A stretch of 64,000 nt of DNA. Source: Bacteroidetes bacterium GWE2_42_24. GTDB lineage: Bacteria; Bacteroidota; Bacteroidia; Bacteroidales; TTA-H9. The position numbers and the translations under genes are program-made. The notes beneath the pieces were generated by a model. That model searched no databases, was not told the DNA's origin, and worked only from the letters and a program-made list of their open reading frames with translations. How positions within the stretch are numbered: position 1 is the stretch's first letter; each line of letters starts with the position of its first letter. Where the stretch lies: positions 124,001-188,000 of the forward strand of contig MEOA01000001.1 in assembly GCA_001768515.1 (NCBI GenBank), written 5' to 3'. Of the stretch, positions 1 through 64,000 are shown piece after piece.

Positions 1-1
1 T

Positions 2-1063
2 GAAGCATGGGACTTTGAAATCAGGGATGAAGACGAAGATTTTTACAGAAATGAGGGAATACGACATGAAGATTATTACTGTTATTCAAAACCTGTTACC
101 GCTCCGGCTGATGGATATGTTGAACAAATTCTTAATGGTATCAATGATTCCCCAATCGGTGAAATGGATCTGACCCACAATTGGGGTAACACAATAATCA
201 TCAGACATTCTGAGCATTTTTACACAAAAATGAGCCACTTAAAAAAAGACTCTTTTAAGGTAGTAAAAGGACAGTGGGTGCAACGTGGAGAGGTTGTTGC
301 CCTGACAGGTAGCAGTGGCCGATCACCACGCCCGCACCTTCACTTTCAGGTACAAGAATTCCCTTACATCGGGAGCTATACCCTTCCTTGTGCTTTATCG
401 TCTTATATAAGACATAAAAAATCAGGATTTGAATATGTTCAGACTGGGATTCCATTTCAGGATGAGGTCATCTCAAACATCCAGCCCAATGAAGCTATTG
501 CAGCTGCCTTTAGATTTATACCTGGGCAGTTATTAAAATTCAGGGTAAAAAATGAGGATAACACAATCAAAGAAATCGTATGGGAAGTAAAATCAGATAG
601 TTATAACAACACTTACCTGTGGTCCGAAACTGGAAAAGCAAGGGCATGGTACAAAAACGACGGGAAGGTGATGTGGTTTACACATTTTGAAGGCAATAAA
701 AGGGCGTTGCTCTACTACTTCTATCTTGGTGCGTATAAAGTCATCAATGGTTTTTACAAAGGAATGGTGGTTGAGGATCAATACCCGCTTCACATTATCG
801 CTGATCAACGCTGGTTGTTACTTCAAGATTTTGTAGCCCCATTTCACATTTTTATGAGTAGCAATTTCAGCATGCACTACAGAAAAATGGACGATCAGTT
901 TTCCGATTCATATGTATACCTCGATTCCAGCGCTACACTGAAAATATTCGGGAAAACTACCAGTGTAATTGATTTCCGGTGGGAATTGCACAACAATTTG
1001 ATCAGCAAACTTGTCATAATAAAAGATAAACGGAAGATAGAGGTTGAATACATTCTGGAATAA
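2..1063 (+). CDS. M23-family metallopeptidase (LytM-like), 5' end outside the window
   Basis: The frame is open from the window edge, so the true start lies upstream; the first internal ATG (164) falls inside the peptidase domain. The visible 353 residues begin with a domain reading P-V-T-A-P-A-D-G, then G-N-T-I-I-I-R-H and P-H-L-H-F-Q, which is the M23 fold with its H-x-H zinc motif (around residue 115 of the visible part). An H-E-D near visible residues 22-24 may supply the first zinc pair. About 230 residues of unassigned C-terminal sequence follow. M23 enzymes cut peptidoglycan cross-links or glycine-rich peptides, normally in the periplasm. The next gene starts 4 bases after this stop, so the three genes up to 3025 are probably co-transcribed. 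The family call is firm; the substrate is unknown. Confidence 0.85.
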   Translation, partial: EAWDFEIRDEDEDFYRNEGIRHEDYYCYSKPVTAPADGYVEQILNGINDSPIGEMDLTHNWGNTIIIRHSEHFYTKMSHLKKDSFKVVKGQWVQRGEVVALTGSSGRSPRPHLHFQVQEFPYIGSYTLPCALSSYIRHKKSGFEYVQTGIPFQDEVISNIQPNEAIAAAFRFIPGQLLKFRVKNEDNTIKEIVWEVKSDSYNNTYLWSETGKARAWYKNDGKVMWFTHFEGNKRALLYYFYLGAYKVINGFYKGMVVEDQYPLHIIADQRWLLLQDFVAPFHIFMSSNFSMHYRKMDDQFSDSYVYLDSSATLKIFGKTTSVIDFRWELHNNLISKLVIIKDKRKIEVEYILE

Positions 1064-1067
1064 AAAT

Positions 1068-2417
1068 ATGTCTATGCTAAAAAAAACAGTTGCTCTATTT
1101 GGAATGCTCCTAATGCTCTTTCTGGCAACAAAAGCCTTCTCACAAGATTCTCCCGGTTTCAAGGAATACGATCAGACTACCTGGCGGCTTTATCAACAAA
1201 GGCAGTGGGATTCGCTGATCATTGTCGGGAAACAAGCCATGGCTTCTGGCAACGATTACCAATACCTTAATGCCAGACTGGGTGTTGCGTGGTTTGAGAA
1301 AGGTAATTACCGTATGGCCTCCCGATACTTTGGCAAAGCACTTCGACTGAATCAGGGAGATGAATTTTCACGCGAGTACCTGTATTTTTCTATGCTATAC
1401 TCTGGTCGCTCAGGAGGCGCCCGTTCGGTTACCAACGGCTTTTCAGAAGCTGCCCGGCAGCGCCTGCAGCTTAAAAGCCCGGTAATGCCAGCATACGTTT
1501 ATGTTGAATTAGGACCCCTCAATACCAACGCGATTAACTCCTTGCGTGATTCATATATTAGCGGCTCTGATAGCATTTATGGCGAACTCAACCTTCCCGG
1601 CAATGCCTTCTACTTTCATGCTGGTGGCGGATTTGAGTTAGGCTCATTTGTAACAGCATATGCCGCATATTCTAACCTTTCACTCGACAGGTACGAACGT
1701 ATCGAACTTGGAGATATCGATACCATCAGACGCAGTTATGATTTTAACCAACATGAGGCCTACCTCAACCTCTCTGTTGAGCCGGTCCCCGGACTACGGA
1801 TTGTCCCTTCTTTCCACTTCATCTATAACCGCTCCCGACCTATTATAGCTACCTACAATCAAGATTCCGCTGCATACAATTTTCACGTAAAATCATATAC
1901 AAACAAGGACATTGCTACCGGTATTGCGCTATATGCTGACTTTGGCCTGTTCGACATTGCCCTGCATGGTAACTACGCAACCCTCATGAATAAAACGCAG
2001 ACTGGAGGAGGTGCGGCCATCACATGGTTCCCTTCAGGAAACCTGGACTACTGGCTTAAAATACACACATCTATGCTCTCGGAAGATGGACAACATCGTT
2101 GGGTCACAGAACCATCCGCTGGCGTTCGAATTTTCCCTCATGTTTGGGCAGAAGCCTCTGCTGCCTTTGGTGACCTTACACGTTATGTAGATGAGACCAA
2201 TTTCTTGTTATTAAACACCGATGACAAGACTACGCTCAGGGCCCAGGGGGTAATCTATATTCCCGCTTTTGAAAATGTAATGTTTTCGTTTCGTTACATC
2301 TACAATCGAGCCGAAGGGCTCACCTGGCATTATGATCTGGCAGGCAAAACCATGCTTTCCGAAACATTTGATTATCAAAGACACACACTTCTTGGAGGAA
2401 TAAAATGGAGTTTTTAA
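1068..2417 (+). CDS. TPR-like outer-membrane beta-barrel protein (YaiO-like)
   Basis: A 449-residue exported protein. A TTG at 1044 would extend it, but ATG 1068 or 1074 gives a clean signal peptide (K-K, a hydrophobic run, then F-S-Q-D). Residues of about 30-110 look like TPR units (W-x-x-L-I-x-x-G-K-x-A). The remaining 300 residues are rich in alternating aromatic and polar segments and end in I-K-W-S-F, an aromatic C terminus typical of outer-membrane barrels. The arrangement resembles YaiO-type proteins, which occur with surface polysaccharide systems, but I cannot identify a specific partner. It lies between the M23 peptidase and a second TPR protein and overlaps the latter by 13 bases. 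The fold class is likely; the function is unknown. Confidence 0.7.
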   Translation: MSMLKKTVALFGMLLMLFLATKAFSQDSPGFKEYDQTTWRLYQQRQWDSLIIVGKQAMASGNDYQYLNARLGVAWFEKGNYRMASRYFGKALRLNQGDEFSREYLYFSMLYSGRSGGARSVTNGFSEAARQRLQLKSPVMPAYVYVELGPLNTNAINSLRDSYISGSDSIYGELNLPGNAFYFHAGGGFELGSFVTAYAAYSNLSLDRYERIELGDIDTIRRSYDFNQHEAYLNLSVEPVPGLRIVPSFHFIYNRSRPIIATYNQDSAAYNFHVKSYTNKDIATGIALYADFGLFDIALHGNYATLMNKTQTGGGAAITWFPSGNLDYWLKIHTSMLSEDGQHRWVTEPSAGVRIFPHVWAEASAAFGDLTRYVDETNFLLLNTDDKTTLRAQGVIYIPAFENVMFSFRYIYNRAEGLTWHYDLAGKTMLSETFDYQRHTLLGGIKWSF

Positions 2418-3025
2418 AAAAAATACTGATTGCTGTATTTGTACTCTTAAGTGTACAGACGGCCTATACCCAGAATTTCGATAAACTGGAAGAAGCTTTC
2501 AACCAAAGTTATACAAAAGAGAATGCGGGGGAATATGATCGGGCGATTGACGTACTTAAAAAAGTGTACGATGATAAGTCTTATGCCCTAAACATCAGGC
2601 TTGGTTGGCTTTACTACCTTTCAGGAAGATTCACCGATGGACTTGCCTATTACCAGAAGGCCATCCGGCTGATGCCTCAATCAATTGAAGCAAGGCTCGG
2701 GCTTGTTTATCCTGCCTCAGCACTTGGTAATTGGGAGCAGGTAAAAAATGCTTATCTCGAAATTCTTAAAATTGATCCCGGACATAGCATTACAAACTAT
2801 CGTCTGGGCCTGATTTATTACGGAAGGGAACAGTACGCCACAGCCATCCGATACTTCGAAAAAGTAGCCAATTACTACCCATTCGATTATGATGCAAACC
2901 TGATGTACGGATGGACCTGTTTAAAACTAGGAAAGTACCGGGAAGCTCGCATACTCTTCAACAATGCCCTCATGGTGAAACCGGGTGATAAATCTGCCAA
3001 AGAAGGGCTATCCTTCATCAAATAA
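2405..3025 (+). CDS. Exported TPR-repeat protein
   Basis: A 206-residue protein with an N-terminal signal peptide (F-L-K-K, hydrophobic core, T-Q-N) followed by about four TPR-like helix pairs. Examples are G-W-L-Y-Y-L-S-G-R near residue 70 and Y-R-L-G-L-I-Y-Y-G-R-E-Q-Y near residue 135. TPR proteins act as scaffolds; this one would be periplasmic. Its ATG lies inside the 3' end of the preceding barrel gene (13-base overlap), which supports translational coupling and a shared task with the barrel protein. No catalytic motif is visible. Confidence 0.75.
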   Translation: MEFLKKILIAVFVLLSVQTAYTQNFDKLEEAFNQSYTKENAGEYDRAIDVLKKVYDDKSYALNIRLGWLYYLSGRFTDGLAYYQKAIRLMPQSIEARLGLVYPASALGNWEQVKNAYLEILKIDPGHSITNYRLGLIYYGREQYATAIRYFEKVANYYPFDYDANLMYGWTCLKLGKYREARILFNNALMVKPGDKSAKEGLSFIK

Positions 3026-3102
3026 AGAACATCAAATTATAAATTTCCAGCTTCAATGCATTCTTTGGCTGATATTGGAACGCCAGCTATAAATCTGATT
3101 GC

Positions 3103-3110
3103 TACCTTTG
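3103..3110 (+). promoter_or_regulatory. Candidate -7 box (TACCTTTG) for ispG
   Basis: TACCTTTG matches the Bacteroidota -7 consensus TAnnTTTG and lies 13 bases before the ispG ATG, so the transcript leader would be very short. No well-spaced -33 TTG was found. Confidence 0.5.
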
Positions 3111-3123
3111 CAAAAAATTCTTC

Positions 3124-4929
3124 ATGGCAGTTCCTTTCGCTGAATTCATTAATCTTACCCCAATCAAACGACTTAAAACCAGCACCATCAACATAGGCCA
3201 GCTGGCTTTGGGAGGCAACGCCCCAATTAGAATTCAGTCGATGACATCAGTCGATACGCTCGACACCGCTTCAGTTGTAGCGCAATGTATCAGATTAATA
3301 GAGGCAGGTAGCGAACTGGTTCGTATAACAGCACCAGGTGTCAGGGAAGCTGAACACCTTGCTGTCATCAAAAATGAATTATTGAAATCGGGCTACACTA
3401 CACCTCTGGTGGCAGACATCCATTTCAGTCCGGCTGCCGCTGAAGTGGCTGCACGGATTGTAGAAAAAGTCCGCATCAACCCTGGTAATTACACCGAGCA
3501 TAAAACAGGTAAAACCGATTATACCGAGACAGAATATCAACTGAGTATCGATCGTATTCGTCAACGCATTGAACCACTCATCCGGATCTGTAAAGATCAT
3601 GGAACCGCCTTACGAATTGGCAGCAACCATGGCTCTTTGTCCGAACGAATTCTGAGTCGTTATGGTGATACACCTGAAGGGATGGTTCAATCAGCCATCG
3701 AATTCATCGACATCTGTGAGGATCTTGATTTCCATAATCTGGTGCTCTCTATGAAAGCAAGCAACAGCCGCATCATGGTTCAGGCTTCAAGGTTGCTGGT
3801 AAATAGGATGTTGAAACGTGGGACTGTTTACCCCCTGCACCTTGGGGTAACAGAAGCCGGGGAGGGCGAAGACGGCCGCATAAGGTCGGCTGCAGGTATC
3901 GGTGCCCTACTTGCCGAAGGCATTGGTGACACAATCAGGGTTTCCCTCACTGAAGAGCCCGAGGATGAACTGCCTGTCGCGCGACGCCTGGTCGGCTTTT
4001 TCAAAACAGATGATACTACATTGAAACCAGAACTCCCTGAAGCTTGTTCTGAGAAGAAAAGCTTCGCTGATACCAATGATATAATAAATCCTGTCTCATT
4101 TAATCGCAACCTGTCATCCGAATTCATGGGAATAGGGAATGGTAAGCCTGCCATTGTAATCGGTGACAATCAGGCCGACTTTCAGTATATCGAATCAATT
4201 CGCACCCTGGTGAGTTCTAAAACAGGTAATAAGTTACCTTTGGTTTCTACTCTTGCAGACCACCCGCAAGAGCCTTATGCATGGCTGGCCACTGCAGAAC
4301 AACTCACTGAGTTGTTAAGGAATGGCGTTTCAATTAACCCCCCTTCCTTAGTCATCCTTCATTGCGATCACCTGAATCAGCTATATCCCGTCAGATGTGC
4401 CATTGCAAATACGCGCAGGCAGGCTTTTATGAGTCCTATAGTTATAAAACATGATGCGGAGATGGATGATGCAGACGGTTATTCGATCGAAACCGCCGCT
4501 TTACTTGGCTCATTGCTTATCGACGGACTGGCTGATGGTGTCTGGCTCTCCGGTAAAACCTTACCGGAAACTAAAACAACACAAATTGCGTACAACCTGC
4601 TTCAAGCTACGAGGTTAAGATTCACTCGTACTGAGTATATCTCTTGTCCGTCATGCGGCCGCACCCGATTCAACATTCAAGAACTGGTAAAACGGGTACG
4701 AAATAAGACAGAGCATCTTACAGGGCTTACCATCGGTGTGATGGGATGTATTGTAAACGGACCCGGTGAAATGAGCGGTGCCGACTATGGTGTCGTAGGT
4801 GCAGGTAATGGCATAGTAACCTTATTCAAAGGACAGCATATCAACAAACAAGGAATCACAGAAGCAGATGCTGTAAATGAACTGATCGCGCTCATCAAAG
4901 CAGGGGGCGACTGGCATGAACCAGCATAG
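3124..4929 (+). CDS. ispG: 4-hydroxy-3-methylbut-2-enyl diphosphate synthase (IspG/GcpE), long form
   Basis: IspG reduces 2-C-methylerythritol 2,4-cyclodiphosphate to HMBPP in the non-mevalonate isoprenoid pathway using a [4Fe-4S] cluster. The 601-residue protein has the N-terminal TIM-barrel part (I-R-I-Q-S-M-T, L-V-A-D-I-H-F, K-V-R-I-N-P-G-N) and a C-terminal reductase-like domain with cluster cysteines in S-C-P-S-C-G-R and M-G-C-I-V-N-G-P-G-E. Between them, at about residues 285-505, is the extra domain that distinguishes the long Bacteroidota/Chlamydia/plant form from the roughly 370-residue proteobacterial form. A TAnnTTTG box lies just upstream. The downstream PHP gene follows after 46 bases. 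Confidence 0.95.
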   Translation: MAVPFAEFINLTPIKRLKTSTINIGQLALGGNAPIRIQSMTSVDTLDTASVVAQCIRLIEAGSELVRITAPGVREAEHLAVIKNELLKSGYTTPLVADIHFSPAAAEVAARIVEKVRINPGNYTEHKTGKTDYTETEYQLSIDRIRQRIEPLIRICKDHGTALRIGSNHGSLSERILSRYGDTPEGMVQSAIEFIDICEDLDFHNLVLSMKASNSRIMVQASRLLVNRMLKRGTVYPLHLGVTEAGEGEDGRIRSAAGIGALLAEGIGDTIRVSLTEEPEDELPVARRLVGFFKTDDTTLKPELPEACSEKKSFADTNDIINPVSFNRNLSSEFMGIGNGKPAIVIGDNQADFQYIESIRTLVSSKTGNKLPLVSTLADHPQEPYAWLATAEQLTELLRNGVSINPPSLVILHCDHLNQLYPVRCAIANTRRQAFMSPIVIKHDAEMDDADGYSIETAALLGSLLIDGLADGVWLSGKTLPETKTTQIAYNLLQATRLRFTRTEYISCPSCGRTRFNIQELVKRVRNKTEHLTGLTIGVMGCIVNGPGEMSGADYGVVGAGNGIVTLFKGQHINKQGITEADAVNELIALIKAGGDWHEPA

Positions 4930-4975
4930 CCAAATTTCCTTTACAATTGTTTATCTGGTAATCAAGACTAAATAA

Positions 4976-5803
4976 ATGGTAAATTATCATACGCATACAT
5001 ATTTTTGTGACGGATCAGACCACCCTGCTGAATATGCCATGGCAGCACTTTCGGCCGGGCTCACCGAACTCGGCTTTTCAGGACACGCCCCCGTGCCGTT
5101 CAGCAATGGCTTTGCCATTCCTGAAGACCGTTTGAGTGCCTATTGTGAAGAGATTCTTGAACTCCGGCAACTTTTCGAACCAGCCCTGAAAATATGGCTT
5201 GGACTCGAAATAGATTATATCCCGGGTGTTACCAGACCATTCGATACTTTCAGAAAATATTGCAACCTCGACTTTGTGATTGGATCAGTACATCTTGTTA
5301 AAGCAAGAAACAACGACAATTTCTGGTTTATTGACGGACCCGAAAAATCAAAATATGATGACGGCCTTCTGTCTTGCTTCGGAAACGACATTAGGGCTGC
5401 TGTAACAGCCTACTATAGTCAGGTGATAGATATGGTCATTAACGAAAATCCAGACATTGTCGGCCATTGCGACAAGATCAGGATGCATAATGCCGGTCGC
5501 TATTTCACCGGCAATGAAGATTGGTATCAGTTGCTGATTGATGAAATGCTTCAGGCTGTTAAAGAAAAGGAGGCCATCATTGAAGTAAACAGCCGCGGGC
5601 TCTATAAAAAAAGAAGCGATGACTTCTTTCCCGCTACTACAGTTCTGAAAAAGATAAAAGAGCTAAACATCCCCATAACCCTCAGTTCCGATGCGCATCG
5701 CCCGGAAGAAATAGCCCTTGGACTGATAGAAGCTCAGACATTGGTAGAATCAATGGGGTTTAAACCTGCCAACACCCCTTCGTTGATCAAGTGCTTCGTT
5801 TAG
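4976..5803 (+). CDS. PHP-domain phosphatase, histidinol-phosphatase (HisJ) type
   Basis: A 275-residue PHP-family metal-dependent phosphoesterase. The start reads N-Y-H-T-H-T-x-x-C-D-G, the classic first metal motif. Later metal ligands are visible in G-F-S-G-H-A-P, G-L-E-I-D-Y, G-S-V-H-L, I-V-G-H-C-D and S-S-D-A-H-R. Length and motif order fit HisK/HisJ histidinol-phosphatases, which remove phosphate from histidinol phosphate in histidine synthesis. No other his gene is nearby, so another small phosphate ester is possible. It faces a minus-strand gene whose stop is only 9 bases away. Confidence 0.82.
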   Translation: MVNYHTHTYFCDGSDHPAEYAMAALSAGLTELGFSGHAPVPFSNGFAIPEDRLSAYCEEILELRQLFEPALKIWLGLEIDYIPGVTRPFDTFRKYCNLDFVIGSVHLVKARNNDNFWFIDGPEKSKYDDGLLSCFGNDIRAAVTAYYSQVIDMVINENPDIVGHCDKIRMHNAGRYFTGNEDWYQLLIDEMLQAVKEKEAIIEVNSRGLYKKRSDDFFPATTVLKKIKELNIPITLSSDAHRPEEIALGLIEAQTLVESMGFKPANTPSLIKCFV

Positions 5804-5812
5804 ATATATCTG

Positions 5813-6436
5813 TCAGCTTTCATCTATTGGCATAACCTCGGCTGTAATCCTCACCCGATACTCTCTATTGTTTGTGAGAGAAACGCATCTGTAGAAAGTA
5901 CGCATCTTTTCACCCTTCCTGAAAAGTTGACCTTGAATGGCAAAAACTGCTCCCGGAGGAAGAGTTTCAAGCGTAATAATACTTTGGGCTATGCCTTCCA
6001 ATTCTCTAAAGACAGACAACAAGCCTGCATCGCCCGTTGTGGTGGCATAACCTTTTTCAATATGGTTCTTCAAAGCCATGGCTAACTTTGGAGGGAGCAC
6101 TCCAGGCACAACCCAGGGCAGGATAATCTCAGCGAAGGCAGCTTTCCAATGAGGTCCATGAGGATCACCATGATTTCTATAACGCTCATGCACAAGAAGA
6201 TGCGCCGTTTCGTGCAACAGCGTAACTAAAAAGTGATGAGGAGGCAGCGTGCTATTGATGCTAATCTGATGTCGCCACCTGTTTACATGGCTGCGATAAT
6301 CCCCATGCTTACTGGTTCGCTCCCGGGTAAGTTTAAAATTTATACTCTTAATCCCTGCTATCTGGCTGCAGTATAAGCCAGCGGTTCCCTCCGGCATAAA
6401 AGGAAGAAGACTCTTCTCAAGCTGATCCAGATTCAT
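5813..6436 (-). CDS. SprT-like zinc-binding domain protein
   Basis: A 207-residue protein carrying H-E-T-A-H followed 14 residues later by H-G-P-H-W, the zinc ligands of SprT/Spartan-type metalloprotease domains. I prefer the ATG at 6436 (M-N-L-D-Q-L-E-K): the 18 extra residues encoded back to 6490 lie mostly in the overlapping lipoprotein gene and do not look like part of the fold. The bacterial SprT group is poorly characterised; eukaryotic SPRTN cleaves DNA-protein crosslinks. The start overlaps the upstream lipoprotein gene by 20 bases, so the two are probably translated together. Confidence 0.8.
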   Translation of the reverse strand: MNLDQLEKSLLPFMPEGTAGLYCSQIAGIKSINFKLTRERTSKHGDYRSHVNRWRHQISINSTLPPHHFLVTLLHETAHLLVHERYRNHGDPHGPHWKAAFAEIILPWVVPGVLPPKLAMALKNHIEKGYATTTGDAGLLSVFRELEGIAQSIITLETLPPGAVFAIQGQLFRKGEKMRTFYRCVSLTNNREYRVRITAEVMPIDES

Positions 6437-6626
6437 AAAGGCAAATAGAGAATGATTTAGAAGATATAAAGCTAAAAGAAGGACATTCACGGCAAGGAGC
6501 CTTATGCTTTAGCCGTTTTTTATGACTTGATTTACCGGATGAGGCACAGGCTGTCATAAAAAAGACGAGCAGTAGGAAAGTAAGTAGCCTGAACCGCGAT
6601 GAATTAAAAATAAAAACCATTTTCAT
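6417..6626 (-). CDS. Small putative lipoprotein
   Basis: A 69-residue product with a hydrophobic N-terminal segment ending in F-F-M-T-A-C-A-S-S, a good lipobox with Cys at residue 26. The mature part of about 44 residues is basic (S-H-K-K-R-L-K-H-K) and has a C-R-E-C-P-S-F-S motif, similar to short Bacteroidota lipoproteins of unknown role. It overlaps the SprT-like gene downstream. The lipobox and overlap make it more than a chance frame, but no function can be given. Confidence 0.6.
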   Translation of the reverse strand: MKMVFIFNSSRFRLLTFLLLVFFMTACASSGKSSHKKRLKHKAPCRECPSFSFISSKSFSICLYESGSA

Positions 6627-6669
6627 ACCAACAAATTTACCATTTTTGCAAAACTAAAACGCAGTAAGA

Positions 6670-7983
6670 ATGCTTCTGGTCTATCTTCCCCGTGAAACTA
6701 ACCGAACAAAATATATTTTCAGGCTTTTGCTTGGGGATCTTCTGGGACTTGGGTACAAAACAACCACTGATATTGAAACTTTTAAAAGCTATGCGGGCCC
6801 GCGATTTTCATATTGCAGGATGGCCCCCGATGAAGCACTTCACATTACAGCTCATAACCTGCTTTTTCAAAGAGGTATTGAGACCACCGAAACAGGCTTC
6901 GGTCATTTTGAAGGGCTTCCAATATTATTCAAAACGTTCAATCCCCGATCGGCTCTCCCTTTTGATCTTTTCGCGGCCTCCTTTTTCATGGTTAGCCGAT
7001 ATGAAGAATACCTCCCCTATCGTCGTGATGATTATGGACGTTTCAGTGCCAGGGAAAGTTTGGCTTACCAAAAAGATTTTCTACACAGACCTGTCATAAA
7101 CATTTGGTCGTTGATCTTAAAAGATGTATTGCAGCAACACTGGCCTGATCTCAAATTCAAACTTCCTGTATACCGTTGTGAACCAACAATCGATATCGAT
7201 TCAGCCTATTCTCTTCATCACAAAGGATTCCTGCGAACTATCGGCGGTTTTGGAAAGAGCCTAAGAAAGCTCAATCTTTCTGAGATGGCTCTAAGAGCAC
7301 GGGTCATTGCCGGAACTGTACCCGATCCGTTTGACGTGTTTGAGCAATTTCATGAACTACACAATAATCTGAATCTTAAACCTATATATTTCATCCTTTT
7401 CGCTGATTATGGCCGGTTCGACAAGAATGTTCCAATTCAGAACCAAGCATTCAGAATGTTGATTAAATCGCTGGCTGATAACGCGCAAGTGGGCATTCAC
7501 CCGTCTTATCAATCAAATAACAGCTTTTCAATACTGCGCAGAGAAGTTGGTCAGTTTGGAACATTACTAAACACTGAAATTACACGAAGCAGGCAACACT
7601 TTCTAAAACTGGATTTGCCGGTTACCTATCGCAATCTAATCAATCTCGACATCACTGACGATTATTCTATGGGTTTTGCAGCCGATGCAGGCTTCAGGGC
7701 TGGAATCTGCGTCTCATTTAACTTCTATGACCTTGACCTTGATACAGAAACACCGCTGAGGATCCATCCGTTCACGGTGATGGACGGTACAATGAAAGAT
7801 TACCTGAAACTAACCAATCAACAAGCTGTAGATTTCGCAGTAAAACTCAGCAACGAGGTTAAAGCCGTAGGTGGGGTGTTCTCAACGCTTTGGCACAACG
7901 AAACCTATAGTGAAACGGGAAGGTGGATTGGATGGCGAGAAGTGTATTCACAAATCCTCGAAAACGCCATTTCTTTAAAATAG
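6670..7983 (+). CDS. Polysaccharide deacetylase-like protein with DUF7033-type N terminus
   Basis: A 437-residue cytosolic-looking protein with no signal peptide. Its N-terminal 170 residues resemble the DUF7033 region found in Bacteroidota before a deacetylase-like barrel. The C-terminal part has P-T-I-D-I-D-S and G-I-H-P-S-Y-Q-S-N, placed like the Asp and His-box metal motifs of NodB-type carbohydrate esterases, then L-W-H-N-E near the end. The second histidine of the usual H-x(3)-H box is not seen, so metal binding may differ or activity may be lost. The neighbour 34 bases downstream is a DUF6427 membrane protein. The family call is reasonable; the substrate is unknown. Confidence 0.7.
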   Translation: MLLVYLPRETNRTKYIFRLLLGDLLGLGYKTTTDIETFKSYAGPRFSYCRMAPDEALHITAHNLLFQRGIETTETGFGHFEGLPILFKTFNPRSALPFDLFAASFFMVSRYEEYLPYRRDDYGRFSARESLAYQKDFLHRPVINIWSLILKDVLQQHWPDLKFKLPVYRCEPTIDIDSAYSLHHKGFLRTIGGFGKSLRKLNLSEMALRARVIAGTVPDPFDVFEQFHELHNNLNLKPIYFILFADYGRFDKNVPIQNQAFRMLIKSLADNAQVGIHPSYQSNNSFSILRREVGQFGTLLNTEITRSRQHFLKLDLPVTYRNLINLDITDDYSMGFAADAGFRAGICVSFNFYDLDLDTETPLRIHPFTVMDGTMKDYLKLTNQQAVDFAVKLSNEVKAVGGVFSTLWHNETYSETGRWIGWREVYSQILENAISLK

Positions 7984-8017
7984 CGACCTTTGTACTCGCG
8001 AAATTTGCCAATAATTC

Positions 8018-8998
8018 ATGCTGATAAGGATCTTCAAAACCAACTACCCGGCTCAGGTAATTCTGTTTATAGTGACAGCAATTCTGTTGTGGATGCATGG
8101 GCTTTTAAACCCATTCCCCGTTGATACCAATAACTTGTCGCAGATACAACTTACTTTACTGAAGCCCTTTGTGGCGGTTCCTTTTCTGGGAGTCATTACT
8201 GCCTTAACCTTAACTATCGTTGAAGCTTTGGTTTTTAATCAATTTTTAAGTGCCAAAGAATTCGTACAGCGCAACACCCTGTTGCCTGCTTTCCTGTTTT
8301 TACTGCTATTCAGCCATGGTCCTCATCTGTTACAGGTAAATGCACTTACAGTTGCCACTCCTTTACTCTTGCTGCTGCTGATGCTAATGATTCATCTGCC
8401 CGACAGCTCCGAGCTCTACGTAACACTATTCTTCTCAGCTTTTTTCACAACTGTAGCCTCCTTTTTCTATGCACCTGCCATCTTTTTTCTGGCATTTATC
8501 TGGGTAAGTTTCATTGTGAATGGAGTTTTCACATGGCGCGAATGGGTTATCTCACTATTAGGGGGCATCATGCCCATCGTTTTCATTTGGTCATGGCTTT
8601 ACCTGAATGATCAACCTGATCTCCTATCCAATCTGGTATGGCCCCGGTATATTAACCCGTTTTCGAATAACCCGTTACCTCCGGTTCCTGAAACTATTGT
8701 GTCGATCATGATTGGACTAATGTTCATGGCTGCTTTCAGGTATCATCTTAGCTCACTCCTTGAGAACGTCTTAAGTTTCAGACGACAGTTCTGGACCCTC
8801 ACCTGGTTTACAATCTTCGCGCTGGGAAGCTGCCTCTTTTCCGGCCAACAAGTTTATCAAAATCTTGCGCTTGTAAGCATTCCGGCAGTTGCACTTACTT
8901 CCGCATGGCTGCTGATCCGAAAGCGGCAACGATGGCTCGATGTAATACTACTGACCCTGTTTATTCTCACCTTCCTTCAAAACCAAAGAATAATATGA
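8018..8998 (+). CDS. DUF6427-type multi-pass membrane protein
   Basis: A 326-residue integral membrane protein with roughly eight to ten hydrophobic segments across its length and short polar loops. The N terminus (L-I-R-I-F-K-T-N-Y-P) matches the DUF6427 family of Bacteroidota, whose function is unknown. The stop codon overlaps the ATG of rnhB (ATGA, 8995-8998), so the two are translationally coupled, although no functional link to RNase HII is evident. Confidence 0.75.
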   Translation: MLIRIFKTNYPAQVILFIVTAILLWMHGLLNPFPVDTNNLSQIQLTLLKPFVAVPFLGVITALTLTIVEALVFNQFLSAKEFVQRNTLLPAFLFLLLFSHGPHLLQVNALTVATPLLLLLLMLMIHLPDSSELYVTLFFSAFFTTVASFFYAPAIFFLAFIWVSFIVNGVFTWREWVISLLGGIMPIVFIWSWLYLNDQPDLLSNLVWPRYINPFSNNPLPPVPETIVSIMIGLMFMAAFRYHLSSLLENVLSFRRQFWTLTWFTIFALGSCLFSGQQVYQNLALVSIPAVALTSAWLLIRKRQRWLDVILLTLFILTFLQNQRII

Positions 8999-9606
8999 AA
9001 CCGGTCAGCTTACTTTCCAACTATTCAGGTCGCGAACCTGAAGCTGGTTGCGATGAAGCAGGTCGCGGATGCCTGATGGGCCCTGTTTTTGCAGCTGCCG
9101 TAATTCTTCCTCCCAACTTTGATTGCCCCATCCTCAACGACTCTAAACAACTTACCGCGATTCAAAGGAAGACCCTCCGCCTGCAAATAGAGGAGCAGGC
9201 GATTGCCTGGGGTGTCGCCTCAGTGAGTCATGAGGAGATCGATAAAATCAATATTCTTCAGGCTTCCATCAAGGCTATGCACCTCGCCCTCGACAAGCTA
9301 ATAATGACACCTGTCTTCATAATCGTTGATGGTAACCGATTTAAACCATGGCGCGATGTGCCTTGGAAATGCCACATTAAAGGTGACGGAAACTGGATGT
9401 CGATTGCTGCTGCAAGTATCCTGGCAAAAACACATCGTGATGAATGGGTCGGGATCATTCATCACCAATATCCGGAATACGACTGGGCTCACAATAAAGG
9501 TTATGCAACAGCAGCCCATATTGCAGCCATCGACCATTTCGGGTATACCGAATGGCATAGGCGATCGTTCCATCTGAAACGACAAACATCGCTTGATCTT
9601 ACTTAA
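8995..9606 (+). CDS. rnhB: Ribonuclease HII
   Basis: RNase HII removes ribonucleotides from DNA and cuts RNA-DNA hybrids. The 203-residue product has the signature G-C-D-E-A-G-R-G (catalytic Asp-Glu), L-N-D-S-K-Q-L, V-D-G-N-R, and S-I-A-A-A-S-I-L-A-K-T-H-R-D, all conserved in RnhB. The frame is open back to 8905, but the ATG at 8995, which overlaps the previous stop, gives the standard length. Confidence 0.95.
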   Translation: MKPVSLLSNYSGREPEAGCDEAGRGCLMGPVFAAAVILPPNFDCPILNDSKQLTAIQRKTLRLQIEEQAIAWGVASVSHEEIDKINILQASIKAMHLALDKLIMTPVFIIVDGNRFKPWRDVPWKCHIKGDGNWMSIAAASILAKTHRDEWVGIIHHQYPEYDWAHNKGYATAAHIAAIDHFGYTEWHRRSFHLKRQTSLDLT

Positions 9607-10598
9607 CATTATCAAGTTGGTTCCAACCATATTTCTCGCACGCGGGAGTAGAGAGATTCTCCTTGAAACTAAAATTGCAACAGCCAGAATTATGGAAACC
9701 TCAATCACATAGCAGTGACCGCCTGGCAGTAGTAACCGGATGGTATAGGATGCCAGAAATTTACGGGTTAATGTTGCATCCCGGCGACACTGTTGTAAAA
9801 TGGAAAATAGAAGCGACAGCCATCCCCGTTTTATCAAAGGTTAACCTCATTCAATAGTGTTTCGGTGATCGCTCAAAACTTTAATAAAGCGTTACGAAGC
9901 ACCTTCGAAGGGGCTATGAAAGAGGAACAACTATGGCGCCTGTCAATCGACAACTCAGCATCATACTTTTAAACTCCTGAACCGTAAGTATTTTGAATAA
10001 GTTTTCCTAACGCTGCATGGCTGTTTTTTGGCATCCATCCACTGCGAATTTAGCTGACTGTTGCCTTCACGAAACTCTAAAAACAGCAGGCAAAGCGTTA
10101 AATACCAATATCCATGGCTAATTACATAGAGCGGTCCCGGAAACTTGCATTTCCAATAATATAACCAATCCGTAGGATGTCTGGCAGACAAATAACCAGT
10201 CAGGTAAACCTTAATTCAGCCCAAAGCGTCCGCATGGTAATCAAGCGAATCAATCAAGGGCTGGATGACCAGAAAAAACCGGCAAAGAACATCCACAGAA
10301 GGAAAATAAAAAAACACAGAATAAAAAAGATAACAGGTGACCTACAAGGGTTCTGCGCAATCCAGTCATGAGGCAAAAATTTCTATAAAATGCCTACCAC
10401 TAAAACTGTGCCAAAAATTACATATATTCAAGTTTAATTCATATATAAGATACCTAAACGTTACTACAGCCATAGGCAATACATAAGAAAAACATAACTT
10501 TGTCCTAACTTTGGTCTATCTTTGTTAAGACTCAGGGGTAAATCATGGTAATAAACAACACATTTCCAATGGTTTAAAAAATTGAGCTTTATTATAGT

Positions 10599-10645
10599 CG
10601 CTCACAAAAAAAATTAAAAAAAAGTTGATATTTTTTTTTTTAGCG
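10599..10645. repeat. A-tract/T-tract inverted element bounded by CGCT and AGCG
   Basis: CGCT at 10599 is followed by two runs of eight or more A, then a 12-base T run and AGCG ending at 10645. The whole can fold into a weak AT hairpin or act as intrinsically bent DNA. It sits alone in the gene-poor stretch. Confidence 0.4.
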
Positions 10646-11305
10646 ATGAAGTGTGATATAAAAACATGCCCAATATTTGGAATTGATCTAAAATCTGGAG
10701 AAAAGAGAAAGGAGCAAATCTGCTTCCGGGTTCGTGTAAAAAATAGTTGGTATTTGATCGGGATGGCTGGTCAGTTAAAAGTAACCTTTCGGGCTTCATT
10801 TCCACGAGGTATTAATTCGTGGCATCGGCAGATTATTGGCAGTGTTTTCATAGTTTCAGGTTGGATTCGGGTGTGGGAGAATCTGTCCGGCACATTGTCA
10901 GCGAATCTTCAGGGTGATTTACAACACGTCCTCCCGGGGCAACAGGTTTCTTTAAAAAATCATGCTTATTAAATTGGGTTTTGAGGTATCACGCCATGCA
11001 CATAGCACCAACTAACTGCGTCAATAACATGGCAAATGTCTATTGGAAAACAAAATTTCTTTCTTTCACAAAAATGCCGACAGAGCCAATGATTCTAAGC
11101 CTGAGTCATGATTGCTGAGCCCGGAACTAACTATCCACTACCATCACGCTTTTAAGAAGGGTGAACGAAAAACCACTGCTGTAGCATTCATCAGGAAAGC
11201 TGTTCAGGGAATCGCCAGGAAAACCCGTCATAAAAAACATCATTTTAAAAGACAAGTTACTAATTACGATAAGTATTTATTGATCGGGGATAATCCCGAT
11301 TGTTG

Positions 11306-11313
11306 TACCTTTG
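11306..11313 (+). promoter_or_regulatory. Candidate promoter of the DUF3352 gene
   Basis: TACCTTTG lies 35 bases before the ATG at 11349. A TTG at 11280-11282 stands 23 bases upstream, a slightly long but acceptable -33 spacing for Bacteroidota. Confidence 0.5.
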
Positions 11314-11348
11314 AACCAAAATAGGCTCATTCTATCAGTCTGAAGAAA

Positions 11349-14135
11349 ATGCTAAGAAAAAGACTTTTTACAATTGCTGGTGTCTTAATTTTTCTGGCCG
11401 CTTCTGTCGGTATCTGGCTGGGTTATCAGCATCTCTCACAACCATCACTCCCTCCGCTCAATGCAGTACCAACCAATGCCATTGCCTTGCTTAAGGTACA
11501 CGGGCCGGCACTGCTTTGGGAGAAATTAGCCAGCGACAATCAGATATGGAGTTCGCTTAGAAAAACAAGTACTTTCGATAGGATAAGCCAGGTAATTCAT
11601 ACTGCGAATTCTGCCCTGAGGAGCGATAAGGATCTTTACGAAATTTTCGAGAACAAACAACTGATCATAAGCCTAAACCCAGTTTCGGATACGACTGCCG
11701 ATTTCCTGTTCATCCTTCAGTTACCGGTTCCATATTCAAAATCCTCGGTCGAAAAGTTCATCAATCATTATGGGACATCCAACGAATCAGAAGAAAATAA
11801 GGGACTGAAAGGAGTCACTTTCAAGGGGGCTTCATCTCCATTTTACTATTTCATACGCAATGGTCTGTTTGTAGGTAGCTACCACGTTAAGTTGCTTACG
11901 GCATCTGTCGGTCAACTTGAATCAAAAAAAACCATGGCCGATGATCCTGCCTTTGCAGAAGTTAGCCGCACTGCCGGAAAAAACGTTAACGCCAATCTGT
12001 ACATCCAATTTTCAAGGCTTCCCGGATTCCTTCGCTCTTTCTCGACGCGGGCGCTCGTTCCCGGGTTTGAAAAGCTTAAAAACTTTGCCAGATGGTCAGA
12101 ACTAGATCTGGTGGTTCATTCCGACCAGTTGCTTCTGTCGGGCTTTACCCGCCCCATGGGTAGCGATTTTTTGAAACTTTTCCGCAATCAGGAACCTGGT
12201 GTCATTGAAGGGCTGCAGATGATTCCTGACAACACTGCTAATTTTGCAGCATTCAGTTTTGCTGACTTTAACAGCTTTGCCGATTCATATAACAATTACC
12301 TAAGCGAGACGACCTCAAAAGAAGCAACAGAACCTAAACTTTTGCGTGCATCAACCATTCAGAACCTGAAAGACGCCAACCTGAGTGAAATCATTGTAGC
12401 GATGACCAATACCGGCCTACCCACTGTTCAGGAAAACAGTCTTGTGCTGGTAAAGAGCCGCAATGCCGATCAGTTGGAACGGATGTTAAACCAAACCATC
12501 CCTAATGCACTTCAGAAAAATGTACTCTCCATTAATGGACGTGAAATAAGGGCTATTCGGTTTGGCGACTTTTTCGGCAGGTTTCTTAACAATGTTATGC
12601 CCGACTTCGATCAGGTTTACTATTTCAGGCTTGATGACTTCTTTTTCTTCTGTCCCTCATCACAGAATCTGCATCAATTGCTGATGAACTATCTGACAGG
12701 TCAGACACTGGCCAACAACCCCGATTACCAACAGTTTGCCCAGGGATTGTCGGGTCAGTCGAACATCTATCTTTATTACAACACTTCCCGTTCAATTGCA
12801 TTCCATCACTACCTTTTCGACGACAGCACTGCTGCTTCCTGGGATAAAAGCAAGGAAGGGCTCGAAGACATTGAAGGAGTTGGACTTCAGTTCTCAGGTG
12901 CAGATGAGCTATTTTTTACACATATTGCCATTAAACAGAAAAACCAACCCGACACGCTGCAACGGGGAATCAATAAGGGAGCACATGCTCTGGCCGACAG
13001 TGGAGAAACGATAGTAAGCACCGATACCATTATCTTTTCCGACACGTTGCCTGTCAACAAAAACGCCCTCTGGGAAGTCATAGTTGACGGAAATGTCATC
13101 AGGCAGCCATACCATGTCAAAGCACACCGGCTATCGGGGAAAGAAGCGTTAATAGTATTTACAGCCAATCAAAAAGCTATACTCATCGATCAGTCAGGAA
13201 AGCAAATATGGAGTATACCGCTCACTGAGATACCACTGGGAGAGGCGCACAGCGTTGATTACTTTAAGAACGGGAAAATTCAGTATCTGTTTAATTCACG
13301 CAACTACCTTTATCTGATAGATGCGAATGGTAAAACCGTAACCCCCTTCCCAATTAAGTTGCCAGAACCTGCCACCGCAGCCATTTCGGTAGTAAAGCTT
13401 CAGGATGGCGATTATCGAATCTTTTGCCCTGGTGAAAGTCTGGCCGTGTATGCATTCAAGGCCAACGGATCGATTGACAGAGCCTGGAAAAAGCCGAAGA
13501 CATCGCAACCTATTGCCGGTTCGCTGAAGTATCTGAAAGACAAAAACCGTGACTTTTTGATTATTCCCGAAGCCAATGGAAATGTCCTTATCACTAATCT
13601 AAAAGGCGAGCAGGTGATGAATATTCGCAATTCATTCTCAAACAACTCCCACTCCACTTACTACATCAATGAGACCAACAGTAAGGGGGTAATGCTGACT
13701 ACCGACACTCAGGGAAACCTTGTTTACATCCCAGCATCAGGAGCTGTTGAAAAAACGGTTTTTGATAACTTCTCGAAAGATCACATCTTCGTATATGGGG
13801 ATTTTAATCGTGATGGAAGCAACGATTTCATTTATGTTGACGGTCCGCAATTAGTCGTTTACGATAGGTTTAAAAAAGTCCTGCTCCAATATCGTTTTCG
13901 CCGACCAGTGAATTCAGCACCTGAACTGATTGCAATTGAGGGTCAGACTATATTAGGCGTCTATAGCGCACTGACAGGCGAAATATACCTCTTCGATCAA
14001 AAAGGACTTTACAGACCGCTTCCTTTCGAGGGGAGAACGCCATTTGTGATCATGAATGGAGGGGAAAAGCGACAACATGCCATCCTTGTAACAGCTGATG
14101 GTAATCGCATTTGGGGGTATACCATAGAAAAATAG
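11349..14135 (+). CDS. DUF3352-like membrane-anchored protein with C-terminal propeller-like region
   Basis: A 928-residue protein with one N-terminal hydrophobic helix (about residues 7-25) and a long extracytoplasmic part. The first 550 residues resemble DUF3352 proteins of Bacteroidota (start A-V-P-T-N-A-I-A-L-L-K-V). The last 350 residues form repeated blade-like strands such as A-L-I-V-F-T-A-N-Q-K-A-I-L-I-D and F-N-R-D-G-S-N-D-F-I-Y-V-D, the latter resembling an FG-GAP/VCBS-type calcium loop, which suggests a beta-propeller. No enzyme motif was seen. It has its own promoter and no close co-directional partner. Confidence 0.65.
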   Translation: MLRKRLFTIAGVLIFLAASVGIWLGYQHLSQPSLPPLNAVPTNAIALLKVHGPALLWEKLASDNQIWSSLRKTSTFDRISQVIHTANSALRSDKDLYEIFENKQLIISLNPVSDTTADFLFILQLPVPYSKSSVEKFINHYGTSNESEENKGLKGVTFKGASSPFYYFIRNGLFVGSYHVKLLTASVGQLESKKTMADDPAFAEVSRTAGKNVNANLYIQFSRLPGFLRSFSTRALVPGFEKLKNFARWSELDLVVHSDQLLLSGFTRPMGSDFLKLFRNQEPGVIEGLQMIPDNTANFAAFSFADFNSFADSYNNYLSETTSKEATEPKLLRASTIQNLKDANLSEIIVAMTNTGLPTVQENSLVLVKSRNADQLERMLNQTIPNALQKNVLSINGREIRAIRFGDFFGRFLNNVMPDFDQVYYFRLDDFFFFCPSSQNLHQLLMNYLTGQTLANNPDYQQFAQGLSGQSNIYLYYNTSRSIAFHHYLFDDSTAASWDKSKEGLEDIEGVGLQFSGADELFFTHIAIKQKNQPDTLQRGINKGAHALADSGETIVSTDTIIFSDTLPVNKNALWEVIVDGNVIRQPYHVKAHRLSGKEALIVFTANQKAILIDQSGKQIWSIPLTEIPLGEAHSVDYFKNGKIQYLFNSRNYLYLIDANGKTVTPFPIKLPEPATAAISVVKLQDGDYRIFCPGESLAVYAFKANGSIDRAWKKPKTSQPIAGSLKYLKDKNRDFLIIPEANGNVLITNLKGEQVMNIRNSFSNNSHSTYYINETNSKGVMLTTDTQGNLVYIPASGAVEKTVFDNFSKDHIFVYGDFNRDGSNDFIYVDGPQLVVYDRFKKVLLQYRFRRPVNSAPELIAIEGQTILGVYSALTGEIYLFDQKGLYRPLPFEGRTPFVIMNGGEKRQHAILVTADGNRIWGYTIEK

Positions 14136-14222
14136 TACGTTTTTGAGAAAATGGTAATACCAGTAGAATTCTGGCTGCGAACAAAAGAATTGGGGCATTG
14201 AACCCAATACCTTCCAAATTAA

Positions 14223-14612
14223 TCAATCACCCATTCCGATTGATTTCACATCATCAAGAAAAGTTGCAAGCGCGTCATTAACAACCTGATCGGTTCGTTC
14301 GTGGAATTTGTCGAATGCTTCAACCAGTTTCTTTCCCTGAGGAGAAAGGGCACTTCCTCCTCCATCCCGGCCACCGCGCACGGTAGACAAAAGAGGGAAT
14401 CCAAGTTGCAGACCGATGGTTTGCAGATCACCCCAGGTACGTCGGTAAGTTATATTCAGGGCCTTACAGGCTGCCACGAGCGAACCATGTTCTTCTACGG
14501 CCCTAAGGATGCGCCATTTACCGTCACCAAGAATCCCGCATCCTTTTTCATCTGCAATCCAGATTTTATACTCTGGGAAAAGCTGGTCGACCTTTTCTAC
14601 ATTACTCTCCAT
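14223..14612 (-). CDS. ModE N-terminal-type winged-helix regulator
   Basis: A 129-residue DNA-binding protein. G-D-G-K-W-R-I-L-R-A-V-E-E-H-G-S-L, then A-A-C-K-A-L-N-I-T-Y-R-R-T-W and the glycine-rich G-G-R-D-G-G-G-S-A-L-S-P-Q-G are hallmarks of the ModE/LysR-like helix-turn-helix. Full ModE has two molybdate-binding Mop domains after this; they are absent here, so effector sensing, if any, is different. No molybdate transporter or molybdoenzyme gene is in the window. It ends 88 bases from the convergent DUF3352 gene. Confidence 0.85.
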   Translation of the reverse strand: MESNVEKVDQLFPEYKIWIADEKGCGILGDGKWRILRAVEEHGSLVAACKALNITYRRTWGDLQTIGLQLGFPLLSTVRGGRDGGGSALSPQGKKLVEAFDKFHERTDQVVNDALATFLDDVKSIGMGD

Positions 14613-14627
14613 ATTCTATGAGGTTGT

Positions 14628-15608
14628 TCAATCCCTTTTACTATTAAGCCGAATTTTAGACCCCGGAACAAGTTTCTCATTGTTGCTGAGCGAATTTCTT
14701 CGCTCAAGCATCGAAAGTCTGATGCCATACAACTGAGAAATTGCCTGAAGCGTTTCACCTGGCCCGACAATGTGAAAATCACGCTGAGCGTTTTTTGCTT
14801 TTCGTTGAATGTAGACAACATCGCCGGGCTTTAGCATCGCCCCTTCGGTCAGGTCATTAAAATGATAAATCTCGTCCAACTTCAGTCGAAAATCGACAGA
14901 GAGGGCGATATAGGTGTCGCCTTGTTGGGCCACAATACATTTAACACCATTCAAAAGAAATACCTGCCTGTCGGAAGGCCCGTTACTGTATCGCTGTAAT
15001 TCCACTCCAGCATGTTCAGGTTCAGCTCTTTCGGCAGGAACAGCGGAAACAAGAGTATGAGGGATTGTATCAAATACAGGCTTCAGATTCAGTCCGATGC
15101 TATCATAAACATACAGTTTATGTTCTTCAATAATCTTCAACAACAGTTGCGGATAATTCGGATTGGTAGCATAGCCGGCAGCTTTAAGGCCGTATGCCCA
15201 GGCTTTGTAATCGCTTATGTCGAGCCTGAACAAGGGAGCATAATGTGCACGTGAAGTAAGGAAAAGAGAATGATCGCGAAAAGATTCATCGGCCTTTCCA
15301 TACTTTCGGAAGCACTCTCCTTTGGCATCATCGTCTTTGATAAAATAGTCGCCTTCCCAACCCTTATGGCATTTGATGCCAAAATGGTTATTGGCATAAC
15401 GCGCCAGATCACTGCGGCCAGCACCAGACTCCAGCACTCCCTGCGCCAGCGTAATGCTGGCTGGTATTTTATATTCACGCATTTTATCAATGGCTATGTC
15501 ACGATAAGTCGCGATATAACGCTCTCTGATAAAAAAGGCACTATCGTTCTGGGCAACAACGGTCAGTGTGAATAGAAATGCTGCAAATGCAGCCAATATC
15601 TTCTTCAT
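14628..15608 (-). CDS. Exported glucosaminidase (GH73-like) with two LysM domains
   Basis: A 326-residue peptidoglycan hydrolase. It has a signal peptide ending V-V-A-Q, then a FlgJ/Acm2-type glucosaminidase domain (residues about 30-165) with the catalytic glutamate in G-V-L-E-S-G-A-G-R-S and the N-H-F-G-I-K-C motif. Two LysM repeats follow: one near residues 215-265 ending G-D-V-V-Y-I-Q and one at the C terminus (H-I-V-G-P-G-E-T-L, I-S-Q-L-Y-G). LysM binds the glycan and the enzyme cuts the GlcNAc-MurNAc link. A well-spaced promoter precedes it. Confidence 0.88.
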   Translation of the reverse strand: MKKILAAFAAFLFTLTVVAQNDSAFFIRERYIATYRDIAIDKMREYKIPASITLAQGVLESGAGRSDLARYANNHFGIKCHKGWEGDYFIKDDDAKGECFRKYGKADESFRDHSLFLTSRAHYAPLFRLDISDYKAWAYGLKAAGYATNPNYPQLLLKIIEEHKLYVYDSIGLNLKPVFDTIPHTLVSAVPAERAEPEHAGVELQRYSNGPSDRQVFLLNGVKCIVAQQGDTYIALSVDFRLKLDEIYHFNDLTEGAMLKPGDVVYIQRKAKNAQRDFHIVGPGETLQAISQLYGIRLSMLERRNSLSNNEKLVPGSKIRLNSKRD

Positions 15609-15629
15609 TCCGGCGATTAATTAGATATG

Positions 15630-15659
15630 CAAAATTAGCCCATTTCAATGTGAATACAA
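15630..15659 (-). promoter_or_regulatory. Promoter of the glucosaminidase gene
   Basis: On the minus strand TTG (15657-15659), a 19-base spacer and TAATTTTG (15630-15637) match the Bacteroidota -33/-7 pattern. The box lies 21 bases before the ATG at 15608. Confidence 0.65.
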
Positions 15660-15769
15660 TGAAAGAATTGCGAGTAACACATTTTGGCACGAACGAAAAT
15701 ATCATAATTTTCTTAAATTTACAAAGTTTTTCCAATTTCCGCCAATCACACGACCGTTGATCCAAAACT

Positions 15770-16387
15770 ATGGAAATCATCAGCAAATACTTTCCGACAA
15801 TCACTTCCGAACAGAAAGAAAAGTTTTCACGTCTGCAATTGCTGTATACCGAATGGAACGAAAAGATCAATGTGATCTCCAGAAAAGACATAGACAATTT
15901 ATACCTTCACCATGTGCTCCACTCGCTGTCGATAGCCCGGATTGTAAGATTTCAGGCTGGCACCTACGTCCTTGACGTAGGAACAGGTGGTGGTTTTCCC
16001 GGCATCCCGCTTGCCATCTTCTTTCCCGACACCCAATTCACCCTGATCGACAGTATTGGCAAAAAAATAAAAGTTGTTGAAGCCATTTCAGCAGAGCTGG
16101 GGCTCGAGAATGTAGAACCCCGTTGGGGACGTGTTCAGGATGTTACCGAGAAGTATGATTTTGTGGTCAGCAGGGCAGTTACAAAGCTTCCCGATTTTTA
16201 TGAATGGGTGAAATGCCGTATTCGCAAAGAAGAGATCAATCATCTGCATAACGGTATTCTATACATCAAGGGCGGCCCTGTTGAAGAAGAGTTGCAGGAT
16301 CTGAACCGGCACTACCATGTATACCACCTTAGTAATTTTTTCTACGAAAACTTTTTCGATACAAAAGCCGTTGTTCATATTTACTAA
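15770..16387 (+). CDS. rsmG: 16S rRNA (guanine527-N7)-methyltransferase RsmG
   Basis: RsmG methylates G527 of 16S rRNA with S-adenosylmethionine. The 205-residue protein has the diagnostic N-terminal W-N-E-K-I-N-V-I-S-R, the SAM loop L-D-V-G-T-G-G-G-F-P-G-I-P, L-I-D-S-I-G-K-K, and V-S-R-A-V-T. It is transcribed divergently from the glucosaminidase gene across 160 bases and is followed by pepD after 70 bases with that gene's own promoter box. Confidence 0.95.
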   Translation: MEIISKYFPTITSEQKEKFSRLQLLYTEWNEKINVISRKDIDNLYLHHVLHSLSIARIVRFQAGTYVLDVGTGGGFPGIPLAIFFPDTQFTLIDSIGKKIKVVEAISAELGLENVEPRWGRVQDVTEKYDFVVSRAVTKLPDFYEWVKCRIRKEEINHLHNGILYIKGGPVEEELQDLNRHYHVYHLSNFFYENFFDTKAVVHIY

Positions 16388-16406
16388 TCACTCTCAGCTT
16401 TTTACT

Positions 16407-16414
16407 TAACTTTG
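16407..16414 (+). promoter_or_regulatory. Candidate -7 box (TAACTTTG) for pepD
   Basis: TAACTTTG lies 43 bases before the pepD ATG. No clear -33 TTG precedes it. Confidence 0.45.
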
Positions 16415-16457
16415 TTGCAATAAAAAAATTTATACACACCATAAAACATTAAACGAA

Positions 16458-17918
16458 ATGAACGAAATACTCAATCAACTTCAACCACAGGCTATCTGGA
16501 AAAACTTCCGCAGCCTGACCCTGATTCCCCGTCCCTCAAAAAGTGAAGATAAAATTCGTGAATTTATGGTCAGTTTTGGGAAAGGGCTGGGTCTTGAAAC
16601 TATAATGGACGAAGTTGGCAATGTAATCATCCGTAAACCGGCAACCAAGGGCATGGAAAACCGTAAGGGGATCGTAATGCAGGGGCACCTTGACATGGTT
16701 CCTCAGGCAAATTCAGACAAAAAGCATGATTTTACAACCGACCCCATTGAAGTAAAAATTGATGGCGAATGGGTTAAGGCCAACGGCACAACCCTAGGTG
16801 CCGACAATGGTATTGGTGTTGCTGCTGCCATGGCTATTCTTGAATCGAAAGATATCCCTCACGGCCCCATTGAAGCCCTTTTCACCGCTGACGAAGAGAC
16901 CGGGATGACAGGTGCATTCGGTTTGAAACCCGGCATACTTCATTCGGACATTCTGCTCAACATGGACTCAGAAGATGAGGGAGAGTTGTATGTTGGATGC
17001 GCTGGCGGTATTGACGCCAATATCACCTTTGATTACGATGAAGAAGCCGTTCCGGGAAATCTGGGGGCCTTTACCCTGAAAGTGTCCGGCCTCAAGGGTG
17101 GGCATTCAGGTATGGATATAATCCTCGGACGGGGTAATGCCAACAAGTTGCTGTTTCGTTTCCTGAAACATGCTGCCGACGAACACAGACTGCGTATTGC
17201 ATACATTAATGGAGGCGGGCTACGTAACGCCATCCCACGTGAAGCCATCGCAGTTGTGACTGTTCCAGTAGATCAGACAGAAAAACTCACCAAATGCGTT
17301 ACTCAATTTGATGCCATCTACAAAGCAGAACTCTCGGCCACAGAACCCAACCTCAGTTTCACCATTGAGAAGGCTCCCATGCCCGCTGCCCTGATGGACA
17401 AAGCCACACAATGGTCGGTAACCAACGCTATCTATGGTTGCCCCAATGGTGTCATCCGGATGAGTGATTCGATGCCCGGGCTGGTTGAAACATCAAACAA
17501 CCTTGCCAGCGTCGCAACTATCGCAGGTAAAGTAAAAATCTCCTGCCTGCTGCGCAGCTCTGTTGATTCTGCAAAGGATGATCTGGCTGCTATGCTCTCT
17601 TCAGTGTTTGAGCTGGCCGGTGCCGATGTACAACTCGACGGAGGCTACCCGGGTTGGAAACCCAATATGGATTCACCAATCCTGAAAAAAATGCAGGATA
17701 TTTACCAGAAATTATATGGTAAAATTCCTGAAATCAAAGCCATTCACGCAGGGCTGGAGTGCGGACTGCTGGGCGGAGTATATCCCAACTGGGATATGAT
17801 TTCATTTGGCCCGACTATCAGATCTCCTCACTCACCGGATGAGCGTGTAAACATTGAAACTGTTCAGAAATTCTGGGACTTCCTTGTAGCCACACTCAAG
17901 GATGTACCCGTAAAATAA
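16458..17918 (+). CDS. pepD: Aminoacyl-histidine dipeptidase (peptidase D, M20C)
   Basis: A 486-residue cytosolic zinc dipeptidase that cleaves Xaa-His and other dipeptides. The M20 metal and catalytic motifs are visible: G-H-L-D-M-V-P (about residue 75), G-A-D-N-G-I-G, D-E-E-T-G-M-T-G (about residue 145), and H-A-G-L-E-C-G near the C terminus. S-G-L-K-G-G-H-S-G marks the dimerisation domain. Length matches PepD (about 485). An intrinsic terminator follows at 17984. Confidence 0.94.
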   Translation: MNEILNQLQPQAIWKNFRSLTLIPRPSKSEDKIREFMVSFGKGLGLETIMDEVGNVIIRKPATKGMENRKGIVMQGHLDMVPQANSDKKHDFTTDPIEVKIDGEWVKANGTTLGADNGIGVAAAMAILESKDIPHGPIEALFTADEETGMTGAFGLKPGILHSDILLNMDSEDEGELYVGCAGGIDANITFDYDEEAVPGNLGAFTLKVSGLKGGHSGMDIILGRGNANKLLFRFLKHAADEHRLRIAYINGGGLRNAIPREAIAVVTVPVDQTEKLTKCVTQFDAIYKAELSATEPNLSFTIEKAPMPAALMDKATQWSVTNAIYGCPNGVIRMSDSMPGLVETSNNLASVATIAGKVKISCLLRSSVDSAKDDLAAMLSSVFELAGADVQLDGGYPGWKPNMDSPILKKMQDIYQKLYGKIPEIKAIHAGLECGLLGGVYPNWDMISFGPTIRSPHSPDERVNIETVQKFWDFLVATLKDVPVK

Positions 17919-17983
17919 CCCGGAAGCGGTTTGTTAACCTTGGGCAGCTTATCCGGTTGTTCCACACAGCGGACTTAAGCAAG

Positions 17984-18015
17984 AACCCGTCCGATTGCTA
18001 AGCAACGGGCGGGTT
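17984..18015 (+). terminator. Intrinsic terminator after pepD
   Basis: AACCCGTCCG (17984-17993) pairs with CGGGCGGGTT (18006-18015) with one mismatch and a 12-base loop, followed by a T-rich run. Confidence 0.65.
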
Positions 18016-18060
18016 CGTTTTAACGAAAGCTCCACATTTTAAAAAAAAGATTACCTGTGG

Positions 18061-18091
18061 TTTGCATCGTAGAAAAAAATCGCTACTTTTG
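18061..18091 (+). promoter_or_regulatory. Canonical promoter of rpmH
   Basis: TTTG (18061-18064), exactly 19 bases, then TACTTTTG (18084-18091). This is the textbook Bacteroidota sigma-ABfr arrangement and the best promoter in the window; the rpmH ATG is 24 bases downstream. Confidence 0.85.
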
Positions 18092-18115
18092 CACTCCCAA
18101 AAAAGAATTTGTGTT

Positions 18116-18274
18116 ATGAAGAGGACATTCCAGCCATCCAGAAGAAAAAGAGTGAACAAGCACGGCTTTCGCAGCCGTATGGCCACCGCTAACGGCCGCA
18201 GGGTTCTTAAAGCCAGAAGGCTCAAAGGCCGCTGGAAACTAACTGTTTCTGACGAGAATCTCGACCGGAAATAA
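18116..18274 (+). CDS. rpmH: 50S ribosomal protein L34
   Basis: A 52-residue, strongly basic protein beginning M-K-R-T-F-Q-P-S and containing H-G-F-R-S-R-M-A-T and G-R-R-V-L-K-A-R-R, which is L34 throughout. The frame is open upstream to 18062, but the promoter at 18061-18091 lies inside that extension, so ATG 18116 is the start. In many bacteria rpmH neighbours dnaA and rnpA; here those are absent. A strong terminator follows. Confidence 0.97.
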
Positions 18275-18311
18275 TTCCGAAAGCATACGAACCGCTGTTT
18301 GTTTTAAGCGG

Positions 18312-18344
18312 AAGGAGGTAATGGAAGGTCATTACCTCCTTTTG
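18312..18344 (+). terminator. Strong intrinsic terminator after rpmH
   Basis: A perfect 12-bp stem (18312-18323 with 18330-18341), six-base loop, then T residues. It isolates rpmH as a single-gene unit. Confidence 0.85.
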
Positions 18345-18371
18345 CTGTTTAACTGATAAACGCAAACTATT

Positions 18372-18650
18372 ATGAATGCTTCGCTTGGTTTTTTCGAAAT
18401 TTTACTGATCATCATCCTGTCTTTTTATCTGATGGGATGGCTGAGCCGACTTCTACTACCCATCCTGACCAAAGCCTACCTTAAAAGAATGTCGAAAAGG
18501 TTTGGGTTTCAAATGCCGGAACAGGAACAACCAAAGCCGGGCAAACCCGGTAAGGTAAGCATCAAGAATGAGCCATCGCAGGAGGGTATTCGCGCCGGCA
18601 ATCTTGACAATGTAGGCGAATATACCGAATATGAAGAAATAAAAGAATAA
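18372..18650 (+). CDS. DUF4834-like small membrane protein
   Basis: A 92-residue protein with one N-terminal membrane segment (about residues 7-32) and a polar, Pro/Lys-rich tail ending G-E-Y-T-E-Y-E-E-I. Topology, length and the acidic tyrosine-containing end match DUF4834, a Bacteroidota family of unknown role. It precedes the YfhO-like gene, which has its own promoter. Confidence 0.72.
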   Translation: MNASLGFFEILLIIILSFYLMGWLSRLLLPILTKAYLKRMSKRFGFQMPEQEQPKPGKPGKVSIKNEPSQEGIRAGNLDNVGEYTEYEEIKE

Positions 18651-18671
18651 GTTCTGCTCAAAAAACCGGCA

Positions 18672-18703
18672 TTGCAGTAAGTTAACCCTTTTTGCTACCT
18701 TTG
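18672..18703 (+). promoter_or_regulatory. Promoter of the YfhO-like gene
   Basis: TTG (18672-18674), 21-base spacer, TACCTTTG (18696-18703). The ATG is 74 bases further on. Confidence 0.68.
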
Positions 18704-18777
18704 ACAGGTATTTCTTAACCGCATAATCACGACCAATCATCATTTACCGTTTCTGACTCAGTCACAAACTAATTATT

Positions 18778-21237
18778 ATGGAAAAAAGACCGTTAACCCG
18801 TCTGATCCCCGTTATCACCGCGATCATAGTTTTCCTCGCCGTCACACTTATCTACTTTGCCCCTTTGCTGGAAGGAAAGAAAATTCAACAAGGCGATATC
18901 AGAAACTGGACAGGGATGTCCAAAGAAATTGTTGATTTCAGAGCTAAAACAGGCGAAGAACCGTTGTGGACCAACTCGATGTTTGGTGGTATGCCAGCTT
19001 ATCAAATCTCGACACAGTACCCTGACAATCTGATGAAAAATGTTGATTCGGTCCTTAGACTTGGTCTTCCCGGACCTGCCGGATTGCTTTTTGTCAGTTT
19101 CCTTGGTTTTTTCATTCTGCTGCTGGTGCTTAAAGCCGACCCATGGACAGCTCTTGTTGGTGCGCTTGCATACGGATTTTCTTCCTATTTCTTCATTATT
19201 CTCGAGGCGGGACATAATTCCAAAGCACATGCGATGGCCTATATGGCTCCCGTGCTGGCAGGTGTAATACTCACCTACCGCGGGAAATACCTATCAGGAG
19301 GAGTCCTTACAGCCTTGGCCGCCTCGCTGCAGCTAACAGCCAATCACCTCCAGATTACATACTACCTGCTACTTGTGCTGCTTATCGTTGCTGCAGGGCT
19401 TAAGTTCGTCGCTTTCAAAGAAAAACAGTTACCAACCTTCTTCAAAGCTACCGGGGTTCTGGCAGCAGCGGCACTACTGGCTGTGCTCCCTTCCATCACC
19501 AACTTATGGGTTACATGGGAATACGGTAAGGAATCAACGCGTGGAAAATCAGAACTCACCATTAATGAGAAGAACCAGACTGCCGGTCTCGATAAAGATT
19601 ATGTCACCCAATGGAGCTATGGTGTAGGTGAAACGTGGAGTTTACTCATTCCCAACATTAAAGGAGGCGCCAGCGATGCGCTCGGGAACCATGAAGAGGC
19701 ACTCGGAAAAGCCGATCCTCAGATGAGGCAATACGTGGCTCAAAGTAATGCCTATTGGGGGGATCAACCATTTACCTCAGGACCAGTGTATGTTGGTGCA
19801 ATCGTCATTTTCCTGTTTGTACTAGGGCTCATCATTGTAAATGGTGCTCTGAAATGGGCATTGCTGATCGTTACTATGCTGAGCATCATGCTTGCCTGGG
19901 GACATAATTTTATGCCCCTCTCCGATTTTTTCCTCGACTATGTTCCGGGATACAACAAATTCAGAGCGGTATCCATGACACTGGTCATGGCTGAACTATG
20001 TATACCCATCCTGGCTTTTCTGGCACTGAGTCAGATTGCCAACGGTAAAACCATTTTCAAAGATTTGCGAAAACCATTGTTTATTGCCTTAGGAATAACT
20101 GCCGGAATAGCGCTGCTCTTCGCTCTAATTCCCACCGCGTTTTTCGATTTCTTAAGTGCCCAGGAAATTATCCAGTATGCTGAAATGAAAACCAAAGGTG
20201 GTGATGCTGCCACTCAGGTCTCGGTCTTTACCAACAGCCTTGAAGCGGTGAGAATTTCCATTTTTAAAGCTGACGCCATCAGAAGTTTCCTGTTCATACT
20301 CCTTGCTGGTTCGGTCATCTTTGCCTGGAGTTACATGAAACTTCACAGGGCATTCCTGTTTATTGCTCTTGCACTGCTGGTTATCACAGACATGTATACC
20401 ATCAATCGCAGATATCTGAACGAAAAAGATTTTGTAAAGGCCTCACTGGTTGACAAACCATTCGTTCCAACCAATGCCGACAAACTGATTATGAGGGACG
20501 TTGATCCCAATTTCAGAGTACTGAATCTGGCAGCCAATACCTTCAACGATGCCTCAACCTCCTATTTTCACAAGAGTATCGGCGGCTATCATGGCGCCAA
20601 ACTCGAGCGTTATCAAGAACTTATTGATCACCAGATATCGAAGAATAACATGAGTGTTCTCAATATGCTCAACACGAAGTATTTCATTATTCCCAATGAC
20701 AAGCGCCAGCCGGAGGTACAAATCAACATGGCAGCACTCGGAAATGCATGGTTTGTTGATTCCTGCAAAATGGTCGACAATGCCAATCAGGAGATGGAAG
20801 CCCTCAGCAATTTTAATCCTAAAACCACGGCAATTGTCGACAAACGATTTACCGACCTTCTCAAGGGGTTTGCTCCTGCAGCTGACTCTCTTTCGGTAAT
20901 CAGTCTTCAATCCTATGCTCCCAACCACCTTGTATACAGATCGAATGCAGTGACTGACCGATTAACTGTGTTCTCTGAGATTTATTATTCGCATGGCTGG
21001 AACGCTTATATTGACGGGAAACCTGTACCCCATTTCAGGGTTAATTATGTGTTGCGCGCCATGATGGTACCCGCCGGACAACATACAATTGATTTCAAAT
21101 TTGAACCGAAGGCTTATCATACAGGCGAGACCATTGCTTACTTTGGCTCTATACTGATTCTTATACTGCTTGTGGTAGCAATATTCTTCGATCTCAAATC
21201 CAGAGGTGGAATTCTGCCAACGGGCAAAAAGAAATAA
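18778..21237 (+). CDS. YfhO-like multi-pass membrane protein (GT-C type)
   Basis: An 819-residue membrane protein with about twelve hydrophobic helices in the first 560 residues, a long outside domain, and a final helix near residue 790. N-M-L-N-T-K-Y-F-I-I (about residue 630) and the late D-G-K-P-V-P segment are typical of the YfhO family. The fold resembles GT-C glycosyltransferases that use lipid-linked sugars; in Firmicutes YfhO glycosylates lipoteichoic acid, but the Bacteroidota substrate is unknown. Its place before surface-glycan genes fits a glycan role. A strong terminator follows the stop. Confidence 0.85.
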   Translation: MEKRPLTRLIPVITAIIVFLAVTLIYFAPLLEGKKIQQGDIRNWTGMSKEIVDFRAKTGEEPLWTNSMFGGMPAYQISTQYPDNLMKNVDSVLRLGLPGPAGLLFVSFLGFFILLLVLKADPWTALVGALAYGFSSYFFIILEAGHNSKAHAMAYMAPVLAGVILTYRGKYLSGGVLTALAASLQLTANHLQITYYLLLVLLIVAAGLKFVAFKEKQLPTFFKATGVLAAAALLAVLPSITNLWVTWEYGKESTRGKSELTINEKNQTAGLDKDYVTQWSYGVGETWSLLIPNIKGGASDALGNHEEALGKADPQMRQYVAQSNAYWGDQPFTSGPVYVGAIVIFLFVLGLIIVNGALKWALLIVTMLSIMLAWGHNFMPLSDFFLDYVPGYNKFRAVSMTLVMAELCIPILAFLALSQIANGKTIFKDLRKPLFIALGITAGIALLFALIPTAFFDFLSAQEIIQYAEMKTKGGDAATQVSVFTNSLEAVRISIFKADAIRSFLFILLAGSVIFAWSYMKLHRAFLFIALALLVITDMYTINRRYLNEKDFVKASLVDKPFVPTNADKLIMRDVDPNFRVLNLAANTFNDASTSYFHKSIGGYHGAKLERYQELIDHQISKNNMSVLNMLNTKYFIIPNDKRQPEVQINMAALGNAWFVDSCKMVDNANQEMEALSNFNPKTTAIVDKRFTDLLKGFAPAADSLSVISLQSYAPNHLVYRSNAVTDRLTVFSEIYYSHGWNAYIDGKPVPHFRVNYVLRAMMVPAGQHTIDFKFEPKAYHTGETIAYFGSILILILLVVAIFFDLKSRGGILPTGKKK

Positions 21238-21246
21238 ACTCATTCT

Positions 21247-21271
21247 GCCCGGCGCTTCGCCGGGCTTTTTT
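21247..21271 (+). terminator. Strong intrinsic terminator after the YfhO-like gene
   Basis: Perfect 8-bp GC stem (21247-21254 with 21258-21265), three-base loop, six T. It ends only 6 bases before the ATG of the next gene at 21278. Confidence 0.85.
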
Positions 21272-21277
21272 CACTAC

Positions 21278-22603
21278 ATGAAAAAAGCGCTGATTATTAC
21301 TTACTACTGGCCTCCAAGTGGCGGAGCCGGAGTTCAGCGATGGCTGAAGTTCTCGAAATATTTACGCGAATATGGTTGGGAACCCATTATATACACACCT
21401 GAAAACCCAGAGTATCCTGCTATCGATCCTTCACTCATGAACGATATCCCCGAGGGGATCCAAGTGATTAAACACCCCATTTGGGAACCTTTCGACATTT
21501 ATAAACGGCTTATCGGGATGAAGAAGAACGACCGGCTTGCAGCAGGATTCCTCTCCGAAAAGAAAAAACCATCAAAGATTCAAAACCTGATGGTGTGGAT
21601 CAGGGGCAACTTTTTTATTCCTGATGCCCGGATGTTCTGGATCAAGCCTTCAATCCGATTTCTGAAATGCTGGCTCAAAGAAAACCAGGTTGATGCCATC
21701 GTATCAACAGGTCCTCCTCACTCGATGCACCTGATCGCCTTAGGACTCAAACGGGCTACCGGACTTCCCTGGCTGGCCGATTTTCGTGACCCATGGACTC
21801 GCATCGACTTTTACCATGACCTGCGACTTACCCAATGGGCCGACAGCAGACATCATCGTCTGGAAAAAGCTGTATTAATGCAAGCTGACCGACTTGTTAC
21901 TGTCAGCTATAATTGGGCCAACGACTTCAAAAACGACGGATCACCTGAATTCAAGATAATTACCAACGGATTCGATCCTGCCGATTTTCCAGAGCCAATG
22001 ACTACAAAGCCCCCGAAGTTTATCCTCACACATATCGGGTCATTGAACAAAGACCGCAATCCGGCCTTTCTCTGGAAGACACTGGGAGAACTCGCCCAAG
22101 AATCAGAAGAGTTCAGAAATAACCTCATCATACGTTTTATTGGCAAAACCGATTTTTCAGCCTTTGAGAATATCAATGAAAACGGACTCTCTGCCTGCGT
22201 CGAGAATATTGATTATGTCCCTCACCACAAGGCATTAGAGCTTTCGGCAGAATCGGCTGTCCTGCTATTGCTCATCAACAATACCCCCAACTCGATGGGT
22301 ATTATCCCGGGGAAGGTATTTGAATACCTTGCCACACGTCGCCCCTTACTCTGTATTGGCCCCTCTGAAGGCGACAGCGCCAGGATTATACGTGACCTGA
22401 ATGCCGGCGAACTGGTTAACTTCGGTGATTCTGCAAATCTCAGGTCAGCTATTCTTTCTCTCTTCGACCGGTATAAGAAAGGAGAGAATACCATTACAAG
22501 CAACATTAACCGTTTCTCCAGAAAGATGCTGGCAGGGACGATTGCCGCCGAATTAGACCAACTTACGCAACGAGAAGTATCTCAATCATCCAACAGATTT
22601 TAA
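21278..22603 (+). CDS. Glycosyltransferase, GT4-like
   Basis: A 441-residue GT-B-fold glycosyltransferase. The N terminus reads I-I-T-Y-Y-W-P-P-S-G-G-A-G-V-Q-R, the acceptor-side glycine loop of GT4-like enzymes. P-G-K-V-F-E-Y-L-A-T-R-R-P (about residue 345) is the nucleotide-sugar motif. The open frame reaches 21206, but that extension contains the terminator hairpin; ATG 21278 (M-K-K-A-L-I) is right. It probably adds a sugar to a surface polysaccharide on the cytosolic face. The acyltransferase downstream follows after 10 bases. Confidence 0.88.
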   Translation: MKKALIITYYWPPSGGAGVQRWLKFSKYLREYGWEPIIYTPENPEYPAIDPSLMNDIPEGIQVIKHPIWEPFDIYKRLIGMKKNDRLAAGFLSEKKKPSKIQNLMVWIRGNFFIPDARMFWIKPSIRFLKCWLKENQVDAIVSTGPPHSMHLIALGLKRATGLPWLADFRDPWTRIDFYHDLRLTQWADSRHHRLEKAVLMQADRLVTVSYNWANDFKNDGSPEFKIITNGFDPADFPEPMTTKPPKFILTHIGSLNKDRNPAFLWKTLGELAQESEEFRNNLIIRFIGKTDFSAFENINENGLSACVENIDYVPHHKALELSAESAVLLLLINNTPNSMGIIPGKVFEYLATRRPLLCIGPSEGDSARIIRDLNAGELVNFGDSANLRSAILSLFDRYKKGENTITSNINRFSRKMLAGTIAAELDQLTQREVSQSSNRF

Positions 22604-22613
22604 ACGTCACATC

Positions 22614-23270
22614 ATGCTGCAATTTCTTTGGATCACCTTTGTCAGGGTACTAAACCCGACCTGCAAAATCAGGGCTGCAAGCCTTGGCCGTTCGGTAATT
22701 TTCGGGAAGGGAGTAACGGTTGAAAGCGGATCGCATATCATTGCAGCCCGGATTGATGACTATACCTACATCAACAAAAACTGCCAGATTGATCGTAGCG
22801 TTGTATCAATTGGGCGTTTTTGCAGTATCGCTTACAATGTAAAAATCGGATTAGGGAATCATCCAACCGGATGGGTTAGTACACACCCGTTCGCTTATGA
22901 GAAAAAATACGGATTCGTAAAAACTGGCAGGGCCTTCGAGGAACAAGCACTAAAATCCACCATTATAGGAAACGATGTATGGATAGGGGCCAATAGCACA
23001 ATTCTTGCCGGGGTTACCATAGGTCATGGCGCGATTGTCGGAGCCCATTCCCTAGTGACTTGCGACGTAGAACCCTATAGCATCGTCGTGGGGACTCCTG
23101 CCCGACACCTCAGATACCGTTTTGAGGCACACACTATCGACCGTCTGTTAAAATCAGCATGGTGGAATATGGACTACTCGAAACTTAAAAAAAGCGTCAG
23201 TTTAATGGATAACCCCGATAATTTCCTTGACAGTATTTCAGGAGGCCAGAATCCTGCTGACAAAAGTTGA
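22614..23270 (+). CDS. Hexapeptide-repeat acyltransferase (CatB/XAT-like)
   Basis: A 218-residue left-handed beta-helix transferase. The repeats include V-S-I-G-R-F-C-S-I, I-I-G-N-D-V-W-I-G-A-N-S-T-I-L-A-G-V-T-I-G and S-I-V-V-G-T-P-A-R, with the likely catalytic histidine in G-N-H-P-T. Family members O- or N-acetylate sugars or antibiotics; next to glycosyltransferase genes a glycan substrate is most likely. Its 3' end overlaps the convergent gpsA-like gene by 33 bases. Confidence 0.85.
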   Translation: MLQFLWITFVRVLNPTCKIRAASLGRSVIFGKGVTVESGSHIIAARIDDYTYINKNCQIDRSVVSIGRFCSIAYNVKIGLGNHPTGWVSTHPFAYEKKYGFVKTGRAFEEQALKSTIIGNDVWIGANSTILAGVTIGHGAIVGAHSLVTCDVEPYSIVVGTPARHLRYRFEAHTIDRLLKSAWWNMDYSKLKKSVSLMDNPDNFLDSISGGQNPADKS

Positions 23271-24218
23271 AATATTGTAAGGCTCATTGAAAACCTTATA
23301 GAGCTCATTCATCAGGAAGTACTTTCCCTCGGGAACCCCACTGCTTCTAAATTTATCAACAAAAACGCCCACAGCAATCTTTCCCTCCAGAACCACCTTA
23401 TCGGGAATGTCATTACTAAAGAAACCTTTCCCTATCAAGAGGCCCAAGGTACGATTACGGCTCAAATCGTTGAGCGCTGTCAATCCGAAATCACCAATTC
23501 CGCAATAACGAAACATCGTCTCTTCGTGTCCACCAGAATAGGCCAGAATATGTCTCATTTCGTTGAAAGCTTTGGTAAACACCAAAAACCTAAGATTGGG
23601 AGAGCTAAACTGGGCATCGACAATGCCAATAATGATAGCATAAATATTCTTCAGAATACTCACCAATTCTACTCCGGTGACATCTGTTGTTGAATCGGTA
23701 CAAATGATGGTAGAGGAAAACAATTGTGTAACATCATCCACTACCTGAAGATTGGCAGCACCTATCGTCATGGAGGTGGGAATGTGATTAATAAGCTCAC
23801 GGGCAAAAGTAGGCCCCTTAAGCGTACACACTGGATTAGGAAGTAATTGTTGTAGGTTCTCTACGATGGTCTGGTTGTCGTTACCAAAACCCTTAGACAG
23901 ATTAACCAGTAATGCTTTGGGGTTAAGATCGCCCGACAATTGTACAAGGTAGTTGACGACCACCACTGAAGGAAGTGCCAGAAATACAACATCAGCAACA
24001 TTTAAAACAGAGGTATCGGTTGTTGCCTGAAGTCGTGGGTTAAGCTTAATCTGCGGAAAATATGCAGAATTATAATGGGTGATATTAATTTCATCAACTA
24101 CTGATGTTTCAACCGACAACAGTGTTACATCAAGAGCCTCTTTATCGGCAAGAATGTGACCCAGGGCTGTTCCCATTGTGCCGGCTCCCGCAATACATAT
24201 TGTTTGATAATCGCTCAT
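23238..24218 (-). CDS. NAD(P)H-dependent glycerol-3-phosphate dehydrogenase-like protein
   Basis: A 326-residue protein of the GpsA fold: an N-terminal Rossmann loop G-A-G-T-M-G-T-A-L-G, then F-L-A-L-P-S, N-L-S-K-G-F-G, G-P-T-F-A-R-E-L and the helix K-N-I-Y-A-I-I-I-G-I around the catalytic lysine. L-S-R-N-R-T-L-G matches the C-terminal substrate loop. The frame opens at 24302, but a TATCTTTG box at 24235-24242 lies in that extension, so ATG 24218 is preferred. The usual reaction makes sn-glycerol 3-phosphate for phospholipids. Sequence drift from housekeeping GpsA and the glycan context leave a different hydroxy-acid or polyol phosphate possible. Confidence 0.8.
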   Translation of the reverse strand: MSDYQTICIAGAGTMGTALGHILADKEALDVTLLSVETSVVDEINITHYNSAYFPQIKLNPRLQATTDTSVLNVADVVFLALPSVVVVNYLVQLSGDLNPKALLVNLSKGFGNDNQTIVENLQQLLPNPVCTLKGPTFARELINHIPTSMTIGAANLQVVDDVTQLFSSTIICTDSTTDVTGVELVSILKNIYAIIIGIVDAQFSSPNLRFLVFTKAFNEMRHILAYSGGHEETMFRYCGIGDFGLTALNDLSRNRTLGLLIGKGFFSNDIPDKVVLEGKIAVGVFVDKFRSSGVPEGKYFLMNELYKVFNEPYNISTFVSRILAS

Positions 24219-24234
24219 TGCTTCTATAAAAATG

Positions 24235-24242
24235 CAAAGATA
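24235..24242 (-). promoter_or_regulatory. Candidate -7 box (TATCTTTG) for the gpsA-like gene
   Basis: Minus-strand TATCTTTG ends 16 bases before ATG 24218. It helps choose that start over the longer frame. Confidence 0.5.
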
Positions 24243-24315
24243 GAGTAATTCCACAAGCATCAGAAATGCGTCCTGAACCGCTGTGCCTACGAATGTAACC
24301 ATCCGTTAAAAAACA

Positions 24316-24323
24316 TACCTTTG
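24316..24323 (+). promoter_or_regulatory. Candidate -7 box (TACCTTTG) for the nonulosonic acid operon
   Basis: TACCTTTG lies in the divergent spacer, 123 bases before the neuD-like ATG, which would give the operon a leader of more than 100 bases. Confidence 0.45.
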
Positions 24324-24446
24324 TGGTATGTTCTGTCGGGCAAATAATTTAGAGCTTGCCACTAATCAGAGGCTTTTCATTATAAAACAACTGATTACCG
24401 GTAAGTTAAACCGCATTGTTTGTCACTTATAATCTCATATACCTGA

Positions 24447-25097
24447 ATGACAAAAGAAAAATTAGTACTAATCGGAGCCGGGGGACATTGTAAATCCGTA
24501 ATCGAGGCTGTTGAAGACAGCGGGCTGTTTTCCATTGTCGGAATCGTCGGGGAACCAGGTCAACTCAACGAATCAGTGCTGGGTTATAAGGTGATCGCCC
24601 TTGATGAAGACCTTCCACGGTTGGTCAAAGAATACAGACATTTCTTCGTGACCATAGGCCAGATCAGATATTCTACACCAAGGGTCAAAATCTTCAACAT
24701 TCTTCTGGAATTAGGCTGCCATCTGCCTGTCATCATTTCTTCCAAAGCCCAAGTCTCAAAATATTCGAAACTAGGTCAGGGAACCTTGGTCATGCCATTT
24801 GCATTCGTAAATGCAGGTGTGACTATTGGCGACAATTGCATAATTAACACAGCCGCCATCATCGAACACGAAACATGTATCGGTTCGCACAATCATTTGT
24901 CAACGGGGTGTGTTGTAAATGGAAACTGCATCATCGGGAACAACAATTTTCTGGGAACCAATTCAACGCTACTCAACAACATTACTGTTGGCAACCACAA
25001 CCTTATCGGAGCCAGCTCGGTAGTGGTGAAGAATGTGGGTGATCATTTAAAACTCTTTGGAAACCCTGCGACAATCATTGGAACCTCAAATGAATAA
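24447..25097 (+). CDS. neuD: NeuD/PglD-family sugar O- or N-acetyltransferase
   Basis: A 216-residue protein. The N-terminal part (V-L-I-G-A-G-G-H-C-K-S-V-I-E) is the Rossmann-like substrate domain of NeuD/PglD, and the C-terminal half is a left-handed beta-helix (I-I-N-T-A-A-I-I-E-H-E-T with catalytic His, L-S-T-G-C-V-V-N-G). NeuD-type enzymes acetylate sialic acid or its precursors; PglD acetylates UDP-4-amino sugars. Placement directly before neuB (8-base overlap) favours a nonulosonic acid role, but exact position and donor are not determined. Confidence 0.83.
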   Translation: MTKEKLVLIGAGGHCKSVIEAVEDSGLFSIVGIVGEPGQLNESVLGYKVIALDEDLPRLVKEYRHFFVTIGQIRYSTPRVKIFNILLELGCHLPVIISSKAQVSKYSKLGQGTLVMPFAFVNAGVTIGDNCIINTAAIIEHETCIGSHNHLSTGCVVNGNCIIGNNNFLGTNSTLLNNITVGNHNLIGASSVVVKNVGDHLKLFGNPATIIGTSNE

Positions 25098-26109
25098 AAC
25101 ACTTATCATCGCCGAGGCTGGTGTCAATCACAACGGAAGTTCAGAACTGGCTTTCAGGCTAATTGATGCTGCAGCCAATGCTGGTGCCGACATCGTCAAG
25201 TTTCAAACATTTAAAACCGACCTGTTGGTAACAGTCAATGCTCCAAAAGCAGGTTATCAGAAAAAAAATTCCAGTGAATCAGATGAAAGTCAGTATGAAA
25301 TGCTTCGTAAGCTTGAGCTTTCTAAAAGTCAGCATCTCGAACTGATGGAACACTGCCTGTCTCGAAACATCAGGTTTTGGTCAACTGCCTTTGATAACGA
25401 CAGTATCGACCTCCTGGCGGAACTGGGAATCAGTATGTTTAAGGTACCCAGTGGAGAAATCACCAACAAGCCTTTCCTACAAAAAATTGGAAAAACGGCC
25501 GGTGAGGTAATCCTTTCAACAGGTATGGCCACCATAGAAGAAATCAGCGACGCCATCGAAGTGCTAACCAACGCGGGTTTACCAAAAGAGAAAATCACCC
25601 TGTTGCACTGCACCACCGAATATCCCGCGCCCATTCATGAAGTAAATCTGAGAGCCATGGCCACCATGCGAGAGACCTTTGGCCTGGAGACCGGATACTC
25701 CGACCATACTCAGGGAATAGAAATACCGATAGCAGCCGTTACACTCGGTGCCACAGTCATTGAAAAACATTTTACCCTCGACCGTAATCTTCCTGGTCCC
25801 GACCATAAATCATCACTTGAGCCTGATGAACTGAAAAAGATGGTTGAAGCCATTCGAAAAGTAGAAGTTGCCCTCGGCGACGGTGTCAAACAGCCGACCC
25901 CCTCCGAAATAAAAAACAGGATCGCTGCCCGAAAGAGCATCCATCTGGCCCATGACCTTCCCGAAGGACATATTCTGATGCCCGACGACCTGATTATGAA
26001 ACGCCCCGGCGATGGAATCAGCCCCATGCACATGGATTTCATTATAGGACGAAAACTTCTCAAAACGGTAACAGCTAACACCAAACTTCAAATGAATTTT
26101 ATAAAATGA
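25090..26109 (+). CDS. neuB: N-acetylneuraminate/legionaminate synthase (NeuB family)
   Basis: NeuB-type synthases condense phosphoenolpyruvate with ManNAc or a 2,4-diamino-6-deoxymannose to make a nine-carbon acid. The 339-residue protein has I-I-A-E-A-G-V-N-H-N-G, V-K-F-Q-T-F, K-V-P-S-G-E-I-T-N, L-S-T-G-M-A, H-C-T-T-E-Y-P-A, Y-S-D-H-T, and E-K-H-F-T-L-D-R, followed by a C-terminal SAF antifreeze-like domain (about residues 280-339). The start at 25090 overlaps neuD. Sequence alone does not separate NeuB from LegI; the PtmE-like gene downstream tilts toward legionaminate. Confidence 0.92.
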   Translation: MNKTLIIAEAGVNHNGSSELAFRLIDAAANAGADIVKFQTFKTDLLVTVNAPKAGYQKKNSSESDESQYEMLRKLELSKSQHLELMEHCLSRNIRFWSTAFDNDSIDLLAELGISMFKVPSGEITNKPFLQKIGKTAGEVILSTGMATIEEISDAIEVLTNAGLPKEKITLLHCTTEYPAPIHEVNLRAMATMRETFGLETGYSDHTQGIEIPIAAVTLGATVIEKHFTLDRNLPGPDHKSSLEPDELKKMVEAIRKVEVALGDGVKQPTPSEIKNRIAARKSIHLAHDLPEGHILMPDDLIMKRPGDGISPMHMDFIIGRKLLKTVTANTKLQMNFIK

Positions 26110-26145
26110 ATAGTCCTATAAGTTTTCAAAGCAAACTTTTTACTA

Positions 26146-27198
26146 ATGAGCGCTTCTGAACTTAACCGTCATTCCATTCTCTTCCGGAAAACCATCAGGG
26201 AAGCTTTGGCTATGCTGAACGACGTACCCGATACCCTGACACTCTTCTCGGTTGACGATACCGGTGTTTTACTGGGTACTGTAACCGATGGCGACATCAG
26301 GCGTGGCCTGCTTCGGGGTGTAACACTCGAAAGCTCTGTCGAAGAGGTCATCTTCAGAAACCCAAGGTTCATCAGGGACAAAGATTTTAAACTCAACGAC
26401 ATTGAACACTTCAGACAAAGCCGCATTAAACTGGTACCCGTTCTCGATGATCAGCATCGAATCGTACGAATTATCGACCTGAGCCGCAAAAAATCAGTTC
26501 TTCCGTTAGAAGTGGTCATCATGGCAGGAGGAAGAGGAGAAAGGTTGCGTCCCCTCACCGATACTACCCCGAAACCAATGTTGTTTATTGGCAGCAAACC
26601 CATTTTGGAGCACAACATCGACCGGCTTATCGAATTTGGTCTCAACGATTTCCACATCACAACACGTTACCTGGGTCACCAAATCTCTGATTATTTTGGC
26701 AATGGCTTAGAAAAAATGATAAAAATTGATTACGTCAATGAAGATCAACCATTAGGGACCATTGGAGCTGTCAGCCTCATCAATAATCTTACCAGTGAAC
26801 ATGTGCTTGTCATGAATTCCGATGTGCTCACAAACATCGATTATGAAGACTTCTACAAAGCATTTCTGAACGAAGAGGCCGACATGGCTGTGGCATCAAT
26901 TCCCTACAAAGTCAATATGCCCTTTGCTATCCTCGAAACCGAAGGCAACCGGATTCTCTCTTTCAGGGAGAAACCGGTGTTCACCCACTTTGCCAATGCA
27001 GGCATCTATATCATTAAAAGATCTTTGCTCCACATGATTCCCCTCGGCAAGAAATTCGATGCAACAGAACTCATGACCGACATCATAGAGAGAGGGCTAA
27101 AAATGATCCATTATCCGATCATCGGCTACTGGACAGATATCGGCCGGATTGAAGATTTTGAGAAAGCTAATCAGGATATTCATCACATCCGGTTCTAA
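26146..27198 (+). CDS. CBS-domain sugar nucleotidyltransferase (PtmE-like)
   Basis: A 350-residue fusion. Residues 1-115 form a CBS pair (V-T-D-G-D-I-R-R-G, L-V-P-V-L-D). Residues 120-350 form a nucleotidyltransferase with M-A-G-G-R-G-E-R-L-R-P-L-T and T-P-K-P-M-L, the nucleotide and metal loops. This layout is that of Campylobacter PtmE, which makes GDP-glucosamine for legionaminic acid. Here it lies between neuB and the CMP-sugar synthetase with 36- and 33-base gaps. The CBS pair may sense adenine nucleotides. The NDP and sugar used are inferred from context. Confidence 0.85.
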   Translation: MSASELNRHSILFRKTIREALAMLNDVPDTLTLFSVDDTGVLLGTVTDGDIRRGLLRGVTLESSVEEVIFRNPRFIRDKDFKLNDIEHFRQSRIKLVPVLDDQHRIVRIIDLSRKKSVLPLEVVIMAGGRGERLRPLTDTTPKPMLFIGSKPILEHNIDRLIEFGLNDFHITTRYLGHQISDYFGNGLEKMIKIDYVNEDQPLGTIGAVSLINNLTSEHVLVMNSDVLTNIDYEDFYKAFLNEEADMAVASIPYKVNMPFAILETEGNRILSFREKPVFTHFANAGIYIIKRSLLHMIPLGKKFDATELMTDIIERGLKMIHYPIIGYWTDIGRIEDFEKANQDIHHIRF

Positions 27199-27231
27199 AA
27201 GGAAGAACAGAAGTCAATATTCATTAATAAA

Positions 27232-27930
27232 ATGGTACACGATACCCTCTTTATCATTCCCGCCCGCGGGGGTTCCAAAGGAATACCCGGAAAAAATATC
27301 CGTCTGTTTGCCGGCAAACCGCTTCTGGCTTACAGTATTGATCTTGCCCGGGCATTTGTCCCCGACGATAACATTTGCCTGTCAACCGACAGTATTGATA
27401 TTGCCCGTGTAGCAACTCAGATGGGACTCCCGGTTCCCTTTCGCCGTCCCGAGCACCTTGCTACCGACATCGCCTCAAGCCGCGATGTCATACTACATGC
27501 CTTGTCGCATTACGAAACTCTGGGAAAGCATTTTAAACGCTTCGTGCTGCTTCAACCCACCTCACCGCTCCGGCAACCCTTTCATATAGCAGAAGCAATG
27601 GATTTGCTTAAACCATCCATAAATGGCGTCATGTCGGTTAAGTCAACTAACGCCAACCCATACTTCGTCCTATTTGAGGAAGACGAGAACGGTTTTCTGA
27701 AAAAATCAAAAACCGGTTCTTTTAACCGCCGGCAGGATTGTCCGGATGTTTGGGAAGCAAATGGAGCTGTGTATGTATACGACACTGAATGGTATAAAAA
27801 CACGGATGGCAGCAATGCCAAGCTGGTGAAGTACGTCATGGATGAACGCTACTCAGTTGATTTAGATACCGAGACCGACTGGCTCTTTGCTGAATATATG
27901 CAACAACGGCTCTTTAATACAGGCTTTTGA
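27232..27930 (+). CDS. neuA: CMP-nonulosonate cytidylyltransferase (NeuA/LegF-like)
   Basis: A 232-residue enzyme that activates a nonulosonic acid with CTP. The N-terminal P-A-R-G-G-S-K-G-I-P-G-K-N is the CMP-sialate synthetase signature; L-Q-P-T-S-P-L-R, N-G-A-V-Y-V and D-L-D-T-E-T-D match later family motifs. Its length fits the short form without an esterase domain. It is the last plus-strand gene of the unit; its 3' end overlaps the convergent glycosyltransferase-like gene by 17 bases. Confidence 0.9.
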   Translation: MVHDTLFIIPARGGSKGIPGKNIRLFAGKPLLAYSIDLARAFVPDDNICLSTDSIDIARVATQMGLPVPFRRPEHLATDIASSRDVILHALSHYETLGKHFKRFVLLQPTSPLRQPFHIAEAMDLLKPSINGVMSVKSTNANPYFVLFEEDENGFLKKSKTGSFNRRQDCPDVWEANGAVYVYDTEWYKNTDGSNAKLVKYVMDERYSVDLDTETDWLFAEYMQQRLFNTGF

Positions 27931-29755
27931 TATAATCAATTGACCGTTCGGCGGCTTTACCATCAATCACCCAGGCATATTTCCTGATAAAACGGGCATA
28001 AGCTTCCATATCAATCTTTAAGTCACCTGCCAGCACACCCGATATGATTTCACCCAGTGAGGTGACATCGGTGGACTGAAAAGCAACTCCTTCGCTGCAA
28101 TAGTGAAGCAAATCTTCTTTCATGTAATCCAGAATAATCAAGGGTTTCCCAAAATACACCGCCTCAGTCCCAACGGTCGAAAAGCATGTAACCAACAGAT
28201 CGCAGGCTGACAATAACAAGTAGAGGTCAATATTATAAAGAATCTGATAATTTGTACACCCCGCTTCCCTGGCAATCGATTCATAATATTGCACATCATC
28301 ACGCTCTGCAGGGTGAAGTTTCACGACAACCAGCGAATCTTTTATACTTCTGCCTGCCACAAACACATCGAGTGCCGCTTGATACCTAAGAGAAGCATCG
28401 GGTTGTGGTTGTGAGGCAAAAACAATAATTTTTCTTGTACCCCAGTCATAACCCAACGCATTTCTACGGTCGGCCTTCTTAAGCCAGGGAATAACATCTG
28501 TACGTATCTGTCCGGTAACGGCGACTGATTCAGGATTAAAATTACCTACCGTAGCCAGAAAATCACGCCAGTATTCACCCCATACAAGAGTATGATCGGC
28601 CATGCTGCCCGCTAGTTTGTCGGCGGGTGTATACAGGTAGGCTGGATGACCATTACCGAAATTACCATGTTGAATTCCGATGGTCGTCATCCGATTAGCC
28701 TTTGCGGCGTCGAGTAAAGTCTTTATGATCGGTCCATTCTCATCGATCGAGCTAATGGAAAAAAAAGAATAATGTTTAAAAAACCGATCGAATGCAAGGT
28801 AACGAAACACATAAAACCGACTCGTTTTATGATAGCCGATGTATTGCTTCAAAATAAGTCTTTCGTATATGGTCAATGGAAGTGCCTCCACGGCACTATA
28901 CCCTGCCATCAGATGAGCAGATGCCTGCTTTACCTTCATCCTGATCTCGGACGACAGCAGCGCCCGGAATAAAATAACCTCATTAAAAATGATGTTACGA
29001 TTTCTTCCAGCCCTGAAGTAATACTGCCAACGCAACCGAAAGGTCTTCAAACTGTCAAATTTGGGCATCACCACCTCAGAGAGGAGTAAGAAGTCAGCAT
29101 CAAGTCTGTCAAACAGCCCAGAAAGAATGTAGTTGTCATAAGTGAAACGACCTGCCGGTAAATGAAGACACTTCTGCAGCCCTGCATGATCAACTACTAT
29201 ATGCCGCCTTTTTGACGGGTGTGCAAACTGAAACGGTTGCACCATCAGCCTGAGCAAAAAATGCAACCCATAAGCGGCAACACTTCTATAGTTAACCTTT
29301 GACCCCGGGACTGCTTCAGGAAGACAGATCGCCACCCTCCCCGATAATTCGGGTATCTGTCTTAATCCGACCTCACCTGTATAGAAATCAATGTGATCAT
29401 ATACAGTCAATAGCTGCATGATTTCCTCATACTCATAACCTATCTGCCTGGTTTTGAAGTAGCTTCTGAACCGATGATAATACCACACTCCCGACTTTTC
29501 GAATGAAAGCAAATCGGCCACGCGCTTCCCTTTTACCAGCTTATCACCCATGGCCAGCAATTCCTGAAGAACCTGCTCATTGACTTTCTTCTTAATCGAG
29601 AATTGATTAACCGGTGAAGGTGTACTTAATGCCATCAGGCGTTCATCGGCAATGATGGAAGTATGCAGGCGGAAATTATCATTGTCGCGAAGCAGCGCTA
29701 ACAGTTGCGTCGTCTCTCCCGTTGTAAGTTTCCTTTTTAGAACAATTGCCTTCAT
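27914..29755 (-). CDS. GT-B-like surface-glycan transferase, candidate nonulosonate transferase
   Basis: A 613-residue cytosolic protein. ATG 29755 is preferred to a TTG two codons upstream. The C-terminal 280 residues have G-I-Q-H-G-N-F-G, V-T-G-Q-I-R-T-D, V-V-K-L-H-P-A-E and L-L-V-T-C-F-S-T-V-G-T-E-A, motifs shared with the CDP-glycerol glycerophosphotransferase/KpsC/polysialyltransferase-like GT-B group, where H-P and S-T-x-x-x-E contact the CMP or CDP donor. The first 300 residues are unassigned. Lying against neuA, it is the best local candidate for attaching the CMP-activated sugar. That role is inference; the GT-B resemblance is seen in the motifs. Confidence 0.65.
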   Translation of the reverse strand: MKAIVLKRKLTTGETTQLLALLRDNDNFRLHTSIIADERLMALSTPSPVNQFSIKKKVNEQVLQELLAMGDKLVKGKRVADLLSFEKSGVWYYHRFRSYFKTRQIGYEYEEIMQLLTVYDHIDFYTGEVGLRQIPELSGRVAICLPEAVPGSKVNYRSVAAYGLHFLLRLMVQPFQFAHPSKRRHIVVDHAGLQKCLHLPAGRFTYDNYILSGLFDRLDADFLLLSEVVMPKFDSLKTFRLRWQYYFRAGRNRNIIFNEVILFRALLSSEIRMKVKQASAHLMAGYSAVEALPLTIYERLILKQYIGYHKTSRFYVFRYLAFDRFFKHYSFFSISSIDENGPIIKTLLDAAKANRMTTIGIQHGNFGNGHPAYLYTPADKLAGSMADHTLVWGEYWRDFLATVGNFNPESVAVTGQIRTDVIPWLKKADRRNALGYDWGTRKIIVFASQPQPDASLRYQAALDVFVAGRSIKDSLVVVKLHPAERDDVQYYESIAREAGCTNYQILYNIDLYLLLSACDLLVTCFSTVGTEAVYFGKPLIILDYMKEDLLHYCSEGVAFQSTDVTSLGEIISGVLAGDLKIDMEAYARFIRKYAWVIDGKAAERSIDYIKSLY

Positions 29756-29803
29756 AATCAAATTTCATTCACAGCAGTAGTAATTCATATCGGTATAAAA
29801 AAA

Positions 29804-31270
29804 TCAACCTGCTTTTAGTCTGTTCTTCAGATACTTGTCGGCAAAACCTCTTAACTCCCTCCGATAAAGGAAAACCAAAGCGATAAACATAATTGCAACC
29901 GAAAATAACGCAGGAATAAACGGACTAATCCCCAGTTTGTCCTTGACCAACTCGGTAATAATTACCAGCGCCACACAAATCAATGGACTATAGAGCATCT
30001 TATTCAGGTTCCACCTGATAGGGGCAACACGCTGGGCATAAAGATAGGTGCCTGCTACCTGAATAAGGTCGGAAACCAACACGGCGATAATTGCACCATA
30101 AATAAGCAGGCGTGGTATAAGAAGAAAATTCAGCAACATATTTACACCCAGCGTAACAATATTCAGATAAAAAAAGAACCGGGTCTTTTTTTCATAGTAT
30201 AGCACAAAAGAGAAAATAATATATTGGGTACGTGGAAGATACCTGATGTAGATGATCGAAATAAAGGAATAAGCAAGCCTGACATCAGTTTCGTAAAAAA
30301 GGTATAGAAACAGCATCACGGGAATAATGGTCATCGCGATCAAAGCCTGAGTCTGCGCCATCAACATATTTGAAAGCGATTTGATCTCCTCTTCTCTCTC
30401 TTTAATCCCTTCTTTCATGTAACGAAAGATCTCGGGTTGTGTTGCACCTTGCAGACCCTGCAGTATAATCTGCATGCCTAAAGCAAAGTTGGCAGCAGTA
30501 AAATAGATGCCCAGTTCTGATGGAAACCGCTCCATGAAATACTTATCAGCAAAAGTCAAACCCCACACCAGCAATCCGTATTGAAAAAGCGGAGCGGCGA
30601 ATTGGAACATCGACGTTAATAATCCGCGGTCGTAATGAAAACCGGAATGCCTGTACGAATAAACCAGTATACCAATTGTAACCAATGAACCACCGATAGC
30701 ACTTCCATATACATAACCGAGGAACGACATGTCGAAAAAGAACAATCCTATAAGCTGAAAACCAGTCCTGATTACGGCCATCGAAATATTCACAATAACA
30801 AAGGCTGTTACTCTTTTCTCGTTCCGATATAGCGTTGCCGCTGTGATATTGACGGCTCTGTTTATACCTATGACAATTGAAGCAAAACCATAACGTGAAA
30901 AATCCTGCAACTCAACCTGTTCAAATAATCTGCCAATATAGTTTCTGAAGATGAAAGCAACGCCCAGCAGTAATATGCCCCGTAACAGCATTGAACTGTA
31001 AACCGAAGACACCATCCGGTGATAGCCCTTTCGGTCGTCGGTATAGTCATAATAGTACCGCGAAACGGCATTACCCATCGAAAACAGCACAATAGTGAAT
31101 GCCAGCGAAGTAATCATCTCTGCAATCCCGATGTGGGCAAAGTCGGTAGCGTTGAGTCGGGAGTTACCTTCTGTAAAAGGCTGAACCAATACCTGAAGTA
31201 ACGAAGGCACTGCGGCCACAGCCGAATAAATGACCGACAGCTTAAGATGCTCTTTTACGTTTACCTTCAT
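29804..31270 (-). CDS. Oligosaccharide flippase (Wzx-like, MOP superfamily)
   Basis: A 488-residue integral membrane protein with about 12-14 hydrophobic helices spread over the full length, matching polysaccharide biosynthesis/Wzx flippases. It would move a lipid-linked oligosaccharide across the inner membrane. It lies 48 bases upstream of the large transferase on the same strand and likely shares its transcript, with a TACCTTTG box before its ATG. No O-antigen polymerase (Wzy) is in the window. Confidence 0.87.
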   Translation of the reverse strand: MKVNVKEHLKLSVIYSAVAAVPSLLQVLVQPFTEGNSRLNATDFAHIGIAEMITSLAFTIVLFSMGNAVSRYYYDYTDDRKGYHRMVSSVYSSMLLRGILLLGVAFIFRNYIGRLFEQVELQDFSRYGFASIVIGINRAVNITAATLYRNEKRVTAFVIVNISMAVIRTGFQLIGLFFFDMSFLGYVYGSAIGGSLVTIGILVYSYRHSGFHYDRGLLTSMFQFAAPLFQYGLLVWGLTFADKYFMERFPSELGIYFTAANFALGMQIILQGLQGATQPEIFRYMKEGIKEREEEIKSLSNMLMAQTQALIAMTIIPVMLFLYLFYETDVRLAYSFISIIYIRYLPRTQYIIFSFVLYYEKKTRFFFYLNIVTLGVNMLLNFLLIPRLLIYGAIIAVLVSDLIQVAGTYLYAQRVAPIRWNLNKMLYSPLICVALVIITELVKDKLGISPFIPALFSVAIMFIALVFLYRRELRGFADKYLKNRLKAG

Positions 31271-31297
31271 GGGTCAGGAATCATACTGATTATATCG

Positions 31298-31305
31298 CAA
31301 AGGTA
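31298..31305 (-). promoter_or_regulatory. Candidate promoter of the flippase-transferase unit
   Basis: Minus-strand TACCTTTG lies 27 bases before ATG 31270. TTG triplets stand 17 and 23 bases further upstream, either of which could be the -33 element. Confidence 0.5.
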
Positions 31306-31470
31306 GAATTAATCGACGAAAACAACTTCAAGAAAGCAGATTAGAATGGAAGTTAAACAGATGGCACCAATTGCAATCAGGGAAAAAATGAAAGCTGCTA
31401 ACGATTAAGATACTGTTTGCGTTATCCGTAAAGCAACAAACCAGCCCTCTCTCATTGTCCTGCCAGAACA

Positions 31471-33066
31471 TTAGTTGTGTTTTATCAGTTTAGCCCCCGG
31501 TGCCGGCCAAAACACCAGCGAAATCTGATCATTGCCGATACATCCGGCCGATGTGGTTACCGTTACAGCGTAAGTACCCGTATTGACGGCTGTAAAATAA
31601 CGCCCCGGCCACCCGTTGCTCCATTCATATTCAGCATAACCGGGGCCAGCATCCAGTACAAGCTGAGGGACTCCACATAAGGTCTGATCGTTACCAAGGT
31701 TAACAACTGGCAAGGCTAATATCTCAACCATCTGCACAGAAGTGGCGCCAATGCCATTATCGTAAACTGTTAATTGAACATTGTAACTGCCCGGCGCAGT
31801 AAACAGATGGAAAGGAGCCATCACCCTTGCAAAATTATTTGATCCGGAAGCCGGGTCATCAAAATTCCAATGCGCGGAATCAATACCTGCCGGGTTAGCG
31901 ATGGTAAAGGAAGTTGGGGAGCCATAACAAACACCTGTATAATTAAATGATCGCGGGAAGAAATAACTTTGAATGAATGTTGGAAGACCCATAAATGATG
32001 CTCCTGCTCCTAAATATAAACCTTGGTCAACATAGTTACATCCAGCACCCGCAACTTCAGGATTATTAATGATACCAAGATATTTACTTGAAATATTCGG
32101 ACGATCATACCGCGCCACATATATCTTTCCATCTGGTGCCAATTGAAGACCGCCGGGAGCCATCGCAGTATTCGCAATTAAAACATTAGTGTGTTGTTGG
32201 ATATTAATCTGGTAAATTTGCTTAAGGTTATATGAAACGGTAGCATACAGAAATTGTCCATCTGCAGAGAATTCCACACCGTACGTTTGTTCGGGATAGT
32301 TAAAGCCAAAACTATAAGTAACTGCGCCAGTGGCCTTATTAAATGTCGAGACGTCTACTCTTAGACTGCCATATGTAGCCATAGCCAGCCTGTTACCATC
32401 TGCTGAAAATTTCAGACATCCTTGTACACCAACTGCCCCCGAACCCAATACCGGGCCTGTGGAACTAACGACAGGGGTCATCAACACCCCTGCACTTGTC
32501 ACAAGGTAACTCTTATAAACATTATTTGCCCGTTCATGAATCACAACCCAAATATCTTGTTGATTTTGATGACGCACAGCTGAAATTTTTTCAGCCGAGT
32601 TTGTCTGGATAAAAATGTTCTTATTAACAACTGCCCCAAGTCCCCCGGCTAAGGTAATATCAACAGTTGAATAGTGCAATTTTCCGTCATTACTTGCATA
32701 ATCAACAGTAAAAATGACGAATTGGGTAGAAGAGAGGGGTAAAGGAACAATAACACCGGATTGAGTTGAAGAGGTATGCCCCAGGAGCCCTGTACCATTT
32801 TGCATAACTTGGTGGTTTTTATTATACACCGTCATCCCGTTGGTATAAAACAACAGATTCCCGTCTGGATCAGCAATTGAAGCCACCCCTTCAAAACAAC
32901 TCATCTGGCCGTTTTCTAAGACTGCTGGCGTCCCCGAGTTAAAATCAAGTCCGCCGTAGTCACCAAAATACCAAATATTCCCTTCCTTCTGAGCAAAAAC
33001 AGAAAACGAAGTAACTGATATCAAGGTGAGAAAAAACAATTTACAAATAACAAAACAATTCTTCAT
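31471..33066 (-). CDS. Exported propeller/PKD-domain surface protein, apparently without a sorting domain
   Basis: A 531-residue secreted protein with a signal peptide ending S-V-F-A-Q-K. Residues 25-360 look like a beta-propeller (W-Y-F-G-D-Y-G-G-L-D-F, L-K-F-S-A-D-G-N-R-L, V-E-F-S-A-D-G-Q-F-L, L-A-P-D-G-K-I-Y). A PKD domain follows (W-N-F-D-D-P, F-T-A-P-G-S-Y-N-V-Q-L-T-V) and then a short Ig-like strand set. Such Bacteroidota proteins are usually longer and end in a type IX secretion or gliding-associated C-terminal domain; this one stops at K-L-I-K-H-N. It may be truncated. It separates the flippase from the epimerase block. Confidence 0.72.
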   Translation of the reverse strand: MKNCFVICKLFFLTLISVTSFSVFAQKEGNIWYFGDYGGLDFNSGTPAVLENGQMSCFEGVASIADPDGNLLFYTNGMTVYNKNHQVMQNGTGLLGHTSSTQSGVIVPLPLSSTQFVIFTVDYASNDGKLHYSTVDITLAGGLGAVVNKNIFIQTNSAEKISAVRHQNQQDIWVVIHERANNVYKSYLVTSAGVLMTPVVSSTGPVLGSGAVGVQGCLKFSADGNRLAMATYGSLRVDVSTFNKATGAVTYSFGFNYPEQTYGVEFSADGQFLYATVSYNLKQIYQINIQQHTNVLIANTAMAPGGLQLAPDGKIYVARYDRPNISSKYLGIINNPEVAGAGCNYVDQGLYLGAGASFMGLPTFIQSYFFPRSFNYTGVCYGSPTSFTIANPAGIDSAHWNFDDPASGSNNFARVMAPFHLFTAPGSYNVQLTVYDNGIGATSVQMVEILALPVVNLGNDQTLCGVPQLVLDAGPGYAEYEWSNGWPGRYFTAVNTGTYAVTVTTSAGCIGNDQISLVFWPAPGAKLIKHN

Positions 33067-33253
33067 TAATTAATGCATGCTGTATTAACTTATTAACCCT
33101 TGATCATCTTCTCTTAGTAATCAGGAAACTGGTTGCCGTAAAATTAGTAATCAACTTAACAACTCCGGTTATTCATGCTTAGAAATATTAGTCAATATAA
33201 AGAACTCATCTTTATACCTCCTTACTATCAGACGATTTGAACCGTTAAAAAGT

Positions 33254-33934
33254 TTATACCGTTTCAATCTTCAACAACTTTAAAAGTTGAAATGCTTCGG
33301 CAAAATAGACCCCTGCGGTGCTTCCCCGAAACCTGGCCAATGCCCGCACGTTTTCTTCAGACCTTGGAAAAGGAGGGCTCTCAATTTCAGATTTAAAAAG
33401 CTTTAGAGTTTCTATCTTCTTCTCCAAGTTGTCGGAAATATCAACAAAGCAATTCGGAATAAAAGCATTCTCAGATATGGCCGGAGCAAACTCTGTCTCC
33501 GAGATACATTCATACATTAGGACTTCTCTGAGGTATGGATGTCGGAATGATTTAGTACATGCCATTGCGGCTTCATATACAATTCGATGATCTGAATGTG
33601 CATCACTCCTATTTACAGTATAAATTATTTGCGGCCGTACTTTCGAGATATAATCTGACATCCTTTTGATTAAGTCAGGACTGACTGCTGATGACAGACT
33701 CATTGTAGGATAACCAAACTGAATCACTTCTTTGATTCCCAAAGACCCTTTTACCAAGTCAATTTCTTTACTGCGCTCCTCTATTTCATATTCAGGATAG
33801 CCTCCAATAGCAGTTTTGGATGTTACAATAATCCAGTAAATTTCATCCCCATTCTTGTGGTGACGCAGCAAGGTTCCCCCGCAGCCTATCGTCTCATCGT
33901 CGGGATGAGCTGACACAACAACAATCCTTCTCAT
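33254..33934 (-). CDS. PIG-L/LmbE-family deacetylase
   Basis: A 226-residue zinc-dependent N-deacetylase-like protein. S-A-H-P-D-D-E-T-I-G-C-G-G-T at the N terminus and S-D-A-H-S-D-H-R at about residue 110 carry the three zinc ligands and catalytic Asp. Family members remove acetyl from N-acetylglucosamine-type sugars. It begins two bases after the NeuC-type epimerase stop, so both act in one operon, and a GNAT acyltransferase is also in it. A deacetylate-then-reacylate step on the surface sugar is a reasonable inference. Confidence 0.87.
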   Translation of the reverse strand: MRRIVVVSAHPDDETIGCGGTLLRHHKNGDEIYWIIVTSKTAIGGYPEYEIEERSKEIDLVKGSLGIKEVIQFGYPTMSLSSAVSPDLIKRMSDYISKVRPQIIYTVNRSDAHSDHRIVYEAAMACTKSFRHPYLREVLMYECISETEFAPAISENAFIPNCFVDISDNLEKKIETLKLFKSEIESPPFPRSEENVRALARFRGSTAGVYFAEAFQLLKLLKIETV

Positions 33935-33936
33935 GG

Positions 33937-35106
33937 TTAATAAGTAATGTTTTTAAAAATTAAATTTTTGTTAATCGTAAGAGATTTAACTATTTCCAAT
34001 ACTCGTTCTGATGAATGCCCATTTCCATAAGGATTTATACAATTTCGACAATTTGCAATAAAAACCTCATCATTTAGTATCTTTGATATTGCTGCTTCAA
34101 TCTGATCTTTAGAATTATCAACAAAAATAACATTGGTGGAATGTGTCCGCCCCCTTTGCCGTTGTCCAATGTTTACCACGGGCAACCCGAAAGAAGGTGC
34201 CTCGAGTATCCCTGCACTCGAATTGCCTAATAAACCACTAGCATTTCTCATCAAATTCACAAATAGGTTCCGGTTCAAATTTTTAAACGTTCTAAAAATC
34301 GAAGGGTATTTCTGCTCGTATTCAAGATATGCATTGATGATGGCTTGATTGCCCGCATCGGAATTTGGGTAATTAATAAAGCACCGATGACCCGAACTTA
34401 TAACTGCATCAAGTGTCTGCCGAACATGTCTATCCTGCAGTTCTGTCTCAGTAATGATGGAATGTTGAATCAAGACAAAATATGGCTCAGCAGAGGAATC
34501 CTGTACTCCCATCTCATTTAAAACAGCCCCTTTGCTGACAGTTTGTATTGACAGTATCCTATCAAGCGCAGGATTCCCGATCACAAAAATTCGCCAGTCG
34601 TCCTCACCAAGTTTTAATAGCGTCTGTCGATGTTCTTCCAGCGTTACAAAATGCAGGCTTGCAAGCTTACCTGAGGCATATCGCACCGCATTATCAACAT
34701 TTCCATCTTTCGCGATATCACCGCCGAAAAAATGAGCACATGCAATTCCAAGGTAGGCACAAGTAAGGGTAACAGAAATGGCCTCTTCTCTGTCGCCAGC
34801 AACAATAACTAAATCAGGCTTTTCTCTTATTAAACTGTGAGCCAATAACGGGATTTGGGCTCCTATAGAAGACACCCTCCCCAACTTTGAATCTGTGTCA
34901 AGCAAATTAAAAAGCTTATCTGCTATCTCAAAGCCATCATCTTCTACAAATCGAGCAGTATAGCCATACTTTTCCGACAAGTGTGGACCAGTGATTAGTA
35001 TCTTGAATTGAATTTCAGCAGCTTCATCAAGCTTTTTATAGACTGAATACATCAAATCATACTCGGACCTAGCTCCGGTTACTGCAACAATTTTTTTTAA
35101 CGTCAT
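33937..35106 (-). CDS. Hydrolysing UDP-GlcNAc 2-epimerase family (NeuC/LegG-like)
   Basis: A 389-residue GT-B-like epimerase. V-T-G-A-R-S-E-Y-D-L near the start, V-A-G-D-R-E-E, F-F-G-G-D-I, I-G-N-P-A-L-D-R and L-L-G-N-S-S-A-G-I-L-E follow the NeuC/LegG motif order. NeuC releases ManNAc from UDP-GlcNAc; LegG does the same on a diamino sugar. The usual H-G-G-E is F-G-G-D here. With neuB 8 kb away on the other strand, it would supply the synthase substrate. The coding sequence is visibly AT-rich. Confidence 0.85.
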   Translation of the reverse strand: MTLKKIVAVTGARSEYDLMYSVYKKLDEAAEIQFKILITGPHLSEKYGYTARFVEDDGFEIADKLFNLLDTDSKLGRVSSIGAQIPLLAHSLIREKPDLVIVAGDREEAISVTLTCAYLGIACAHFFGGDIAKDGNVDNAVRYASGKLASLHFVTLEEHRQTLLKLGEDDWRIFVIGNPALDRILSIQTVSKGAVLNEMGVQDSSAEPYFVLIQHSIITETELQDRHVRQTLDAVISSGHRCFINYPNSDAGNQAIINAYLEYEQKYPSIFRTFKNLNRNLFVNLMRNASGLLGNSSAGILEAPSFGLPVVNIGQRQRGRTHSTNVIFVDNSKDQIEAAISKILNDEVFIANCRNCINPYGNGHSSERVLEIVKSLTINKNLIFKNITY

Positions 35107-35132
35107 AATTAGTCTACAGTAATTAAATTCAA

Positions 35133-36092
35133 TTAATAAACATCTGAATCTCCCAACGAAATTCTCCAGGTTTTACAATTATCTAACGCATCATTATTCT
35201 CTGTAAACAAACGGTATGCAAGAATCGTCAGCGGACTATCCATTGTGAAACGTAACTTTTCAAAATATCTATGACGGGGATCGGTTAATGACAACCACAA
35301 ATTCACTGAAACAATAGCTAAATCATTTACATCAATAAAACTAAAAATTGCACCAACAAGAGTAGAAACTGAATTAGGGTCATTACCAACTCCTAGTTCC
35401 AAAATATCTATCTCCTGCTTCCCTTTAAATTTAAAGGAGTTAAAAATTTTTATCACAACAAAGTCAGTTGAATCAAAACCATCAATATTAAGTATATAAT
35501 ACTTGTTCGCGGGGTTTTCAATGTACCGCCAATTTAAATAAGCCGGGGATTTGCTGACACTGATAGTGTCAGTACCGGAACCATTCAGTTTACTGCTATG
35601 AACTTCGCTAAAACTTTCTATCAGTTTATAATTCGCTCTAGGAATCCTCTCGTGATCCTGTGGAGCCAACGAAAGCATGTGTTGCACACCGACATCTCGC
35701 CAGCCCAGTTTGGTAATGAAACTATAGTTCGAATTCAAGTTTGGAAAACCCCAGACCATTCTGACATGGTACTGGTCCTTAATCCGAGTGTAAAGATCTT
35801 TGGCTAACATCGGAAATATCCCTCTTCCACCATAATCGGGATGCGTCATTGTAGTCATTGAAAGTCCCGCCAAAACCTTATCACCCATAAAATTCATTAC
35901 CACAGGAGACACAGCGTAATGGCCGATAATTGTATCATTGTCGACCATTAAACTAATCATTGGTTCCTTGTGAGTAGGACTTGATAAGTACCTCCATTTC
36001 CAGAACTTAATATCCAACGGTTTCCTAAAAGATTTTTTAAACAGCTCCAGAATTCCAGATTCATCTCCGCTTTTATACGGTCTGATTTCCAT
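35133..36092 (-). CDS. GNAT-family N-acyltransferase
   Basis: A 319-residue protein with an N-terminal GNAT domain: I-R-P-Y-K-S-G-D-E-S at the start, and a P-D-Y-G-G-R-G-I-F-P motif (about residue 90) corresponding to the acetyl-CoA pyrophosphate loop. The C-terminal half lacks clear motifs. It heads a three-gene minus-strand operon with the epimerase and PIG-L deacetylase, so N-acylation of an amino sugar is likely. The gene is AT-rich compared with neighbours at 36.4 kb and beyond. Confidence 0.75.
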   Translation of the reverse strand: MEIRPYKSGDESGILELFKKSFRKPLDIKFWKWRYLSSPTHKEPMISLMVDNDTIIGHYAVSPVVMNFMGDKVLAGLSMTTMTHPDYGGRGIFPMLAKDLYTRIKDQYHVRMVWGFPNLNSNYSFITKLGWRDVGVQHMLSLAPQDHERIPRANYKLIESFSEVHSSKLNGSGTDTISVSKSPAYLNWRYIENPANKYYILNIDGFDSTDFVVIKIFNSFKFKGKQEIDILELGVGNDPNSVSTLVGAIFSFIDVNDLAIVSVNLWLSLTDPRHRYFEKLRFTMDSPLTILAYRLFTENNDALDNCKTWRISLGDSDVY

Positions 36093-36429
36093 ATATTTAT
36101 TAAAGTTTTACACACATATAAACTAAAAAACAAATGTAGTGCTAATTACTCAGGCAGGTAAAATGATGAAATCCACATTAAACGAAAACAATAAACGGGG
36201 CATTTTTATGCATTAGGGTCTCAATGAATCCAATTAAACTTTCCCATTCAACCATCTGATGGGATTACCAATTAAATCACTAATCTACATAAGCAATTCT
36301 CTTCCTATTAGTTAACTAATTTCCTCTCTCACGACACTTTCAAACTACAATAATTCATCCATTGTTGCTTTATTGCCCCCCCTCAGTCCCTACCAATCCA
36401 GCCAGCGCAGAGTTTCGGTGGAGCACACG
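36093..36429. other. AT-rich spacer of 337 bases
   Basis: It holds the promoter candidate for the GNAT operon at its left end. Otherwise no gene, hairpin or repeat was seen. It marks the right edge of the AT-rich glycan block. Confidence 0.55.
36131..36138 (-). promoter_or_regulatory. Candidate -7 box (TACATTTG) for the GNAT-epimerase-deacetylase operon
   Basis: Minus-strand TACATTTG lies 38 bases before ATG 36092. No well-spaced TTG is seen upstream. Confidence 0.4.
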
Positions 36430-37434
36430 TTATTTTAGCTCTTCCTCCCAGGGTACTGAAACATCCATGTCGGCAATTACCTTTTGTCGCGCATGATAAA
36501 TACTGGCATTTAGCTCAAAACCTATCAGAATGATCAACCCGTTGAAATAGATCCACAACATCACAATCATGAGGGTGCCGATCGAGCCATACAGCTTATT
36601 ATAGGACGAAAAATTGTTGACGTAGAAATTAAAACCCGACGACAGGCCTATGCTCAGAAAGGTAGCCAGTGAACTTCCGGCCGAGATAAACCTGAATGTT
36701 TTTCGTTTCGATGGGCCCAGGTAGTAGAGAAAAGAATAACCAAAGAAGAACAGCGCCAAGATGATTAGCCAGCGGGAACCCTGCAACAAATAATAGACAA
36801 AATCGGTATGCAACAACCCCAGATTAACAAGCATCTTCATCAACGGAGGACCTGCTGTAATTAACCCGATTGCCAGAATAACCATAACGGCCATGATGAG
36901 CACTAGCAGAACAGAGACCAGACGCTGCAACACAAATGAACGATTCTCAAGGGAATGGTATGTCTGGTTGAAAGCCTCAATCAGGCTGTTCACCCCATTG
37001 GTTGCAAAATATAATGCCAAAATAAAACCTAACGAAAGGAGCCCCCCACGTGGACGCTTCACGATGTCGAACAATGTACTCTCAACTGTTTCATACGCCG
37101 AAAGCGGAATCAGGTCGTGTAGCAAGGCCAGCAGATTATCCTGAAAGTTTGGAATGGGAATGTAAGGGATGATGGTAAAAAAGAAAATAATTGTCGGAAA
37201 TATGGCGATAAAACTGTTATAAGTAAAGGCTCCTGCTCGCAGATTAAGCGCTCCTTTCGAAAGTCCTTTTATAAAGAAGACCAACACGTCATATAACGGC
37301 ATACCATCGAAGCCCGGTAATATCAGCCTGCGGGCGTACTTCTCTACCCGCTCAACAAATGGTCCATTCATGAACGCCCTGTAACGCTGAGTTGTCTTTT
37401 CCTCGATATCTTTAAATAATTGATTGAGGTTCAT
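36430..37434 (-). CDS. YihY/BrkB-family inner-membrane protein
   Basis: A 334-residue membrane protein with about six helices. The family pattern is seen in G-A-L-N-L-R-A-G-A-F-T-Y-N-S-F-I-A-I-F-P and in G-S-I-G-T-L-M-I-V-M-L-W-I-Y-F-N-G-L near the C terminus. Once called RNase BN by mistake, the family has no settled function. A TTG at 37455 could extend the frame into nadC; ATG 37434 is preferred. It follows nadC after 14 bases and is probably co-transcribed. Confidence 0.87.
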   Translation of the reverse strand: MNLNQLFKDIEEKTTQRYRAFMNGPFVERVEKYARRLILPGFDGMPLYDVLVFFIKGLSKGALNLRAGAFTYNSFIAIFPTIIFFFTIIPYIPIPNFQDNLLALLHDLIPLSAYETVESTLFDIVKRPRGGLLSLGFILALYFATNGVNSLIEAFNQTYHSLENRSFVLQRLVSVLLVLIMAVMVILAIGLITAGPPLMKMLVNLGLLHTDFVYYLLQGSRWLIILALFFFGYSFLYYLGPSKRKTFRFISAGSSLATFLSIGLSSGFNFYVNNFSSYNKLYGSIGTLMIVMLWIYFNGLIILIGFELNASIYHARQKVIADMDVSVPWEEELK

Positions 37435-37448
37435 TTCCGTCAACTTTA

Positions 37449-38282
37449 TCAGCAAGCTTTCAGACTCAGATCAAGGCTCCGGATATGATGGGTCAGGGCA
37501 CCGACCGAGATATAATTGACACCCGACTCAGCATACGATCTGAGGGTATCTTCCGTGATTCCGCCTGAAGCTTCTGTCTCATAGCGGCCACCAATCATTT
37601 CGACGGCCTTCTTCAGATCAGCAGGCGAGAAATTATCAAGCATGATGCGGTTAATCCTTCCGGTTACAAGCACCTCATTCAGTTCACTGAAATTCCGCAC
37701 CTCAATCTCAATCTGAAGGCTCTTTTTACACTTCTTCAGATAAGAGTTGGCTGCTTCAATGGCCTGCCCGATGCCACCTGCGAAGTCAACATGGTTGTCT
37801 TTAATAAGGATCATATCGTAAAGCCCGAACCGATGATTGTTCCCTCCGCCTGTCTTCACTGCCATCTTCTCAAACTGACGCATAAGTGGTGTTGTCTTGC
37901 GGGTATCTAGCAAACGGGTATTAAGCCCGTTGAGCAACTTTACCAAACGGTTTGTGGCGGTAGCTATCCCGCTCATCCTTTGCATGAAGTTGAGAGCCGT
38001 GCGTTCGGCGCCAAGCAATGAAACAGAAGGCCCTTCAACTGTAAAGGCCACGTCACCAGGCTTCACCGGAGTACCGTCTGAAAGCATTTGAGTGAAGATA
38101 ATCGTATTGTCGACCGCTAAAAAAACTTTGCGGGCTACATCGACGCCAGCCAGAATTCCTGCCTCCTTCACCAGGAGCCTTACCTTTCCTCTGGCCGTTG
38201 CCGGAATTGTCGAAAGCGAAGTATGGTCGCCATCGCCCATGTCTTCAACAAGAGTCAGTGCTATAATTTCGTCAATAGTCAT
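37449..38282 (-). CDS. nadC: Nicotinate-nucleotide pyrophosphorylase (carboxylating)
   Basis: NadC turns quinolinate and PRPP into nicotinate mononucleotide in NAD synthesis. The 277-residue product has E-D-M-G-D-G-D-H-T-S-L, E-R-T-A-L-N-F-M-Q-R-M-S-G-I-A-T, D-T-R-K-T-T-P, K-T-G-G-G-N-N-H-R, L-I-K-D-N-H-V and the late E-A-S-G-G-I, all family signatures. Gene order (DUF4783, nadC, YihY) runs on the minus strand with short gaps. Confidence 0.96.
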   Translation of the reverse strand: MTIDEIIALTLVEDMGDGDHTSLSTIPATARGKVRLLVKEAGILAGVDVARKVFLAVDNTIIFTQMLSDGTPVKPGDVAFTVEGPSVSLLGAERTALNFMQRMSGIATATNRLVKLLNGLNTRLLDTRKTTPLMRQFEKMAVKTGGGNNHRFGLYDMILIKDNHVDFAGGIGQAIEAANSYLKKCKKSLQIEIEVRNFSELNEVLVTGRINRIMLDNFSPADLKKAVEMIGGRYETEASGGITEDTLRSYAESGVNYISVGALTHHIRSLDLSLKAC

Positions 38283-38315
38283 ATTGTTATTGCTTATTTA
38301 ACCTCAAGAGACTAA

Positions 38316-38759
38316 TTAATCCTCCTCGACCTGAAATTGTTTGATGGTCGAATTATTGGCGGTTTTGTGCAAGAGTACATAAAGTGAAAACTTTTTTGCG
38401 CCACAGGTGAGTGTCCCGACAAAATAGGAGGCACCTTCACCAGATTTCCCCTTATGTGTAACCTTAAACTGCGTTGGCTTATGACGTGTAAAAAACTCCT
38501 TTAAAATAGCACCAGCCTGTTCCTTGCTATACACGCCATCGGTGCCAGGCAGTGAAAGGTTGACATGATCGGCGAAATAGGTCGAAATAAGCTGTGAATT
38601 CCCAGCAGTCAACGCTTTTTCTATCACTGGAATGATGTCTTTTCCTTGTGCCTGCATTGAACCGGTTCCCATTAATACCGTACCCAAAACAAGCAAGGTC
38701 ATTTTGAATCGTCTAACTACATGCAGATTATAAAAATATTTCTGAAATATACATATCAT
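38316..38759 (-). CDS. DUF4783-like exported protein
   Basis: A 147-residue protein with a signal-like N terminus ending S-M-Q-A-Q and a small alpha/beta domain of the NTF2-like kind (F-F-T-R-H-K-P-T-Q-F, F-V-G-T-L-T-C-G). This matches DUF4783 of Bacteroidota, often found by nadC. ATG 38759 gives a long basic start before the hydrophobic core; the internal ATG at 38702 would leave none. Function unknown. Confidence 0.72.
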   Translation of the reverse strand: MICIFQKYFYNLHVVRRFKMTLLVLGTVLMGTGSMQAQGKDIIPVIEKALTAGNSQLISTYFADHVNLSLPGTDGVYSKEQAGAILKEFFTRHKPTQFKVTHKGKSGEGASYFVGTLTCGAKKFSLYVLLHKTANNSTIKQFQVEED

Positions 38760-38852
38760 GGCTTATTATTTTTAAGCGTTTCGATCTTCCGATACTGAGA
38801 ACATAAAAATGCACAAAAATCAAACCAAATCAATCACTTAACAAATCTTAGG

Positions 38853-38860
38853 CAAATGTA
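38853..38860 (-). promoter_or_regulatory. Candidate -7 box (TACATTTG) for the DUF4783-nadC-YihY unit
   Basis: Minus-strand TACATTTG is 93 bases before ATG 38759, in the divergent spacer with rlmH. Confidence 0.35.
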
Positions 38861-38944
38861 GGAATTTTTCATCGGTCAGGAGCTATAGGTTCCGAAGCCA
38901 ATCATCGTGGTTGTTTGTATCTTTACCGTCGAAATCATGAACGC

Positions 38945-39415
38945 ATGAAAATTGTTTTTGCCCCCACAGGTCGTACTACCGAGGTCTATGTCGCCAATGG
39001 TTGCGACATCTATGAGAAACGACTGACAAGATACGTCCCCTTCTTAACTCAGATACTACCGGCTCACGGAGGCCAGACACTACCACCCTCGACCATAATG
39101 CAACGTGAGGCAGAAGCACAGTTGAAGCTGATCTCTCAGTCCGATTATACCGTGCTACTTGATGAGGGGGGCATTGAATTTACCTCGGTAGAATTTTCAA
39201 AATTTCTTCAGCAGAGAATGAATCAGGGAATCCGGCAACTCAACTTTATTGTTGGGGGAGCTTATGGTTTCGATCCGGAAGTAAAACAAAAAGCCTCCTT
39301 TAAGCTGGCATTGTCAAAGATGACGTTCCCCCATCAACTGGTCAGACTTCTTTTCATGGAACAACTTTACCGTGCCTTCACTATCCTAAAGAATGAACCG
39401 TACCACCACATCTGA
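38945..39415 (+). CDS. rlmH: 23S rRNA (pseudouridine1915-N3)-methyltransferase RlmH
   Basis: A 156-residue SPOUT methyltransferase that modifies helix 69 of 23S rRNA. L-L-D-E-G-G-I-E-F-T-S, F-I-V-G-G-A-Y-G-F, and the C-terminal L-A-L-S-K-M-T-F-P-H-Q-L-V-R-L-L-F-M-E-Q-L-Y-R are the knot and tail motifs of RlmH. A TTG at 38915 could extend it by ten residues, but ATG 38945 (M-K-I-V-F) gives the standard length. Confidence 0.95.
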   Translation: MKIVFAPTGRTTEVYVANGCDIYEKRLTRYVPFLTQILPAHGGQTLPPSTIMQREAEAQLKLISQSDYTVLLDEGGIEFTSVEFSKFLQQRMNQGIRQLNFIVGGAYGFDPEVKQKASFKLALSKMTFPHQLVRLLFMEQLYRAFTILKNEPYHHI

Positions 39416-39466
39416 TAAAATAGTTCGGCAATTCAGCCGTTTAACAAGGATATAAGCAACCCCGAT

Positions 39467-39474
39467 TACCTTTG
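39467..39474 (+). promoter_or_regulatory. Candidate -7 box (TACCTTTG) for the TPR-barrel pair
   Basis: TACCTTTG lies 43 bases before ATG 39518 and only 13 before the alternative ATG 39488, which favours the later start. Confidence 0.5.
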
Positions 39475-39517
39475 CAGTCATAAGCCGATGACTCCGGCCA
39501 ACCCACACACAGGAAAC

Positions 39518-42500
39518 ATGAACAGATTAAACGCATTATTTATCAGCTTGTTGCTGACCTGCCTCTCGGCATTCGGACAACAAACAGCTATTTACGAAGA
39601 ACCCGGAAACAGGTTTACACGTGCACTCGAGCTTTTCGATCGCGATAAATTTGCCCCTGCCCACAAGCTCTTCACCGACCTGTCCGCGCAACTGGAAGGC
39701 ACCGGCTCACAGATGGAGACAAATGCCGATTTCTATGCCGCGCTATGCGCTATCAAGCTAAGGAACAGCGATGGAGCGCATCTCATGGAGCAATTCCTGC
39801 TCAAACACCCCACGGCCTCTAAAAGTCAACTGGCTCATTTCTATCTGGGATTGCACTACTTCGGTGAATCGAAATGGAAAGATGCACTGCAACATTTTTC
39901 AATGGTTGATCCTTCTCCGCTTAACCCCGACGATCTCAGTGAATATCAATACAAAGCCGGTTATGCTTCCTTCATGACTAAAGACAATGCCCGTGCTTCG
40001 AGATATTTCCACGACATAAAAAATACCAACAGCGACTGGGGTGCAGCCGCCACCTATTACTACGCCCACATTGCCTATACTGAAAACAAATACGAAACTG
40101 CACTTACCGAATTCCGTCACCTCCAGAATAATCGCAACTATGGAGATGCCGTTCCCTATTACATCGTGCAGATACTATACCTTCAGCAGAAATACAACGA
40201 ATTGCTGGCCGAAGCACCCCCACTGCTCGAAAAAGCCGAGCAAAGCCGTAAAGGATCCATCGCTGCAATGATGGCCGATGCCGCCTATAAAACCAACGAC
40301 TATTCCAAAGCCCTCCTCTACATCGAACAATATCAGTCGTTGTCAAAAAAGCCGCTCTCACGTAGTGAAAATTACCTCCTGGCCTATTCGGCTTACAAAA
40401 CTGGTGACATCGAAAAGGCCATTCCGGCCTTCCAGAACGCAGTCGATGGCAAGGACTCTCTCAGCCAGAATGCCATGTATCATATCGGCGACTGTTACCT
40501 GAAAACCGATCAGAAAGCACTGGCACAGAAGGCTTTTTATGATGCTTACAAAATTTCCTACGACCAGGCGTCGAAAGAAAATTCGCTTTTCAATTATGCC
40601 AAGCTTTCGTACGAACTTTCCTCCGATCCATACAACGCTGCTATCATTGCCCTTCAGGAATACGTCACAACTTATCCTGACTCCCCCCGTACCGATGAAG
40701 CGTGGCAATATCTCGTAAATCTGGCCCTTGTGTCAAAAAATTATGCCGCTGCCCTTGAAGCAATGGATAAAATCAAATTTCAGGATATCAAAATTAAGAC
40801 CGCCCGACAAAAGGTACTGTACTATAGCGCTATCGAGCTATTTAATGCCCGCAAATACAACGAAGCCATCGAACGGTTTACCCGGGCATCGGAAATGAAC
40901 TATGACAAATCGATCAAGCCAATGTCGCTTTATTGGGCAGGCGAAGCGTCCTACCGAATGGGTGAGTTCCGCCCATCCATCGGATGGTACAACAGGTTCC
41001 TGATAAGCCGTGGCGCCTACGATTTGCCGGAATATCCAATAGCCATTTACAACAGCGGCTATGCCTGGTACAAAATGAAGGAATATGGCGAAGCAATCAC
41101 CAGCTTCCGAAAATTCCTTGGTAATAGTGCTGACAAAGACCCGCAGATGATAGCTGATGCTCAGCTAAGGATAGGCGACTGCTACTATATAACCAAACAG
41201 TTTGCCGATGCTGTAAACTGGTATGAAAAGGTGAGCCGCTCGGGTAGCTTTGATGCCGATTATGCCTTCTTCCAACTGGCTATGGCCAAAGGTGTAACAA
41301 AGAATTTCGAGGGTAAGACCTCCGCCCTGAAACAACTCATCAGACAATTCCCAAAATCACCGCTGGTCGACGATGCACAATATGAACTTGCAGTCACTTA
41401 CATGATCATGAACGAAAACGAAGAAGCATTAAATCATTTTCAGGCTCTTATCTCGCAGTTTCCCAACAGCAGCTTTACCAGCAGAGCAATGCTTCGCCGT
41501 GGTCTGATTTTTTATAACACCAGCCAGAACGAACAGGCTCTCCAGCAGTTGAAACAAGTGATCACCCAATATCCCGGCACTCCTGATTCTCGTGAAGCCC
41601 TCCAAACCATCAGCAACATCTATGTCGAGATGAACGATGTGCCAGGTTATCTGAGCTACGTCCAGACGGTTCCTTTTGCAAGGGTTCCGATGGCCCGACA
41701 GGATTCACTCACTTATCTGGCCGCTGAAAACCAGTACATGAAAGGCGACTGCAACAATTCGCTGAAAGGATTTTCCGATTACCTGCAAAAAAACCCACAG
41801 GGCATCTTCTCGCCCAGTGCTTATTATTACCGGGGCGACTGCCGGTACCGGCAGGGAGAATGGGCTCTGGCCCTTCCCGATTTCAAAGCCGTAGCTAAAA
41901 TGCCCCGGTCACGTTTTACAGAAAACGCGCTGGCCCGTGCCTCAGAGATTGAATACAAAGCAGGAAACCATACTGCTGCCCTGCGCCTGTTTGAAAGGCT
42001 AAACCGACTGGCCGACAATAAGGATAACCTCCTCGAATCGACTGCCGGAATGATGCGTTGCTATTTCCAATCCGGACGTAAAGATTCTGCCATCATTGCC
42101 GCTACCCGTCTGATGACGGCCGATAAAGTAACCACTGATCTCCTTGTCGAAGCACATCTTACCATTGGGAAATCGGCTCTGGCCACCAACAACCTTCAAC
42201 TGGCAGAACGGGAGTTCAACATCACCCGTAAACTTACCCAGACCGAAGCCGGTGCTGAAGCCCAATACAACCTGGCCTACATCGCCACACTGAGAAAGGA
42301 TTGGAAACAAGCCGAAAAGTTAGCCTTTGAAGTGATCAACACCTATACCCTTTACGATTTCTGGCGGGTTAAGTCCTTCCTGCTTTTGTCGGATGTCTAT
42401 GTCAATACTGACAATGTGTTTCAGGCAAAACAAACCCTCGAAAGCATTCTTGAGAATTATGAGGGAGAAGACCTGAAACAGGAAGCACAGCAAAGGCTCG

Positions 42501-42526
42501 ACAAGCTAAATGCTGCAGGAAACTAA
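39518..42526 (+). CDS. Large exported TPR-repeat protein
   Basis: A 1002-residue periplasmic protein. The signal peptide runs from M-N-R-L-N to S-A-F-G-Q-Q; ATG 39518 is chosen over 39488 because it starts the signal peptide directly. The rest is almost wholly TPR-like helix pairs with recurring Y-x-x-A-x-x-x-F and D-A-Q-Y-E-L-A motifs, including BamD/YbgF-like stretches such as F-P-K-S-P-L-V-D-D-A. It is paired with an outer-membrane barrel gene 46 bases downstream, so it probably works as a periplasmic scaffold at the outer membrane. The exact function is unknown. Confidence 0.82.
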   Translation: MNRLNALFISLLLTCLSAFGQQTAIYEEPGNRFTRALELFDRDKFAPAHKLFTDLSAQLEGTGSQMETNADFYAALCAIKLRNSDGAHLMEQFLLKHPTASKSQLAHFYLGLHYFGESKWKDALQHFSMVDPSPLNPDDLSEYQYKAGYASFMTKDNARASRYFHDIKNTNSDWGAAATYYYAHIAYTENKYETALTEFRHLQNNRNYGDAVPYYIVQILYLQQKYNELLAEAPPLLEKAEQSRKGSIAAMMADAAYKTNDYSKALLYIEQYQSLSKKPLSRSENYLLAYSAYKTGDIEKAIPAFQNAVDGKDSLSQNAMYHIGDCYLKTDQKALAQKAFYDAYKISYDQASKENSLFNYAKLSYELSSDPYNAAIIALQEYVTTYPDSPRTDEAWQYLVNLALVSKNYAAALEAMDKIKFQDIKIKTARQKVLYYSAIELFNARKYNEAIERFTRASEMNYDKSIKPMSLYWAGEASYRMGEFRPSIGWYNRFLISRGAYDLPEYPIAIYNSGYAWYKMKEYGEAITSFRKFLGNSADKDPQMIADAQLRIGDCYYITKQFADAVNWYEKVSRSGSFDADYAFFQLAMAKGVTKNFEGKTSALKQLIRQFPKSPLVDDAQYELAVTYMIMNENEEALNHFQALISQFPNSSFTSRAMLRRGLIFYNTSQNEQALQQLKQVITQYPGTPDSREALQTISNIYVEMNDVPGYLSYVQTVPFARVPMARQDSLTYLAAENQYMKGDCNNSLKGFSDYLQKNPQGIFSPSAYYYRGDCRYRQGEWALALPDFKAVAKMPRSRFTENALARASEIEYKAGNHTAALRLFERLNRLADNKDNLLESTAGMMRCYFQSGRKDSAIIAATRLMTADKVTTDLLVEAHLTIGKSALATNNLQLAEREFNITRKLTQTEAGAEAQYNLAYIATLRKDWKQAEKLAFEVINTYTLYDFWRVKSFLLLSDVYVNTDNVFQAKQTLESILENYEGEDLKQEAQQRLDKLNAAGN

Positions 42527-42572
42527 CCAACGACTGAGATTCTATATGTTACAAGCTGAAAAACACTATTCC

Positions 42573-44294
42573 ATGAAGATATTCCGAAACGGCCGTTTCA
42601 TTGCCACTGCCCTCCTTTTTGCATCGATCTGGCCATCCGTCGTTGCTGTTGCTCAGGAAGAGATCAAACAGGCTGAGGAGGTAACCATCATAGGTGACTT
42701 CTCGCCGAAGATCACCGAAGCCAACAAGATTATGAAAAGTCCGGAGGTGCAGGATACCGTCATCGGGATGCCAGCTATGCAGTACAGTATAATCTCTGTC
42801 CCATGGCAAATGCATTTCCCGGTGTCTGACATCCAACCCCTGAAAAACAAACCTGAACCCGATGTGAAATATCTCAGAAACTATGCACGGCTAGGGTTTG
42901 GCAACTACACAACCCCTTATCTGGAGTTCTTTGCCGGAAAAACCCAATCCAAAAGCAACGCGGTTGGACTCCACTTCCGCCACTTGTCATCACAAGGCGA
43001 CGGTGATGGGATTTTCCAAAATGGCTTCAGCTTTAACGATGTTGACATTTATGGCAAAATCATTACCAGAAGCTATGCCATCAACATCGACGGCGCATAC
43101 AACCGTCATGGCATCCACTACTATGGTTTCGACACTACGGGCCTGGCTCCCGGACTCGTTCCGTCGGAAGATAGCCTCAAACAAGCCTATAACCGTTTCA
43201 GCGCAGGGATATCCTTTACCAGTCAGAACACCCGTCGCGGGTCGCTCAATCACGCTTTTGGGGCTCGCTTCGCCATGCTCACCGACCATTACAGCACCAA
43301 CGAACTGAATTTCAAGCTAAACTTCGAGGCCGACGCAGATGTAAACCTTTTCGACGGAAGTCAGAAACAAAAACTCGGCATGCTGACCGATTTCAATTAT
43401 TTCAACAACCAATGGGCCATTGCTACTTCAACAAATAGCTCACTGTTGAACCTGCGTCCATTCTACATGATTGAATTTGCTGAATACTCCCTCTGGTTAG
43501 GTGGGAATATCGAGATGTCAGATGATTCTTCAAGCGCCTGGCACATATACCCCGAGGCCCGTGCCGGAGTGAATGTCATCAAAGATGTCCTCGAAGTATA
43601 TGCCGGTATCCGTGGCGGTCAATACCGCAACAGTTTCGACCGGCTTACCCGTATCAATCCATACGTGATAAGGGAATTGCCATTGAAATTCAGCAACTCC
43701 ACATTCGAACTTTATGGAGGATTCCATTCGAGTTTTAGCCGCTTCATCGATTTTAGCGGCACCTTCAGTAGTGGTAAAGTAGAAAATATGGCCCTTTATT
43801 ACAATCCCGCTCCCCTTTTCCAGCCTGGCAACCTGATGAGTGTGGTATACGATGATGTAACGCTGATGCGCATCTCTGCTGAATTCTCTTACCAGAAGAA
43901 AGACATAATCAGGTTGATTTTCGGCGGGGCATACCAATCATCCCGCCCGACAAAAGAGACACATGCATGGTACACTCCTGAAATAGAAGGCTGGCTGAGT
44001 GGCGATATCAACATTTCACCCGAACTAAAAATCAAGGCATCAGCCAAATTTTTCAGTAAGATGTATGCCCGCGTCGACACCCTCTCCAACAACCTGCATT
44101 CGTCTCCCATCGGCGAAAAAATCATCAAGATTGATCCTTACCTCGATCTGGGCGTCGGAGCCGAATACCGCTTCAACCCACGGTTCTCGGTATTCCTTGA
44201 TATCAATAATCTGCTCGCCTCAAGATATGAATATTGGTACAACTACAAACATTATGGCATCAATGTTTTAGGAGGCATCACCTTCGGCTTCTGA
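42573..44294 (+). CDS. Outer-membrane beta-barrel protein paired with the TPR protein
   Basis: A 573-residue outer-membrane protein. ATG 42573 (M-K-I-F-R-N) starts a signal peptide ending A-V-A-Q. A linker follows (E-E-V-T-I-I-G-D-F-S-P-K-I), somewhat like the plug-proximal part of TonB-dependent receptors, but no full plug domain is present. About 480 residues of alternating strands end in G-G-I-T-F-G-F with the C-terminal Phe typical for BAM recognition. It is co-directional with the TPR gene and ends before a strong hairpin. Substrate unknown. Confidence 0.75.
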   Translation: MKIFRNGRFIATALLFASIWPSVVAVAQEEIKQAEEVTIIGDFSPKITEANKIMKSPEVQDTVIGMPAMQYSIISVPWQMHFPVSDIQPLKNKPEPDVKYLRNYARLGFGNYTTPYLEFFAGKTQSKSNAVGLHFRHLSSQGDGDGIFQNGFSFNDVDIYGKIITRSYAINIDGAYNRHGIHYYGFDTTGLAPGLVPSEDSLKQAYNRFSAGISFTSQNTRRGSLNHAFGARFAMLTDHYSTNELNFKLNFEADADVNLFDGSQKQKLGMLTDFNYFNNQWAIATSTNSSLLNLRPFYMIEFAEYSLWLGGNIEMSDDSSSAWHIYPEARAGVNVIKDVLEVYAGIRGGQYRNSFDRLTRINPYVIRELPLKFSNSTFELYGGFHSSFSRFIDFSGTFSSGKVENMALYYNPAPLFQPGNLMSVVYDDVTLMRISAEFSYQKKDIIRLIFGGAYQSSRPTKETHAWYTPEIEGWLSGDINISPELKIKASAKFFSKMYARVDTLSNNLHSSPIGEKIIKIDPYLDLGVGAEYRFNPRFSVFLDINNLLASRYEYWYNYKHYGINVLGGITFGF

Positions 44295-44329
44295 CCTCAC
44301 CGGCAAGCTGATTCATTGTCCATTTTAAC

Positions 44330-44383
44330 GAAATAAAACGAAAACACCCGGCTCCAAAGATCCGGGTGTTTTCGTTTTATTTC
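44330..44383. terminator. Very strong 22-bp hairpin terminator
   Basis: A perfect 22-bp inverted repeat (44330-44351 with 44362-44383) with a 10-base loop. The GC core C-A-C-C-C-G-G is flanked by A and T runs on both strands, so it can terminate in either direction. Confidence 0.85.
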
Positions 44384-44577
44384 CGGGCTTGTTGACAACA
44401 CCCGGCTTATACCCCCCTGACCGACCACCATCCTTCTTAACCAATCGAGGCGGGCTCATCACAGCATCAACGCTTGCCGACAAGAAATAACCTCCGCCAG
44501 TGTCTTGTCAGATTATCCTCATCCAGATAGCTCCCTGATCATCGAAAGGAACCCTAAATACACCAAATTGTATTTCG

Positions 44578-44620
44578 AACCGTAGATTAACCGTAGATCA
44601 ACCGTAGATCAACCGTAGCC
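44578..44620. repeat. 11-bp tandem repeat, almost four copies
   Basis: Unit AACCGTAGATC occurs as AACCGTAGATT, two exact copies and a partial fourth (AACCGTAGCC). The period is close to one DNA helical turn. Confidence 0.8.
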
Positions 44621-44868
44621 TATACGTATCTTTCTGGTCGGTTTCCGGCTGATTTCCGGTGCATATTCTATTGATATTTGCTTAATCATCACGACAGGTA
44701 TAGCCCAAAATTGTGCCAAAGACATCGATAATTTAAAGATCTTCATTTCCAGTAATTGACCACAATAAATTCCAAATGAACATTGCCCCATGGCAGTTCG
44801 TTTATAGATACTTATCACGGCTCAGCATCTGCTGCCTGATAATCTTCTGCGACAAATTATAATTTCTC

Positions 44869-44876
44869 TATATTTG
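44869..44876 (+). promoter_or_regulatory. Candidate -7 box (TATATTTG) for the P5C dehydrogenase gene
   Basis: TATATTTG lies 43 bases before the ATG at 44920, the same spacing as at pepD and the TPR gene. Confidence 0.5.
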
Positions 44877-44919
44877 TGCTCGTTATGCACCTAGCTGCAT
44901 AACCATAAAAAACACCCAC

Positions 44920-46551
44920 ATGAACAATGCACTGTATAATTTTGAACGACCTAAAAATGAACCTGTTCTGACTTATGCCCCCGGGAGCAATGAACGTATT
45001 TGCCTGAAGGATGAACTTAACAGACAGTTATCACAGGTAATTGATATTCCACTGATCATCGGCGGAAAGGAAATCAGAACCGGGAAAACCCAGAAGGTTG
45101 TAATGCCCCACAACCATTCACACGTCCTCGCCCATTGTCATCTGGCCGGCGAAGCCGAGGTAAAGATGGCGATAGAGGCCGCCCTGAAAGCCCGTGAAAT
45201 ATGGGCGAACTTCACATGGCTCGATAGAACCATTATCATGATGAAGGCAGCCGACCTGATCAGAAAAAAGTACCGGCCTAAACTGAATGCTGCTACAATG
45301 CTTGGACAGAGTAAGTCGGCGCATCAGGCAGAAATTGATTCAGCATGCGAAACCATTGACTTTCTGACATTCAACAGTTATTTCTGCTCCAAAATCTACA
45401 GTGATCAACCCCTGTCGGAGGTTGAAAACCTCAACATGCTTGAATACCGGCCACTGGAAGGTTTCGTGTTTACCGTATCACCCTTCAACTTTACCGCTAT
45501 TGCCGCCAACCTGAATGTTTCACCCGTGCTGATGGGCAACACGGTAGTTTGGAAACCTGCCTCTACCGCACTGCTCTCAAACTATTACCTGATGAAAATC
45601 TTCGAAGAAGCCGGACTTCCTGCAGGTGTCATCAACTTTGTACCAGGATCAGGGAACCTCATTGGAGGAATTGTACTGGAGCATCCCGATCTTGCAGGAA
45701 TTCATTTTACAGGATCGACCGGCACCTTCAACCATCTCTGGCGGAAAGTGGGTGAAAACCTCTCAAAATACCATGGTTATCCAAAAATGGTTGGTGAAAC
45801 CGGCGGCAAAGACTTCATCTTTGTCCATAAGACTGCCGATTTCGAAGAGGTAGGAACCGCAATCATCAGAGGTGCTTTTGAATATCAGGGGCAGAAGTGC
45901 TCGGCAGCCTCACGGGGTTACATCCCTGCCTCAATGTGGCCTTCATTGAAAGAACTGTTGGTAAGGGAACTCAGCCAGATAAAGCCAGGTGACCCGACCG
46001 ACTTCACCAATTTCATGAATGCAGTGATCGATGAGGCATCGTTCGACAACATCACACGTTACATTGATACAGCAAAGAAATCGAATGTAGCCGAAATCGT
46101 AGTAGGTGGCGGCTCCGACAAATCAGTTGGCTATTTCGTAGAGCCAACGATCATCAAGACAACCGACCCCCATTTCCTCTCGATGGAAGAAGAAATCTTT
46201 GGACCGGTCTTCACCCTGGTGGTCTACCCCGACGAAGAGTATGAAGCTTACCTGAGAATATGCGATAAAACCTCGCCCTATGCGCTTACCGGAGCCATCT
46301 TCGCACGTGACCGTCAGGCCATCATCAAGGCTCATGACATGTTGCGCTATGCTGCCGGTAACTTCTATATCAACGATAAACCAACAGGAGCTGTGGTGGG
46401 ACAACAGCCCTTTGGCGGTGCACGTGCATCAGGAACCAACGATAAAGCCGGGAGTATGCTGAATCTAACACGATGGACCAGCCCTCGCATTATTAAAGAA
46501 ACATTTCTTCCCTCCAAGGTTTATTACTACCCCTTTATGCGGGAAAAATAG
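44920..46551 (+). CDS. pruA: L-glutamate gamma-semialdehyde (P5C) dehydrogenase
   Basis: A 543-residue aldehyde dehydrogenase that oxidises glutamate semialdehyde, the open form of pyrroline-5-carboxylate, to glutamate in proline and ornithine breakdown. The catalytic cysteine is in G-Q-K-C-S-A-A-S-R and the base glutamate in G-E-T-G-G-K-D-F; V-S-P-F-N-F-T-A-I and H-F-T-G-S-T match the P5CDH subgroup. The length fits the single-domain form without proline dehydrogenase. No putA-type gene is nearby. Confidence 0.92.
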   Translation: MNNALYNFERPKNEPVLTYAPGSNERICLKDELNRQLSQVIDIPLIIGGKEIRTGKTQKVVMPHNHSHVLAHCHLAGEAEVKMAIEAALKAREIWANFTWLDRTIIMMKAADLIRKKYRPKLNAATMLGQSKSAHQAEIDSACETIDFLTFNSYFCSKIYSDQPLSEVENLNMLEYRPLEGFVFTVSPFNFTAIAANLNVSPVLMGNTVVWKPASTALLSNYYLMKIFEEAGLPAGVINFVPGSGNLIGGIVLEHPDLAGIHFTGSTGTFNHLWRKVGENLSKYHGYPKMVGETGGKDFIFVHKTADFEEVGTAIIRGAFEYQGQKCSAASRGYIPASMWPSLKELLVRELSQIKPGDPTDFTNFMNAVIDEASFDNITRYIDTAKKSNVAEIVVGGGSDKSVGYFVEPTIIKTTDPHFLSMEEEIFGPVFTLVVYPDEEYEAYLRICDKTSPYALTGAIFARDRQAIIKAHDMLRYAAGNFYINDKPTGAVVGQQPFGGARASGTNDKAGSMLNLTRWTSPRIIKETFLPSKVYYYPFMREK

Positions 46552-46576
46552 ATCTCAACGGATAACTGGTTTTCCG

Positions 46577-46611
46577 AAACATGAACTTTTTCAAAGGGTT
46601 CATGTTTTTTT
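46577..46611 (+). terminator. Intrinsic terminator after the P5C dehydrogenase gene
   Basis: A 10-bp stem (46577-46586 with 46598-46607), 11-base loop and an unbroken T run to 46611. It abuts the first possible ATG of the next gene. Confidence 0.75.
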
Positions 46612-46629
46612 ATGCCAATACTTCAGGTC

Positions 46630-46881
46630 ATGAATATCAAATCCATTCATCGCGATATCACCATTGCCGACCTCGCCGAACAGTTTCCCGAGAGCGTAGG
46701 TTACCTGAGCGAGCGTGGAATCCGTTGCCTTCGTTGTGGTGAGCCTATCTGGGGTACACTGGCAGAAGCCGCTCGCGAAAAAGGCTTCAGTGAAACTCAG
46801 ATTAAACAAATAGTAGACGTGCTTAACGCCCGCAGTTCGGGTTTCAACTCACAAGGAAAAAGCAAAACACAAGAAAAATGA
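46630..46881 (+). CDS. DUF1858-domain small protein
   Basis: An 83-residue protein. I-T-I-A-D-L-A-E-Q-F-P-E-S, then R-C-L-R-C-G-E-P and a helix T-L-A-E-A-A-R-E-K-G-F, match DUF1858, a small domain often linked to redox proteins. The C-x-x-C pair could bind metal or form a disulfide. ATG 46612 is possible but touches the terminator T run; ATG 46630 is preferred. Its stop overlaps the next ATG by 4 bases, tying it to the second aldehyde dehydrogenase. Confidence 0.8.
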   Translation: MNIKSIHRDITIADLAEQFPESVGYLSERGIRCLRCGEPIWGTLAEAAREKGFSETQIKQIVDVLNARSSGFNSQGKSKTQEK

Positions 46882-48440
46882 ACTATATAACAAATAAAAA
46901 CCAATATGCGATGCTCGATGTACTTGACCATCTGGGCATCAGTGAAGTCAACTCAGGCCTTTCCGATGGCCTTACATGGAAGAATACAACGGGAGAGATT
47001 GCTTCCATGATTTCGCCGGCCGACGGGCGCTCTATAGCCCGGATACAACAGGCCACAGGGAAGGATTATGAAGACACCGTGAAACTGGCACAGGAAGCCT
47101 TTAACACCTGGAGAATGGTTCCTGCCCCTAAACGGGGAGAAATTGTACGGCTTATTGGCAATGCCCTTCGTATTTATAAGGATGACCTGGGAAGGCTTGT
47201 CTCATACGAAATGGGCAAGATCTACCAGGAAGGACTCGGTGAAGTTCAGGAAATGATCGATATCGCCGACTTTGCGGTCGGGCAATCGAGGCAGCTCTAT
47301 GGCCTGACCATGCACTCCGAACGTGAACGGCACCGTATGTACGAGCAATACCACCCCTTAGGTATTGTTGGGGTAGTTACCTCATTTAACTTCCCGGTAG
47401 CGGTGTGGGCATGGAATGCAATGCTGGCTCTGGTTGCCGGCGATGTAGTCATCTGGAAACCTTCGTCAAAAGTGATGCTGAGCGCTGTCGCAGTACATAA
47501 TATTATTAAAAAAGTACTGATCGATAACAAGGTACCGGCAGGTGTTCTTAACCTGATCATTGCCGGGTCGAAAGAGATTGGCGACAACTTCTTTGCTGAT
47601 AAACGCGTGCCGCTCATCAGCTTTACCGGTAGTACAAATGTGGGACGAAAGGTAAGCCGAATTGTAGGTGAACGTTTAGGTCGTTCACTGCTGGAATTGG
47701 GTGGCAACAATGCCATCATTATCACACCTTCAGCCAATATGGACATGGCCATCAGGGCAACGGTATTTGGTGCTGCAGGAACGGCCGGACAGCGTTGTAC
47801 CACCACGCGACGCCTGATTATTCACGAAAGCGTGTACGACAGTTTCCGCGATAAGCTGGTAAAAGCCTATGGTCAGCTCCGTATTGGCCATCCGCTCCAC
47901 GCCACAACCCATGTAGGGCCCCTCATCTCTAAAGCATCCGTCAGTGATTTCGAATTTGCCGTGAAGAAAGTCCAGCAGGAAGGTGGCAGGATTCTCTTTG
48001 GCGGAACCGTCCTGCAAGGCGAAGGGTATGAATCAGGATGTTATGTTGCGCCTTGTATCGCTGAAGCTAAAGGGCATTACGAAATCGTTCAGGAAGAGAC
48101 CTTTGCCCCGATCGTCTATCTTATGAAATACACTTCTGTTGATGAGGCTATTGCCATCCATAATGGCGTACCACAAGGTCTTTCATCCTCCATTTTCACT
48201 ACGAATATGCTTGAAGCCGAGCAGTTTCTCAGTCATGAAGGTAGCGATTGTGGTATTGCCAATGTGAACATCGGAACCTCTGGCGCCGAGATCGGTGGTG
48301 CCTTTGGCGGCGAGAAAGAGACAGGTGGAGGACGTGAATCAGGCTCAGATGCCTGGAAAGTCTATATGCGACGTCAGACCAATACCATCAATTACAGCAC
48401 GAATCTTCCGCTGGCACAGGGCATTAAATTCGATATATGA
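46878..48440 (+). CDS. ALDH7-type aldehyde dehydrogenase (aminoadipate semialdehyde/piperideine-6-carboxylate)
   Basis: A 520-residue aldehyde dehydrogenase. The nucleophile is in A-G-Q-R-C-T-T-T-R-R and the base in L-E-L-G-G-N-N-A-I; N-F-P-V-A-V-W-A-W-N is characteristic of ALDH7/antiquitin and AmaB. That group oxidises alpha-aminoadipic semialdehyde in lysine breakdown. With P5C dehydrogenase two genes upstream, the locus oxidises two related amino-acid semialdehydes. No lysine aminotransferase or saccharopine enzyme is visible here. A terminator follows. Confidence 0.9.
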   Translation: MNYITNKNQYAMLDVLDHLGISEVNSGLSDGLTWKNTTGEIASMISPADGRSIARIQQATGKDYEDTVKLAQEAFNTWRMVPAPKRGEIVRLIGNALRIYKDDLGRLVSYEMGKIYQEGLGEVQEMIDIADFAVGQSRQLYGLTMHSERERHRMYEQYHPLGIVGVVTSFNFPVAVWAWNAMLALVAGDVVIWKPSSKVMLSAVAVHNIIKKVLIDNKVPAGVLNLIIAGSKEIGDNFFADKRVPLISFTGSTNVGRKVSRIVGERLGRSLLELGGNNAIIITPSANMDMAIRATVFGAAGTAGQRCTTTRRLIIHESVYDSFRDKLVKAYGQLRIGHPLHATTHVGPLISKASVSDFEFAVKKVQQEGGRILFGGTVLQGEGYESGCYVAPCIAEAKGHYEIVQEETFAPIVYLMKYTSVDEAIAIHNGVPQGLSSSIFTTNMLEAEQFLSHEGSDCGIANVNIGTSGAEIGGAFGGEKETGGGRESGSDAWKVYMRRQTNTINYSTNLPLAQGIKFDI

Positions 48441-49162
48441 TCTGTCTCTCAGGGCGCTAAAAGAATCTTTTCTCAGATGGGAAAAGATTCTTTGTTTTTT
48501 AACGAAAAGCGCTAATGCTAATATTGTAGAAGGGTATCATCACGTTGTTAGACAAACCGTAAAAACAGCTCAAATATCCAGTTTACCCTTCGACTTTATC
48601 GCAGAATGGAAAGTGAGCAGAACACAATTCACAGGTGCGTAGCCTTTTCTTCCCCTCTTCCCAAAACATCCCTGATTTTACCTTAATCTGGTTTTCTCTT
48701 CATTTGCCTGACGAAACGAATTGTACGTGTAATTGAGCGCAGGCTTCTGACATTGTTTTGATGCAGGTTACAAGTCTATGCCGCTGTCTATTTAGTTTTG
48801 AGATTATTAACGAAGACATCAGGGCTACGCCCTAAAAATACAATTGTAACGATTTTATCTATGATGACGGGGCCATTCCCTCAGTGAGGTTTACAAGCTA
48901 ATTCGCAGATTCAGCTTTTCACCTGAAAATTAAATTCTTCGCATCAACATGCTGATTAAAATTCAGCTCTCTTCTGCTTTATAGTATTGAATGGAGTAAA
49001 AGCTAATTGGCATCAATCTTCATAAGAAACAGGACAAAACCGCTCTAAATTATTGGATGTCACGAATGAAAATGCAAATAGCAGGCCTTAAGATCGGGGT
49101 AGCCCACAAATAAAATAAAGCGACTAAATGCTTATCTTCGCCCTTCAAAAAACCACAACGTT
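48441..49162. other. Gene-free spacer of 722 bases
   Basis: It starts with the ALDH7 terminator. The rest has only short chance frames; a weak TATCTTCG lies about 30 bases before the GH97 gene. No repeat or RNA was recognised. Confidence 0.55.
48460..48500 (+). terminator. Strong intrinsic terminator after the ALDH7 gene
   Basis: Perfect 13-bp stem (48460-48472 with 48481-48493), eight-base loop, and six T at 48495-48500. Confidence 0.85.
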
Positions 49163-51313
49163 ATGTTGAGAAAATCCATACTGCTGCTTGCTGCCCTGCT
49201 GGTTACAGCGATCAGCCATGCTCAGACAATCAAATCGCCGGATGGGCGGTTAAACCTCACCTTCAGCCTTACCCCCGCCGGAGAACCGACCTATGCTTTA
49301 AACATTGGCCACAAACCGGTTATTCTTCCCTCAAAAATGGGGCTCGAGATTAAAGACAAACCCGCCTTTACCAGCGGCTGTGCTGTAAAGCAGATCGACT
49401 CAACGCTAGTCAACGAAACATGGAAGCCGGTCTGGGGTGAAGTGAACCAAATCAGAAACAACTACCGGGAGCTTACCATCACCCTGCAACAGCCTGCCAT
49501 AGCAAACCGCTGGTTTCGCATCGTATTCAGGCTCTTCAACGACGGTATTGGTTTTAGATACGAATTCCCGGAACAGTCAGGCTTACAATATATTACTGTC
49601 ACCAACGAACGAACCAATTTTCAGCTTACAGGCGACCACATGACCTTCTGGATTCCGGGCGATTACGAATCGCAGGAATATGCATACAGCCATACCAGAC
49701 TGAGTGCCGTTGACGCAGAGATTGGAAAAAAGGTTTATGAAATCGGGACGCGTACCATCCCGGGTTCCGATTATGTGCAAAGCCCCCTGATGATGAAAAC
49801 CGATGACGGTTTGTACATCAATATCTTTGAAGCGGCCCTGGTAAACTATCCTGCCATGCACCTTCACATTGATAAAAAAACATTCTGCCTTGAATCAGAA
49901 CTTGTGCCTGATCCTATAGGCAACATGGCCTACCTTCAGGCATCGTGCAACACCCCCTGGCGAACTGTATTGGTGAGTGATAAGGCTACCGACATTCTGT
50001 CCTCCAAAACTATTCTGAACCTCAACGAGCCCTGTAAGATCGTCGATCCTTCATGGATAAAACCCATGAAGTTCGTAGGAATCTGGTGGGACATGCACGT
50101 AGGGACGAAGTCGTGGAACTATGCTGATATCAACAACGTAAAACTCGATGAGACCAACTGGAACAAGCTTACTCCCAATGGCCGGCATGGTGCAACAACC
50201 GAATACACTAAAAAATACATCGACTTTGCGGCTGCCAATAGCATCGACGGTGTATTGGTCGAAGGTTGGAATATTGGATGGGAAGATTGGGCCGGGAACT
50301 ATAAAGAAAATGTTTTCGACTTCGTAACCCCTTACCCCGACTTCGATGTGGCCGAAATTCAACGGTATGCCGCTTCAAAAGGGGTAAAAATGATCATGCA
50401 CCATGAAACCTCAAGTGCCGTCACCAACTACGAACGTAGGATGGATACCGCTTTCCGTTTCATGAAACACTACGGTTACAATGCCGTGAAATCGGGATAT
50501 GTTGGCAGAATCATTCCCCGTGGTGAAAACCATGACGGTCAATGGATGGTAAATCATTACCTGCGCGCCGTGAAAAAAGCCGCCGGCTACAAAATTATGG
50601 TCGATGCCCATGAACCTGTTCGCCCTACCGGGCTCCACCGTACCTGGCCAAATCTTTTAGCTTGTGAGGCTGCCCGTGGCAATGAATTTAATGCCTGGAG
50701 CCGGGGCAACCATCCCGAACATGAAACCATCCTCCCTTTCACCCGCCTGATGGGCGGCCCTATGGATTATACTCCCGGCATCTTCCGAATGAAAATGGCG
50801 TCGTACGACCCGCAGAAGAAAGATATGATGGTGCATACCACCCTGTCCAAGCAATTGGCCCTCTACCTTACAATGTACAGTCCGATCCAAATGGCTGCCG
50901 ACCTGATTCAAAACTATGAGGCTCGTCCGGATGCCTTCAGGTTCATCAGAGATGTAGCCGTTGATTGGGACAACAGTTGGTACCTGGAAGCTGAACCTGG
51001 CGATTACATCACCGTTGCTCGTAAAGCCAAAGAAAAAGACGAATGGTTTGTAGGAGCCATCACTGATGAAAACGGACGTATGGCTACTGCCCCCCTTAAT
51101 TTCCTTCCAGCCCAAAAAAAATATGTCGCTACCCTCTACACCGACGCCCCGACGTCTGACTGGAAGACTAACCCTGAAGCCTATACTATCAGCAGTTGTC
51201 TGGTGGATGCCGGGACAGTGCTTAAGCTTAAGCTGGCACCCGGCGGAGGTGCAGCTATCAGCATCAAACCCGCCACCGCTGCCGATAAGAAGCTTAAAAA
51301 ATACAAACCGTAA
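49163..51313 (+). CDS. Glycoside hydrolase family 97 (SusB-like alpha-glucosidase)
   Basis: A 716-residue exported enzyme with a signal peptide ending I-S-H-A-Q. The N-terminal beta-sandwich (to about residue 270) leads into a TIM barrel with V-E-G-W-N-I-G-W-E, V-K-S-G-Y-V-G-R-I-I-P-R-G-E and V-D-A-H-E-P-V-R-P-T-G, then G-G-P-M-D-Y-T-P-G. The A-H-E-x-V-R-P-T-G glutamate and the G-Y-V-G segment follow the SusB pattern, so an inverting calcium-dependent alpha-glucosidase is likely. No SusC/SusD pair is adjacent. A terminator follows. Confidence 0.92.
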   Translation: MLRKSILLLAALLVTAISHAQTIKSPDGRLNLTFSLTPAGEPTYALNIGHKPVILPSKMGLEIKDKPAFTSGCAVKQIDSTLVNETWKPVWGEVNQIRNNYRELTITLQQPAIANRWFRIVFRLFNDGIGFRYEFPEQSGLQYITVTNERTNFQLTGDHMTFWIPGDYESQEYAYSHTRLSAVDAEIGKKVYEIGTRTIPGSDYVQSPLMMKTDDGLYINIFEAALVNYPAMHLHIDKKTFCLESELVPDPIGNMAYLQASCNTPWRTVLVSDKATDILSSKTILNLNEPCKIVDPSWIKPMKFVGIWWDMHVGTKSWNYADINNVKLDETNWNKLTPNGRHGATTEYTKKYIDFAAANSIDGVLVEGWNIGWEDWAGNYKENVFDFVTPYPDFDVAEIQRYAASKGVKMIMHHETSSAVTNYERRMDTAFRFMKHYGYNAVKSGYVGRIIPRGENHDGQWMVNHYLRAVKKAAGYKIMVDAHEPVRPTGLHRTWPNLLACEAARGNEFNAWSRGNHPEHETILPFTRLMGGPMDYTPGIFRMKMASYDPQKKDMMVHTTLSKQLALYLTMYSPIQMAADLIQNYEARPDAFRFIRDVAVDWDNSWYLEAEPGDYITVARKAKEKDEWFVGAITDENGRMATAPLNFLPAQKKYVATLYTDAPTSDWKTNPEAYTISSCLVDAGTVLKLKLAPGGGAAISIKPATAADKKLKKYKP

Positions 51314-51331
51314 ACGGAAAAGCCCCAAATT

Positions 51332-51367
51332 AAACCCCCGCCACCGATTTTCCGGTGACGGGGTTTT
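51332..51367 (+). terminator. Intrinsic terminator after the GH97 gene
   Basis: An imperfect GC stem: A-A-C-C-C-C-rich left arm from 51333 with a G-G-G-G-T-T right arm ending 51366, small T-rich loop, then T residues. Confidence 0.65.
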
Positions 51368-51807
51368 ATTATTTAGTACAGAACCTGCGATGATGGTTAC
51401 CTCACCCAAACCACCACGCTATTTTAACCCGATAACCTTGGCACTTATAGTCAGACAGACATGCCGGTCAATCGAAATGGTTGCTGCTGAAGATTGATTA
51501 ACACTGTTTTCAAGCACGATGGCAGCTATCGGAGAAGCAAGTCAACCTCAAACTTTTCAGCAGAAATTTCAATATCCGATTTATTGGTTGTTTCGTATCA
51601 AGAAGTTAATAGAATCCGGCGTCTTCACCGTTGGCCTCCGGCTATTTCTGACCTGCGACGGTCATCCTAATCGAAATTCAGGAAACGGCACAGAATTAAT
51701 CAAAAAAAAGACATCAGTTACATTGTCAATCTCTAAAAATGACAGACCTTTGCCTCAACCGAGGGAAAACCGCCGGAGTTTTGCAAAGTTTATGTAACCA
51801 AAAACTG
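51368..51807. other. Gene-free spacer of 440 bases
   Basis: Only short unconvincing frames. The LpxL-like frame is open from 51739 but its homologous part begins at 51808. GACCTTTG near 51747 is a weak -7 box. Confidence 0.5.
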
Positions 51808-52689
51808 ATGGCTGTACTGAATTTCATTCTGTTTCTGATAGCCGGGCTTTTTATGGTGTTGTTCTGGCTTACCCCGTTCTGGTTATTGTACCGGATTTCA
51901 GATTTATTCAGGCTTGTATTCTGGCGTCTGGCAGGCTACCGCAAATCAGTAGTCATGCAGAATCTGCATGACTGCTTTCCCGATGAACCAGAGGAGAACC
52001 TGAAGAAAATCGAGAAGTCAACCTACCGAAACCTGACAGATATTATCACAGAGGGGATCAAGGGCTTTACCATGACTGACCGACAGTTTATCAAACGTTA
52101 CCGGCTATCCAACCCCGAGACGATTCAACCTTATTTCGACAGAGGACAAAGCTTTATTGCTGTAACTGCACATTTTAACAATTGGGAATGGGGGGCATCA
52201 TCGGCCAGCCTTCAGGTGCCATTTAGGGTAGTAGCCTTCTACAAAACCCTCTCAAATCCATATATTGACAACCTGTTACGCCGGACACGCGAACGCCGTG
52301 GTACCTCGCTGGTTTCAATTCGGGAAACCAGCCTCACCTTCGAGAAACTTAAAGACACCCCTACGATCTTTCTGATGGCCGCAGATCAGAACCCCGGGAA
52401 ACCCGACAATGCTATTTGGGTGAAATTCTTAGGACGTGAAACAGCCTTTCTCCATGGACCCGAAAAACATGCCCGGGCAAATAACCTTCCGGTCGTTTAT
52501 GCCCACATTGTAAGAAAAAAACGCGGCTGGTATGATCTTGTTATTGAACCCATGATAGAAAATCCCAATGAACTCCCTTATGGCGAAATTACCCGCAGAT
52601 ACGCCAGTAAGCTGGAAGAGGAGATAAGAGCGAACCCTGGCAGTTGGCTATGGTCGCACAGACGTTGGAAGCACCGCCGGTCTGAATGA
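51808..52689 (+). CDS. LpxL/HtrB-like lipid A acyltransferase
   Basis: A 293-residue membrane-associated acyltransferase. One N-terminal hydrophobic helix precedes the catalytic H-F-N-N-W-E motif (H-x(4)-E, about residue 115), then R-R-T-R-E-R-R-G, A-A-D-Q-N-P and the terminal W-S-H-R-R-W-K-H-R. This is the lysophospholipid acyltransferase/LpxL family, which adds a secondary acyl chain to lipid A. ATG 51808 (M-A-V-L-N-F) is chosen because the 23 upstream residues are polar and atypical. Confidence 0.88.
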   Translation: MAVLNFILFLIAGLFMVLFWLTPFWLLYRISDLFRLVFWRLAGYRKSVVMQNLHDCFPDEPEENLKKIEKSTYRNLTDIITEGIKGFTMTDRQFIKRYRLSNPETIQPYFDRGQSFIAVTAHFNNWEWGASSASLQVPFRVVAFYKTLSNPYIDNLLRRTRERRGTSLVSIRETSLTFEKLKDTPTIFLMAADQNPGKPDNAIWVKFLGRETAFLHGPEKHARANNLPVVYAHIVRKKRGWYDLVIEPMIENPNELPYGEITRRYASKLEEEIRANPGSWLWSHRRWKHRRSE

Positions 52690-52711
52690 TTCTGTAAATC
52701 GATTACAATGT

Positions 52712-52745
52712 AAAAGCCTTTATACTGATTGGTATAAAGGCTTTT
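52712..52745. terminator. Bidirectional terminator between the LpxL-like gene and the cbb3 cluster
   Basis: Perfect 14-bp stem (52712-52725 with 52732-52745), six-base loop, with A and T runs placed to work on both strands. It ends the respiratory operon and the acyltransferase transcript. Confidence 0.85.
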
Positions 52746-52768
52746 CATTTTTCAGCAATGGGAAACGC

Positions 52769-53377
52769 CTACCCCGCCTTTTCGCCCTGAGGCGCTTTTG
52801 CATTGGGCGGATTGGTCCCATGAAGACTGAGCACATAGCTTGCCACCTGCAGAATCTGTTCTTTGGTGAGTTGGTCTTTAAAGGGAGCCATTCCCTTGGC
52901 TGGAACACCATTTATTAATACCTCTACTACCTTTTCGATGGAGGAACCATGAATCCAATAATCGTCGGTAAGATTGGGCCCCACAGCATTACCTTCACCC
53001 AACATACCGTGGCATGAGTAGCACAGTTTATCATTGAAAATCTTCTTACCTGCATCAAGGCTGGCCTGATCAGTAAGCTGCGTCAGTACAACGACGGTTG
53101 TATCAGCACCACTGGCCGCGGCAGAAGCAACCATTTCTGCCTGGTATTCCTCCTCCTGTGTAAGACCCTGTTTGAAGGTGTGGTAATGAACCCAATACAA
53201 GGCAGAAAAGAAGACCGTGAGGTAAAGAACATACATAAGCCACCTGGGAGGTGGGTTGTCGAGTTCGCGGATGCCATCGAATTCGTTGGGCATCAGAAGG
53301 CCTTTCTCTTTATCGGTAATGGTTACCTCTTCGCCGGGAGGCAAACTGCTTTCCGTTTTATTTCCTTCGTTATTCAT
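52769..53377 (-). CDS. ccoP: CcoP-like monoheme cytochrome c of cbb3 oxidase
   Basis: A 202-residue membrane-anchored cytochrome. One helix near residue 45-65 (L-M-Y-V-L-Y-L-T-V-F-F) is followed by one class I heme domain with C-Y-S-C-H at 119-123 and the Met ligand region K-G-M-A-P-F. Classical CcoP is about 300 residues with two hemes; here the second heme domain appears to have moved to the CcoN-CcoO fusion. ATG 53377 is preferred to an upstream in-frame start at 53419. It overlaps the CcoQ-like gene by 8 bases and ends the operon. Confidence 0.87.
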   Translation of the reverse strand: MNNEGNKTESSLPPGEEVTITDKEKGLLMPNEFDGIRELDNPPPRWLMYVLYLTVFFSALYWVHYHTFKQGLTQEEEYQAEMVASAAASGADTTVVVLTQLTDQASLDAGKKIFNDKLCYSCHGMLGEGNAVGPNLTDDYWIHGSSIEKVVEVLINGVPAKGMAPFKDQLTKEQILQVASYVLSLHGTNPPNAKAPQGEKAG

Positions 53378-53579
53378 GGTGGAGGTTTTTTTCGGTATTA
53401 ATATCTTGCGTATCCTCATCGAGTAATGGAAAGTTCTTCATCTGATCTACGAAGCCTTTACTAAGCCCCATAACAATGTATATCATTACTGCAAAAAACA
53501 ACAGGAAAAGAAGCAGAGATCCGATGGCCCAAAGCCCACCCGACTGCGATTGGTCAAAAAGTTGTTGAAAATACTGCAT
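53370..53579 (-). CDS. ccoQ: CcoQ-like small cbb3 oxidase subunit
   Basis: A 69-residue single-helix protein (S-L-L-L-F-L-L-F-F-A-V-M-I-Y) with a polar tail. Position between the CcoN-CcoO fusion and ccoP, size and topology fit CcoQ/FixQ, which stabilises the oxidase. The sequence itself is too short for a motif-based call. Confidence 0.7.
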   Translation of the reverse strand: MQYFQQLFDQSQSGGLWAIGSLLLFLLFFAVMIYIVMGLSKGFVDQMKNFPLLDEDTQDINTEKNLHHE

Positions 53580-53593
53580 GACTGTTTCTTATA

Positions 53594-56077
53594 TTAAAAT
53601 TTGCCTTCCTTCCCTTGCGGAGCTTTACCTCCGGACACATTGGTTCCCTTAATTTTCAGAGAGAAGCTATAGACCTGCTGTAATTGTAATTTTGTGAGCA
53701 AGTCTTTCCAGGCTTGCATTCCCTTGGAGGGAACCCCATTATGGATTGTAAGGTAAACAGAATCAGGAGACCCACCATGTATCCAGTAATTATCAGTCAG
53801 GTTAGGCCCGATCGCATTTCCTTCACCTGAAGCACCATGACAGGCAGCGCAATTGGCCTTAAAGACCTGAGCACCAATACTAATTGAGGCCTCATCGGTA
53901 AGCACATCAGGAGCCTTCACCGCAATGGCTGCTCCGGCATCTACAGGCTTCAACTCACTGATATCCCGTCCCAAACGGTGCATGTATGCGATCATGGCAA
54001 TGATTTCACGATCGGGTTCAACTTCGATACCCGATTGCTTCAGGTCATCGGCGATCAGTTTGGCCTGTGTCATCAAACTGTCGATTGATCTTTCAGCGAA
54101 TCCATCGGGATAGGGAACACCCAATGTAATCATGGCTTTAATCTTCACCGGGGTAGAGGCTATCTTAAGCTTATTGGCTATCAGCCAGGGGTAGGAAGGC
54201 ATGCGACTCCCGGCATTCATTTCCTGCGGATTATAGAAATGGGTGAAATGCCAGGCGGCTGTCTTGTACATCTTACCCCCAACTACACCAGCACGAGCCA
54301 GATCAGGCCCCATACGGCGAGAGCCCCACTGGAACGGGTGATCAAAGACAAATTCACCCGATTTGCTGTATTCCCCATACCTTTCTGTTTCGCTACGGAA
54401 AGGCCTGACCATCTGACTATGGCAGGTGTAGCATCCTTCACGGATATAAATATCGCGACCCTGCAATTCAAGCGGAGAATAAGGTTTTACACTGCTGATG
54501 GTAGGAATGTTAGTCTTTACTACAAACATCGGCACGATACTGATGATACTGCCGAAGAGCAGAGCTACGGCTACCCAGAAGGTAAACTGCACCGGTTTGC
54601 GCTCAACCCATCCGTGGATGGTTTCACCCAGAATACGGTGCTTGCTGATTTTTTCAAGCGGCAGCGCACTTACTTCCTCACTGGCGACAAAAGAACCCTT
54701 CTTAATTGTTTTAACAAGATTATAGACCATGATAAAGGCACCGGTGATGTATAGTGCTCCACCAACGATACGTGTCACATACATGGGGATAATCTGAACT
54801 ACAGTTTCGAGAAAGTTGGGATAACGTAAAAATCCCTCGGGAGTAAATTCTTTCCACATCAACCCCTGTGTAATGGCGGCCCAATAGAGCGGAATGGCAT
54901 AAAATAATATTCCCAGTGTGCCAAGCCAGAAATGAATATTGGCCAGCTTGTTGGAGTATAGTTTTGTACGCCACAAGACGGGGATCAGGTAATAAAGCAT
55001 GGCGAAAGTGAGAAAACCATTCCAGCCAAGACCGCCAATATGAACGTGTGCCACAATCCAGTCGGTAAAGTGAACGAGGCCGTTAATGGTTTTAATGGCG
55101 AGCATGGGCCCTTCAAATGTCACCATGCCGTACGCCGTTACTGCCACAGCCATGAACTTGAGCATGGGGGTTTCGCGAACCTTATCCCAGACACCACGCA
55201 GGGTAAGCAGTCCGTTTATCATACCACCCCATGACGGGGCGATGAGCATCACCGAAAAGATCACACCGATGGTCTGGGCCCAATCGGGCAAAGCCTGGTA
55301 AAGCAAGTGGTGTGGCCCCGACCAGATATAAATGAAGATCAGGGTCCAGAAATGAATAATTGAAAGTTTATATGAATAGATAGGTCGATTGGCGGCCTTG
55401 GGCAGGAAATAATACATAAGGCCAAGAAAAGGGGTTGTGAGAAAGAAAGCCACAGCGTTGTGTCCATACCACCACTGCACCAAAGCATCCTGAACACCGG
55501 CATAGACCGGATAACTCTTAAACAAGGATACAGGAAGTTCGATGGAGTTAAATACATGCAGTATGGTTACGGCTACCCAGGAAGCAATATAAAACCAGAT
55601 GGCTACATACAGGTGTTGAACTCTGCGTCTGGCTATGGTGCCAAACATATTCCATCCGAAAACAATCCAGATAACAGCAATCAGTAGGTCAACGGGCCAC
55701 TCCAGTTCGGCGTACTCTTTGGAGATGGTAAATCCAAGAGCGAGCGTAACAGCCGCCAAAACGATGATTAACTGCCACCCCCAGAAGTGAATGTAGCTTA
55801 ACACATCACTATACATGCGGGTCTTCAGTAATCGCTGCATCGAATAATATACCCCTGTAAAAATGGCATTTCCCACGAAGGCGAAAATCACTGCATTGGT
55901 ATGTATTGGCCGAAGCCGGCCATAAGTAGTGAAACTCACATCAAAATTAAACATTGGAAATGCCAGCTGGGCGGCAATCAACAGCCCGACGACCATCCCT
56001 ATAATTCCCCAGATGATGGTAGCGTAGGTAAAATACTTTACTATTCGGTTGTCGTACGAAAAAATTTCAGGTTGCAT
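53594..56077 (-). CDS. ccoNO: cbb3 cytochrome oxidase CcoN-CcoO fusion with an extra C-terminal cytochrome c domain
   Basis: An 827-residue fusion of three parts. Residues 1-475 are CcoN, the heme-copper subunit, with R-P-I-H-T-N, Y-G-H-N-A-V-A-F, G-P-H-H-L-L and H-V-H-I-G-G supplying heme and copper ligands. Residues 490-710 are CcoO, with its helix and heme site C-Y-T-C-H at 549-553 and Q-M-V-R-P-F-R. Residues 725-827 are a class I cytochrome c with C-A-A-C-H at 743-747, very like the stand-alone CcoP. The enzyme reduces oxygen to water and pumps protons at low oxygen. CcoN-CcoO fusions are known in Bacteroidota; the added third domain is unusual. Confidence 0.95.
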   Translation of the reverse strand: MQPEIFSYDNRIVKYFTYATIIWGIIGMVVGLLIAAQLAFPMFNFDVSFTTYGRLRPIHTNAVIFAFVGNAIFTGVYYSMQRLLKTRMYSDVLSYIHFWGWQLIIVLAAVTLALGFTISKEYAELEWPVDLLIAVIWIVFGWNMFGTIARRRVQHLYVAIWFYIASWVAVTILHVFNSIELPVSLFKSYPVYAGVQDALVQWWYGHNAVAFFLTTPFLGLMYYFLPKAANRPIYSYKLSIIHFWTLIFIYIWSGPHHLLYQALPDWAQTIGVIFSVMLIAPSWGGMINGLLTLRGVWDKVRETPMLKFMAVAVTAYGMVTFEGPMLAIKTINGLVHFTDWIVAHVHIGGLGWNGFLTFAMLYYLIPVLWRTKLYSNKLANIHFWLGTLGILFYAIPLYWAAITQGLMWKEFTPEGFLRYPNFLETVVQIIPMYVTRIVGGALYITGAFIMVYNLVKTIKKGSFVASEEVSALPLEKISKHRILGETIHGWVERKPVQFTFWVAVALLFGSIISIVPMFVVKTNIPTISSVKPYSPLELQGRDIYIREGCYTCHSQMVRPFRSETERYGEYSKSGEFVFDHPFQWGSRRMGPDLARAGVVGGKMYKTAAWHFTHFYNPQEMNAGSRMPSYPWLIANKLKIASTPVKIKAMITLGVPYPDGFAERSIDSLMTQAKLIADDLKQSGIEVEPDREIIAMIAYMHRLGRDISELKPVDAGAAIAVKAPDVLTDEASISIGAQVFKANCAACHGASGEGNAIGPNLTDNYWIHGGSPDSVYLTIHNGVPSKGMQAWKDLLTKLQLQQVYSFSLKIKGTNVSGGKAPQGKEGKF

Positions 56078-56094
56078 AGCACTACGATTTGAAT

Positions 56095-56304
56095 TTAGTT
56101 ATCATCAATATCAACCAGCGGCTCAGGTTCGGGGGTGTCGGCAGGGTTATCGTCACCGGGTGTCTTATCATCATCAAAGAGTATCCTGACTGAAGGGGTG
56201 TAATCATCATCATACTGACCGTTACGAACGGCCCAAAGAAACGCAACCAGAAAACCGGAAGCAACTAACAAACTGGCTGCGACTAAGATTAAAATTACCT
56301 TCAT
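56095..56304 (-). CDS. ccoS: CcoS, cbb3 oxidase assembly protein
   Basis: A 69-residue protein with one N-terminal helix, then F-L-W-A-V-R-N-G-Q-Y-D-D, the CcoS signature, and an acidic tail. CcoS is needed for cofactor insertion into CcoN. It is 17 bases upstream of the fusion gene and has its own promoter candidate. Confidence 0.88.
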   Translation of the reverse strand: MKVILILVAASLLVASGFLVAFLWAVRNGQYDDDYTPSVRILFDDDKTPGDDNPADTPEPEPLVDIDDN

Positions 56305-56337
56305 GGCTACTAATTAAGCATCAGACTACCTAAAAAA

Positions 56338-56370
56338 CAAAGATATAATAATCAACAATTCCTTTAGCAA
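56338..56370 (-). promoter_or_regulatory. Internal promoter before ccoS
   Basis: On the minus strand TTG (56368-56370), a 22-base spacer and TATCTTTG (56338-56345), 33 bases before the ccoS ATG. It could express the oxidase subunits separately from ccoI and the upstream trio. Confidence 0.6.
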
Positions 56371-56382
56371 TTTTTCCTGATA

Positions 56383-56415
56383 ATCAATAATTTATAACAA
56401 ATATAAATTATTGAT
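56383..56415. repeat. Perfect 13-bp AT-rich inverted repeat between ccoI and ccoS
   Basis: ATCAATAATTTAT (56383-56395) is mirrored exactly at 56403-56415 with a 7-base spacer. It sits just upstream of the internal promoter and could be an operator, or an mRNA hairpin at the end of the ccoI message. It has no terminal poly-T on the minus strand. Confidence 0.7.
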
Positions 56416-56465
56416 CTCAACATCATTATTATTCTGTTTATCAAACAATTAAAACACTACCAATA

Positions 56466-58871
56466 TTATTTAAAAGCAAGTCGTCTGGCAACCAGATGAA
56501 CCACACCTGTAATAAATAACACCACAGTGACAGAACTCAGAGGCATTAAAATGGCCGCAACGACTGGCGATAGTAAACCCCGGACAGCAAATGTCAATCC
56601 AATGACATTGTATGAAATAGAAATAAAAAAGCTCATCCTGACGATAGCAGTTGCCTTCCTTGATAAACTTATAAAGTCTGCCAGCCGTCCAAAGGCTCTG
56701 GCTTCAAGGATGGCATCACTGGCTGGTGAAAAATGATATACATCGTCGGCCAAAGATATTCCGGCAAAAGCTTCCCTTAAAGCGCCGGCATCATTAAGCC
56801 CATCGCCAATCATGAGCGGTTTTAATCCTTTATTCCTGAGGTGTCTGATATATTCCAGCTTATCGGCAGGAGACATGTCAAATGAAAAGAAAGCTTCGCT
56901 ACCCATTAACTGCATAAGAGCACCCCGTTCTGCGTCATTATCGCCACTGATCACATGTATCGGGCCTACTCTTCTGAGATGAGGAAGCATCGGTTCCAGA
57001 CCTTTCCGGTAGCTGTTGCCAATAGAAAAGAATCCACGGTATTGCCCGTCAAATACAATATGAACAGCTGAAACATTGACGTTCACTGATTCATCAACTG
57101 GTACTTCAAGCCAGGCGGATGAACCAGCTCTAACCTCCACACCATTAATATTGCCTAAAATACCCCGCGCTGAAAGCTCCCTGAAGTTGATCACCGGCAG
57201 CGCTGTTGAATCGGTCAGGTATCCGGCTACTGCCTGACTCAGTGGATGGACTGAGCTGCGGCACAACGACCTGATGAGCTGTCTCTCTACATCAGTAAGA
57301 GGTCTTCCCTGCCAGTCAACCTGTCGATCGTCAGTAAGAGTCAGGGTACCCGTCTTATCAAACACCACAACATCAACGTTTGACAGATTCTCTACAACCC
57401 CAGACTCACGAAGATAAAGTCCACGGCGACCCATAATCTGCATTGTGGTTCCATATGCAAATGGAAGCGTAAGCGCAAGGGCGCAGGGACAAGCCACGAT
57501 CAGGACTGAAACAAAAGCTATCAGAGCACGACCCGGATCAAACCACAGCCATCCCAATAGTGTTAATGAAGCTATAATAAGCAACCCAATGGTAAAACGA
57601 CGACTAACAATATCCACCAACCTCATGAACCGGTGTTTTGGGCGATTGTCGGTTTCCTGATTCCAAAGTCTGGTTAGTTTGCTTTGCTCCACCTCCTCTT
57701 CAATTTCAATTGTAATCCCACCACCTGTTTGCCGGCCACCGGCATAGACGGCCTCCCCGGCTTGTTTACGTACAGGAAGCGACTCGCCGGTAACAAAGGC
57801 ATAGTTTATGATGGCCTCTCCATCTATCAGTATCCCATCGGAGGGAATAAGTTCCTGATTATGGATCAACAGCAAATCACCCTTCTTAATATCCTGTAAC
57901 ATTAAAGATTCCTCTTTTCCTTCCCTCAGCCGGGTAACAGCAACCGGAAAATAGGATTTGTAGCTACGCTCAAAGGATAAAGCCTGATAGGTTCTTCCCT
58001 GATACCAGCGCCCGATAAGCAGAAAAAAAACAAATCCGGCAAGTGAATCAAAATAACCGGAACCCGCAGCAGTGACAACCTCATAAAGGCTTTGACAAAA
58101 CAAGGTAATTATACCAATTACAATTGGAACGTCGAGGTTCAGTATCCCCTTTCTCAAATTGCTAAAAGCAGATTCGTAATAATCTCTGGCTGAAAAGACA
58201 ACAACCGGGAGAACCAATAAAAGATTTATCCAGCCGAAAAAATCACGGAATGTAAGCTCCAGTCCCTCTTTGTGAGCCAGGTAATCGGGCAGACTCAGTA
58301 ACATAATGTTGGAGAAAGCAAATCCGGCCACCCCAATCTGATAGATAATCCTTCGGTTCACTTTCCTGCTACGGCCCCTCTCCATATCTTCGAGTGTAAT
58401 CTCAGGCTCATAATGTAAGTCGGCCAGCAACCGGACAATTTGTCGAAGTGTTGTTTTGCTGTTATCCCATGTGATGGTCACTTCCTTTTTTACAAAGTTG
58501 ACAATCGAACGGCTGATACCGTCATCAAGTCGTTCCAGATTCTCAAGCAACCAGATGCAACTACTGCAATGGATGGTCGGGATGTAAAGGGTAGCCCTGT
58601 AAGTATTATCTTGCTTGAATTCGATCAATTTCTCAACCAGTTCATCGTTGTCGAGCCATGAGAATGACTGGTTCAAGGGACGCGGTTCCACAGCAAATTT
58701 AACACCGGGGGTCTCCATGATGGTGTAATACTGTTGCATCTTATACTGGTTCAGCAACTGGTATACCGACTTGCAGCCATTACAGCAAAAATCCTTTCCA
58801 TCATATCCGACGGGCACTGCACCACAATCCTCCCCACAATGGAAACAAGGCGTATATTTGGGATCAGCCAT
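56466..58871 (-). CDS. ccoI: Copper-exporting P-type ATPase CcoI/FixI
   Basis: An 801-residue P1B ATPase that supplies copper for cbb3 oxidase. An N-terminal C-F-H-C-G-E-D-C and C-C-N-G-C zinc-ribbon-like unit is followed by a heavy-metal domain with C-S-S-C (about residue 103), then T-G-E-S, the membrane motif A-C-P-C-A-L-A-L, phosphorylation site D-K-T-G-T-L-T and G-D-G-L-N-D. The first domain is typical of CcoI. ATG 58871 is preferred to TTG 58877. It lies within the respiratory operon. Confidence 0.94.
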   Translation of the reverse strand: MADPKYTPCFHCGEDCGAVPVGYDGKDFCCNGCKSVYQLLNQYKMQQYYTIMETPGVKFAVEPRPLNQSFSWLDNDELVEKLIEFKQDNTYRATLYIPTIHCSSCIWLLENLERLDDGISRSIVNFVKKEVTITWDNSKTTLRQIVRLLADLHYEPEITLEDMERGRSRKVNRRIIYQIGVAGFAFSNIMLLSLPDYLAHKEGLELTFRDFFGWINLLLVLPVVVFSARDYYESAFSNLRKGILNLDVPIVIGIITLFCQSLYEVVTAAGSGYFDSLAGFVFFLLIGRWYQGRTYQALSFERSYKSYFPVAVTRLREGKEESLMLQDIKKGDLLLIHNQELIPSDGILIDGEAIINYAFVTGESLPVRKQAGEAVYAGGRQTGGGITIEIEEEVEQSKLTRLWNQETDNRPKHRFMRLVDIVSRRFTIGLLIIASLTLLGWLWFDPGRALIAFVSVLIVACPCALALTLPFAYGTTMQIMGRRGLYLRESGVVENLSNVDVVVFDKTGTLTLTDDRQVDWQGRPLTDVERQLIRSLCRSSVHPLSQAVAGYLTDSTALPVINFRELSARGILGNINGVEVRAGSSAWLEVPVDESVNVNVSAVHIVFDGQYRGFFSIGNSYRKGLEPMLPHLRRVGPIHVISGDNDAERGALMQLMGSEAFFSFDMSPADKLEYIRHLRNKGLKPLMIGDGLNDAGALREAFAGISLADDVYHFSPASDAILEARAFGRLADFISLSRKATAIVRMSFFISISYNVIGLTFAVRGLLSPVVAAILMPLSSVTVVLFITGVVHLVARRLAFK

Positions 58872-58894
58872 AATCAAATCGTTCTTTATAGATC

Positions 58895-58935
58895 AGAAAT
58901 GGGGATAAATCCCGGTGGTTCTCAGCCCCATTTCT
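58895..58935. repeat. 10-bp inverted repeat between the cytochrome c gene and ccoI
   Basis: AGAAATGGGG (58895-58904) pairs with CCCCATTTCT (58926-58935) across a 21-base loop. It may form an mRNA stem in the operon transcript that tunes or protects segments. Confidence 0.6.
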
Positions 58936-58981
58936 ATTCAGACGGATGTAAACTCACCGAAAGCCTTAACAACATCTATCT

Positions 58982-59926
58982 TCATGCTTCCTTTTTGGCA
59001 ATCTTCATCACGTTCATTACCACATATCCCATTGTACCCCAAACAATCAGCAAGGCACCAAAAAAGGTAATGATGATGTAAAGTGGAGCTACACGTGAAC
59101 GCCCCCATAGGGTGCGCTCTTCTGTGATATTGACCATTACTGATGGTTTTCCACAGATTGCATCAATTGAATCGGAGGCAGCGCCAAACTTATCGGGTTC
59201 AGCGATTCGGGCAAAGATATGAAGCATTCCGGAAGTATCACCGGGCAGATTTCGCGGTATTGATACACCAACACGTCCTTCCTGATTGGTATGGTCGACC
59301 TCCTCACTTATCGGAAGGTTTCCGAAATAGCGCCTTATGAAAAAGGCCACAGGCACACCAGGTGCAGGAACTGTCTCTCCCTCCTCGTTTACGATTGTAA
59401 GTGTCGCTATCAATGAAGTGTCTGAATCTCTATATTTAAGTTTCAGGGTGATGGGCTGTCCCGACAAGGAGGCTGAAGCAACAGATAAATCTGCAGGTAA
59501 TGTATCTAAGATTATCTCTCCTGCACCGGCACTACTTTTTTTTTTAAGGCTACGTACGAAGTGGATAATACTCCATTTGTCATTATCGGATATTACCTCG
59601 GCAAATTTGGGCATTGCACCACGGCCTGTCTGAATCTTGAAAAACATTTCGCCATCGGTCTGGCCCTGGTATTTATCACTTGCAGGGTCTGTTGGCTTAG
59701 GCACCAGGGGTAGACCGTTTCCCTTGCCGGGATCTCCATGACATGACTTGCAATGGGTAATATAGAGGCTCTTACCTTTTTCAATAACAGCCGGGGAAAC
59801 AGCCACAGGGTTTTTTACACTCTTTTTAGCAGCAGGAACCTGCCAGGGTACAGTTGCCTGGCCCATTACAAGCGTTGCACTCCACAAAAGAGATAGTGCT
59901 AAGAATAACTTTAGGTTTGATTTCAT
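58982..59926 (-). CDS. Membrane-anchored monoheme cytochrome c with Ig-like region
   Basis: A 314-residue exported protein: signal peptide (to about residue 22), class I cytochrome c domain with C-K-S-C-H at 59-63 and Met 105 in R-G-A-M-P-K-F, an Ig-like region (about residues 140-265, P-I-T-L-K-L-K-Y-R-D-S), and a C-terminal helix (about 280-303). The heme faces the periplasm. It follows the NrfD-like gene by 16 bases and could carry electrons from it to the oxidase. The link to cbb3 is inferred from the operon. Confidence 0.82.
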   Translation of the reverse strand: MKSNLKLFLALSLLWSATLVMGQATVPWQVPAAKKSVKNPVAVSPAVIEKGKSLYITHCKSCHGDPGKGNGLPLVPKPTDPASDKYQGQTDGEMFFKIQTGRGAMPKFAEVISDNDKWSIIHFVRSLKKKSSAGAGEIILDTLPADLSVASASLSGQPITLKLKYRDSDTSLIATLTIVNEEGETVPAPGVPVAFFIRRYFGNLPISEEVDHTNQEGRVGVSIPRNLPGDTSGMLHIFARIAEPDKFGAASDSIDAICGKPSVMVNITEERTLWGRSRVAPLYIIITFFGALLIVWGTMGYVVMNVMKIAKKEA

Positions 59927-59942
59927 CTTTGCAGAGATATAA

Positions 59943-61286
59943 TTATTTGATTATTGACTCATCGACACCCTTTTCATGGGCAATCTCCCAAACAGAAATC
60001 ACGGGAAATAGTTTGGCGATAATGGTAATAATTAACAGGACACCAGCAAATGGCAGGATGGTAAGGGTTATTTCGATACCTGTCGGAATATAGTGATGAA
60101 AGCTTTCGGGTACATTCTGGATGGGAAGATAAGGGTGCTGCTGAACAGGTACAACAATAAGGAAACGTTTCAACCAGGCACCAATCAATACCAGTACCGA
60201 TAGCCACAACATCGTGAAAGGACGACGCATTCGCTTGAAAATCAGCAGAAAGGATGGTATTGCCAGACAAGCGATCTGTGTAAACCAATAGAGAATGGCC
60301 CAGTGACCAGTGAACATCTCATCGAGGTGCAACTTTTCGGCAGTCCTCATCTTGTACGCGGGCACAAAATACTCATTCAAGTTGAAATAAATATATATGG
60401 CTGAAACCAACACGAGCACCTGCCCCATACGGTTGAAATGAAAGTCGGTAATATAATCACTCAGTTTATAGTTATACCTGAAGAAATACATGGCGATGAT
60501 GACGGCTGCAACACCGGCTACAAAGGCTCCGCTGACGAAGTAAGGACCAAAGATAGCACTGTCCCATCCGGCACGAAGGGTGGCTGCAAAAAGCCATGAA
60601 GTGACGGTATGGATTGCCAGGGCCACCGGGATAATCAGAATCGCAAGAATGCGCATTGCCTTTTTGATAATACGGTATTGCTCGGGTCGTGCCTCCCAGC
60701 CCAGGTATAGCAGATCATATATTTTCATCTGCCACTTTGGAAGGTTGGGTAAACGCCGGCGGATAATAGCTGCATCGGGGATGAGTGGCAAAAGCAACAA
60801 CAAAAGACTGATTGCCACATAAGTTGAAACGACTGTCACGTCCCACAGAATTGGAGATTGAAACCGTCCGTGAAGGAAAACATTGAGTAACCTATCGGGA
60901 CGTCCCATATCGATGACGATGACGATGCCGGCCCACATGGCAAAAGCCAGTGCAATCATCTCAGCAATTCTCGTAATTGGCGTAATCCATTTTATTTTTA
61001 ATAACCCGAGTACCGAACTGATAAACATACCGATGAGGCTGGCAGCCACAAAAAAAACGAAATTACCGATGTACATTCCCCAGGATGAGTAATCCCTCAT
61101 GGCTGTAACCCCTAATCCATCGCGAAGCTGTATAAAGTAAGCGTACCCGCCTACAATAAAAATTAAAATCAAAAACAGAATCCACAACTCGAAACCTTTA
61201 TGATGGGTCATCGGGCGAAGCAAATCCGTCTCTATTTTATCGAGCGACTTATAGCTCTCTTCAGTTGATAGTTTATTAACCGACAT
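59943..61286 (-). CDS. NrfD/ActC-like quinol-interacting membrane subunit
   Basis: A 447-residue membrane protein with about ten helices. W-G-M-Y-I-G-N-F-V-F-F, D-M-G-R-P-D-R-L-L-N and P-I-L-W-D-V are typical of the NrfD/PsrC/ActC superfamily, which oxidises menaquinol. At about 450 residues it is closer to ActC/PsrC than to short NrfD (about 320). It lies between the FeS and cytochrome c genes with 49- and 16-base gaps. No multiheme ActA or molybdopterin subunit accompanies it. Confidence 0.85.
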   Translation of the reverse strand: MSVNKLSTEESYKSLDKIETDLLRPMTHHKGFELWILFLILIFIVGGYAYFIQLRDGLGVTAMRDYSSWGMYIGNFVFFVAASLIGMFISSVLGLLKIKWITPITRIAEMIALAFAMWAGIVIVIDMGRPDRLLNVFLHGRFQSPILWDVTVVSTYVAISLLLLLLPLIPDAAIIRRRLPNLPKWQMKIYDLLYLGWEARPEQYRIIKKAMRILAILIIPVALAIHTVTSWLFAATLRAGWDSAIFGPYFVSGAFVAGVAAVIIAMYFFRYNYKLSDYITDFHFNRMGQVLVLVSAIYIYFNLNEYFVPAYKMRTAEKLHLDEMFTGHWAILYWFTQIACLAIPSFLLIFKRMRRPFTMLWLSVLVLIGAWLKRFLIVVPVQQHPYLPIQNVPESFHHYIPTGIEITLTILPFAGVLLIITIIAKLFPVISVWEIAHEKGVDESIIK

Positions 61287-61335
61287 TGGAAAGAATATTT
61301 CAAATAAAATCGAATGTATGAGAAATCAGCGTTCA

Positions 61336-62340
61336 CTATCCCCTTCCACCGCCAACACGGCTGTCTTCAGGATCAATAGTGGTTTTGCCTTCATATTGAT
61401 AGGGGAACAACCTGTTTTTGGGCGGCAGGTAATAAACCTGAGGTTTGGTACCAAGCTCTTCGAGTACGGTATAACCACCATTCTTCCGGATAAGTTCACT
61501 GAAGCGTACAGTTTCCCTGGTGGTACCGTTAGTAACAGTATCCTCATTCAGATCACCGAAGTAATAGACTCCGTTGGGGCACGCCCGCGTGCAATAGGGA
61601 AGTTCGCCCTTACGCAAACAGTCAGCACTGAACAGGCACTTGGAGATTGTTCCTTTCCGCTGAGGTACATTCAATTCAACATCATAGGGTATATCTTTGT
61701 CCTCTTCCGATTTGAGTGGCTCTATCCAATTAAATACACGTGCTGAGTATGGACAGGCAGCAATGCAGAAACGGCAACCAATACAACGTTGATTGTCGAT
61801 CAGCACGATGCCATCCTGACGTTTGAAAGTAGCATCAACCGGACAAACCTTAGTACAGGGTGGATTGTCGCAATGATAGCATGGCTTAGGCATAAAGTAG
61901 GGCTCGGTATTTTCGGCATCCTGCATCCGCAGCACATTGATGTGATGCTGCTCTGGTCTGAGGTGATGAGCCCCCTGACAAGCAGCCATGCACATACGGG
62001 CATTCCGGCATTTCGACAGATCGATCACCATCACCCAGTGCTTCCCGGGCAATCCTTCGCGACCACGACGCTGAAGTTCGCTCTCCTCATTGGTGCCCTG
62101 ATTAGCTGCCTCAATTAACTCTGCCTCACTCACCTCCATTAGCTGACCATCTGCAGTCAATACCCTAACTTTCTTCCCATCCGGATTTTTCTTCTGTTCA
62201 TGGTCATACCCTAAATATACAGCCCCTGCAGTCATGGCAGCACCTGCACCGACCACCAGCCCAAGCTTTTTTAAAAAACCACGACGGGCATTATTTTCTT
62301 CCTGTTGAGAACTGTTTGATAGATTTTTAGCTTCTTCCAT
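61336..62340 (-). CDS. Tat-exported four-motif iron-sulfur protein with altered cluster cysteines
   Basis: A 334-residue protein of the NrfC/HybA/DmsB type. A Tat-like signal R-R-G-F-L-K-K (19-25) precedes a hydrophobic stretch. Cysteines are at 111, 117, 121; 154, 157, 162, 166; 186, 189, 192, 196; and 235, 241, 250, 254. Motif 1 has Ala114 and motif 4 has Ser238 where the second Cys is usual. Motifs 1 and 4 normally build one pair of clusters, so that pair may be [3Fe-4S] or rearranged (Cys241 may substitute). It heads the operon and would pass electrons from the NrfD subunit. Confidence 0.87.
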   Translation of the reverse strand: MEEAKNLSNSSQQEENNARRGFLKKLGLVVGAGAAMTAGAVYLGYDHEQKKNPDGKKVRVLTADGQLMEVSEAELIEAANQGTNEESELQRRGREGLPGKHWVMVIDLSKCRNARMCMAACQGAHHLRPEQHHINVLRMQDAENTEPYFMPKPCYHCDNPPCTKVCPVDATFKRQDGIVLIDNQRCIGCRFCIAACPYSARVFNWIEPLKSEEDKDIPYDVELNVPQRKGTISKCLFSADCLRKGELPYCTRACPNGVYYFGDLNEDTVTNGTTRETVRFSELIRKNGGYTVLEELGTKPQVYYLPPKNRLFPYQYEGKTTIDPEDSRVGGGRG

Positions 62341-62439
62341 GGTATTGGTTGTATCAATGTTTTAATCGTAAATGTAGAAATTTTAACAACTATCAACAAT
62401 TAATTAGGCTAATGGATACCACAATTTTAAAATTTAGAC

Positions 62440-62447
62440 CAAATTTA
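62440..62447 (-). promoter_or_regulatory. Candidate -7 box (TAAATTTG) for the respiratory operon
   Basis: Minus-strand TAAATTTG is 99 bases before ATG 62340. No spaced TTG upstream and no clear FNR-type TTGAT-N4-ATCAA site was found. Confidence 0.35.
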
Positions 62448-62516
62448 AATAATTCAGAAAACCGGTAACAGAATTAGGGAAAGGTTTTAAGAAACCTAAA
62501 TTAGAGGATAAATCAC

Positions 62517-62524
62517 TAATTTTG
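62517..62524 (+). promoter_or_regulatory. Candidate -7 box (TAATTTTG) for gldH
   Basis: TAATTTTG lies 21 bases before the gldH ATG and overlaps the longer open frame, supporting start 62546. Confidence 0.45.
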
Positions 62525-62545
62525 CCTTTTAAACGCTGTTGTGCC

Positions 62546-63046
62546 ATGAATAAGCTTTCAAGTTTCATAATCCTGACAATCATCCTGATGGTTGGATGCT
62601 CCAAACCTGTTGTAATCAGACAGGAGCACCAGTTTGTCAACGAAAACTGGCAAAAATTCGATACATTAAACTTTAGTGTTGAGGGGCTCACTGATGGTAC
62701 ACCCCGCGACCTCAACCTGGTGATTCGGTTCAATGCCAATTTCACCTCCAGAGAGCTACCGGTCAATATCCTGATCCTTTCACCCGATGGTAGTGAGAAT
62801 TACATTGAAAAAAAAATATGGGTAAGGAATACTGATGATACACCCCGGGGAGAGAGATTTGGTGAAGCCAGTTGGGATTATACTTTCTGTTTCAGGGAAT
62901 CGTTTGAATTTACTTCGCAAGGGAAATATAAAATTCTGATCGACAACAATACCAGAAAATTCGACAATGCCGGTATCGAGCAAATTGCTTTTGAAGCAGT
63001 ACCCGCTACTGGCAAGAAAAAATACAAGACCGAAGAATCAGACTAA
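62546..63046 (+). CDS. gldH: Gliding motility lipoprotein GldH
   Basis: A 166-residue lipoprotein with lipobox L-M-V-G-C (Cys about residue 18). The domain matches GldH: F-V-N-E-N-W, F-N-A-N-F-T-S-R-E-L-P, G-E-R-F-G-E-A-S-W-D-Y. GldH is needed for gliding in Flavobacterium; in Bacteroidales it also occurs in non-gliding species. ATG 62546 is preferred over 62522 by the signal peptide and promoter. Its last 4 bases overlap the convergent mreD stop. Confidence 0.87.
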   Translation: MNKLSSFIILTIILMVGCSKPVVIRQEHQFVNENWQKFDTLNFSVEGLTDGTPRDLNLVIRFNANFTSRELPVNILILSPDGSENYIEKKIWVRNTDDTPRGERFGEASWDYTFCFRESFEFTSQGKYKILIDNNTRKFDNAGIEQIAFEAVPATGKKKYKTEESD

Positions 63047-63549
63047 CTTTTTACCCTGGCTACAAGGTACTCGGTCAGCGTTAGCAGCGCCACTGTAGCT
63101 ATCCCGCTGGTGAGGGTTCTGAGAAAAATGATACCCCATTGTCCGTTGCCAAAATCCTCAAGTAAAAAAAGGGTCAGATGATGCACCAGCGTGATCATCA
63201 CAACAAGTATGAACCAACCAGATCCCATCTCACGAATCGATGGCGAAGATGTGTTATCAGGGTCACGCCGCCCGGTTGCCATCTGAAGGAACAATGGTCT
63301 GGCAAATGAAGCCAGCACAGTAGCAGCAGCGTTCATGCCCGGCGTTCCGCAAAAAAGATCTATCGTTAGCCCAAGAGCAAAACCCCACAGCAATAACGCC
63401 CATCGCGGAGTCTGATAAGGCAGTTTAATGATAAAAAACAGGTATAACAGCGGATTAATCGATTGCCACAGATACAGGTTATTAAGCAACAATACCTGAA
63501 TAACCACAATGATAATAAAACGAAAAACTGTAATTACAAATGATGACAT
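63043..63549 (-). CDS. mreD: Rod-shape-determining protein MreD-like
   Basis: A 168-residue membrane protein with five or six helices. L-L-L-N-N-L-Y-L-W near the start and G-F-A-L-G-L-T-I-D-L-F-C-G-T-P-G-M-N-A-A are typical of Bacteroidota MreD, which works with MreBC in wall elongation. It follows cysN by 10 bases; mreB and mreC are not in the window. Confidence 0.85.
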   Translation of the reverse strand: MSSFVITVFRFIIIVVIQVLLLNNLYLWQSINPLLYLFFIIKLPYQTPRWALLLWGFALGLTIDLFCGTPGMNAAATVLASFARPLFLQMATGRRDPDNTSSPSIREMGSGWFILVVMITLVHHLTLFLLEDFGNGQWGIIFLRTLTSGIATVALLTLTEYLVARVKS

Positions 63550-63559
63550 TGCTTGATAT

Positions 63560-64000
63560 TTAGCCGATAATCATTCCAACCCCAACAGTTTCATTGGTTC
63601 CTTCATCAACCAGAATCAGGCTTCCTGTCTGCCTGTTTCGGCTGTAGGCATCAAACACCAACGGCTTGGCTGCTTTTAGCCTCACGAGTCCGATTTCATT
63701 GGCAGCCAGAGGATTCATGTCTGCACCTGGCTCTAGTGTATTAATGTCAATTTTGTGGATCAATTCTTTTACCAGACATTTCACCTCACGGGTTGTTTGT
63801 CGTAACACATAAGTCCCCCCCAGCCTCATCGGCCGTAAGTTCATCCAGCACATCATGACCTCTATTTCCTGACTGACTTGCGGTAGAGAATCTTTCTTCA
63901 CAATCACATCTCCCCTGCTTATATCCAAATCGTCTGTTAGCCTGAGCGATACCGACTGGGGCGGAAATGCTTCCGGCAGGCTCCCCTGAAAAATATCTAT
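63560..64000 (-). CDS. cysN: Sulfate adenylyltransferase large subunit CysN, 3' part
   Basis: The frame is open to the window edge and continues beyond it. The visible C-terminal 146 residues read F-P-P-Q-S-V-S-L-R-L, D-I-S-R-G-D-V-I-V, then C-W-M-N and V-R-L-K-A-A-K-P-L-V-F-D, which is the elongation-factor-like C-terminal barrel of CysN. The GTPase domain lies outside. CysDN makes APS for sulfate assimilation or sulfation. Confidence 0.9.
   Translation of the reverse strand: MDIFQGSLPEAFPPQSVSLRLTDDLDISRGDVIVKKDSLPQVSQEIEVMMCWMNLRPMRLGGTYVLRQTTREVKCLVKELIHKIDINTLEPGADMNPLAANEIGLVRLKAAKPLVFDAYSRNRQTGSLILVDEGTNETVGVGMIIG

Follow-up and report, generated by a model that had tools for sequence, protein, structure and literature searches.

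The iron-sulfur protein encoded towards one end of the analysed stretch of DNA (64 kb from Bacteroidetes bacterium GWE2_42_24, hereafter called the window) has the four cysteine motifs and the PsrB fold by which members of the PsrB/NrfC/ActB2/DsrO superfamily are recognised. Its motifs contain 14 cysteines compared to 16 in the full set (fifteen with one [3Fe-4S] cluster), a count that varies across the superfamily and hence does not exclude the protein from it. The question raised by the locus is why the second cysteine is missing from both motif I and motif IV, and in which type of complex such a protein works.

The positions of the relevant features are summarised in Table 1. Translation of the open reading frame agreed with the preliminary description, which had reported Ala114 in motif I and Ser238 in motif IV and had considered motifs II and III to be intact; descriptions and coordinates of both changes are correct, and all eight cysteines of the latter two motifs were found. 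The protein matched the Pfam families Fer4_11 and Fer4_7. Since its N-terminus is a twin-arginine signal (R19-R20), it should be located in the periplasm.

Table 1 Features of the iron-sulfur protein and of the surrounding operon (positions in the window)
Feature	Position	Strand	Length	Characteristics
CcoP-type cytochrome c subunit	52769..53419	-	216 aa	
Fused CcoN-CcoO-cytochrome c	53594..56077	-	827 aa	cbb3 oxidase core
CcoS-like small ORF	56095..56304	-	69 aa	named from size, position and appearance only
CcoI/FixI-like copper P-type ATPase	56466..58877	-		
Monoheme cytochrome c	58982..59926	-	314 aa	CKSCH, axial Met105; fused beta-sandwich and C-terminal transmembrane helix
NrfD/ActC-type integral membrane quinol-binding subunit	59943..61286	-	447 aa	PF03916, E 7.5e-34
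Iron-sulfur (FeS) subunit	61336..62340	-	334 aa	15 Cys; periplasmic four-cluster ferredoxin-type, ActB2/PsrB/DsrO-like, twin-Arg signal
Motif IV, C235-x2-S238-x2-C241-x8-C250-x3-C254	61579..61638	-		Ser238 in place of second Cys, codon AGT 61627-61629
Motif III, C186-x2-C189-x2-C192-x3-C196	61753..61785	-		intact; motif altered in ActB of alternative complex III
Motif II, C154-x2-C157-x4-C162-x3-C166	61843..61881	-		intact
Motif I, C111-x5-C117-x3-C121	61978..62010	-		Ala114 in place of second Cys, codon GCC 61999-62001
Tat (twin-arginine) signal, N-terminal	62221..62292	-		R19-R20 invariant or nearly so

The search for homologues covered named genome contigs as well as genomes sampled at the family, order and phylum level, and yielded 96 distinct full-length proteins. 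The remaining 14 motif cysteines are kept in all 96, and positions 114 and 238 are the only motif-cysteine places that vary. Position 114 is occupied by Ala (84), Val (6), Leu (3), Cys (2) or Glu (1); drift between small hydrophobic residues, as observed there, is the usual appearance of a [3Fe-4S] site. Position 238 is Ser in 58 proteins and Cys in 38; the 58 Ser proteins make up one Bacteroidales clade, in which this residue never varies. The Ser codons of this clade (56 AGY, two TCT) would be in line with a constraint of long duration; they do not settle the matter, however, as a switch from AGY to TCN is difficult anyway. The homologue alignment, which had been proposed as a check, thus shows both changes to be conserved; the loss has been passed on throughout the order Bacteroidales. 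Because the changes are conserved and the other 14 cysteines are invariant, cluster ligation appears to be under selection rather than decaying. The additional Cys241 noted in the preliminary description is indeed present in the window protein, but it is not conserved in the family: position 241 is occupied by a wide range of residues (R, M, L, C, Q, K and others), with Cys only in near relatives of the window protein and in the loci L122, L097 and L117. This variability rules out a role of Cys241 as compensating or replacement ligand.

A maximum-likelihood tree built without columns 114 and 238 placed the 58 Ser238 proteins in a single group with a support of 100. On the family tree, the absence of Cys114 and the presence of Ser238 correspond to one change each. 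When four distant 16-Cys outgroup rows were added, a free quick tree split the Ser238 rows; however, the tree holding all 58 rows together fitted the outgroup set better (lnL higher by 13.4, p-AU 0.70). Since all 16 cysteines are kept in four more distant relatives and in two near ones, the losses look derived, and the succession would most simply be a 16-Cys protein, loss in motif I and then loss in motif IV. Tandem FeS-NrfD duplicates were observed at three loci (L026, 5941-11594; L109, 6912-11707; L066, 6148-10683), and at L026 one copy has Ala114, while the adjacent copy has all 16 cysteines. Two FeS-NrfD paralogues per genome are also found in G004 (L010 and L007), G223 (L072 and L124) and G010 (L117 and L116). 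Paralogue pairs in several genomes consist of one Ser238 and one Cys238 type, or of two Ser238 types.

In ferredoxin-type pairs such as those of NarH and PsrB, the first three cysteines of a motif and the last cysteine of its partner motif bind one cluster. By this rule, motif I and C254 form FS1, motif IV and C121 form FS2, and motifs II and III form FS3 and FS4. Both losses therefore fall in one cluster pair, as had been claimed. Replacement of the second cysteine of CxxCxxCxxxC, with three cysteines left, is the classical [3Fe-4S] signature known from NarH and succinate dehydrogenase B. From the loss of the second cysteine of motif I (Ala/Val), FS1 is predicted to be a [3Fe-4S] cluster. FS2 may be a second [3Fe-4S] cluster or a Ser-ligated [4Fe-4S] cluster, both being compatible with the sequence. 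The clusters of motifs II and III should both be [4Fe-4S], because all eight cysteines are kept.

The single [3Fe-4S] cluster of alternative complex III (ACIII) had been regarded as an interesting parallel. This holds true for the affiliation of the protein with the ACIII world, given that its NrfD partner is nearest to ActC and the haem domain of its cytochrome is like ActE, but the position of the cluster is the opposite one (motif III in ACIII, motifs I and IV here). ActB of R. marinus lacks the second cysteine of motif III (CIGTRYC), and ActB of six more Bacteroidota genomes reads C(I/V)GTRYC at this place, with motif I intact in all six and motif IV intact in the five in which the scan captured it. 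The window protein reads CIGCRFC, compared to CIGTRYC or CVGTRYC in the seven ActB proteins, and the site equivalent to the [3Fe-4S] site of ACIII is thus ruled out as the altered one. Motif III of NarH is CRGWRMC. The single [3Fe-4S] cluster of ACIII is located close to both membrane and quinol site (PMC5928083), and QrcC also has a quinone-proximal [3Fe-4S] cluster (PMC6303296). The motif III changes of ActB and NarH indicate that the membrane-proximal clusters are those of the motif II/III pair. This pair is unchanged in the window protein, and the altered one is the distal pair. Since the six remaining cysteines of motifs I and IV as well as Ser238 are invariant, both distal clusters are probably still present.

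An AlphaFold model of the iron-sulfur protein, computed from 54 homologues, reached a mean pLDDT of 84, with values of 91-98 around motifs I and IV; such models carry no clusters. Foldseek identified PsrB as the best match (2vpw_B, E 2.5e-18, TM 0.80 on target), and ArrB and ActB were also retrieved. The structure prediction suggested in the preliminary description hence returned a PsrB fold, and the model shows no degeneration of the fold in the surroundings of the altered motifs.

The nearest solved chains of the adjacent NrfD protein are all ActC (6btm_C, 6f0k_C; E 2.9e-45 to 2.7e-43). The quinone-site residues S164 and D169 of ActC and the gating R395 are kept as S144, D149 and R374, while ActC H139 is replaced by D126 and ActC D253 by Leu. 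An Asp at the place of D126 is also found in QrcD and DsrP (PMC8076601). None of the residues D126, S144, D149 and R374 varies among the 55 sequences of the clade that were compared. In the cytochrome, Met105 and CxxCH are invariant in the compared sequences, and the best Foldseek match was ActE (6lod_E, E 8e-7), with 6f0k_E in third place. The cbb3 gene of the window (53594-56077) is a triple fusion, and a short CcoP is encoded separately; comparable fusions with two haems (approximately 820-830 aa) are present at L089 and L124.

The gene order FeS-NrfD-fused cytochrome was found in 32 of 34 loci of the Ser238 clade, compared to none of 38 loci of the Cys238 sister group. Oxidase genes (cbb3 or caa3) are located within 7 kb in 17 of 31 Ser238-clade loci, but in none of 32 Cys238 loci. 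In the Cys238 group, the cytochrome and the beta-sandwich/membrane parts are encoded by separate genes. The conserved operons of this group (L070, L072, L073, L103, L104 and similar ones) comprise a small cytochrome c and a DUF5777 membrane beta-barrel, followed by the iron-sulfur protein, NrfD, a beta-sandwich/transmembrane protein and a monoheme cytochrome, often with a heptahaem cytochrome and a cytochrome b561 ahead of the iron-sulfur gene. They may encode a periplasmic or outer-membrane electron export complex, for which no description was found in the open-access papers searched.

The host genome, which is about 97% complete, yielded neither ActD (PF11821) nor a PF00033 cytochrome b. This genome features two haem-copper oxidases and only two NrfD genes. 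The second NrfD gene lies beside a 16-Cys PsrB-type gene and a 756-aa ORF (L085; host contig C52, 9000-22000), a region that is probably a Psr-like molybdoenzyme operon. ActD was absent from 13 of the 15 Ser238-type genomes tested, and both ActD and cytochrome b were absent from nine of the 15, including the single-contig genome G220; all nine genomes in which Cys238 is the sole type contain ActD. The one-sided probability of the ActD split is near 4e-5, uncorrected for relatedness, and shared ancestry confounds the absence of ActD as well as the oxidase linkage, because Ser238 arose in one event. Weak PF00033 matches inside open frames of approximately 907-923 aa were observed in G003, G004, G223, G126 and G101, suggesting a long protein with a cytochrome b-like segment. 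Because ActD and cytochrome b are missing and the absence of ActD tracks the Ser238 type, the three-gene module is the foremost candidate for catalysing quinol:cytochrome c electron transfer in these bacteria.

We consider it reasonably probable that the iron-sulfur protein serves for electron transfer within a minimal, ACIII-like quinol:cytochrome c oxidoreductase of three subunits, which feeds the adjacent cbb3 oxidase and has remodelled distal clusters. From the observed sequence changes, their conservation, the tree, the gene order and the missing alternatives we infer cluster types, potentials, electron route and oxidoreductase activity. The module (iron-sulfur protein, NrfD/ActC-type subunit and tethered ActE-like cytochrome c) would replace bc1 or canonical ACIII, both apparently missing from the host, and it probably stands in for the usual complex III as the supplier of electrons to the oxygen-reducing enzyme. 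Menaquinol would be oxidised in NrfD, next to the clusters of motifs II and III; electrons would enter the iron-sulfur protein at these intact clusters and proceed via the tethered haem c to the oxidase. The second cysteine of motif I (now Ala/Val) would have been lost in a first step. In a later step, the cysteine of motif IV would have been replaced by an invariant Ser in the Bacteroidales clade with fused cytochromes and often oxidase-linked operons. As no molybdenum subunit follows at the far end, a low-potential catalytic site no longer has to be matched by the distal clusters. Removal of one ligand is a known way to a [3Fe-4S] cluster of higher potential, which fits a cytochrome c as acceptor. 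The distal pair would thus likely serve as the outer half of the wire with raised potential, tuned to haem c and not to a catalytic molybdenum subunit. Against this reading it can be held that, in ACIII, the proximal cluster is regarded as the exit point of the electrons and the outer clusters as a possible dead end (PMC5928083, PMC8552683); the distal pair of the module would then not have to carry current.

The complex is not ACIII itself, since ActA, ActB1, ActD and ActF are absent. It also speaks against the ACIII-like reading that the nearest NCBIfam model is DsrO (NF045797, E 3.8e-52), and that the best solved relatives of the iron-sulfur protein are PsrB and ArrB, not ActB. An identity as DsrO was rejected because the score of 177.1 bits is below the cut-off value of 200 bits and DsrMKJ partners are missing; no Dsr genes were found among the operon neighbours in the 64-kb window.

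How the distal pair is built and used can be read in several ways. As a sub-case of the remodelled-cluster complex favoured above, the oxygen of Ser238 could ligate a [4Fe-4S] cluster, leaving FS1 as the only [3Fe-4S] cluster; as in ACIII, a single cluster would then deviate from the rest, but it would lie distally. This is suggested by the strict invariance of Ser238 (58/58), whereas Ala and Val interchange at position 114, and by the varied residues that bare [3Fe-4S] sites usually tolerate (Trp in NarH, Thr in ActB). On the other hand, native Ser ligands to clusters are rare, and the serine might just as well be held constant by packing or by a hydrogen bond; we regard Ser ligation as a serious possibility with slightly less than even chances. 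In a more far-reaching version, the wire of a minimal complex III in Bacteroidales without bc1 and ACIII would end in the adjacent [3Fe-4S] clusters FS1 and FS2, and electrons would exit distally to the tethered cytochrome c, the reverse of the ACIII/Qrc layout with its [3Fe-4S] cluster at the quinone; we propose this version only tentatively, as an unlikely one. The distal clusters could also be a dead end, as proposed for ACIII (PMC8552683): electrons would pass from the quinone-proximal cluster to haem c, and the ligands of motifs I and IV would have changed as the current ceased, the clusters being kept for structure or as an electron buffer. In line with this, haem I of ACIII docks approximately 11 Å from the proximal cluster, with the role of FeS2-4 unresolved (PMC5928083), ACIII of F. 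johnsoniae showed only two of four clusters (PMC8552683), and the catalytic subunit normally fed by FS1 is missing here. However, none of the 96 proteins deviates at the six remaining cysteines of motifs I and IV and none of the 58 clade members at Ser238, a degree of constraint beyond that needed by a spare site, and we find a dead end doubtful.

The loss of two of 16 ligands could also point to a degenerate subunit with empty FS1 and FS2 sites, whose gene is on its way out. Given the 14 invariant cysteines, the confidently predicted fold, the conserved gene order and the stability of the loss across the whole clade, this is very improbable. An error in sequencing or assembly, or a change confined to the host genome, would be expected to leave homologues with all sixteen cysteines; instead, the nearest homologues lack the same two. 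Both changes are common to orthologues from independent assemblies of many genera, and the PsrB-type paralogue of the same genome keeps all 16 cysteines. These findings rule out an artefact or a private change for all practical purposes.

Should the proposed function as a minimal oxidoreductase be right, the complex III used by a large group of Bacteroidales is far smaller than any characterised one. The role of the outer clusters, which is open in ACIII, would then become approachable through a natural series of 16-Cys, single-loss and double-loss proteins of one family, and the two losses yield exact EPR predictions. FeS-NrfD pairs without a molybdenum subunit are already known, as are ACIII and Qrc versions with a proximal [3Fe-4S] cluster. 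No description of the three-gene module or of conserved second-Cys losses in both distal motifs was found in the open-access papers searched.

Compared to known systems, the module shares with ACIII (ActA-F; PDB 6btm, 6f0k, 6lod, 8k9e) the ActC-type NrfD, the ActE-like haem domain and an iron-sulfur protein homologous to domain B2 of ActB. ACIII genes also often adjoin cytochrome c oxidase genes, and the same reaction is presumed. In contrast to ACIII, the module has no ActA multihaem cytochrome, ActB1, ActD or ActF (the B1 domain of ActB is absent from the 334-aa protein), and its operon encodes one NrfD and one monoheme cytochrome, the latter fused to a beta-sandwich and a transmembrane helix. 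The altered cysteines are located in motifs I and IV, whereas those of ActB are in motif III. The 'ActDE fusion' of Melioribacter roseus was ruled out as an example of the same three-gene layout, as it is part of a full ACIII with ActA and ActF (PMC3534657).

The menaquinone reductase QrcABCD resembles the module in the dimeric FeS-NrfD unit (QrcCD) with one [3Fe-4S] cluster and in the quinone-site Asp (D126 here, D120 in QrcD). It differs in the quinone-proximal position of this cluster (PMC6303296), in the possession of QrcA and QrcB and in the direction of the reaction, since Qrc reduces menaquinone. Modules of the NrfCD/MccCD type and DsrOP likewise combine an iron-sulfur protein and NrfD without a molybdenum subunit and donate to c-type cytochromes, as reported for NrfCD-type pairs (PMC3534657). 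Their partners are nitrite, sulfite or Dsr proteins, whereas oxidases are found here, and they are described with four [4Fe-4S] clusters (PMC8076601). The module also differs from the [3Fe-4S] sites of NarH and succinate dehydrogenase B: the change in NarH affects motif III, proximal to the membrane haem, while the changes observed here affect motif I and, in addition, motif IV.
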